NCBI GenBank assembly: GCA_900620265.3
Contig: UYNY03000102.1
Span: 1-33,095 of the forward strand
Length of the DNA: 33,095 bases
DNA from: Nitrosopumilaceae archaeon
GTDB lineage: Archaea > Thermoproteota > Nitrososphaeria > Nitrososphaerales > Nitrosopumilaceae
Direction: 5' to 3'
Under the pieces are notes generated by a model. It was not told the DNA's origin. It did not search any database and saw nothing but the letters and a program-made list of their open reading frames with translations. Below, piece after piece: positions 1 through 33,095 of this stretch (within the stretch, counting starts at the first letter, position 1; each line of letters begins with the position of its first letter). The position numbers and the translations under genes were made by a program.

Positions 1-163
1 CGGGTATCTCCTGGGGGCGCAGCATCTTTACCACTATGGCCGGATCATCAAGGTACACGCGGTACGTCCTGCTCTTCCTCGTGACGCGCGTCCACGACCT
101 CTCCAGCAGCCTGAACGTGGCCTCCTCAAGGCTCCCCTTTGGAATTGCAAGCCGGACCGACAT
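1..163 (-). CDS. hisG: ATP phosphoribosyltransferase, N-terminal part (runs off the left edge)
   Basis: Reading the minus strand from an ATG at 163 gives about 54 codons before the window ends. The protein begins MSVRLAIPKGSLEEATFRLL and continues through a KSRTYRVYLDD stretch to KMLRPQEIP. The IPKGSLEEAT start and the RPQEIP motif are typical of HisG, which joins ATP and PRPP in the first step of histidine synthesis. Only the start of the phosphoribosyltransferase domain is present, so the catalytic PRPP loop and the question of long or short form cannot be judged. A TATA-like element sits about 26 nt upstream, so the mRNA should begin at or near this ATG. The gene looks intact as far as it is visible. 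Confidence 0.85.
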   Translation of the reverse strand, partial: MSVRLAIPKGSLEEATFRLLERSWTRVTRKSRTYRVYLDDPAIVVKMLRPQEIP

Positions 164-185
164 GCGGGGCCGGGCGGGGCGCCGC

Positions 186-193
186 GTATATAA
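186..193 (-). promoter_or_regulatory. TATA box of hisG
   Basis: The minus strand reads TTATATAC, centred about 26 nt upstream of the hisG ATG at 163. This is the spacing expected for an archaeal TATA box serving a leaderless mRNA. Confidence 0.7.
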
Positions 194-754
194 TCGAATG
201 TACGGGGGGCGCCCCTCCCGCCGCCGGGAGTGGCACCGCCGGAGCCACCGGCCGGGCCCGTCAGGCAGGGGAGCGTCACAAACCAGAAGCCGTCCCTGCT
301 ACCTGTCGGCACCAGCACCGGCCTGCGCGGCCCGTTCGGAAAGACCCCTCCGGGGAACCGCCTGTAGCCGGGGCAGGTCCCACGCATGCGTCCGGGAAGA
401 AATATCCACACGCGTAGGCACGGACTGCTGCTCGCCACTACTGGCAAGGGCCGGTAGCGGCGGCGGCAAGAGGTACAATGCGGACATTCATAGGCGCGGC
501 ATTTCTCCCGATGCGCGGTCGTACAGCCTGACCCCCATGGCTGGTTGTTCGGGGTCTGCCGTACCGTGGGCGCGTGGGCCGTATGAGGGCCGCAAGGCCC
601 ACGGATACAGAATGCAGAACGGATCTTGTAGGGACGAGTGCGCATGGGTACGTCGGGAAGGTACTCGGGACCGCAGGGCGGCAACGTCGTTGCCAGGCTG
701 CGGCATTCGCGCTGCGCCTGCACATAATAGTGGCCAACACACGGGCGCGTCGGC
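194..754. other. gene-free stretch between hisG and the restriction enzyme
   Basis: Several frames are open on both strands, but this is expected in GC-rich DNA. None combines a TATA-spaced start with a recognisable protein. The longest minus-strand frame contains a cysteine cluster (CPHCTSC) and ends in low-complexity Gly/Pro. I could not match it to any family. The stretch may be remnant DNA at the edge of the restriction-modification insertion. Confidence 0.4.
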
Positions 755-3700
755 CTACGCGCCGTCGGGTTCGGCCCTCGTGATCTTGCCCCGTATCACG
801 GCGATCTGGGACTCGTCAAGGCCGTACATGCCGTACACCATGTCATTCATCTCGCCCACAAGGTAGCGGATTCTCCGTTCTGCGGCCCTGTCGGGGATCC
901 CCTTACGCCTCTTCTGCTTCCTGCACAGCTGCAGGAGCTGCCCCACCCTGCCCACCATGGCGGAACACGCCTCGTCCTTGGGATCATAACGCACCGGGAA
1001 CACGAACGGGTCAAAATATTCGGGGAGCAGTCTGTACGCCTCACCGCCCATCGCCGTCGCGGTCGAGACTATGAAGAACCAGAACACCTCGGAGTTCAGG
1101 ACACCCAGGTAGAACAGCAGCTCTCCCTTGCGCGGATCCTCTTTAGGCACGAGGCCGTGCAGGCCGGCATTGAACGTGTACTCCCCTGCACCGTCTATCC
1201 CGATCCTGTTCCTGATAAGCAGGTCCGGGATTATTATCTTCTCCAGCGCGTACTGGTGCATGCTTCTCTTCGCGGAATACTCGTAAAACTCCCGCCCGGC
1301 CCGGGGCCCCCGCTGTCCGGGCCTGCGCCTCCCAGGGTCGACCTTCCTTCCAATCTTCCTCTTGCCCAGTCTGCCCCTCATACGGGACAGGTAACCGTAC
1401 GTGAGCGGGAACCTCCTTTCTAGCTCCTCGGATGGTATCACGTCCGACGGCCCGGCACCCCGAGATATTCCGTACGGATAGATGACATATTTGTCCGAAG
1501 TTATGTCAAAGCTCCCCACGTCCGCGCCGTTGACGAATTTTCTCAGCATGGCAGGCTCCAAGCGCACCACGTCCCCGAGCTCCCTGGAGCGATAGGTGTT
1601 CCTCCCGCCCGTGGGGTGCACCACGAATATCCCGTCGTTCCCGGTGGACACGCCCTTGTTGGTCTCGAATATGGAGTCGAGTCTGTTTGCCGCTCCCCCG
1701 GATCTGATCAGGTCCAGTACTTCGTTCTCTTCCGGAGTGTTGAACAACCACGGCCCACTACCGAGTGAGCCGTTCCGCCCAAGCTTGTACCTGATGCCAT
1801 CAAGCCTCTTGAAGTCGTCGTTCAGGTTGAACTTGTGCCACTGGAACGACCTAGACTGCCCCTTTCTGAGCGTAAAGATGCACGCGTATATGGAGGCCTT
1901 TGACTCGAACACCTTGTTTGCTCCGAAGTGCAGCATCCTCTTCAGTGAGGCGCCTGCCCGGATCACCGTCCTAAGCTCTGCCCCGTCCTCCCCCGTAAGG
2001 AACTTGTTCGGGGTGATGAACGAGAGGAGCCCGCCGGCCTTTGTCATCTCCAGGGACTTTTCAATGAATGCGTAGTAAAGATCGTACGTGCCACGGGCCG
2101 TCTCATACGTGTCCATGAAGTATCGGTCCCAGTTCTTGTCCAGATTCTGCTTTTTGACGTAGGGGGGGTTGCCTATCACTATATCAAACCCGCCAGACCG
2201 GGCGATCCCCGCAAACACCGGCTCCGTCCTCCAGTCAAAGGCGTTGACGCCGTTCTCGGTGCCGTCGATAGTCCTCTGTATGTCAGGCTTGATCAGGGTA
2301 TTGCCGGACACTATGTTCCGCCCCAGATCGGGTAGCGCCCTCTTGTCTCTGTCAAGCGTAGTCTGGAAGCCGGAGGGATCGCTCATTTCGTCCTCAAGCG
2401 TCTTCAGGAGCAGGCTGAGCTTTGTAATCTCGACCGCCTGATGGTCGATGTCGATTCCATATATGTTGTTCAGCAGGATCTCCTTGATGCTGGGCTTCAG
2501 GTACAGCCTTCCATCCCTGCCCGTATACAGGTATCTTCCGCGCCGCCTGAGGGGCAGTCCCTCGTAGAACTGGAGGTGCCGTCTCAGTAGCGACTCGTAT
2601 GCCCTTACCAGAAACGTCCCGGAGCCGCACGCGGGATCCAGAATCTTCACCTGCCTTATCCCCTCCGGCCTCATACCTTTGATGGTCTCCCACACGGTGT
2701 TCTTTACCATGTCCGTCACTATGAAATCTGGCGTGTACACGACACCGCCCGACTGCCTTACCAGTGGCTTCTCTCTTATGGACAGCTTGTTGTTCCTGAT
2801 GTGGATCTCCCGGCCGAGGAATTTTTCATACGTGCTTCCCAGCACGTCAATGCTCAGTATGCTAAAGTCATAGGGGGAGGCAGGCGGGTACAGAGACTTA
2901 ATTATCTTCTTGAGGACGCCGTCGCCGATCTTCAGCCGTTTGGAAAGCTGGTCTGCCTCGAAGTCGAAGAGCCCGCTGTTAAACGCGTCATCGGCCCTGT
3001 CATACAGCTCGCACATGTGCCTGTAGATGTTGTTCTTTTTGGAGATCTCCTCCAGTGTACTGTGCGCCCAGATGTTGCGGTCCTCGCAGATCCTCAGGAA
3101 CAATATCCTTTCAATGGTCTTTTGCAGGGACGCATTAAGCTCAAGCGTGGCAAGGCTTGGATTCAGCTCGTGCAGGTTCTTCGCCAGGCTTGTCCTCCAG
3201 GATTCCATGTCCTCCAGGAACGCGCTGTCTACTAGCTGGCTGCCCCGGGATCTCCTGATGTTGCCTTCCAGGAATCTGTCCAGGTATCCCGACCCGACGG
3301 AGTCCCATGAGAAAAAATTCCAGATATGGTCGAACTTGTCCGCATAGTCCTCGTGGGTGCAGTAGAAGATCCGGTCCACGTCGGACCTGTCCGACCTCTT
3401 GGGCTTTTTCAGGCAGTCGTACACGGCCAGCTCCCTAAAGTTGGTGAGCACAATGATGCGCTTTTTTGCGTTCCAGGCGTAGCGCCTTGCCTGGAACGCG
3501 TGGTTCCTGTTCTCGCGTATGTTCTCTGAGGGCTTTTTCGCCTCTACGAAGAACTGCCTCACGCCGCCGATTCTGAATGCATAGTCGGCCTTTCTATGGG
3601 TGGCGGGGCCTATGCGCGTCTCGACCACTACGTCCTTGTAGTCCTGGGTCTGATTCTTCCTGTTTTCCATGTCCCATCCAAGCCCTCTGAACAGCGGGTT

Positions 3701-3988
3701 TAGGAACTCGTTGCGTATGTCGGCCTCCTGCTTTTTCATGTTCTCCCCCAGGTTGGCGTTAAACGCCTCGACGAGGTCGCCTACAGCCTCAAGTGCCCCT
3801 ATCCGGGAGACGCCATCCGGATCTCCCGCGCCGTGGTGATCACCGGCAGGCATGCTTCCTGCCATCGACCCGGACGATTGCCGGCCCGCTCGTTCCCGAG
3901 CTCCCGGCCGGTGCCGGCCAGCCAAGGCGGGTGGCCTCCTTGCGCTGCGTCCAGTTAGTTTTTCCGCATCCGGTCTTCGTCCGGCCAT
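755..3988 (-). CDS. type IIG restriction-modification enzyme (Eco57I-like, nuclease and methylase in one chain)
   Basis: The 1077-residue protein should both cut and methylate DNA. A PD-(D/E)xK nuclease lies near the N-terminus, with D135 and the E149-A-K151 motif in RQFFVEAKK. The N6-adenine methyltransferase core follows, with S-adenosylmethionine motif I DPACGSG at 451-457 and catalytic motif IV NPPY at 607-610. The last 350 residues, which include FVNGADVGSF and a conserved LGVLNSEVFWFF stretch, resemble the TaqI/Eco57I target-recognition region. The first 85 residues are Arg/Gly/Pro-rich and unlike the family. However, the TATA box about 26 nt before the ATG at 3988 supports starting there. 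A later start near M84 is the alternative. No separate specificity subunit is present. Codon use is less GC-biased than in the housekeeping genes, which suggests horizontal acquisition. Confidence 0.85.
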   Translation of the reverse strand: MAGRRPDAEKLTGRSARRPPALAGRHRPGARERAGRQSSGSMAGSMPAGDHHGAGDPDGVSRIGALEAVGDLVEAFNANLGENMKKQEADIRNEFLNPLFRGLGWDMENRKNQTQDYKDVVVETRIGPATHRKADYAFRIGGVRQFFVEAKKPSENIRENRNHAFQARRYAWNAKKRIIVLTNFRELAVYDCLKKPKRSDRSDVDRIFYCTHEDYADKFDHIWNFFSWDSVGSGYLDRFLEGNIRRSRGSQLVDSAFLEDMESWRTSLAKNLHELNPSLATLELNASLQKTIERILFLRICEDRNIWAHSTLEEISKKNNIYRHMCELYDRADDAFNSGLFDFEADQLSKRLKIGDGVLKKIIKSLYPPASPYDFSILSIDVLGSTYEKFLGREIHIRNNKLSIREKPLVRQSGGVVYTPDFIVTDMVKNTVWETIKGMRPEGIRQVKILDPACGSGTFLVRAYESLLRRHLQFYEGLPLRRRGRYLYTGRDGRLYLKPSIKEILLNNIYGIDIDHQAVEITKLSLLLKTLEDEMSDPSGFQTTLDRDKRALPDLGRNIVSGNTLIKPDIQRTIDGTENGVNAFDWRTEPVFAGIARSGGFDIVIGNPPYVKKQNLDKNWDRYFMDTYETARGTYDLYYAFIEKSLEMTKAGGLLSFITPNKFLTGEDGAELRTVIRAGASLKRMLHFGANKVFESKASIYACIFTLRKGQSRSFQWHKFNLNDDFKRLDGIRYKLGRNGSLGSGPWLFNTPEENEVLDLIRSGGAANRLDSIFETNKGVSTGNDGIFVVHPTGGRNTYRSRELGDVVRLEPAMLRKFVNGADVGSFDITSDKYVIYPYGISRGAGPSDVIPSEELERRFPLTYGYLSRMRGRLGKRKIGRKVDPGRRRPGQRGPRAGREFYEYSAKRSMHQYALEKIIIPDLLIRNRIGIDGAGEYTFNAGLHGLVPKEDPRKGELLFYLGVLNSEVFWFFIVSTATAMGGEAYRLLPEYFDPFVFPVRYDPKDEACSAMVGRVGQLLQLCRKQKRRKGIPDRAAERRIRYLVGEMNDMVYGMYGLDESQIAVIRGKITRAEPDGA

Positions 3989-4010
3989 GCCGGTTCTGTC
4001 CGCCTAGCGC

Positions 4011-4017
4011 ATATTAA
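4011..4017 (-). promoter_or_regulatory. TATA box of the restriction-modification gene
   Basis: The minus strand reads TTAATAT, centred 26 nt upstream of the ATG at 3988. This supports a leaderless transcript and the long N-terminus. Confidence 0.6.
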
Positions 4018-4122
4018 CCAATAACGGATGCCGGCGCTCAGTTGAACGGAATCACGGCATGATGGGGTAGCCCGGCAGTTGGGAGATCTCTTCGGTTAGA
4101 AAGGCAGTCAAACAGGCAGGCA

Positions 4123-4251
4123 TCATGATCCATGCGGGGCGTGCGGCCCGCACTCGTCGATGAGATCCAGGGGCCACGGGTCGCCCGGGTCGCCGCCGGG
4201 CCCGTCCTGGTCCCCGGGGGGCGCCGTGGCGCGTGCGGTCATGCATGCCAT
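4123..4251 (-). CDS. possible 42-residue protein, unknown function
   Basis: A short ORF begins MACMTARATAPP and ends DLIDECGPHAPHGS. It is supported mainly by a TATA-like element placed 27 nt upstream of its ATG, the same arrangement seen at the real genes here. The middle is Gly/Asp/Pro-rich and the end is acidic with one cysteine. I recognise no family. It is the only plausible gene between 3989 and 4414, and the rest of that interval shows no coding signal. It could instead be a non-coding transcript. Confidence 0.35.
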   Translation of the reverse strand: MACMTARATAPPGDQDGPGGDPGDPWPLDLIDECGPHAPHGS

Positions 4252-4273
4252 GGGACCGCCCGCGTCCTTCCCT

Positions 4274-4281
4274 CTATTAAA
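4274..4281 (-). promoter_or_regulatory. TATA-like element upstream of the 42-residue ORF
   Basis: The minus strand reads TTTAATAG, centred 27 nt before the ATG at 4251, in otherwise very GC-rich sequence. Confidence 0.45.
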
Positions 4282-4414
4282 CCCCGCCCGGCGCGCCGGG
4301 TACGGCGCGCGCCCGGCAGGGGGCGTACCGCGGCGGTCAGCGCCATCTTTTATCCGGCGGGGGACGGGCAGCGCGCGCCGGATCCGTTGCACGTTATTGG
4401 AACAGGGCCGCGTG

Positions 4415-5653
4415 CTAGGGGCCCGCTATCCGGCGCGCCGACTCCGCGGAGATGTCGCCGGCCGCGGCCATCTCCTCTGCGACGCGCTCTACGTCCCCGG
4501 GCGGGACGCCGGCGGCCGCCGCCACGTTCCTCGCGTGCAGCCGCATGTGGCCCTTTTGTATCCCCTCGGCGGCGAGCGCGCGCAGCGCCGCATAGTTCTG
4601 CGCCAGGCCCGCGGACGCGATGATGCACGCAAGCTCGCCGGACGTGCGCGCGCCCGTCATCCTGATGCAGGCGCGCGCGCCCGGGTGCACGCCGGCGACG
4701 CCGCCGACGACCCCGACTGCAAGCGGGAGCTCGATGCTGCCCTCGAGGCGCCCGCCATCCCCGACGCGCCACTCCGTCAGCGGCCCGTACCTGCCTGACC
4801 TTGACGCGTACGCGCCGGCGGCCGCCTCGATCGCCCTGGTGTCCTGCCCGGCGGCGCACGCGACCGCCGCGACCCCGTTCATCACGCCCTTGTTGTGCGT
4901 GACGGCCCTGTACGTGTCGGCCGCTGCCAGCTCGTACGCGAGCACCATGTCGCGGACGACGTCCGGCCCGCCCGTCCCGCCGGCCTCGAACGCGGCGCTC
5001 GCGCGCGCGATCCGCACCTCCGAATAGTTGGAGAGTATGCGCATGACGGCCCTTCCCCCCGTGGCGCGCTCTATTATCGGCGAGACGGCCTCGCACATCG
5101 AGTTGGTTACGTTGGCGCCCATCGCGTCCCCCGCGTCGACGGTGAGCTCGGCAAGCAGCATCCTGCACGAGGCCGCGCCGACCCACCTGCACGCGACGTC
5201 CCTGGCGCCCCTCCCGGATCCCGCGAGCGTCCTGCTGACGGAGTTGGCCGCCGCCAGTATCTCGTCCCTGGCCGCGAGCACCGCCCCCTCGGACCCGGCG
5301 GCGGCGCCCACCACCTGGACCTGCCCCGTCACGTGCGGCGGGCCGGCGGACGCGGTGAACCCGCCTAGGGGCCGGGCCGCCTTTGCCCCCCTCGAGGCGG
5401 CTGCCACCACGGAGGGCTCCTCGATGGCCATCGGGACGAGCACGTCGCGCCCGTTCACGACAAAGTTAGTAGCTATCCCGAGCGGCAGCGAAAAGACCCC
5501 GACGGAGTTCTCGGTCATCCGCGAGGCCGCCGCGCCGTCGATGCCGCCGCCCGATATGGCGTCGCGGTCCTCGGCCGACAGCCCCGCCAGGCGCGCCGCC
5601 GCCTCGAGGCGCTCGGCCGGCGTCCTCCTGTGGAACCCCGGCATCGCGCTCAT
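4415..5653 (-). CDS. hmgA: hydroxymethylglutaryl-CoA reductase, class II-like
   Basis: The 412-residue enzyme reduces HMG-CoA to mevalonate, the committed step to archaeal isoprenoid lipids. The sequence resembles the class II (Pseudomonas mevalonii-like) form: ENSVGVFSLPLGIATNF, then VPMAIEEPS. The catalytic set is visible: Glu in the EEPS motif (78/79), Lys255 in HNKG, Asp271 in GQDT and His369 in QKGH. The cofactor-binding motif GDAMGANVTNSM is also present. No membrane segment is seen, so it should be cytosolic. The start at 5653 overlaps the stop of the upstream gene as ATGA, so the two are translationally coupled. Longer in-frame extensions upstream are shadow of that gene. Class II enzymes are often NADH-using and degradative in bacteria, but here a biosynthetic role is more likely. 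Confidence 0.92.
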   Translation of the reverse strand: MSAMPGFHRRTPAERLEAAARLAGLSAEDRDAISGGGIDGAAASRMTENSVGVFSLPLGIATNFVVNGRDVLVPMAIEEPSVVAAASRGAKAARPLGGFTASAGPPHVTGQVQVVGAAAGSEGAVLAARDEILAAANSVSRTLAGSGRGARDVACRWVGAASCRMLLAELTVDAGDAMGANVTNSMCEAVSPIIERATGGRAVMRILSNYSEVRIARASAAFEAGGTGGPDVVRDMVLAYELAAADTYRAVTHNKGVMNGVAAVACAAGQDTRAIEAAAGAYASRSGRYGPLTEWRVGDGGRLEGSIELPLAVGVVGGVAGVHPGARACIRMTGARTSGELACIIASAGLAQNYAALRALAAEGIQKGHMRLHARNVAAAAGVPPGDVERVAEEMAAAGDISAESARRIAGP

Positions 5654-6720
5654 CGCGTTATCCTCAGCAGCCTGTCGTCCCCGGCGTCGGGGAACCCCCT
5701 CCCGTCCGTGTTGGACGTTATGACGTAGATGCTGCCGTCGCCGCCCTGCGCCACGTCGCGCACGCGCCCGTTGAACCCGAGGACGGGCGACTCTGATCCC
5801 GACCACGGGTCGACACCGTACAGGTTCGACGCCTTGAGCGAGGCGACGAGCAGCGGGAACCCCACGTCGATCCTGCCGGAGTAGTGGATCATCCCGCCCG
5901 GCTCGATGCTCGGGTCATAGCAGGCGAGCGCCGCCTCCGTCCCCGGGCCCGCGGCGCACTCCGTGCCGGGCCACCCGTGGTCGGATCCGGCGCGCACCAG
6001 GTTTATCTCGTCGTTCTTCTCGGGGCCGAGGTCGGCCGCGTACATGCGCCCCTCTTCGTCCCACGCCAGCCCCTGCGGGTTGCGGTAGCCGAGCGAGTAG
6101 ACCGGCGACCCGGGGAACGGGTTGTCGGCCGGGATTGACCCGTCGGCGCCGATGCGCAGTATCTTGCCGGCAAGCGACGCGGGGTCCGACGGCAGGTGCG
6201 ATCCCTCCGAGACCGTCCCGGTCCCCGCGTACAGCATGCCGTCGGGGCCGAACTTTAGGAACCCGCCGTTGGTGTACGCGGATCCGGGGATCCCGTCAAG
6301 TATCGTCTCGACGTCGCGCAGCCTGCTGCCGGACTCCGTCACGGCCATTATCCGGTTGTAGAGGTCGCCGCCCTCCTCGTACGTCATGTACAGGTAGAGG
6401 CGCCCGTTCTCGGCAAACTCCGGATCGAGCGCGATCCCGAGCAGCCCGCCCCCCGGCACGGCGGCCGGCCTGAACGAGGCAAGCGGCGCCTCAAGCAGCG
6501 AGCCGTCCTGCACGACCCGGACCAGCCCGGCCCGCTCCGTGACAAAGGCGCGGTCCCCGTGGACGGCCACGGCGCTCGGAGCCTCGAGGTCCTCGGCGAG
6601 CACCTCGACGGCCGGCACCTCCGGCTCCGGCAGGGGGACGGGGTCGTCCGGCGAGGCGAGCACCGCCACCGAGAACGCCACGGCGGCCGCCCCCGCCGCC
6701 AGCCTGAGCCTCATGTCCAC
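5650..6720 (-). CDS. secreted PQQ-dependent sugar dehydrogenase-like beta-propeller protein
   Basis: The 356-residue protein belongs to the glucose/sorbosone dehydrogenase (soluble PQQ-GDH, YliI) fold. Family motifs include GGGLLGIALDPEF, GKILRI, the signature YRNPQGLAWD at 212-221 and NDEINLVRAGSDHGWPG. A hydrophobic stretch at residues 4-22 followed by a Pro/Glu-rich linker indicates export or membrane anchoring. By eye, the catalytic His of the family (H-N-x-G-R) is Thr150 here (TNGGF) and the following Arg is Phe, so oxidase activity is doubtful. The GTG at 6720 is preferred because a TATA-like element lies 26 nt upstream. An ATG two codons later is the alternative. It is the first gene of a two-gene unit with HMG-CoA reductase. 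Confidence 0.8.
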   Translation of the reverse strand: MDMRLRLAAGAAAVAFSVAVLASPDDPVPLPEPEVPAVEVLAEDLEAPSAVAVHGDRAFVTERAGLVRVVQDGSLLEAPLASFRPAAVPGGGLLGIALDPEFAENGRLYLYMTYEEGGDLYNRIMAVTESGSRLRDVETILDGIPGSAYTNGGFLKFGPDGMLYAGTGTVSEGSHLPSDPASLAGKILRIGADGSIPADNPFPGSPVYSLGYRNPQGLAWDEEGRMYAADLGPEKNDEINLVRAGSDHGWPGTECAAGPGTEAALACYDPSIEPGGMIHYSGRIDVGFPLLVASLKASNLYGVDPWSGSESPVLGFNGRVRDVAQGGDGSIYVITSNTDGRGFPDAGDDRLLRITR

Positions 6721-6741
6721 GGGGGCCGTGCCGCGGGCGAA

Positions 6742-6750
6742 TCATATTAG
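6742..6750 (-). promoter_or_regulatory. TATA box of the propeller-hmgA operon
   Basis: The minus strand reads CTAATATGA, centred 26 nt upstream of the GTG at 6720. Confidence 0.55.
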
Positions 6751-6764
6751 AGTTGAGACAAGGC

Positions 6765-6772
6765 GTATATAC
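6765..6772 (+). promoter_or_regulatory. TATA box of initiator tRNA-Met
   Basis: GTATATAC is centred about 26 nt before the mature 5' end of the tRNA at 6794. Transcription should therefore start at or very near tRNA nucleotide 1. Confidence 0.65.
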
Positions 6773-6793
6773 GGCCTCGCGCGGGCACGTGCC

Positions 6794-6888
6794 AGCGGGG
6801 TGGGGAAGTCAGACTCGGCAGAGGGCCAGGTCATCCCGGCGGGCTCATAACCCGCAGATCAGTGGTTCAAATCTACTCCCCGCTACCA
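6794..6888 (+). tRNA. initiator tRNA-Met (anticodon CAT) with a D-loop intron
   Basis: The acceptor stem is AGCGGGG with CCCCGCT, giving the A1-U72 pair of archaeal initiators. The anticodon arm is GCGGG-CTCATAA-CCCGC, with three consecutive G-C pairs next to the loop, the initiator hallmark. The T loop is TTCAAAT, closed by a stem with one G-U pair. The D stem is GGGA/TCCC. The discriminator A and CCA are encoded at 6885-6888. The D loop is 17 nt too long, and removing an intron at 6811-6827 restores A14, G15, G18, G19 and A21. The anticodon could in principle be tRNA-Ile2, but the initiator features argue against that. The 3' end overlaps the end of tiaS on the other strand. Confidence 0.9.
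6811..6827 (+). other. noncanonical 17-nt tRNA intron in the D loop
   Basis: A bulge-helix-bulge can be drawn. Its 3-nt bulges are TCA (6809-6811) and CCA (6826-6828), and the 4-bp helix is GACT (6812-6815) with GGTC (6829-6832), including one G-U pair. Cutting after the second base of each bulge removes exactly 17 nt. Flanking helices are weak, so this is a relaxed motif. The repeat CAG at both borders means the intron could lie anywhere from 6810-6826 to 6813-6829. Confidence 0.7.
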
Positions 6889-8186
6889 TACCTGCTATAC
6901 CACGCCCCGGACGGGTCGAACCGGGCGCCGCCCCTCAGCCCGATCCTCTGGGCGGGCCTCGCAAGGTGCCGCAGCGCAGAGTCGCGCGGCAGGTAGAGGC
7001 CGCGCCTCGCGCCGCGCCCGCGGGCGATCACCCGGGAGCACGACGACGTGCCGCACCTCCCGCACCCGAACCCCTGGCCGCGCCCGCGCGACTTCATCCT
7101 CCTGCCGCACGACCCGCACGGCGGGTTCGCAAGGCGCGGGGCGGCGCGCACCACCCTGATGAACTCGACGTTGATAGTGCGCGGGCGGCGCGCCGATGCG
7201 CGCCTGACGCCGCCGCCCACCCTCACCTCGTCGCCGGGCGCAAGGCGCATCGCGAGCGGCGCCAGCCCCGTCTCCCTGTACGCGGCGCACGCGAACTCCG
7301 ACCCGCCGGACACGACGGTGAACGCCGCGTGCCTACCTGGGATCCCGGAGGGCGGCGCGCCGACGATCCCCGAGACGGTCCCCGACGCGTACGGCGGCAT
7401 GGACGGGTCGAGCGGGCGGCGCATGTGGTCCCCCGTCCCCTGGTTGGACCTGAATATCATGTGGCCGTCAAGCTCCTCGCCGGCCTCTATGTACGAGGCT
7501 GCGCGCAGCAGCGGGCCGGCCGACTCGCCGCGCACGCCGCAGAAGACGGGGTCGGGCCCGCGCGGCGCCACGAGCGGCCTGCGCCTGCGCGCGTCATAGC
7601 TGCAGAACGTGTGCGGCCGCGTCGCCTCGTCCATCCTCCTGACGCTCTCGGCCGAGATCCGGCGCTTTGTGCCGAACATGCGCCTCCTCCTGTAAGCGAG
7701 CAGCTCCAGCGTGCTGTCGCCGAAGACGTACCCGACTGCGGACGCTGCCCCCACCACCCCCTGCCCGTTGCCCATGTGGTGTCGCTCCGCGCCGGCCGCG
7801 TCGACGGCGCGCCACGCCTCGCGCCGCGGGACCAGCCTGCAGAGCGCCTCGCGCGCAAGGCCGGCCAGCGCGGGCGGCACGCCCCCCTCGACGAAGACGA
7901 TCCCGGGGTTTGCGCCGTTCCCGGTGTCCGCGTGCCTGCGCAGCAGCGAGAGCGCCGCCCGCCTGGCGCCGCCGGGGTCCCCGGTGCGGACCGACAGCGA
8001 GACGGCCCCGTTGCCGCGCGTCCTCCACGGGACGTTGGGGTTGAGCCGCACGAGCCTGGGAAAGTCGAGGAACTCGGCCCCGCGCCGCGCCAGCTCGCCG
8101 GCCAGCCGGTACGCGAGGTAGGTGGTGCACATGCCGCGCGGCGAGTCCGTGTCGTCCATGCCGATGTGCAGGATTGTCCCGGGCAC
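6873..8186 (-). CDS. tiaS: tRNA(Ile2) 2-agmatinylcytidine synthetase
   Basis: TiaS uses ATP and agmatine to modify C34 of tRNA-Ile2, so that its CAT-derived anticodon reads AUA and not AUG. The protein begins with the kinase-like domain motif HIGMDDTDSPRGMCTTYLA (residues 7-25). An OB-fold stretch with FRSNQGTGDHM follows, then a zinc ribbon with CGSC and CGRC plus a later cysteine. The GTG at 8186 lies 26-27 nt from the TATA box and immediately before the conserved N-terminus, giving 437 residues. A GTG seven codons upstream would precede the transcription start. The final codons overlap the 3' end of the initiator tRNA gene on the opposite strand. Confidence 0.9.
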   Translation of the reverse strand: MPGTILHIGMDDTDSPRGMCTTYLAYRLAGELARRGAEFLDFPRLVRLNPNVPWRTRGNGAVSLSVRTGDPGGARRAALSLLRRHADTGNGANPGIVFVEGGVPPALAGLAREALCRLVPRREAWRAVDAAGAERHHMGNGQGVVGAASAVGYVFGDSTLELLAYRRRRMFGTKRRISAESVRRMDEATRPHTFCSYDARRRRPLVAPRGPDPVFCGVRGESAGPLLRAASYIEAGEELDGHMIFRSNQGTGDHMRRPLDPSMPPYASGTVSGIVGAPPSGIPGRHAAFTVVSGGSEFACAAYRETGLAPLAMRLAPGDEVRVGGGVRRASARRPRTINVEFIRVVRAAPRLANPPCGSCGRRMKSRGRGQGFGCGRCGTSSCSRVIARGRGARRGLYLPRDSALRHLARPAQRIGLRGGARFDPSGAWYSRYGSGE

Positions 8187-8209
8187 GGGGGCGGTCGGGC
8201 CCGGCACGG

Positions 8210-8215
8210 TTTAAA
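8210..8215. promoter_or_regulatory. palindromic TATA box serving tiaS and dph2
   Basis: TTTAAA is its own reverse complement and is the only AT-rich element in the gap. Its centre (8212.5) is 26.5 nt from the tiaS GTG and 28.5 nt from the dph2 TTG, so a single box could direct both leaderless transcripts. Confidence 0.6.
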
Positions 8216-8240
8216 TTGATACCGCGCCGCACGGCGCGGG

Positions 8241-9233
8241 TTGATAAGGGTCGACGTGGCAAGGATGCTCGAGATAATCAGGGAGGAGGGGCCCGCGTCC
8301 GTCTCGCTCAACGGGCCGGACGGCATGCTGCCCGCAGTCCAGGAGGCGGCCGTGCGGATCTCGGGCGAGGCGGGGATACCGGCGTACGTGATAGCCGACA
8401 CGACGTGGGGGTCGTGCGACCTCAACGAGGCGGGCGCCAGGGCGATCGGCGCCGACATACACTTTAACATCGGGCACACCATCAACGTCGAGAGGCTCGG
8501 CAGCACGTACATGATCGACGCGTTTGACGACGTGCGCTTTGACCGCGTGGCGGCAGAGTGCGCGGCGCGCCTGGCCGGCAGGAGGGCGGTCCTGGTGACG
8601 GACAGCCAGCACCTGCGCGAGATCGGCCGCGTCAGGGAGATACTCGTGGAGGGCGGCGTCGACGTGGCGGTGGGGCCCGGCGGCGGGCAGCTCAACGACG
8701 GGCAGGTATTCGGGTGCGAGTTTTACCCGGCGACTGACGCGGCCGGCGGCGCCGACGCGTGCGTCTTCATGGGGCAGAGCGGGTTCCACGCGGCCGGGGT
8801 CGCGCTCGCCACCGGGCTGCCCACGTACGCGCTCGACCCGTACTTTGGCGAGGTGCGCGACGTCTCGGGGCTGGCAGACCGGATCCAGAGGAGGGCCACG
8901 CTGGCCGCCGCAAAGGCGGCCGAGGCGTCCTCGTTCGGGATCATCGTGGGGCTCCGGGACGGGCAGACATCAAAGGTGTCGGCGCTGAGGATGAAAAAAG
9001 AGCTCGAGGCGGCCGGCAGGAGGGTCCAGATGTTCGCGATGACGGACATCACCAACGAGCGGCTGCGGAACCTGTCGGGGATCGAGGCGTTCATCCAGTC
9101 GGCCTGCCCCAGGATATCCACTGACAACTCGTTTGACATGCCGGTGCTCTCCATGCCGCAGGCCAGGGCCATGCTGGAGATCATCCGGGGCAGGGAGGCC
9201 GGGCCGTACCTGCGGGCGCGCCACTGGCTCTAG
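8241..9233 (+). CDS. dph2: diphthamide synthesis radical-SAM-like enzyme Dph2
   Basis: Dph2 transfers the 3-amino-3-carboxypropyl group of S-adenosylmethionine to a histidine of elongation factor 2, the first step of diphthamide formation. The 330-residue protein has the three cysteines that bind the 4Fe-4S cluster in the archaeal family: Cys59 in WGSCDLNEAG, Cys159 in FGCEFYPA and Cys289 in QSACPRIS. The motif HFNIGHT follows the first cysteine. The start is a TTG, supported by the TATA spacing and by the family N-terminus IRVDVARMLEII. Its stop shares the bases CTAG with the stop of the convergent oxidoreductase. Confidence 0.93.
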   Translation: MIRVDVARMLEIIREEGPASVSLNGPDGMLPAVQEAAVRISGEAGIPAYVIADTTWGSCDLNEAGARAIGADIHFNIGHTINVERLGSTYMIDAFDDVRFDRVAAECAARLAGRRAVLVTDSQHLREIGRVREILVEGGVDVAVGPGGGQLNDGQVFGCEFYPATDAAGGADACVFMGQSGFHAAGVALATGLPTYALDPYFGEVRDVSGLADRIQRRATLAAAKAAEASSFGIIVGLRDGQTSKVSALRMKKELEAAGRRVQMFAMTDITNERLRNLSGIEAFIQSACPRISTDNSFDMPVLSMPQARAMLEIIRGREAGPYLRARHWL

Positions 9234-10297
9234 GGGCGCATCAGTATCTTGCCGAACGCCCCCCTGTTGAGCATGCGGGCGTGCGCCTCGGCGGCGCGGT
9301 CCATCGGGAACTCCGAGTCCACCACCGCCCTTATCATGCCGCGCCCCATCCAGTAGAGGCCGCGCTCGAGCTCGGCGCGCGTCCCCTGGGTGGACCCGAG
9401 GACGGAGGTCCCCTTGGAGTAGATGTCGCGCAGGTCAGTCGGCGCGTCGTACCCGGTGGTGGCGCCCGTGGTCACCACGGTGCACCCGGGGCCGAGCATC
9501 GCAAGCTCCCTCCCCCAGTGGCGCCCGCCGATGTGCTCGAACACGACGTCGACGCCGCGCGGCGAGCCGTGCGGCCGCGGTATGCTCCGCGCTATGTCGA
9601 GCACCTCGCGGTCCCACCCCTCGCGGCGGTGGTCGACGGCGTGGTCGGCGCCAAGCCCGCGCATCCTGCCGAGCTTCTCCCCGCTGGCCGTCGCTATCAC
9701 GGTGCACCCGAAGAGCTTTGCTATCTGGATCCCGAACATGCCGACGCCGGAGCTGCCGCCCATCACCAGGACGACCTGGCCGGGCCTTATGCGGGCGCGC
9801 CCGGCCAGCATGTGCCACGAGGTGAGCATCGTCATCGAGGCGGCCGCCGCGTCCTCGTACGTCACGCCGTCGGGGATCCTCACCGCGTTGTACGCCGGGA
9901 GGCGCGCCACCTCGCAGTAGCCGCCCCAGAGCGGGCCCGTCTGGAAGCCCCAGATGAGGCGCCGCCGGCAGTCGTACTCGCGGCCCGACGTGCACGCGCG
10001 GCACGTCCTGCACGAGAGGTTGCCGTGGGATACGACGCGGTCGCCGACGCGGAGCCCGTCCACCTCGCGCCCGACCGCCATGACGTCGCCGGCAGCATCG
10101 GTCCCCGACACGTGCGGCAGCGGCACCCTGAGCGGGCGGCCCCTCATCCCCCAGATGTCGTCATAGTTGAGCGCGGCGGCCCTGACGCGGAAGACGACCT
10201 CGGAGGGGCCCGGCTCGGGCGCCGGGATCTCCCTCACCCCGAGGATGGAGGCAAAGTCGTCGTCCTCGGCGTACCTGTCGTATACGAGCGCCCGCAC
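9230..10297 (-). CDS. MDR-family NAD(P)H-dependent oxidoreductase (alcohol dehydrogenase-like, catalytic zinc site lost)
   Basis: The 355-residue protein is a medium-chain dehydrogenase/reductase. It keeps the four structural zinc cysteines at 96, 99, 102 and 110 (CRTCRACTSGREYDC). It has lost the catalytic zinc ligands: the usual Cys position is Asn44 in LNYDDIWGMRG, and the GHE motif is GTD. The Rossmann motif is GGSSGVGMFGIQIAK. Loss of catalytic zinc with an NYDDIWG motif is typical of enoyl reductases such as crotonyl-CoA or acryloyl-CoA reductases, so it may reduce a CoA-thioester double bond. Substrate is unknown. The GTG at 10297 was chosen because the TATA box is 26 nt upstream and the family N-terminus begins here. 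Confidence 0.82.
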   Translation of the reverse strand: MRALVYDRYAEDDDFASILGVREIPAPEPGPSEVVFRVRAAALNYDDIWGMRGRPLRVPLPHVSGTDAAGDVMAVGREVDGLRVGDRVVSHGNLSCRTCRACTSGREYDCRRRLIWGFQTGPLWGGYCEVARLPAYNAVRIPDGVTYEDAAAASMTMLTSWHMLAGRARIRPGQVVLVMGGSSGVGMFGIQIAKLFGCTVIATASGEKLGRMRGLGADHAVDHRREGWDREVLDIARSIPRPHGSPRGVDVVFEHIGGRHWGRELAMLGPGCTVVTTGATTGYDAPTDLRDIYSKGTSVLGSTQGTRAELERGLYWMGRGMIRAVVDSEFPMDRAAEAHARMLNRGAFGKILMRP

Positions 10298-10318
10298 GGG
10301 CCGCGCCCGGGCCGGCTC

Positions 10319-10326
10319 CGTATATG
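10319..10326 (-). promoter_or_regulatory. TATA box of the MDR oxidoreductase
   Basis: The minus strand reads CATATACG, centred 26 nt upstream of the GTG at 10297. Confidence 0.6.
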
Positions 10327-10454
10327 TCTCTGGCGGGGGGGCCGGCGGGCCGCGTACCTGCCGGCGCCCGGATCCGGCATTCTGGTTTTTTCCCCGATCG
10401 CGCCCGGCCGGGGGGAGCCGCCGCGGCACGGGGGGCCCTGGGGCCTCAAAACGG

Positions 10455-10461
10455 TTATAAT
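10455..10461 (+). promoter_or_regulatory. TATA box of the csl4-pheA operon
   Basis: TTATAAT is centred about 26 nt upstream of the GTG at 10484. Nothing else in the divergent gap is AT-rich. Confidence 0.6.
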
Positions 10462-10483
10462 CGCGGGCGCCCGCGGCGCCCAC

Positions 10484-11029
10484 GTGGAGGCAATATTCCC
10501 CGGGGACGGCATCGCGTCGATAGAGGAGTACGAGGCGGGGCACAACGCGTTTGACGACGGGGACATGGTGAGGGCGGCCACCGTGGGGACCAAGGAGATC
10601 GACTCGGACGAGCGCACGGCCGGCATCAGGCACCCGCGCGTCTTCTCCGTGCCGAGGAAGGGCGACGTCGTGGTGGGGACCGTGGCGGCCGTGATGGCCT
10701 CGATGATGGCAGTCAGGGTCGACTATGTCAACGGGAACCCGACCACGTCAAAGGTGGAGTGCATCTGCTCCATACGCAACATCAGGATAAGGAACCCGGC
10801 GCTGGCCAACGACATCGTCTCGCTGAGGGTGCTCGGGACCCTGAACGGGACGGTCCACGGGACGATCGAGGAGCGCGGCATGGGCGTCATGTTCACAAAG
10901 TGCAGAAAGTGCGGCGGCAGGGTCGCGCCCATGCGCGACGCGATAAAGTGCGCCGACTGCGGCTGGATAGACGAGCGCAAGCTCTCGGCGGACTTTGGAA
11001 AGGGCGGCTTTGTAAGACGGGACGGGTAG
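10484..11029 (+). CDS. csl4: exosome RNA-binding subunit Csl4
   Basis: Csl4 forms part of the cap of the archaeal exosome and feeds RNA to the Rrp41/Rrp42 ring. The 181-residue protein has the N-terminal domain beginning FPGDGIASIEEYEAG, an S1 RNA-binding domain (KGDVVVGTVAAV to about 130) and a C-terminal zinc ribbon with Cys140, Cys143, Cys156 and Cys159. The start is a GTG placed by TATA spacing. The frame is open for 1.2 kb upstream, but that part lacks family similarity. pheA follows after a single base. Confidence 0.92.
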   Translation: MEAIFPGDGIASIEEYEAGHNAFDDGDMVRAATVGTKEIDSDERTAGIRHPRVFSVPRKGDVVVGTVAAVMASMMAVRVDYVNGNPTTSKVECICSIRNIRIRNPALANDIVSLRVLGTLNGTVHGTIEERGMGVMFTKCRKCGGRVAPMRDAIKCADCGWIDERKLSADFGKGGFVRRDG

Positions 11030-11030
11030 C

Positions 11031-11837
11031 ATGGAGTCGGTCTCGTTCCAGGGCGAGCGGGGCGCGTACGGCGAGGCGGCGGCCGCGGGGTTCTTTGGCG
11101 CGTGCAGCACCGTCCCCTGCCGCACCTTTGCGGACGCGCTCGGAGCCGTCACCGGCGGGAGGGCCTCGCACGCCGTCATCCCGGTCGAGAACTCGCTGGA
11201 GGGGAGCGTCGGGGAGAGCCACGACCTGCTGTACAGGACGGGCCTGCGCGTCTCGGGCGAGATATACCACAGGATAGAGCACTGCCTGATAGGGGGAGGG
11301 ACGCTTGAGGAGGCGCGCACCGTCTACTCGCACCCGCAGGCGCTGGGCCAGTGCAGGAGGTTCATCGAGGAGAAAGGGCTGAGGACGATCCCGACCTATG
11401 ACACGGCCGGCAGCGTCAGGATAGTCAGGGAGCTCGGGAGGAGGGACTGCGCGTGCATCGCCAGCGAGGCCGCGTCGGCGATACACGGCGTGCCGGTGAT
11501 AGCAAGGGGGATAGCGGACGAGCCGGGCAACACGACGCGGTTCCTCGTCCTGTCCGGGTCGTGCCCGCCGCCGAGCGGCCGCGACAAGACGTCCCTGATA
11601 TTCTCGATAAGGCACGAGCCGGGCTCGCTGTGCAGGCTGCTCGAGGCGTTCCACGGGGGCGGGATCAACCTGACAAAGATCGAGTCGAGGCCGTCGGGAG
11701 GGGGCGGCTCGTGGGAGTACAACTTTTACGTGGACATAGAGGGGCACGCCGACGACCCGGCCGTGCGAGCCGCACTTGACGGCGCGGCGCGGGAGGCCGT
11801 CTCATCAAAGGTGCTCGGGTCGTATCCGGCCGCCTAG
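11031..11837 (+). CDS. pheA: prephenate dehydratase
   Basis: The 268-residue monofunctional enzyme converts prephenate to phenylpyruvate for phenylalanine synthesis. The catalytic domain begins VSFQGERGAYGEAAA and carries VENSLEGSV (52-60) and the catalytic Thr-Arg-Phe at 169-171 (NTTRF). A C-terminal ACT domain with GSLCRLLEAF and the ESRP motif (218-221) should bind phenylalanine for feedback control. There is no chorismate mutase domain. The ATG lies one base after the csl4 stop, so the genes form an operon. The stop overlaps that of the convergent gene in a shared CTAG. Confidence 0.93.
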   Translation: MESVSFQGERGAYGEAAAAGFFGACSTVPCRTFADALGAVTGGRASHAVIPVENSLEGSVGESHDLLYRTGLRVSGEIYHRIEHCLIGGGTLEEARTVYSHPQALGQCRRFIEEKGLRTIPTYDTAGSVRIVRELGRRDCACIASEAASAIHGVPVIARGIADEPGNTTRFLVLSGSCPPPSGRDKTSLIFSIRHEPGSLCRLLEAFHGGGINLTKIESRPSGGGGSWEYNFYVDIEGHADDPAVRAALDGAAREAVSSKVLGSYPAA

Positions 11838-12295
11838 AACCCGCGGGGCCGCCTCATGCGGAACCCGATGCCGAGCCCGACTATGACGATCCCCGTCACC
11901 ATGACCATCAGCGGGTACGTCACCAGCAGCGGGTCCGGCGGGGTCTCGAACGAGTACGAGACCGTGACGTCCCCGGCGCCGGCGTTGCGCACGGTCAGGC
12001 GCGACTGGCCGTCCTCGGCGTGGGACCACGCGAACTCCTCGCCGTCCTCGCCCGCGTGCCCGTCAAGCTGCAGGCCGCCCGGGCTTGAAAGGTCGACCGT
12101 ATACGGGCCGCCGGAGACGGAGAACCGGTGCTCGGAGCCGGCCGGCGCCACGAACGAGTACGCGTCGTCAAAGCCGGGCCCCACCAGGGACTCGCCGCTT
12201 ATGTGGGTGGTGAGGAGGCTGTTTGCAAGCGCGGCTACACCTATCGCCAGGATCACGACTCCCGCGGCGATCCCCGCGTAGGTGCGCCAGCTCAC
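11834..12295 (-). CDS. two-TM membrane protein with an extracytoplasmic domain, unknown function
   Basis: The 153-residue protein has transmembrane segments at about residues 6-27 and 127-145. Between them are about 100 residues rich in Gly, Ser and Asp with alternating hydrophobics, suggesting a small beta-sandwich (FSVSGGPYTVDLSSPGG, LTVRNAGAGDVTVSYSFE). The C-terminus ends in a basic RMRRPRGF tail, so both ends are probably cytoplasmic. I recognise no family. The GTG start is set by a TATA-like element 27 nt upstream. Confidence 0.75.
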   Translation of the reverse strand: MSWRTYAGIAAGVVILAIGVAALANSLLTTHISGESLVGPGFDDAYSFVAPAGSEHRFSVSGGPYTVDLSSPGGLQLDGHAGEDGEEFAWSHAEDGQSRLTVRNAGAGDVTVSYSFETPPDPLLVTYPLMVMVTGIVIVGLGIGFRMRRPRGF

Positions 12296-12317
12296 GCGGC
12301 GCGGGCGGGGGGCCCGG

Positions 12318-12326
12318 GTTAAAAAT
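12318..12326 (-). promoter_or_regulatory. TATA box of the two-TM protein
   Basis: The minus strand reads ATTTTTAAC, centred 27 nt upstream of the GTG at 12295. Confidence 0.55.
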
Positions 12327-12395
12327 GGTTGGCAGGGGGATCGGCGGTTCCGGGGAGGCGGGTACCGGATCTTGGCGGGGGACGGTCATCCTGAG

Positions 12396-12403
12396 TTTAT
12401 ATA
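12396..12403 (+). promoter_or_regulatory. TATA box of the 64-residue protein
   Basis: TTTATATA, one of the best TATA matches in the window, is centred about 26 nt upstream of the ATG at 12426. Confidence 0.7.
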
Positions 12404-12425
12404 GACGGGCCGCCTCACCCGCCCC

Positions 12426-12620
12426 ATGGTAATGAACATCATAAAGCCGCTCAGCGAGGACGGATGGAAAAACCTGATGGACGTGATGGAGCGCGGCCCT
12501 ACAAAAGAACAGAGGGAGATGTACAGGGACTCCGAGAAGGTGTTCAGGGAGACCAGATGGGGGGACGGCGCCGGATCATCCGGTGGCAAACCGCCCGCGA
12601 TCCCGCAGGATCCCGCATGA
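12426..12620 (+). CDS. small soluble protein, unknown function (64 residues)
   Basis: The protein begins MVMNIIKPLSEDGWKNLM. It has a charged, probably helical core up to about residue 44, then a Gly/Ser/Pro tail. There is no signal peptide, metal motif or family I recognise. A strong TATA box at leaderless spacing and a natural-looking hydrophilic sequence make it a likely real gene. It stands alone, divergent from the two-TM protein. Confidence 0.65.
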   Translation: MVMNIIKPLSEDGWKNLMDVMERGPTKEQREMYRDSEKVFRETRWGDGAGSSGGKPPAIPQDPA

Positions 12621-12870
12621 CGCGGCGGTCCCGGGCCGGTTTAAGAGTGAAAAAGGCCGCATGGCGGCGCGCTTGAAGCTTGGTGATCAAGGCGGCCGAG
12701 CTGGCCGCGCGCGCGGGATTACAAGATGCAGCTGCCGGGCGCGTCTGCCGGCGTCTTCGGTCAAGAGGGGCGTGCCGGGCCGGATGTGAAGTTTCGGGAG
12801 ATCCCCGCGTCCCTGTATGGCGGGATTGTGGGGCACGGGGGCCATGGCGGCGGCAGGTATCGCGCGGGGG
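12621..12870. other. no supported gene
   Basis: A TATA-like TTTAAG lies at 12640-12645, and a frame beginning TTG GTG ATC near 12680 reads VIKAAELAARAGL. It then degenerates into Arg/Cys-rich sequence running antisense through the decayed gene copy. It may be a remnant. I see nothing firm. Confidence 0.35.
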
Positions 12871-13032
12871 CCACACCGGCGTCTTTCTGCCGCCGGGCGG
12901 CTTGGGGAACTCGCGCCGCCTCCTCGCGGCCTCCCTCCGCCTCTTGTGGGACCTGTACAGGTGGGATCTCGCACCGTATCTGCCCGGCAGGGGGCATCAG
13001 GCCATCGGATCCTGCGCCCCGTGCTCGTCATC
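12871..13032 (-). pseudogene. decayed copy of the small membrane-protein gene at 15580-15756
   Basis: The minus strand is clearly homologous to the intact gene at 15580-15756. The tail reads HLYRSHKRRREAARRRREF then PKPPGGRKTPV, almost the same as the intact copy. Three lesions are visible. The stop TGA has become TGG at 12871-12873. An insertion just before the HLYRSHK part shifts the frame. A stop appears in the frame of the N-terminal remnant (DDEHGAQDPMA). Relative to the intact gene it also lacks 9 nt in the arginine-rich part. There is no ATG at the homologous start. Confidence 0.75.
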
Positions 13033-13199
13033 GGCCGTGCCGTCCCCGGCAACCACGCCGTGGAAGCCCAGGCGCCGCCCTGTCCCGCGCGCGGGATCCG
13101 CGCCCCTGCCGCACGGAATAAAGGCGCGCACTGACCGTCAGGGTGTGTCTTTTCCGCGCATCCTGCACATTTCGTCGGGGACGGCGCGCGCAGGCGCGG

Positions 13200-13208
13200 T
13201 TTAAATAA
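13200..13208 (+). promoter_or_regulatory. TATA box of the secreted-protein pair
   Basis: TTTAAATAA is centred about 26 nt upstream of the ATG at 13229. It is too close to the earlier in-frame ATG at 13217, so the later ATG is the start. Confidence 0.65.
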
Positions 13209-13228
13209 GAAGAGGGATGGCGCAGGGC

Positions 13229-14455
13229 ATGAAGATGGCCATGCCCGTGGCGGGACTGCTTTTGGCGCTAGCCGTGGCCCCAACTGTGGCGCTTGTCCAA
13301 GCAGACAACGGCACATATGCAACAAGCGTGGACGAGGCTATGGAAACTGGGATCACCGCCATAGACCAGATAGAGGAGCTTTCACGTCAGGCCCTCGCAA
13401 GCGGCGAGATACCAATCTCCGAGATGCCAGCCAGGACGGGTGACTCGTGGCAGTGGGAATACGGCAGCATGGCCGAGTTCAGGGCCAACGACGCGTTTAC
13501 GCGATCCTTCATCAACACGCATCTTGAGGGCCACGAATGGAACAGGGTAAACGCCGAACACCACCTGAGGATATACAACTTCGAGACCATCACCGGGGCC
13601 GTGGGGCATGGCCACGAGATGGCCTTGCTCGTGTCAGAGCTGAAAAAACTCCAGGACAGATATGATGCCAGCGAACCAGTGGAAAAATTCCACGCATGGC
13701 TTGGGGCCAAATATACAACACCGGTGTCCGAGCAAGGAATAATTGACAGACTGGCAGAGATAACCGGTGATGAAAAATTCCTAGGACTTGCAGAAAAGGC
13801 CGCGGAGAGCTTTGACAAGTTGGTGGAAAACGGCATCCCCCCCAGCGACATATTCAATTCAGACTATGAATACTGGCTACAGATCTCTCACGACTACATG
13901 TGTGGGTTTGTGCAATGGTGTGATTCAGGATCGTTCGGGAATGCCGCTGTTATAGGTGCAGTCAAGACAGATGCAGTTAGGTGGGATGTATGGGACTATT
14001 TCCTTCCGGAGGCAAGTGCACAGAGTAAGGTCTATGTACCGTACAACCTCGTATTGTACATATTCATAACTTCCTGCGAGTTGAACTACAAGATGTGCAG
14101 TATTACAGAGATAAAGAAGATACGCGGCGGTCAGGGCGAGTTTGAGATACCCGAGTTGACGAATACGGACGACCATCCCGTCATCGGGGCATTCGCACAC
14201 ACCACAGGAGGGACGCTGACCGTCGGGGGCAGCGCATGTGTGGAGAGGAGCCCGTCCGGCAAATATCCGGGCATCATTACCGATGTAAGGGTGGTTCCAA
14301 TCTCGGATAGAACGTACCAATACGGCTCAAGCGCCGGCGATGCCCAGAGGGACAAGAAGTGCTCGTCGGCCATTGCGATTCATGAGATACCCACCGGCAG
14401 GAATACGCCCTTTGGCGGCAAGGCGTCATCCACCGGGCCATATTATCTGAGGTAG
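13229..14455 (+). CDS. secreted protein of unknown function (408 residues)
   Basis: The protein opens with a classic signal peptide (MKMAMPVAGLLLALAVAPTV, probable cleavage after VQA). The N-terminal half is helical and rich in charged and His residues (GHEWNRVNAEHHLR, GAVGHGHEM). The C-terminal half has six cysteines in MCGFVQWC, SCELNYKMC, GSACVE and KKCSS, suggesting disulfides, and ends in a beta-rich, Gly/Ser-rich part. No catalytic motif or family is recognised. Between about 13600 and 14120 the codons are clearly AT-richer than in the neighbours, which hints at foreign origin. The next gene begins 10 bases later, so both are probably cotranscribed. Confidence 0.75.
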   Translation: MKMAMPVAGLLLALAVAPTVALVQADNGTYATSVDEAMETGITAIDQIEELSRQALASGEIPISEMPARTGDSWQWEYGSMAEFRANDAFTRSFINTHLEGHEWNRVNAEHHLRIYNFETITGAVGHGHEMALLVSELKKLQDRYDASEPVEKFHAWLGAKYTTPVSEQGIIDRLAEITGDEKFLGLAEKAAESFDKLVENGIPPSDIFNSDYEYWLQISHDYMCGFVQWCDSGSFGNAAVIGAVKTDAVRWDVWDYFLPEASAQSKVYVPYNLVLYIFITSCELNYKMCSITEIKKIRGGQGEFEIPELTNTDDHPVIGAFAHTTGGTLTVGGSACVERSPSGKYPGIITDVRVVPISDRTYQYGSSAGDAQRDKKCSSAIAIHEIPTGRNTPFGGKASSTGPYYLR

Positions 14456-14465
14456 ATCACCGCGC

Positions 14466-15527
14466 ATGGGCACGAACCTCCTGGTGCTCGTGTCGGCATC
14501 GGCGGCCGCCATGGTGCTCGTATCCGTGGGCTACCAGCCGCTACACGACTATGCAGAGTACAAGGCGGAGCGCGCCCCCTACCTGCCCATAGCCGGCCTA
14601 AAGCCGGAGTTTGAGCCCCTGCTGATAGAGCCGCTCGCGGACAGGCCCAGGATCAGGCATCCGGGGGAGACGGAGGTCGGCTACTCGTACGCGGAGTACC
14701 ATCCCGGGGACGGGTCCGTCACGCTCACGTACGACGACACGTACTATAATGCCCACGGCATGCACCTCGGATACAGGGAGCCCAGCGGCCAGGTCCACAA
14801 CCAGACGTACCACCCGGGCCAGACGTTCGCGTACGCGTGCCAGGAGCTCGACGGGTTCAACCGGGTCGGCATGTTCCAGTACAGGGGCGCCGGCTCGTTC
14901 CACGGGGCCACCACGCTAAAGCTGGTGCACTTTGACCTGCTGGTTCCAGACACCGTGCCGTGCGACTTTCCCGGGTACCTAGTGAACACGGTCGACATCT
15001 ATGACGCGGGCTGGTTTGACGGCTCCTACGACCTCGAGCCGTACGGAGGCCCGCCCGAGAACGCGACCGAGCACGAGATCAGGTACGTGCTGCCAGTAAG
15101 GCACATGGTAAAGGAGCTCCCGTTTACGGTCGACGCCATCCAGCCAAAGCACCTGCCGGTGGGGACCCCCGGGTACATGATCGACCTCAACCCCGACGGC
15201 TCGATCACCGTGGAGTATACGGCCGACGGCGTGAAGCTCGTGCGCACGTACGAGCCCGGGCAGTCGTTCGTGACGAGCTGCCTGAACGAGGGCGACACGA
15301 CCATGCTCGGCGTCCACTACCACCGGGGGGTCGAGGAGGTCTACGGCAAGGACGGCACCTCGCTGGTGCTCGGCTGGTTCAAGGGGTACACAAAGTCCCC
15401 CGTGCCGTGCACGTACCCCGACTATGTCACGGACCTAGTCGACGTGGTGGACGCGGGCATGCTGGACCGCCACTATTACATGAAGTTCTACGACTGGAGC
15501 ATCGAGCCGTTCGGCGGGCCCCCCTAG
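14466..15527 (+). CDS. secreted or anchored protein with two copies of one domain, unknown function
   Basis: The 353-residue protein has an N-terminal hydrophobic segment (residues 4-22) that acts as signal peptide or anchor. Two homologous units follow, at about 65-197 and 230-353. Each has a YHPGQTF / YEPGQSF motif (115-121 and 262-268) and a cysteine 8 residues after the PGQ (C125, C272). Each then has a second cysteine in VPCDFPGY / VPCTYPDY (C166, C315), a VDIYDAG / VDVVDAG turn and a closing EPYGGPP / EPFGGPP. One disulfide per unit is likely. I do not recognise the domain. The start ATG is ten bases after the previous stop. Confidence 0.78.
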   Translation: MGTNLLVLVSASAAAMVLVSVGYQPLHDYAEYKAERAPYLPIAGLKPEFEPLLIEPLADRPRIRHPGETEVGYSYAEYHPGDGSVTLTYDDTYYNAHGMHLGYREPSGQVHNQTYHPGQTFAYACQELDGFNRVGMFQYRGAGSFHGATTLKLVHFDLLVPDTVPCDFPGYLVNTVDIYDAGWFDGSYDLEPYGGPPENATEHEIRYVLPVRHMVKELPFTVDAIQPKHLPVGTPGYMIDLNPDGSITVEYTADGVKLVRTYEPGQSFVTSCLNEGDTTMLGVHYHRGVEEVYGKDGTSLVLGWFKGYTKSPVPCTYPDYVTDLVDVVDAGMLDRHYYMKFYDWSIEPFGGPP

Positions 15528-15579
15528 CCCCACGCGCATGTTACGCCGGGAACGGGACGCGGGGGATGCGCCGCCCGGG

Positions 15580-15756
15580 TCACACCGGCGTCTTTCTGCC
15601 GCCGGGCGGCTTGAGGAACTCGCGCCTCTCGCGCCGCCTCCTCTCGGCCTCCTTCCGCCTCTTGTGGGACCTGTACAGGTGGATCCCGTACAGTATCGAC
15701 CCTGCAAGGACCACCGGGGCCGCCAGGTCCCAGGCGCTCGGCTCGTCGTCACCCAT
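15580..15756 (-). CDS. small single-TM protein with a strongly basic tail, unknown function (58 residues)
   Basis: The minus strand encodes MGDDEPSAWDLAAP, a transmembrane segment (about residues 10-28, VVLAGSILYGIHLY) and then a tail with HKRRKEAERRRRERREF, ending PPGGRKTPV. An acidic N-terminus and a very basic C-terminus imply that the tail is cytoplasmic. A TATA-like element 27 nt upstream of the ATG supports expression. A decayed second copy lies at 12871-13032 in the same orientation, and the pair brackets the two secreted-protein genes. No family is recognised. Confidence 0.75.
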   Translation of the reverse strand: MGDDEPSAWDLAAPVVLAGSILYGIHLYRSHKRRKEAERRRRERREFLKPPGGRKTPV

Positions 15757-15779
15757 GCCACGCCTGCGGCGGGGCCCGG

Positions 15780-15786
15780 GATATAG
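15780..15786 (-). promoter_or_regulatory. TATA box of the small single-TM protein
   Basis: The minus strand reads CTATATC, centred 27 nt upstream of the ATG at 15756. Confidence 0.6.
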
Positions 15787-15822
15787 GCGACACTGCGCGA
15801 CCGTGCTTACCGTCCTTACCTT

Positions 15823-17253
15823 TCAGACCACCGAGACGTCGTGCGGCTGGCTCTCGGCGAACCCGGCCCGCGACATCTTGATGAACTCGGCGTTCTCCTG
15901 CATCTGCGGGATCGTGTGCGCCCCGCAGTAGCTGAGCCCGGAGCGGAGCCCGCCCGCGAGCTGCTTTATGATGTCGGTGACCGACCCCTTGTGCGGCACC
16001 ATCGCCTCGACGCCCTCGGCGACATAGTCGTTCAGGTCCGCGTCCGGCGGCGGGGCGGCGCCCTCCTTTGCCTTGCGCCCGATCGAGGCGGCAAGCGACG
16101 CCATGCCGCGGTACACCTTGAAGCGCTTGCCGTTCTTGGTAAGGACGGTCCCCGGCGACTCGTCGGTCCCCCCGAGCATGCCGCCGAGCATCACGGACGA
16201 GGCGCCGGCGGCCAGCGCCTTTGTCGCGTCGCCGGACGTCCTGGTGCCGCCGTCTGATATCAGCGGTACGCCGTGGTCGCGGCACGCCGCGGCGCAGTCC
16301 ATCACGGCGGTCAGCTGCGGCACGCCCGACCCCGTGACGACGCGCGTGATGCAGATGGAACCGGACCCCACGCCGACCTTTACGGCGTCGACGCCGGCCC
16401 TGATCAGGTCCTCGGCGCCAGCCGCCGTCGCGATGTTGCCCGCGATGAGCTCGCAGTCGGGGAACGCCTTTTTTATGCTGCGGACGGTGCCAAGCTCGTT
16501 CTCGCTGTGGCCGTGCGCGATATCTACCACAAGCACGTCGGCCCCGGCGCCGAGCAGCGCCTCGCTGCGCTCCAAAAAGTCGCCCCTGACGCCGACGGCC
16601 GCGCCCACCAGCGGCCTCCCCTTGCCGTCCTTTGAGGCGTCCGGATAGTCGGCCGCGTTGGTGATGTCCTTGCTGGTCACCAGCCCGCGGATCTGCCCCG
16701 TGCCGTCGGTGATGGGCAGCTTTTCGATCCTGTGCTCGTGCATCAGCCGCTTTGCCTCCTCCGCCGAGACGCCGGGCCTCGCAGTGACGACGTCACGCGT
16801 CATGACGTCGGCGACCCGGCCGGCGTGATCCGCGAACAGGAGGTCCCTCTCGGTGATGATGCCGGCGAGCCTGCCGTCGGGACCTGCCACCAGCAGCCCC
16901 GAGACGCCCTTCTCCGCCGCGTACGCCAGGGCGCCGCCCACCGTCCGGTCCGGCGGTATGGTGTACGGGCTCTCGATGACGACGCTGCCCGAGCGCTTTA
17001 CCTTTAGCACCTCGCCGGCCTGCTCGGCGATCGTCAGGAAGCGGTGTATGATGCCGATGCCGCCGGCCCGGGCCATCGCGACTGCCATCGACGACTCTGT
17101 GACCGTGTCCATGTTGGCGCTCACGAACGGGATGTTCAGCCGGATGTTCCTCGAGAGCCGCGTCCCGAGGTCCGTCTGGCTCCTGCTGGAGATGTCAGAG
17201 TACTTGGGGACGAGTAGAACGTCGTCAAAGGTAAGCCCGTCCCGGATCTCCAA
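15823..17253 (-). CDS. guaB: inosine-5'-monophosphate dehydrogenase
   Basis: The 476-residue enzyme oxidises IMP to XMP with NAD, the first committed step to GMP. It begins MEIRDGLTFDDVLLVPK, the usual family start. Two CBS domains lie at about residues 90-200, inserted in the barrel (VADVMTRDVVTARPG). The catalytic Cys301 sits in VGVGSGSICITR. The phosphate-binding SDGGTRTSGD and the flap residues of KVYRGMASLAA are present. The start is a TTG. A TATA-like TTATAATC about 33 nt upstream implies a leader of only a few bases. guaA lies 2.3 kb away on the other strand. Confidence 0.95.
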   Translation of the reverse strand: MEIRDGLTFDDVLLVPKYSDISSRSQTDLGTRLSRNIRLNIPFVSANMDTVTESSMAVAMARAGGIGIIHRFLTIAEQAGEVLKVKRSGSVVIESPYTIPPDRTVGGALAYAAEKGVSGLLVAGPDGRLAGIITERDLLFADHAGRVADVMTRDVVTARPGVSAEEAKRLMHEHRIEKLPITDGTGQIRGLVTSKDITNAADYPDASKDGKGRPLVGAAVGVRGDFLERSEALLGAGADVLVVDIAHGHSENELGTVRSIKKAFPDCELIAGNIATAAGAEDLIRAGVDAVKVGVGSGSICITRVVTGSGVPQLTAVMDCAAACRDHGVPLISDGGTRTSGDATKALAAGASSVMLGGMLGGTDESPGTVLTKNGKRFKVYRGMASLAASIGRKAKEGAAPPPDADLNDYVAEGVEAMVPHKGSVTDIIKQLAGGLRSGLSYCGAHTIPQMQENAEFIKMSRAGFAESQPHDVSVV

Positions 17254-17281
17254 TTATACCCCGCCGGCCCGGGCCCGGATT

Positions 17282-17289
17282 GATTATAA
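17282..17289 (-). promoter_or_regulatory. probable TATA box of guaB
   Basis: The minus strand reads TTATAATC about 33 nt upstream of the guaB TTG. It overlaps the last codons of folP. The spacing is longer than at most genes here. Confidence 0.45.
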
Positions 17290-18120
17290 GCCTTTGCCGG
17301 GGCGCAGCAGCCGCGCAACGCCGGCCGCGTCCCTGCTCTCTGCCACGTCGTGGGTGCGTATGACGTCGGCCCCGTATATGACGGCGGCCGCCTCGGCCGC
17401 AAGCGATCCGGCAAGGCGCCCCTCCGGCCCCCTGCCTACCACCTCGCCGATGAACGACTTTCGCGAGACGGAGACGAGCACGGGATACCCGCGGATCCGC
17501 GATATTTCACGGATCGCCCGCGCGTCCCTCCCGGCCCACCCGCCGCGTATCCGCGTCACGGGGCCGCTGCCGGACCTGCGGAAGAACCCGATCGCAGGAT
17601 CCAGCAGTATGCCGGACGCGCCGCACCTGCGCGCGATGCGGACGCTCCTAGAGAGCGGCCCGGCCACCCCGGCTCCACCGGTCCCCCCCGGCCTGTGGGC
17701 GCACAGCACCACGGCGGGGCGGCGCTCTGCAACCAGGTCCGGCATGCGCGGGTCCCCCTGCAGCCCCGTCACGTCGTTGATGATAGAGGCCCCCTCGTCG
17801 AGGGCGGCCCTTGCGGGCCCGGCCCGGTACGTGTCGACCGATATAGGCAGGTTCGTGGCGCCGGCCACCGCGCGCACGGCGGCCGCCACCCGGGCCGCCT
17901 CCGTCCGCTCGGGGACCCGCGTCCGCAGGTAGGGGGCCGTCGACATGCCGCCGACGTCCACAAAGTCGGCCCCGTCGTCCTCCATCCGCCTCGCCGCCCC
18001 GGCGATCCCGCGGGCGCCCGTGCGCACCGACCCCCGGTAGAACGACTCGGGGCTGGCGTTGAGCACCCCCATTATCCGGACGGGGCACCTGCCGCCCACG
18101 CGCACCCCCGCGATGTCCAC
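17284..18120 (-). CDS. folP: dihydropteroate synthase-like protein
   Basis: The protein (278 residues from the GTG at 18120) has the dihydropteroate synthase motifs in order: IMGVLNASPESFYRG near the N-terminus, DFVDVGGMSTAP, PISVDTYRAGPARAA, a GASIINDVTG strand, SVSRKSFIG and a closing IRTHDV. The family condenses hydroxymethylpterin pyrophosphate with p-aminobenzoate or a related amine. It diverges from mptE, which makes the pyrophosphate donor, so both serve folate or methanopterin-type C1 carrier synthesis. A TTG at 18144 would add eight codons. The GTG was preferred because it fits the family N-terminus and a weak TATA-like element 26 nt upstream. Confidence 0.87.
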   Translation of the reverse strand: MDIAGVRVGGRCPVRIMGVLNASPESFYRGSVRTGARGIAGAARRMEDDGADFVDVGGMSTAPYLRTRVPERTEAARVAAAVRAVAGATNLPISVDTYRAGPARAALDEGASIINDVTGLQGDPRMPDLVAERRPAVVLCAHRPGGTGGAGVAGPLSRSVRIARRCGASGILLDPAIGFFRRSGSGPVTRIRGGWAGRDARAIREISRIRGYPVLVSVSRKSFIGEVVGRGPEGRLAGSLAAEAAAVIYGADVIRTHDVAESRDAAGVARLLRPGKGL

Positions 18121-18123
18121 ACG

Positions 18124-18150
18124 TTTATCAAAACCCCGGGGCAATTAGAG
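18124..18150. promoter_or_regulatory. overlapping divergent promoters of folP and mptE
   Basis: TTTATCAA at 18124-18131 is about 26 nt before the mptE ATG at 18154. On the minus strand, CTAATTG near 18146 is 26 nt before the folP GTG at 18120. The two elements face each other within about 25 bases, so assembly of one complex may exclude the other. Confidence 0.5.
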
Positions 18151-18153
18151 TAT

Positions 18154-18888
18154 ATGGCGGTGCGCGGCTGGAGGGCCATCTACAGGCAGATAGTGGACGA
18201 GTTCGGGTACGACGAGGCGGCCGACAGGCGGGCTGCGCGCGACCTGGGGGGGATCCTGGCGGGGGCGCGGGACGCCGGGCCCCGGGTATCCTCGCTGGTG
18301 CGCGGCAGGCCGGTCCTGGTGGCCGGCGCCGGCCCCTCGCTCGGCGCGGCGATGCCGCTGATCAGGCAGGCCCGCGCCACCAGGATCGCGGCGGGTAGCG
18401 CGGCCGGCGCCCTGCTCCGCGCGGGGATCACCCCCGAGATCATAGTGACGGACCTTGACGGGGATCTCGAGCCCCTCCTCGGGTGCCCCGCGGGCCCGGT
18501 CTATGTCGTGCACGCGCACGGCGACAACGGGCACCTGCTTCACCACGCCGCGTCGTTCAAGAGGTGCCTCGGCACGGCCCAGGCCGGGGCGTCAGGCATG
18601 GTGGCCGACTATGGGGGGTTCACCGACGGCGACAGGGCCGTCTTTCTGGCGCGCCACTTTGGGGCCTCAAGGATCGTCCTGGCGGGCATGGACTTTGGGA
18701 CCCGGATAGGGAGGCACTCGCGCACGCCGGCCCGGGAGCGCCGCGCAAAGCTGGCAAAGCTGGACGCGGGCAGGCGGGTCCTCGAGTGGCTGGCGTCGCG
18801 GCCGGGCCCGCCCATCTATACGATCTCCGGCGGGCTGGAGGGCCCCGCCCGGATCCGGCCGGGCGGGATGGCCCGCCTGCTGGAATGA
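18154..18888 (+). CDS. mptE: 6-hydroxymethyl-7,8-dihydropterin pyrophosphokinase, archaeal MptE type
   Basis: The 244-residue protein matches the archaeal MptE/DUF115 fold, not bacterial FolK. It has PVLVAGAGPSLG (residues 53-64), then PEIIVTDLDGD (94-104, a probable metal and phosphate site), VVHAHGDNG and RIVLAGMDFG. MptE transfers pyrophosphate from ATP to hydroxymethyldihydropterin, giving the substrate for dihydropteroate synthase. The divergent folP next door fits this role. The ATG is placed by the TATA-like element 26 nt upstream. The longer open frame through folP is shadow. Confidence 0.85.
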   Translation: MAVRGWRAIYRQIVDEFGYDEAADRRAARDLGGILAGARDAGPRVSSLVRGRPVLVAGAGPSLGAAMPLIRQARATRIAAGSAAGALLRAGITPEIIVTDLDGDLEPLLGCPAGPVYVVHAHGDNGHLLHHAASFKRCLGTAQAGASGMVADYGGFTDGDRAVFLARHFGASRIVLAGMDFGTRIGRHSRTPARERRAKLAKLDAGRRVLEWLASRPGPPIYTISGGLEGPARIRPGGMARLLE

Positions 18889-18889
18889 G

Positions 18890-18896
18890 TTTAATA
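18890..18896 (+). promoter_or_regulatory. TATA box of the guaA operon
   Basis: TTTAATA directly follows the mptE stop and is centred 26 nt upstream of the ATG at 18919. The three-gene guaA unit therefore has its own promoter. Confidence 0.6.
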
Positions 18897-18918
18897 CCGA
18901 GCCTGCCGGCGGCCGCGC

Positions 18919-19512
18919 ATGTCGGGCGAGAAGGTCAGGGACGCCGTCTCCGTAAAGGAGCACATCGAGGGCCGGATATCAGAGTGCCACGCCGAGCTCG
19001 AGATGCTCGAGAAGAACCTTGCCATAGTGAACGAGTCGCTAAAGGGGTCGAGCTTTTCGAGGGCCTCGGAGCTTGACCGCGGGACCGGGGCGCCGGCCGG
19101 CGAGGGGGCCGGGGGGCCGGACGTAGGGCCGGACGGGGGGCCCCCCGAGGAGCACGACGCCGAACCGGATGCCGAACAGGGCGCCGCGCGGGACGACGGC
19201 GCGGTCGAGATCCGCGGCGACGACGGGTCGACTATCGCGGCAGCCTATGTCACCCCCGAGAGCGTCCGGATCGTGCTGGACGAGGGCGTCGCCGTCGGGG
19301 AGGACGTGCCGCCGTTCAGGTCGTTCTTCATCGAGAGGGTCGTCGGCGGCATGAGGGGGCAGGCGCCCGAGATCGAGTGCTCCGTGACGAGGCGGGGCGA
19401 GCACATCGGCGAGATCACCATCAGGAACTACGGGGGCGGGGGCAGGGCCGACGAGCTGCTCAGCAGCGCCGGCTGGTCCCTGCGCAGGATGCTCGAAAAG
19501 GCGGGTGGATAG
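18919..19512 (+). CDS. coiled-coil protein upstream of guaA, unknown function (197 residues)
   Basis: Residues 1-50 form a charged helix suited to a coiled coil (VKEHIEGRISECHAELEML). A low-complexity acidic Gly/Pro linker follows to about residue 100, then a compact C-terminal domain of about 95 residues (AYVTPESVRIVLDEG, FRSFFIERVVGGMRGQ, ADELLSSAGWSLRRML). No metal or catalytic motif is apparent and I recognise no family. Its stop overlaps the guaA start by one base (TAGTG), so the two are translationally coupled. Confidence 0.75.
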   Translation: MSGEKVRDAVSVKEHIEGRISECHAELEMLEKNLAIVNESLKGSSFSRASELDRGTGAPAGEGAGGPDVGPDGGPPEEHDAEPDAEQGAARDDGAVEIRGDDGSTIAAAYVTPESVRIVLDEGVAVGEDVPPFRSFFIERVVGGMRGQAPEIECSVTRRGEHIGEITIRNYGGGGRADELLSSAGWSLRRMLEKAGG

Positions 19513-21023
19513 TGGACCGCATACTGGTGCTTGACTTTGGGTCGCAGTACAGCCACCTCATCTGCAGGCGCATCCGCGACATGTCAGTCTACGCGGAGCT
19601 TGCCCCCCACGACGCCCCGCTCGAGCCGGGCGGCGCCAGCGGCGTAATACTGTCAGGCGGCCCCGAGAGCGTCTACGCGGAGGGGGCCCCTCGCCCTCAC
19701 CCGTCCGTCTTTGAGGCCGGCGTCCCCGTCCTCGGGATCTGCTACGGCCACCAGCTGGTCGTAGAGAGGTTCGGCGGGCGCGTCCGCCGCGCAAACCGCG
19801 AGTACGGGTCCTCGGAGCTCGAGGTGGTGGACGGCGCCGGGCTGCTCGGCGGGATCGGCGGGTCGGTCCGCGCCTGGATGAGCCACGGCGACGAGGCCGA
19901 GGAGGTGCCGCCGGGGTTCGAGGTGATAGGCAGGACGGGCGCGTCGGCGGCGGCGGCCATCGCGATGCGCGAGAGGCGCGTCTACGGGATCCAGTTCCAC
20001 CCGGAGGTGGCGCACACCGAGCGCGGCTCGAGGATACTTGAGAACTTTGCCGTCGGCATCTGCGGCGCAAAAAAGGAGTGGACGATGGAGGGGTTTGCAG
20101 AGTCGGCCATGTCGTCCATATCGGCCACCGGGGGGAGGATCCTCTGCGGGGTTAGCGGCGGGATCGACTCGTCGGTCGCCGCGCTTCTGATACACAGGGC
20201 CGCCGGCGACAGGCTCACCTGCGTCCTCGTGGACAACGGGCTGCTCCGCGAGGGCGAGCGCGAGGAGGCAGAGTCGGTCCTGCGCGGGCTCGGGATCAAC
20301 CTCGAGACGGTGGACGCGTCAGAGAGGTTCCTTGCCAGGCTCAGGGGCGTCTCTGACCCGGAGGAGAAGAGGATGGCAGTCGGCGACGAGTTTGCGCGCG
20401 TCTTTACAGAGTTTGCAAGGGAGAGGGGCCCGTTCAGGTGGCTCGCCCAGGGGACGCTCTACCCCGACGTCATCGAGAGCGGCTCGGCAAAGGGGCCGGC
20501 GTCGGTGATAAAGTCCCACCACAACGTGGGGGGCCTCCCGTCCTGGCTGGGCCTCGAGGTGCTCGAGCCGCTCCGCGACCTCTACAAGGACGAGGTGCGC
20601 AAGGTGGCCCGGGTGCTGGGGATCCCCGGCAGCGTATCTGCCAGGCACCCGTTCCCGGGGCCCGGCCTGGCAGTCAGGGTGATCGGGGAGGTGACCCCCG
20701 CAAAGCTGCAGATCGCAAGGTCGGCAGGCCGCATAGTCGAGGAGGAGCTGAGGGGGGCCGGCCTCTACGGGTCCGTCTGGCAGGCGTACGCGGCGGTCGG
20801 GGACGACATGGCCGTGGGCGTCGTGGGGGACGAGAGGAGGCATGGAAATATAGTAATAGTCCGGGTGGTGGACTCGGTCGACGCGATGACGGCGGACTGG
20901 ACGAGGCTCCCGCACGGGGTCCTGGAGGGGATAAGCAACCGGATAACCAACGAGATAGAGGGTGCCGCGTGGGTGGCCTACGCGATATCCAGCAAGCCGC
21001 CTGCCACCATCGAGCCGCAGTGA
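19512..21023 (+). CDS. guaA: GMP synthase (glutamine-hydrolysing), single chain
   Basis: The 503-residue protein aminates XMP to GMP. The glutaminase domain carries Cys77 in GICYGHQLV with His163 and Glu165 in QFHPEVAHTE. The ATP-pyrophosphatase domain has the P-loop SGGIDSS (215-221), and the C-terminal dimerisation domain ends with the family signature ISNRITNEIEG...SSKPPATIE. Many euryarchaea split this enzyme into two proteins, but here it is fused. The start is a GTG overlapping the upstream stop, which agrees with the family N-terminus RILVLDFGSQY. Confidence 0.95.
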   Translation: MDRILVLDFGSQYSHLICRRIRDMSVYAELAPHDAPLEPGGASGVILSGGPESVYAEGAPRPHPSVFEAGVPVLGICYGHQLVVERFGGRVRRANREYGSSELEVVDGAGLLGGIGGSVRAWMSHGDEAEEVPPGFEVIGRTGASAAAAIAMRERRVYGIQFHPEVAHTERGSRILENFAVGICGAKKEWTMEGFAESAMSSISATGGRILCGVSGGIDSSVAALLIHRAAGDRLTCVLVDNGLLREGEREEAESVLRGLGINLETVDASERFLARLRGVSDPEEKRMAVGDEFARVFTEFARERGPFRWLAQGTLYPDVIESGSAKGPASVIKSHHNVGGLPSWLGLEVLEPLRDLYKDEVRKVARVLGIPGSVSARHPFPGPGLAVRVIGEVTPAKLQIARSAGRIVEEELRGAGLYGSVWQAYAAVGDDMAVGVVGDERRHGNIVIVRVVDSVDAMTADWTRLPHGVLEGISNRITNEIEGAAWVAYAISSKPPATIEPQ

Positions 21024-21379
21024 TGCCCATGGACTATGACGGCCTCTGCGACGAGATACTCCGGTGCGACCCCGGGATCAGGTACGTGGCAGTCTATGAC
21101 TATGGCGAGCTGCATGACAGGACCCGGAAGGGCGAGGAGAGCCTCCTCTCCAGGGAGGAGACCGAGATGTCCCTCTCCCAGGCCGTCTACAGGTGGTCCA
21201 CCAGGAAGAAGACGACGGACAAGATAGGCAGGCCGATCTTTGCGCTGGCAAAGTATGAAAAGATCTACAGGATCACGTTCCCGATATCGGGCGCCGGCCT
21301 GGTGCTGATAAGCGCCGACCTCGAGGCCGACGTGATGGGGATCATAGAAAAGGCGACCGCCATAAGGTCGCGGTACTAG
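21023..21379 (+). CDS. small conserved-looking protein downstream of guaA, unknown function (118 residues)
   Basis: The protein begins MPMDYDGLCDEILRCDPGIR. It has a strand-turn pattern (YVAVYDYGELHD), a charged helix with RWSTRKKTTDKIG and a hydrophobic strand pair (YRITFPISGAGLVLISADLE). The arrangement is reminiscent of a small sensor or roadblock-like fold, but that is a guess. The ATG overlaps the guaA stop by one base (TGATG), so it is the third gene of the operon. Confidence 0.75.
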   Translation: MPMDYDGLCDEILRCDPGIRYVAVYDYGELHDRTRKGEESLLSREETEMSLSQAVYRWSTRKKTTDKIGRPIFALAKYEKIYRITFPISGAGLVLISADLEADVMGIIEKATAIRSRY

Positions 21380-21382
21380 GGA

Positions 21383-22222
21383 TCACGCGGGGGGCGGGGC
21401 CGCCGTGCCGGAGATGCAGGCGCCCAGCGCGCCGGCGTCCGCGCCGAGCGCGCCCCTGGCCACCGGGACGCCGCAGAGGCGCCGCGCGTACGACATCCCG
21501 GCGTCAAGCAGGCCGGCGTCGGCCACCCCGCCGCCGACCACCAGCACGTCGGGGCGCGCGTCGCGCGCCAGCCCGGCAAGGCATGTAGCAAGGTCGGCCG
21601 CTACGCGCGCGCGCCACGCGTCGCCGGCCCCGCCGGGCGCGCCCATCCTGCCGCCGACCATCTGGCGCCATGATACGGCGAGCGAGGCGCCGCCGAGGTA
21701 CGCCTCGACGCACCCGCGCCCGCCGCACCCGCACCTTGCGCCGCCCGGCTGCATCACGCTGTGCCCCCACTCGTGGGCCGCCCCCTTGTCGCGGGATATC
21801 CGGCCCTCCCTTACCAGCCCGCTGCCGACGCCCGTCCCGAAGACGGCCCCAAGGACCAGCCCGAACCCGCGGCCGGCGCCAAGCAGCGACTCTGCCAGGG
21901 TAAAGCAGTCGGCGTCGTTCTCGAGCGTTATCGGCATGCCGAGCGCCGCCTCAAGGTCCGGCCCCAGCGGCATCCCGTCAAGGCACCTTGCGTTGCCGGC
22001 GCCCGTCGAGCCGAGCCCCGGCGGGGTGCCGGGCGCGCAGACGCCGACGGAGCCGGGGGGATCCCCGCCTGACACCTCTGATACCAGGCCCGAGATGGCG
22101 CGCACCGCCTCCTGGTAGGCGGGGGGAGTCGGGATCCGCCTGCGGGATGACACGCGGCCGCCATTTACAGCAAGGGCCAGGATCTTCGTCCCGCCCACGT
22201 CGATGCCGACCCTGGCGGTCAG
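21383..22222 (-). CDS. ROK-family sugar kinase (glucokinase-like)
   Basis: The protein has about 279 residues and the ROK kinase features. These are the phosphate loop GIDVGGTKILALAV at the N-terminus, the catalytic aspartate in ENDADCF, a GTGVGSGLV loop and the ROK zinc signature HEWGHSV...CGCGGRGCVEAYLGG, followed by DVLVVGGGVADAG. It should phosphorylate a hexose or N-acyl hexosamine with ATP, but the substrate cannot be told. No ATG, GTG or TTG lies at a sensible place. The only start matching the family N-terminus is a CTG (22220-22222) that overlaps the thermosome stop as CTGA. A GTG about 35 codons upstream, inside the thermosome gene, is the alternative. Confidence 0.85.
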   Translation of the reverse strand: MTARVGIDVGGTKILALAVNGGRVSSRRRIPTPPAYQEAVRAISGLVSEVSGGDPPGSVGVCAPGTPPGLGSTGAGNARCLDGMPLGPDLEAALGMPITLENDADCFTLAESLLGAGRGFGLVLGAVFGTGVGSGLVREGRISRDKGAAHEWGHSVMQPGGARCGCGGRGCVEAYLGGASLAVSWRQMVGGRMGAPGGAGDAWRARVAADLATCLAGLARDARPDVLVVGGGVADAGLLDAGMSYARRLCGVPVARGALGADAGALGACISGTAAPPPA

Positions 22223-23859
22223 CCCATCGGCGGCGGAGGCCCGCCCCCGCCTCCCGGGGACGACCCGGGCGCTCCGGACGTTGCAATCACGTCGTCGATC
22301 CGCAGTATCAGGCACGCCGCCTCGGTGGCCGACTTTATGATCTGCTCCTTTACGGCGACCGGCTCGACCACGTCGACTGCCAGCATGTCGGCGATCTTTG
22401 TGTTGCGGGCGTCGATGCCGGCCCACTTTTTGCCCTGGCTCTGCCTGGCGCGCAGGCTGGCCATCGTATCGATGGGGTCCATGCCGGCGTTCTCTGCTAT
22501 CGAGAGCGGGATCGTCTCTAGCGCCTCTGCGTACTTTTTGATCGCAAGCTGCTCGCGGCCGTCGAACTTGTCGGCCCACTCCTTTAGCTGTGATGCCGCG
22601 TACGACTCCGGGGCCCCGCCGCCGGCCACGATCTCGGGCTTTTCGATGACGTCCTTTACGACCATCAGCGAGTCGTGTATCGAGCGGTCCACCTCGTCGA
22701 TGACCCTCTGCGAGCCGCCCCTGATCAGCATCGTGACGGACTGGGGGCGCTTGCAGCCCTCGACAAAGACCCACTTGTCCGACTCTACCTTCTTCTGGTG
22801 GACGAGGTCGGCTCGGCCGAGGTCGGCGTCCTCTAGGTCGTCAAGGTTGCTTATCACCCTGCCGCCGGTCGCCTTTTCGAGCTTTGTCATGTCGCTCTCC
22901 TTTACGCGGCGGACGGCCAGTATGCCGTGCTTTGCAAGATAGTGCTGGGCGATGTCATCGATGCCCTTCTGGCAGATGAGCACGTTGGCGCCCGTGTCGT
23001 GCAGCTTGTCGACCATCGCCTTTAGCATGCGGTTCTCCTCCTCCAGGAACATCTGCATCTGGGTCGGGTCGGTGATCCTGATCTCGGAGCTCATCTCGGT
23101 CTTTTCGATCTCGAGCGCAGAGTTGACGAGCGCGATGCGGGCCCCCTCGACCCTGGCCGGCATGCCGCTGTGGACGATCTCCTTGTCAAGGACGATCCCG
23201 CGGACCACCTGGGTGTCCTGGATGGAGCCGCCGGTCTTCTTTTCCACCTTTACGTTCTCAAGATCCACGGAGTACTTGCCGTCCTTTTCGGCGGCGATCC
23301 CGAGCACCGCGTCGACGACCATCTTTGAGAGCGTGCCGCTGTCCTCCGAGATCAGCTTTGACTGCATGCTGGTCGTCGCCACCTTTAGGAGCGACCCGCG
23401 GTCGTCAGGCGAGACCTTTTCGGACAGCTCCGAGTATATCTCGAGCGTCTTTTCCATCGCCTTTTGGTACCCGTCCACGATCGTCGACGAGTGGACCTCC
23501 TTCTTCAGCAGGTCCTCTGCCTTGCCGAGCAGGGCCCCCCCGAATACCACCGACGAGGTGGTCCCGTCGCCGACCTCGTTGTCGACCGTCTTTGATATCT
23601 CTACAATCATCTTTGCCGCCGGGTGCTGCACGTCTATCTCCTTTAGGATGGTGGCCCCGTCGTTGGTGATGGTGACGTCCCCGAGCGAGTCGACGAGCAT
23701 CTTGTCGAGGCCGCGGGGCCCGAGGCTGCTCTTTACGAGGTCCGAGACCATCTTTGCGGCGGCAATGTTGTTCTGCTGGGCGTCCCTCCCCTTCTGCTGC
23801 AGGGCGCTCTCCTTTAAAACCAGTACCGGCCCGTTGGGACCCTGCTGTATTGATGCCAT
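22219..23859 (-). CDS. ths: thermosome subunit (group II chaperonin)
   Basis: The 546-residue chaperonin subunit assembles into ATP-driven double rings that fold cytosolic proteins. Motifs include GPRGLDKMLVDSLGD, TNDGATILKEIDVQHPAAK, the ATP-site GDGTTSSVVFGGALL and AGGGAPESYAA in the equatorial domain. The apical domain lies at about residues 210-370. The C-terminus is Gly-rich and ends PPPPMG, where many archaeal subunits have GGM repeats. The ATG at 23859 is the family start. Its stop overlaps the CTG of the ROK kinase gene, suggesting cotranscription. Confidence 0.96.
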   Translation of the reverse strand: MASIQQGPNGPVLVLKESALQQKGRDAQQNNIAAAKMVSDLVKSSLGPRGLDKMLVDSLGDVTITNDGATILKEIDVQHPAAKMIVEISKTVDNEVGDGTTSSVVFGGALLGKAEDLLKKEVHSSTIVDGYQKAMEKTLEIYSELSEKVSPDDRGSLLKVATTSMQSKLISEDSGTLSKMVVDAVLGIAAEKDGKYSVDLENVKVEKKTGGSIQDTQVVRGIVLDKEIVHSGMPARVEGARIALVNSALEIEKTEMSSEIRITDPTQMQMFLEEENRMLKAMVDKLHDTGANVLICQKGIDDIAQHYLAKHGILAVRRVKESDMTKLEKATGGRVISNLDDLEDADLGRADLVHQKKVESDKWVFVEGCKRPQSVTMLIRGGSQRVIDEVDRSIHDSLMVVKDVIEKPEIVAGGGAPESYAASQLKEWADKFDGREQLAIKKYAEALETIPLSIAENAGMDPIDTMASLRARQSQGKKWAGIDARNTKIADMLAVDVVEPVAVKEQIIKSATEAACLILRIDDVIATSGAPGSSPGGGGGPPPPMG

Positions 23860-23881
23860 CTTGGCTCGTGGCCCCCGAAAA

Positions 23882-23894
23882 CCCCTTTTTTAGT
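23882..23894 (-). promoter_or_regulatory. probable TATA region of the thermosome gene
   Basis: The minus strand holds an A-rich block, TACTAAAAAAGG, about 29 nt before the ATG at 23859. The leader would be only a few bases long. No heat-shock operator could be identified by eye. Confidence 0.45.
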
Positions 23895-23912
23895 ATTTCC
23901 TAGGGGCGGCGA

Positions 23913-25652
23913 TCAGGTGTATGGCCGGACGTACCGGCGCCCCCTCACGTCGACCAGGCCGCTAGATAGTATCCGGACGGACGGGAGGGCGAGGAACTCG
24001 AGGAAGAGCGGCACGAGGTGCGGGCGGTCAAGGGGGCACCCGGCGTCGCGCAGCTCGGAGTTGATGCCAGCCAGGGACTCGGCCACCTCGTCGAACGGGC
24101 GCGACGAGGCCACCCCGGCGAGGGCCAGCGGCATGAACGCCCGGACCCGGCCCCCCCGGGATACTGCGATCCCGCCGCCGGCCCCGATGACGCGGTTGGC
24201 GGCGAGCGCCATGTCCGCGTCATCCGTCCCGATGACCAGCAGGTCCCCCTCGTGGAAGCACCACGTCGAGGCAAGGGCGCAGTCGGCGCCGAACCCCTCC
24301 ATGAACGCGACCGTGCGCGCCCCCGTCCTGCCTATCCTGTCAAACGAGGCCACCTTGGAGGCGCCGTCGGGGACCACCTGGCCGCCACGGACGGGCAGCT
24401 CTGCCTCCCCCATCGACGTGATTATCTCGGTCCTGAGCTTGATGGTGGCGGCAGTCGCCGACGCCCCGCCCGACGGGGCCGCAAAGGCGTCCCCCGACAT
24501 CCTGCCGAGCCGGACCGTCCTCCGCGTCCAGGGGGCCGGCCGCCGCGTCCCGCGCCGCGCCAGCACCCGGCCCCCCGACGCGGCGATCCTCCCGCCGACT
24601 ATGACGGTCTCGGGGCGCAGCCCCCTTTCGAATATCACGATGTCGGCAAGCTTGCCGGGCGCGACCCCGCCGAGGTCGGCGCCCATCCCATAGTACTCGA
24701 AGGCGTGGGTCGAGGCGAGCGCGGCCGCGTGGGCAGGACCCATCCCGAGCCGGACGGCCTCGCGCATGCAGTGGTCCATGTGGCCGTACCTTGACATGTC
24801 GCCCGGATCCACGCCGTCGGTGCAGAACATCAGCCTGTCGGTCCGCACCCCGGACTCGAGCACGCCCGAGAGTATCGCGGCAAGGTCGCGCCGTATCGAG
24901 CCCTCCCGCGCCATCACCCACATCCCGAGGCGGAGCCGCTCGATGGCCTGCGCGGCGTCGATCGGCTCGTGGCATGAAAAGATCCCCGACGAGACGTACG
25001 AGCAGAGCTTTTTTCCGGACATGCCGGCCGTGTGGCCGTTCACGGGGAGCCCCGAGCGCAGGGCGTCGCCGAGCATCCGCATCGCGCCGCGCTCGCCTGC
25101 GACCACCTTTGTCCAGGCAAAGACCTCGCCGGTGCCGGCCACGCCGGGCAGGCCGAGCGCCCGCCGCCTCTCCGCATCGGACATCGTCCTGCAGTTGCTC
25201 ATGGCGGGGTCGACCGGCACCCCGCCGGGCACCGTCTGGAAGACCCGCACCGGCAGCATGGCGCACAGCCGGGCAAACTCTGCAAACCCGCGATAGCCGC
25301 CGATCGCGGTGACGTCCACGGGGTCCGAGAAGAGGGCGGTGGTCCCGCGGAGGAGGGCCCTTGCGGCAAACTCTGCCGGGGGGGCGAACTGGTCGATGTG
25401 GGTGTGCGGGTCGGCAAGGCCGGGTCCTGCCATCTTGCCCCCGGCGTCGATCACGGTGGTGCGGGGGCCGACGGCGTGCGATGCGTCGGGCCCCACGTAC
25501 GCTATGCGGTCCCCCGATACTGCCACGTCGGTGCCGGGCAGCTCCTCGCCCGTGTACGTGGAGAGGAGGGTGCAGCCCCGTATGACCAGGGTGGCCGGCG
25601 CCGCCCCGGAGGCGACCCTTCCCAGCCTCGATATGGAGCCCGCAAGTTCCAC
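23913..25652 (-). CDS. ade: adenine deaminase
   Basis: The 579-residue metal-dependent hydrolase deaminates adenine to hypoxanthine for purine salvage. The amidohydrolase core carries PGLADPHTHID (His83 and His85 are metal ligands), GHTAGMSGKKLCSYVSSG and a RLRLGMWVMAREGS segment. FCTDGVDPGDM and HAFEYYGMGADLGGVAPGKLADIV follow. The family's C-terminal domain is recognised by DADMALAANRVIGAGGG and the final LEFLALPSVRILSSGLVD. The HTHID motif differs from the HVHIES typical of bacterial AdeC, so a related purine substrate is possible. The start is a GTG with a TATA box 26 nt upstream, divergent from rpl44e. Confidence 0.85.
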   Translation of the reverse strand: MELAGSISRLGRVASGAAPATLVIRGCTLLSTYTGEELPGTDVAVSGDRIAYVGPDASHAVGPRTTVIDAGGKMAGPGLADPHTHIDQFAPPAEFAARALLRGTTALFSDPVDVTAIGGYRGFAEFARLCAMLPVRVFQTVPGGVPVDPAMSNCRTMSDAERRRALGLPGVAGTGEVFAWTKVVAGERGAMRMLGDALRSGLPVNGHTAGMSGKKLCSYVSSGIFSCHEPIDAAQAIERLRLGMWVMAREGSIRRDLAAILSGVLESGVRTDRLMFCTDGVDPGDMSRYGHMDHCMREAVRLGMGPAHAAALASTHAFEYYGMGADLGGVAPGKLADIVIFERGLRPETVIVGGRIAASGGRVLARRGTRRPAPWTRRTVRLGRMSGDAFAAPSGGASATAATIKLRTEIITSMGEAELPVRGGQVVPDGASKVASFDRIGRTGARTVAFMEGFGADCALASTWCFHEGDLLVIGTDDADMALAANRVIGAGGGIAVSRGGRVRAFMPLALAGVASSRPFDEVAESLAGINSELRDAGCPLDRPHLVPLFLEFLALPSVRILSSGLVDVRGRRYVRPYT

Positions 25653-25672
25653 GGGGCCGGTGCGGCGGCCGG

Positions 25673-25680
25673 CCTATAAA
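25673..25680 (-). promoter_or_regulatory. TATA box of ade
   Basis: The minus strand reads TTTATAGG, centred about 26 nt upstream of the GTG at 25652. Confidence 0.6.
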
Positions 25681-25688
25681 TTCAATGC

Positions 25689-25694
25689 TTAAAT
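25689..25694 (+). promoter_or_regulatory. TATA box of rpl44e-rps27e
   Basis: TTAAAT is centred about 26 nt upstream of the GTG at 25718, only about nine bases from the ade TATA box on the other strand. Confidence 0.6.
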
Positions 25695-25717
25695 TACGCC
25701 GCCGGGGCCGCGCCGGG

Positions 25718-25999
25718 GTGAACATACCAAAGGTGCTGCGCAAGTACTGCGCAAAGTGCAAAAAGCACACCGACCAAAAGGTCTCCATATACAAGGCCGG
25801 CAAGAGGAGGGGGTCGGCCAGGGGCGAGCGGAGGCACGCCGAGAGGAAGCGGGGGTACGGCGGCCAAAAGTTCCCAAAGCTGGCAAAGCCGGCAAAGGTC
25901 ACCAAGAAGGTGACCCCCCTGATGACGTGCACCGTCTGCAAGAAAAAGTACAACAAGCCGGGCATCAGGATCAAAAAGTTCGAGCTGGTGGCCTCATGA
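25718..25999 (+). CDS. rpl44e: 50S ribosomal protein L44e
   Basis: The 93-residue basic protein of the archaeal/eukaryotic large subunit begins NIPKVLRKYCAKCKKHTDQKV after its GTG. It has a zinc ribbon formed by CAKC and, near the end, CTVC. The middle is Lys/Arg/Gly-rich, as in the family. The GTG matches the family N-terminus and the TATA spacing, whereas an upstream in-frame ATG lies inside the promoter. Its stop overlaps the rps27e start as ATGA. Confidence 0.95.
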   Translation: MNIPKVLRKYCAKCKKHTDQKVSIYKAGKRRGSARGERRHAERKRGYGGQKFPKLAKPAKVTKKVTPLMTCTVCKKKYNKPGIRIKKFELVAS

Positions 26000-26199
26000 G
26001 AAAGGCCCACGTCGGGGTCCCCGAGCCCTCCAGCAGGTTCCAGAACGCAAAGTGCAGCTCGTGCGGCGAGGTCCAGGTCGTCTACTCGCACGCCACCACC
26101 AGGGTCAACTGCAACTCGTGCGGCAACGCGCTGGCGACGGCGACCGGCTCAAAGGCCCGGATCGACGGCGAGATCGTCGGCAGCGCCGAGCAGGGCTAG
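25996..26199 (+). CDS. rps27e: 30S ribosomal protein S27e
   Basis: The 67-residue protein has the S27e C4 zinc finger: CSSC and, 15 residues later, CNSC, within FQNAKCSSCGEVQVVYSHA and RVNCNSCGNALA. It follows rpl44e with a four-base ATGA overlap, an arrangement common in archaea. The last 51 bases overlap the end of cobY on the opposite strand. Confidence 0.95.
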   Translation: MRKAHVGVPEPSSRFQNAKCSSCGEVQVVYSHATTRVNCNSCGNALATATGSKARIDGEIVGSAEQG

Positions 26200-26730
26200 G
26201 TCCCGCCCAGAGTTGATGTTAAAGGCGGCCCTCCTGTCGTCCACCACGCGCAGCCTCTCGGGGTATCCGCCGCGCGCGTCCATGCCGACCACGGATATCC
26301 CGGTATAGCAGAGCCCGGCGCCGGCAGGCGGCCCGGGCGCAAGGCCCGCCCCCCGGAGGAACCCGACCGTCGAGACGACGGACGTCCAGGCGGACCTGTC
26401 CAGCAGACCGGTGATCTCCCGCGCCATCGCCGCATCCATCAGGGCCGCATCGCCGGGGACGACGAGCGCCGGGCCGTCGATCCCAGAGAGCGCGAGCCCG
26501 AGGTCGGCCGGATATCCCGCGCCGGGCGAGTCAAGCACGTCCACCCCGGCATCAAGCAGGACCTGGCGCGTCCGCGGCGCCGACCCGCTTGCGACGGCCC
26601 GGACCCTGAGCCCGGCGCCGCGGAGCGCCCCGACCACGCGCATCACGGACGGGTCCCCGCGCGGCAGCAGGAGCTTTTCGGCGCCGCCCATCCGCGAGCC
26701 GCGCCCGCCCGCCATCACGAGCCCGATCAC
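26149..26730 (-). CDS. cobY: GTP:adenosylcobinamide-phosphate guanylyltransferase
   Basis: CobY is the archaeal counterpart of bacterial CobU and makes adenosylcobinamide-GDP before lower-ligand joining. The 193-residue protein has the nucleotidyltransferase loop GLVMAGGRGSRMGGAEKLLL at the N-terminus, the metal-binding VPGDAALMD and a C-terminal AFNINSGRDL. It is the last gene of the cobalamin operon. Its GTG overlaps the cobS stop as GTGA. The 3' end overlaps the end of rps27e by 51 bases, so the two converge. Confidence 0.9.
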   Translation of the reverse strand: MIGLVMAGGRGSRMGGAEKLLLPRGDPSVMRVVGALRGAGLRVRAVASGSAPRTRQVLLDAGVDVLDSPGAGYPADLGLALSGIDGPALVVPGDAALMDAAMAREITGLLDRSAWTSVVSTVGFLRGAGLAPGPPAGAGLCYTGISVVGMDARGGYPERLRVVDDRRAAFNINSGRDLALLGAADDLAVDPGL

Positions 26731-27440
26731 AGCGACACCGCCACGGCCAGGGCCGCGATCCTCGATACCTCGTTGACGGCGCCCAGCACGTCCCCGGTGA
26801 TCCCGCCAAGGGCCCTCGAGGAGACTGCCGCCACGGCCAGCCCGGCGCCCACGGCGGCGCCCAGCACCAGGAGCGCCCCGGGACCGAGCAGGAGCGCCGG
26901 CGAGGCCGCGACCGCCCCGGATACGGCCACCCTCCTCCAGTCAAGCATGCCCGCAAAGAGGCTCCCAGAGCCGGGCGCGGCGGGCGGGGCCGCGCGCGAG
27001 GCCGCCACCATCGAGAACTTGGCCGCCATCTCAGAGACGATCACCGCCTCGAGCAGCCAGGGGCCGGCCAGGGAGGCGAGGACGGCCAGCGAGACGAACG
27101 ATACGGAGGTGGCCGCCGCCCCGGCCGTCCCGGTCGCCGTGTCCCGCATGGCGCCAAGGCGCCTCTGCCTTCCCCCGTGCGCCATCAGGCCGTCGGCCAG
27201 GTCGGCGAGGCCGTCGGCGTGGTGCATCCCGGTCAGCGCCGCGAGCGCCGCCGCGGCTGCCACGCCGGCAAGCAGCGGGTCGGCCACCTGGGCGACGGCG
27301 AGCCCGGCAAGCCCGGCCAGCACGCCGACTGCCGCGCCGACTGCCGGCGAGAGGTAGAACCCGCGGGCCGCGTCCTCGAGCGAGCCGCGCGCCGGCAGTA
27401 TGGTGAGGAACGACACGATGGCCGCCGCCTGGCTAGACAA
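26727..27440 (-). CDS. cobS: adenosylcobinamide-GDP ribazoletransferase (cobalamin-5'-phosphate synthase)
   Basis: The 237-residue integral membrane protein joins adenosylcobinamide-GDP to the activated lower ligand. It begins near IVSFLTILPARG, the family start, and has the conserved GMHHADGLADLADGLMAHGG motif with the family's acidic/His cluster, then MRDTATGTAGAAA. About six hydrophobic segments follow. The start is a TTG lying inside the last codons of cbiB, an 8-base overlap. A longer frame upstream is shadow of cbiB. Confidence 0.92.
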   Translation of the reverse strand: MSSQAAAIVSFLTILPARGSLEDAARGFYLSPAVGAAVGVLAGLAGLAVAQVADPLLAGVAAAAALAALTGMHHADGLADLADGLMAHGGRQRRLGAMRDTATGTAGAAATSVSFVSLAVLASLAGPWLLEAVIVSEMAAKFSMVAASRAAPPAAPGSGSLFAGMLDWRRVAVSGAVAASPALLLGPGALLVLGAAVGAGLAVAAVSSRALGGITGDVLGAVNEVSRIAALAVAVSL

Positions 27441-28434
27441 GCGTCCCCCCCGGCGCGTAGAGCGCCGCATGCAGGGCGGCATAGAGCGCCGCGTGGATCG
27501 CGGCGGCAAGCGGCGCCGAGAAGAGCCCGGCGACGAGCAGCGAGGAGACACGCATCATGCGCACGGCAAGGCGCACGTCCCGCGCGGACGGCGCGGCCGG
27601 GCCCCCCTCCAGCACATAGCAGCCCTCCTTCTCGAGGCGCGCCCCGAGCGCGCCCGCCATGGCGGCCATCGCGTACCCCGAGTTGCGGCTCTGCGTGCGC
27701 CCCCCGTCGCGGAGCATCACGCGGCACGACCCCCTCCAGTCAAGGCGGAGCAGGGCGGCGGCGGCCACCACGGCGAGCCCGGTGAGCCTGGCAGGCAGGT
27801 ACGTCAGGGCCGTCTCGAGGGACGCGGCCGGCCAGCCGGCCTCGCGGAGCTGGGGCGACCTGTACCCCATCATCGAGTCGGCCGTCCCGGCGGCCCTGTA
27901 CGCGAGGGCGCCGGGGGCGCCGAGCAGCCCATAGTAGAAGAGGGGCCCCGTCACGGCGTCAGTCGTGTTGTCCCCGACGCTCTCGATGGCGCCTGACAGG
28001 ACGCCGTCCCTGCCGAGGGAGCCGGTGCGCCTCTTTGTGATCCGGGCCAGCGCGTTGCGGGCGGCCCCAAGGTCGCCGCGCTCGGCGCACTCTGCCACCC
28101 CGAGTGCGCCCCGCTCCATGCCGCGCATCGCAAGCGATACCTTTAGCAGGATGGCCGAGGACGCGAGCAGGGCGGCGGCGTGGGCCGCCCACGGCAGGCC
28201 CCAGAGCGCCGGTACGAGCAGCAGCGCCGGCACGGAGGCGGCGCCCACCATCAGGGCGACGACGAGGGCGCCGGCCGCCCTCGGCGAGGCGGAGCGGGCC
28301 GCGCCCGGCGCCAGCCTGGCCGCGATCGCCCCCATCCAGGCAGTCGGGTGCAGGCGGTCGCGCGGGTCGCCGAGCCTGTCAATCGCAAGGGCCAGGGGGA
28401 CGGCGAGCGCGGCCGCCAGGTGCGCCTCCGTCAG
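27433..28434 (-). CDS. cbiB: adenosylcobinamide-phosphate synthase
   Basis: CbiB (CobD in aerobic nomenclature) attaches aminopropanol phosphate to adenosylcobyric acid. The protein has about 333 residues with several membrane segments. It carries the family signatures LAIDRLGDPRDRLHPTAWMG near the N-terminus, SGAIESVGDNTTDAVTGPLFYYG, ADSMMGYR and DGGRTQSRNSGYAMAAMAGALG. No ATG, GTG or TTG exists at the start. The family N-terminus fits only a CTG at 28432-28434, which overlaps the cobQ stop as CTGA. This is the second such case in the window after the ROK kinase. In-frame sequence upstream is shadow of cobQ. Confidence 0.9.
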   Translation of the reverse strand: MTEAHLAAALAVPLALAIDRLGDPRDRLHPTAWMGAIAARLAPGAARSASPRAAGALVVALMVGAASVPALLLVPALWGLPWAAHAAALLASSAILLKVSLAMRGMERGALGVAECAERGDLGAARNALARITKRRTGSLGRDGVLSGAIESVGDNTTDAVTGPLFYYGLLGAPGALAYRAAGTADSMMGYRSPQLREAGWPAASLETALTYLPARLTGLAVVAAAALLRLDWRGSCRVMLRDGGRTQSRNSGYAMAAMAGALGARLEKEGCYVLEGGPAAPSARDVRLAVRMMRVSSLLVAGLFSAPLAAAIHAALYAALHAALYAPGGTLV

Positions 28435-29252
28435 GCCATCGCCTCCAGCATGCCGACGTCGACGGACCCGGAGACGGCCCTTGCCAGCCCCCTTATGCGC
28501 CCCTCGAGCCACGGCGTCCGCCTGCCGTCCCACGAGACGCGCCGGGCCCCGAGCGAGTCCTCGTCGGGCAGGCGCGACGCGATATGCGGTATGACGCCGG
28601 CGACGGGCACCCCCGTCATCCGCGATATGCGGCGCAGCCCGGGGGCCAGCACGCCGGGGTCCCCCCTAAAGTTGTTAAAGACGAGCCCGCGGACGCGCCC
28701 GCGGTCGGCCCCCAGCAGCGAGAGCGTCCCCGATACGGCCGCGAACGAGCCGCCGCGCTCCATGTCAGAGACGAGAAGGACGGGGGCGCGCGCCGCCCGC
28801 GCGACGCGCATGTTGGCAATGTCAGAGCCCCGCAGGTTGATCTCGGCCGGGCTGCCGGCCCCCTCGATCACCATCAGGTCGTGCCGGCCGGCAAGGCGCC
28901 GCATGGACGACCGGACCGCCCCCATCAGGGACAGCGACATTGCATAGTACTCTTTCGCGGTGACGGTCCGCACGTACCTGCCGCCCACGTAGAGGGCGCT
29001 CCTGTCGTCCCCGAGCGGCTCGAGCAGGACGGGGTTGATGTCAGGCGTCACGGGGCAGCCGGCGGCGGCCGCCTGGACGGCCTGGGCGCCGGCGACGCGG
29101 AGCCTGCCGGCCCTGACGTGCATCCGGGACATGTTCTGCGACTTGAAGGGGCAGACGGAGTAGCCGCGGTCCCGGAAGATCCTGCAGAGGGCCGCCACGA
29201 GCGTGCTCTTGCCGGCGCCCGACGAGGTCCCCTGGACCATCAGGGCCCTCAT
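28431..29252 (-). CDS. cobQ: cobyric acid synthase-like protein, ATPase domain only
   Basis: The 273-residue protein matches the N-terminal half of CobQ/CbiP. It has the P-loop MVQGTSSGAGKSTL (residues 5-18), FKSQNMS, VTPDINPVLLEPLGD, MVIEGAGSPAEINL, VSDMERGG and IPHIASRLPDEDS. Full-length CobQ is usually nearly 500 residues, with a glutamine amidotransferase domain after this point. Here that domain is absent, and the protein ends after a short helical tail. Amide nitrogen must then come from free ammonia or a separate glutaminase, or the substrate differs. The ATG overlaps the upstream stop as ATGA. Confidence 0.82.
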   Translation of the reverse strand: MRALMVQGTSSGAGKSTLVAALCRIFRDRGYSVCPFKSQNMSRMHVRAGRLRVAGAQAVQAAAAGCPVTPDINPVLLEPLGDDRSALYVGGRYVRTVTAKEYYAMSLSLMGAVRSSMRRLAGRHDLMVIEGAGSPAEINLRGSDIANMRVARAARAPVLLVSDMERGGSFAAVSGTLSLLGADRGRVRGLVFNNFRGDPGVLAPGLRRISRMTGVPVAGVIPHIASRLPDEDSLGARRVSWDGRRTPWLEGRIRGLARAVSGSVDVGMLEAMA

Positions 29253-30277
29253 GCGGCCTCACCCAGCGCGCGCAGCAGCAGCCTGTTCTCGCGCCTCGTC
29301 CGGACCGATATCCGGATGCAGCCGGCAAGGCCGCGGAAGCCTGCGCAGCCGCGGACGAGGACGCCGCGCTCGAGCAGGGCGCGGCGGAGCCGGCGCGGGT
29401 CCCGGGCGCGCACCAGCATAAAGTTGGCGTCCGACGGGAGGCACTCGAGGCCGGCGATCCCCGATATGCCGCGCCGCAGGTATGCGGACTCGCGGCGCAC
29501 CATCGCCCTTGCCGCCTCGAGGTACCCCTCATCGCCGAGCGCCGCGATGCCGGCCGCCTGCGCGGCGCCGCTCGTATTCCACGGGACGGCCGCTTCGCGC
29601 AGGACCCTTGCGAGCGGGGCCGGCGCCACCACGTACCCGAGGCGCACGCCGGCGAGGCAGAACGACTTTGTAAGGGAGCGGAGGACGGCAAGGTTGCGCC
29701 GGCGCGGCGCCGACCGCGCGACGGACTCTGCGGGATCCGCAAGCTCGACAAAGCACTCGTCGACCAGCAGGGCGCACGAGCGTGACGCGGCGGCGGATAT
29801 GAGCCGCGACACCTGGCGGCGCCGGAGGAGGGCGCCGGTCGGGTTGTTGGGGTTGCAGACCACGGCGCACCCGCCGCGCGGGAGGCGGGCGGAGAACGCG
29901 TCAAGGTCGTCCCCGAGGTGCATCGTCCCAAAGAAGGAGGGGCGGCACCCGGCAAGGCGGGCGGCCCGCTCGTACTCGGAGAAGGTGGGGGCAGGTATCA
30001 GGACGCGCCTGCCGGGGACGGCCAGGCGGAAGTAGGCGTGTATCAGCTCCGAGGCGCCGTTGCCGGGCACGACGCACCGGGCCGGGACGCCGGCGTGGGC
30101 GGCGAGCGCCCCGACGAGCCGGGTGGCCGATATGTCGGGGTACTCGGAGGCCCACGAGATGTCCCGGAGGGCGGCGCGCGCGGCCCGGGGGATGCCGGCC
30201 GGGCCGGTGCTGGCGCTAAAGTCGGCTACATCCGGCAGGCCCGCCGAGAGCCTGCCGCCGTGGTCGGCGGATCCCAT
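29249..30277 (-). CDS. HisC-like PLP aminotransferase/decarboxylase of the cobalamin operon
   Basis: The 342-residue class I/II PLP enzyme has VPGNGASELIHAYF, NPNNPTGAL and DECFVEL, the cofactor lysine at K204 in SLTKSF, and arginine motifs near the C-terminus (CIRISVRTRREN). As first gene of the cob operon it is most likely L-threonine-O-3-phosphate decarboxylase (CobD of Salmonella, also called CobC), supplying aminopropanol phosphate to CbiB. A histidinol-phosphate aminotransferase role cannot be excluded from sequence. The ATG at 30277 is 27 nt downstream of a TATA box. Earlier in-frame starts lie within the promoter. Confidence 0.87.
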   Translation of the reverse strand: MGSADHGGRLSAGLPDVADFSASTGPAGIPRAARAALRDISWASEYPDISATRLVGALAAHAGVPARCVVPGNGASELIHAYFRLAVPGRRVLIPAPTFSEYERAARLAGCRPSFFGTMHLGDDLDAFSARLPRGGCAVVCNPNNPTGALLRRRQVSRLISAAASRSCALLVDECFVELADPAESVARSAPRRRNLAVLRSLTKSFCLAGVRLGYVVAPAPLARVLREAAVPWNTSGAAQAAGIAALGDEGYLEAARAMVRRESAYLRRGISGIAGLECLPSDANFMLVRARDPRRLRRALLERGVLVRGCAGFRGLAGCIRISVRTRRENRLLLRALGEAA

Positions 30278-30300
30278 GGGCGGGCGCCGCGGGGGATCAT

Positions 30301-30308
30301 AGTATATC
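30301..30308 (-). promoter_or_regulatory. TATA box of the cobalamin operon
   Basis: The minus strand reads GATATACT, centred about 27 nt upstream of the ATG at 30277. With a leaderless mRNA there is no room for a cobalamin riboswitch. Confidence 0.65.
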
Positions 30309-30322
30309 TTTGCCAAGAACGG

Positions 30323-30330
30323 TTTAATTT
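30323..30330 (+). promoter_or_regulatory. TATA box of asd
   Basis: TTTAATTT is centred about 26.5 nt upstream of the GTG at 30353. It is divergent from, and about 15 bases from, the cob operon TATA box. Confidence 0.6.
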
Positions 30331-30352
30331 GGGCCGGCGGGGCCCGGCCATC

Positions 30353-31429
30353 GTGGAGAGGAAGAGGGTCGCCGTCGTGGGCGCCACGGGCTCCGTGGGG
30401 CAGGAGTTCATCCAGTCGCTCGAGGGCCACCCGTGGTTCGAGGTCGACCAGCTTGCCGCCTCGGAGAGGTCGGCCGGCAAGAGGTACGTCGACGCGCTGA
30501 GGGGGCCTGACGGGATGATAAAGTGGGACGCAGGCGGCCAGGTGCCCGCCTACGCAGAGGGGATACAGGTGCGCCGGATCGACGAGCTTGACACGTCCAG
30601 GCTGGACCTTGCGTTCTCGGCGGTAGAGTCCGAGGCGGCAAGGAGCATAGAGACGGGGCTGGCAGCCGAGGTGCCGGTGATATCGACCAGCTCCGCGTAC
30701 AGGTACGAGGAGGACGTCCCGATACTGATACCGGGGATAAACGACGAGCAGGCGGGGCTGCTTGACGTGCAGAGCAAGAGGCGCGGCTGGAAGGGGTGGG
30801 TCGCGCCGCTGCCAAACTGCACCACGACGGGGCTTGCCATAACGCTAAAGCCGCTGGTCGAAAAGTACGGCGCGAGGAGGGTCATAATGACGTCGCTGCA
30901 GGCAATATCGGGCGGCGGCAGGTCCGGCGTCGCCGCGATGGGGATAACGGACAACGTGCTGCCCTACATCGCCAACGAGGAGAGAAAGGTGATGGTCGAG
31001 ACGCGCAAGATACTCGGCAGCCTCGAGGGGGGGAGGATCAGGGACGCCGACGTCAGGGTCAGCTGCACGTGCACTAGGGTGCCGGTGATAGACGGGCACA
31101 CGGAGTCAGTCTCGGTCGAGACCGAGAAAAAGATAGGCCCGGACGACGCCAGGAGGCTCTACGAGGAGGCCAACTCTGGCATCTCGGTGGCGGGCCTCCC
31201 GTCGGCCCCCGAAAAGTACTATGCGTTCCACGAGGACCCCACCAGGCCGCAGCCGAGGATGGAGAGGGACGTGGGGGGCGGCATGACGACGACCATCGGG
31301 CGGGCCGAGGAGATGGACCTCTTCGGGAACGGCCTAAAGTACGTGCTCTTCTCCCACAACAAGAAGATGGGGTCGGCAAAGGGGGCGGTCCTGCTGGCCG
31401 AGATGCTGTGCAGCAAGGGCAAGATATAG
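30353..31429 (+). CDS. asd: aspartate-semialdehyde dehydrogenase
   Basis: The 358-residue protein begins with the NADP-binding motif RVAVVGATGSVGQEF. It carries the catalytic Cys156 in PLPNCTTTGLAI and His249 in VIDGHTESV, as in the archaeal/fungal-type enzyme. It reduces aspartyl phosphate to the semialdehyde for lysine, threonine and methionine. Malonyl-CoA reductases of some archaeal carbon-fixation cycles derive from this family, so a second role is conceivable but unproven. The GTG start agrees with TATA spacing. The next gene, ctaB, has its own promoter beginning within ten bases of the stop. Confidence 0.9.
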   Translation: MERKRVAVVGATGSVGQEFIQSLEGHPWFEVDQLAASERSAGKRYVDALRGPDGMIKWDAGGQVPAYAEGIQVRRIDELDTSRLDLAFSAVESEAARSIETGLAAEVPVISTSSAYRYEEDVPILIPGINDEQAGLLDVQSKRRGWKGWVAPLPNCTTTGLAITLKPLVEKYGARRVIMTSLQAISGGGRSGVAAMGITDNVLPYIANEERKVMVETRKILGSLEGGRIRDADVRVSCTCTRVPVIDGHTESVSVETEKKIGPDDARRLYEEANSGISVAGLPSAPEKYYAFHEDPTRPQPRMERDVGGGMTTTIGRAEEMDLFGNGLKYVLFSHNKKMGSAKGAVLLAEMLCSKGKI

Positions 31430-31434
31430 GATGC

Positions 31435-31442
31435 CATATATG
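31435..31442 (+). promoter_or_regulatory. TATA box of ctaB
   Basis: CATATATG, a palindrome, is centred about 27 nt upstream of the TTG at 31466. Confidence 0.65.
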
Positions 31443-31465
31443 GCGATCCCGGGGGCGGGCTAGCG

Positions 31466-32389
31466 TTGCAGAGGCAGGACCGGGCCCCGCGCCTGGCGGC
31501 GTACTACGAGCTTACAAAGCCAAAGATATGGTACCTGCTCGTCTTCACCGCCCTCGGGGGGGTCGTCGTGGCATCGAACATACACGGGATCGCCGTGACG
31601 CCGCTGACCTGGGGGCTGGTGCTCGGGTCGGTGGCGGCGGGATCGGCGGCCGCCAACACGCTGACAAACTACCACGACAGGGACATCGACGCTATCATGG
31701 AGAGGACGAAGAAGAGGCCCATACCATCCGGCAGGGTGAGCCCGGCGGGGGCCAGGAACTTTGGGCTGGCGCTGGCCGGCATATCCATGGCGCTGGCGTT
31801 TGCCATATCGGCGGACACGACTGCCGAGCAGGGGGCGTGGGCGGCCGCGTTCATCGCGTTCGGGCTGGCAAACAACGTGCTGGTCTACTCGTACGGCCTC
31901 AAGCGCAGGTCAAGATCCAACATCATACTCGGCGGGCTCTGCGGGGGCTCGCCCCCGATGATCGGGTGGGTCGCCGTCACGACGGCCGACCTGTGGACGG
32001 CCGGGCTGGCGATGGCGGGGCTCGTCTTCGTCTGGATCCCGATGCACATCTGGGCCCTGGCGCTCCACTTTCGGGAGGACTATGGGAGGGTGGGCGTCCC
32101 GATGCTGACGGCGGTCCAGTCCGAGCGCGCGTCTGCGCGCGCGATCGCCGCCTCGACCGTCGCCATGGTGCTCTTTTCGGCGGCGCCGCTGCTCATCACG
32201 TCGGGCGGGGAGCCGGTGGCCGGCGAGACGTACCTGTGGACCGCCGCCGCCTCGGGCGCCCTGATGGCGGGGCTCTCGGCGTGGGTGATTGCAAGGCCGG
32301 CCGAGCGCTCGTCATGGACGCTCTTCAAGTTCTCAAGCCCCTACCTGGCGGTGCTCTTCATAGCCCTGATGGTGGACACGGCGCTCTAG
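31466..32389 (+). CDS. ctaB: protoheme IX farnesyltransferase (heme O synthase)
   Basis: The 307-residue membrane prenyltransferase adds farnesyl to heme B, giving heme O for terminal oxidases. It begins YYELTKPKIWYLLVFTALGG. The first allylic-diphosphate motif is in NTLTNYHDRDIDAIMERTKKR. A second conserved loop reads YSYGLKRRSRSNIILGG and then CGGSPPMIGW. About nine hydrophobic segments are visible. The start is a TTG set by TATA spacing. The stop shares CTAG with the convergent small gene. Confidence 0.93.
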   Translation: MQRQDRAPRLAAYYELTKPKIWYLLVFTALGGVVVASNIHGIAVTPLTWGLVLGSVAAGSAAANTLTNYHDRDIDAIMERTKKRPIPSGRVSPAGARNFGLALAGISMALAFAISADTTAEQGAWAAAFIAFGLANNVLVYSYGLKRRSRSNIILGGLCGGSPPMIGWVAVTTADLWTAGLAMAGLVFVWIPMHIWALALHFREDYGRVGVPMLTAVQSERASARAIAASTVAMVLFSAAPLLITSGGEPVAGETYLWTAAASGALMAGLSAWVIARPAERSSWTLFKFSSPYLAVLFIALMVDTAL

Positions 32390-32574
32390 GAGGCGCCGCG
32401 TATCTGCCCCTCGAGGCGCGCGTGCTCTGCGAGCAGGCCGTCAAGCTCGGCGCGGAGCGCCGCGTCATCCCACCCGGCGGCGGCGAGCCTGGCGGCGCGG
32501 CCGACGATCCTCTCCTGGAGGCGGGCCTGCCTCCCTATCATGTCGAGGAACTCGGCCCCCTTGTCGTCGTCCAC
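32386..32574 (-). CDS. small helical protein, unknown function (62 residues)
   Basis: From a GTG at 32574 the minus strand encodes VDDDKGAEFLDMIGRQARLQ and then an Ala/Leu/Arg-rich amphipathic helix ending LLAEHARLEGQIRGAS. It is probably a coiled coil, and no family is recognised. A longer frame with a Pro/Ala-rich N-terminus is open upstream but looks like shadow of the lysine-rich tail on the other strand. Its stop shares CTAG with ctaB. Its 5' end overlaps the proposed start of the next plus-strand gene by 14 bases, so one of the two starts may be wrong. Confidence 0.55.
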   Translation of the reverse strand: MDDDKGAEFLDMIGRQARLQERIVGRAARLAAAGWDDAALRAELDGLLAEHARLEGQIRGAS

Positions 32575-33080
32575 GCGGCGCGGGGGCGCCGGCAAGGCCG
32601 CCGGCAAAAAAGGCCTCAAAAAAGCCGGCCGCCAAAAAGCCGGCAAGGCCGCCGGCCAGGCAGGCGGCCGGGGCGGGGACGAAAAAGGAGCCAAAGTCCC
32701 CGGAGCGGGTCGAGTTCGACAAGGCGTGGACCGCCTACAGGTCGGCGCTCGCCGGGTGGAAGAGCTCGCTTGAGAGCTGGAACGCGGCGACGGAGCGGGC
32801 CGTCTCCACGTATGTAGCGGCGTCCGGCAAGGCGCAGGCGGCGGACCCGGAGCTTCGCAAGAAGGTAAGCGCCAGCTGGGAGGAGGCGTGGAGGGAGATA
32901 GGCCCGGGGTACGTGAGGCAGCAGACGGCGATGATGGAGGACATCTTCAAGAAGACGAACCTTGAGACGGTCAAAAAGTTCAACGAGCAGTGGGAAAAGT
33001 TCCTAAAGACGACGGGCGAGGAGTCGCTAAAGGCGTACGAGGAGGCGCTGAGGCTCTTCAACGGGGCCTGGCAGTCCTAG
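32561..33080 (+). CDS. phasin-like helical protein with a lysine-rich N-terminal tail, frame broken at an A6 tract
   Basis: The reading frame ending with TAG at 33078-33080 encodes about 120 residues of amphipathic helix (VEFDKAWTAYRSALAGWKSS, MMEDIFKKTNLETVKKFNEQ, SLKAYEEALRLFNGAWQS). The pattern resembles phasins, the coat proteins of polyhydroxyalkanoate granules. It is preceded by a Lys/Ala/Pro tail (KKASKKPAAKKPARPPARQA). This frame has no ATG, GTG or TTG upstream of residue 100. The frame one base earlier has a TTG at 32561 reading LSSSTRRGGAGKAAGKK. Dropping one A from the A6 run at 32606-32611 joins the two into one coherent protein. The break may be an error, a mutation or a slippage site. 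Confidence 0.6.
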
Positions 33081-33095
33081 GCCTCCGGTATGTCG
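33077..33095 (-). CDS. possible 3' end of a convergent gene (window edge)
   Basis: The minus strand reads codons for DIPEA followed by TAG, which shares the bases CTAG with the stop of the phasin-like gene. The same shared-stop pattern occurs at three other convergent pairs here. Only five codons are visible, so this is an extrapolation. Confidence 0.25.

What the first reader, a model, noticed from the sequence alone, without database searches (positions are those of the whole stretch)
12871..15756. Secreted-protein module bracketed by an intact and a decayed copy of one small gene
The sequence at 12871-13032 is a degenerate paralog of the 58-residue gene at 15580-15756, in the same orientation. 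Between them lie only two genes, both for exported proteins I cannot assign, one with AT-richer codons. Direct repeats around an unusual cargo suggest acquisition or duplication by recombination, and the module may recur elsewhere with other cargo.
Basis: partly seen in the sequence, partly recalled or inferred. Interest (0 to 1): 0.6.

Follow-up and report, generated by a model that had tools for sequence, protein, structure and literature searches.

The report
Inserted exported-protein pair in ammonia-oxidising archaeon
A marine ammonia-oxidising archaeon carries a lineage-specific insertion encoding two exported proteins that form a recurring, fast-changing gene pair in its relatives, perhaps a released weapon or signal with a membrane-bound partner; the duplicated small gene around it is real but a side feature.

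Summary
An intact 58-codon gene (15580-15756, minus) and a decayed paralog (12874-13035, minus) bracket two plus-strand exported-protein genes, c1 (13217-14455) and c2 (14466-15527). No other copy of the small gene exists in the genome, and no convincing homolog in about 400 class genomes.

The repeats are not the ends of a mobile element. The inserted stretch is the whole 3.5 kb between guaB and gene 11834-12295. In 17 relatives, including the two nearest, these genes lie 41-51 bp apart.

The stronger finding is the cargo. c1 followed by c2 is a recurring, patchy two-gene module of Nitrosopumilaceae. It recurs in the same genome (a 40% GC c1 directly against a 69% GC c2) and in other genera, duplicated beside IS630-type transposases in one and reduced to a scar in another.

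c1 has a signal peptide, a conserved helical domain, an internal (L/I)PxAxA site and a hypervariable Cys-containing beta domain. c2 is a membrane-anchored beta protein. Neither matches Pfam, NCBIfam or PDB.

I propose that c1 is a secreted pro-protein releasing its C-terminal effector, with c2 as surface partner or immunity protein, like halocin C8 or VARTIG modules. The anatomy is shown; the function is inferred.

The parts
12296..15822 (.). lineage-specific insertion between gene 11834-12295 and guaB
   Evidence: In 17 relatives the flanking genes are 41-51 bp apart, including the nearest ones G256 and G271
12874..13035 (-). decayed paralog of the 58-aa gene (start lost, frame broken, 9-bp deletion, stop lost)
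12951..12962 (.). 12-bp palindrome ACCTGTACAGGT at the 5' edge of the high-identity half of the relic
   Evidence: two sites in window, 0.02 expected
13200..13207 (+). TATA-like box TTTAAATA, 29 nt before the ATG at 13229 (probable leaderless start of c1)
   Evidence: sequence
13217..14455 (+). c1: exported 412-aa pro-protein-like gene, GC3 0.65
   Evidence: family:
13403..13924 (+). c1 conserved helical domain (residues 63-236)
   Evidence: AF2 pLDDT mostly 67-96; mean pairwise identity 37%
14000..14020 (+). internal FLPEASA motif (residues 262-268), proposed processing site; both alanines invariant in the 11-row alignment
14024..14452 (+). c1 C-terminal beta domain with CxYxxC-type cysteines, hypervariable
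   Evidence: AF2; mean pairwise identity 21%
14466..15527 (+). c2: N-terminal TM helix plus two homologous extracellular beta domains, GC3 0.91
   Evidence: AF2 pLDDT 81.9; domain 1 against 2 E = 9e-14
15580..15756 (-). intact 58-aa gene: one TM helix plus basic tail; no convincing homolog found
15669..15680 (.). second copy of the palindrome ACCTGTACAGGT
15780..15785 (-). TATA-like TATATC 29 nt upstream of the small gene's ATG, absent from the relic
15823..17253 (-). guaB (IMP dehydrogenase), right flank of the insertion
   Evidence: Pfam IMPDH E = 2e-143
11834..12295 (-). conserved membrane protein gene that directly follows guaB in relatives, left flank

Best explanation
A 3.5-kb lineage-specific insertion in the guaB spacer carries a horizontally shuffled two-gene exported module. 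c1 is a pro-protein: signal peptide, conserved helical domain, internal (L/I)PxAxA site, then a variable disulfide-type beta domain. c2 is a surface-anchored beta protein translated right behind it. Most likely c1 is cleaved outside the cell at the PxAxA site to free its C-terminal effector, and c2 binds it on the producer's own surface as immunity or partner protein; the unpaired c2 copies elsewhere in the genome would be spare immunity or receptor genes. The 58-aa gene is an unrelated lineage-specific small membrane protein that was duplicated; one copy decayed, and their 3' halves were homogenised by recombination. Shown: insertion, pairing, sequence anatomy, compositional mismatch, turnover. 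Inferred: horizontal transfer, export, cleavage, c1-c2 binding, antagonistic role, recombination of the repeats.
For: Empty site in 17 relatives. c1-c2 order and orientation kept in the window, own contig C23 (4-bp overlap), G009, G120, G173 (twice), G153 and G097, and in a deletion scar in G256 whose remaining pieces are about 65% identical to the window pair. Internal PxAxA-type motif: 10 of 11 internal hits among 615 predicted genes are c1-family rows. The C-terminal domain is less conserved than the helical one in 45 of 45 pairs, 21% against 37%. c1 GC3 disagrees with the host in both directions: 0.34 and 0.65 against guaB 0.92; 0.64 against 0.37 in G164. G173 copies are a 95% identical 2.9-kb duplication beside DDE_3 transposases. 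Other c1 genes are followed by unrelated exported or TM proteins. c2 without a detectable c1 beside it: C56 twice, C87, G271 twice.
Against: No toxin, protease or binding domain is recognised; fold searches gave no credible match. No cleavage, binding or growth inhibition is shown. The hydrophobic stretch before PxAxA is short for a signal-peptidase site. The c1 C-terminal fold is only moderately confident (pLDDT about 45-82). The motif count includes overlapping records of the same G173 genes, so independent cases are about eight. Some c1 copies have a non-c2 neighbour, so pairing is not strict.
Confidence: 0.4

Rival explanations
1. Surface recognition or adhesion module: c1 and c2 form a complex on the cell surface for cell-cell or host contact; variability reflects self/non-self recognition or host adaptation rather than killing.
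For: c2 is membrane-anchored with beta domains expanded from one to about five repeats, as in adhesins; variable exported partners behind c1; the genome also holds TSP3-like repeat and Ig-like surface proteins near c2 paralogs.
Against: A conserved internal PxAxA site and a hypervariable Cys-containing C-terminus are not needed by an adhesin; c2 copies without c1 fit immunity or receptor roles.
Confidence: 0.3
2. Secreted hydrolase or binding protein with a membrane-anchored inhibitor, chaperone or receptor, used in nutrition.
For: Helical pro-domain plus beta domain resembles zymogens in layout; an S1-protease-like gene (AGHC and GDSGG motifs) lies beside the pair in G173.
Against: No enzyme family or fold match; His328 is the only invariant polar residue besides cysteines; patchy presence (13 of 400 genomes) fits conflict better than core nutrition.
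Confidence: 0.15
3. One reading: a repeat-bordered module in which the 58-aa gene is part of the mobile unit and moves cargo by recombination.
For: Direct repeats flank the pair; their 3' halves are nearly identical and begin at a palindrome, a step consistent with recombination.
Against: The small gene occurs nowhere else in this genome and has no convincing homolog in about 400 class genomes; c1-c2 occur elsewhere without it; the insert extends 575 bp beyond the left copy; no integrase or transposase in the insert.
Confidence: 0.08

Closest known systems
Halocin C8 precursor ProC8 / HalI (haloarchaeal archaeocin; PMC11509114)
   Same: Exported archaeal pro-protein whose N-terminal part and C-terminal effector part are separate functional units released by processing; self-protection is encoded with it.
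   Different: No sequence match to a known family found; the C-terminal domain here is about 140 aa, not 76 aa; the proposed immunity function lies in a second gene (c2); no activity shown.
VARTIG modules of Thermococcales (PMC8416519)
   Same: Upstream exported protein followed by variable downstream genes for small TM proteins; hypervariable, patchy, recently acquired islands; function unknown.
   Different: VARTIG is centred on large Ig-domain proteins of arCOG07710; c1 is a 380-430-aa helical plus beta protein with a PxAxA site and no Pfam match.
Polymorphic toxin / immunity pairs
   Same: Conserved N-terminal part, divergent C-terminal part, neighbouring partner gene, extra unpaired partner copies.
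   Different: No known toxin domain, no known delivery system; the partner is membrane-anchored and extracellular.

Membership tests
Transposable or integrative element with repeats at its ends | repeats coincide with the ends of the inserted DNA | tested here: not met
   Insert spans 12296-15822; left copy starts about 575 bp inside it
Transposable or integrative element with repeats at its ends | integrase or transposase in the element | tested here: not met
   Only c1, c2, the 58-aa gene and a 64-aa ORF lie in the insert; no tRNA or Rfam match
Transposable or integrative element with repeats at its ends | same flanking sequence at other insertions | tested here: not met
   Repeat found only twice, both here
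Halocin C8-type archaeocin | exported precursor (N-terminal signal) | tested here: inconclusive
   N-terminal hydrophobic signal-like segment seen in the sequence; no signal predictor available
Halocin C8-type archaeocin | sequence homology to known halocins | tested here: inconclusive
   No Pfam or NCBIfam family match; no direct comparison with a halocin sequence was made
Halocin C8-type archaeocin | processing and antimicrobial activity | not testable with these tools
   needs protein work
VARTIG | upstream protein with immunoglobulin domains (arCOG07710) | tested here: not met
   No Ig match in c1; one c2-family row has a weak Ig_mannosidase hit, E = 0.003
VARTIG | variable downstream TM genes | tested here: met
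   c2 or unrelated exported/TM genes follow c1
Polymorphic toxin system | conserved N-terminal part, hypervariable C-terminal part | tested here: met
   37% against 21% identity, 45 of 45 pairs
Polymorphic toxin system | recognised toxin or immunity domain | tested here: not met

The most novel reading that the evidence does not exclude
c1-c2 is the first archaeocin-like antagonism system of ammonia-oxidising archaea: a secreted precursor cut at a conserved PxAxA site to release a hypervariable effector, with membrane-anchored, repeat-expandable immunity proteins.
Probability: 0.3. Interest if true: 0.75.

Novelty: new variant of a known kind. Interest (0 to 1): 0.45.

Why it matters
Ammonia-oxidising archaea are among the most abundant microbes, yet I recall no defined weapon, self-recognition or variable surface system for them (own knowledge, not a literature test). 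A recurring exported pair that appears to be exchanged between lineages, with a conserved internal motif, gives a concrete test case in cultivable relatives (Nitrosopumilus). It also shows that the guaB spacer is a recurrent landing site for exported-protein genes.

Tried and rejected
1) att-site duplication (3'-end-only copy): rejected, the 5' halves are also homologous. 2) tRNA, Rfam RNA or other known RNA in the repeats: none. 3) Viral origin: no relatives of c1, c2 or the small gene in IMG/VR scans, none of c1 or c2 in phage records. 4) Small-gene homologs: best outside hits E = 0.005-0.09, TM plus basic tail only; treated as chance or convergence. 5) Fold search: top PDB rows for c1 and c2 have TM-scores of about 0.05-0.4 with mixed, unrelated families; not meaningful. 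7) I first counted L114 15567-16808 as a third c1 in G173; its sequence shows an S1-protease-like protein, so it was dropped. 8) Trees of c1 (helical part) are poorly resolved; window and C23 copies group at 90/88 only, so transfer is argued from composition and distribution, not from the tree.

Full report
Observation. The two copies are real and only these two exist in the genome. They are paralogs over the whole gene: the 5' halves are about 60% identical, beyond 19,861 random genomic segments, and the 3' halves about 94-97%. The step sits at a 12-bp palindrome present in both copies. The three base changes of the coding 3' part all alter the residue, and the stop is lost, so the similarity there reflects recent exchange or recency rather than protein constraint (inference). 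The left copy is a pseudogene: start codon, promoter-like segment, frame and stop are gone.

Insertion. The window is contig C102 of a 2.0-Mb genome and is itself GC-rich; the only named relatives of c1 found are Nitrosopumilus MAGs. Gene order pheA - gene 11834 - guaB - folP - mptE - guaA is kept across relatives. Fifteen same-genus genomes have guaB and gene 11834 separated by 42-51 bp, and the nearest relatives by guaB identity, G256 and G271, by 41 bp. The window has 3.5 kb there. Other relatives carry different exported-protein genes in the same spacer: a 280-282-aa family in three, a 489-aa protein in one, and G164, another genus, has a c2-family gene next to guaB. The site is therefore a recurrent landing place, and the small gene, relic, c1, c2 and 12296-12870 all belong to the inserted stretch.

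The pair. c1 has relatives in 13 of 400 class genomes and c2 in 9, the window's genome included. c1 followed by c2 on the same strand is seen in the window (10-bp gap), own contig C23 (4-bp overlap), G009, G120, G173 twice, G153 and G097. In G256 a scar joins the first part of c1 to the end of c2, at 65-67% identity to the window pair, upstream of tatC/tatA-like genes, so an orthologous pair once sat elsewhere and was mostly deleted. In G173 the pair lies in a 2.9-kb, 95% identical duplication with 98.6% identical transposase copies of the DDE_3 type between. Several c1 copies are broken. This is fast gain, loss and movement.

Composition. In C23 the c1 gene is 40% GC (GC3 0.34) while the overlapping c2 is 69% (GC3 0.90), with sharp borders at the gene ends. 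The window c1 has GC3 0.65 against 0.92 for guaB. In GC-poor G164 one c1 is GC-richer than the host (0.64 against 0.37). Separate acquisitions of c1 are the simplest reading (inference).

Anatomy. c1: N-terminal signal-like segment; helical domain predicted with high confidence; low-confidence linker with a (L/I)P-x-A-x-A-type motif, both alanines invariant in the 11-row alignment; then a beta domain with invariant Cys287, Cys294, His328 and nearly invariant Cys341, Cys382. Internal occurrences of this motif are almost confined to the family. The C-terminal part is always less conserved. c2: one TM helix and one (most genomes), two (window, C56, C87, G271) or about five (C23) copies of a beta domain with an F...C...H...PC.(Y/F)P pattern. 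Neither has a significant match in Pfam, NCBIfam, PADLOC or PDB.

Function. A secreted pro-protein with a hypervariable, disulfide-type C-terminus and an adjacent membrane-anchored partner, with unpaired partner copies in the genome, is best explained by an antagonism or recognition module. Export, cleavage and binding are inferred. The layout is like halocin C8 (PMC11509114) and VARTIG (PMC8416519); VARTIG membership fails on the Ig-domain test, and halocin membership is not established.

The two structure predictions used alignments of window proteins with loci taken by the fetch from genomes.

Noticed in passing
L050 (G000 contig C87) 227-3463: Tandem array of five paralogous 85-101-aa genes (IKNTFSRxxNEYFTPATLFSLCRYGFPFEKLPEEAKEM...) beside a c2 paralog, with a tRNA-Ile prediction inside the array; no Pfam match for the one tested.
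   Followed up: partly
L047 (G000 contig C23) 10314-11558: A single gene of 40% GC with sharp borders inside about 70% GC DNA, overlapping its GC-rich neighbour by 4 bp.
   Followed up: yes
L048 and L049 (G000 contig C56): Two c2 paralogs on one contig, near long proteins with TSP3-like D-x-D-x-D repeats and a 1458-aa subtilase with Ig-like domains.
   Followed up: partly
L114 (G173) 15567-16808: Exported protein with S1-protease motifs (AGHC, GDSGG) next to the duplicated c1-c2 pair; no Pfam match; possible maturation protease.
   Followed up: partly
L132 (G150) 1538-2017: ORF resembling an integrase or recombinase N-terminal part directly upstream of a c2 gene; no Pfam match.
   Followed up: partly
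L061 10461-11309, L059 11134-11982, L072: A 280-282-aa exported protein family inserted in the same guaB spacer in three other relatives.
   Followed up: partly
L044 / G022 contig C6 65547-66230: guaB of G022 is read in two pieces with a stop inside, so a frameshift or assembly error in a core gene.
   Followed up: no
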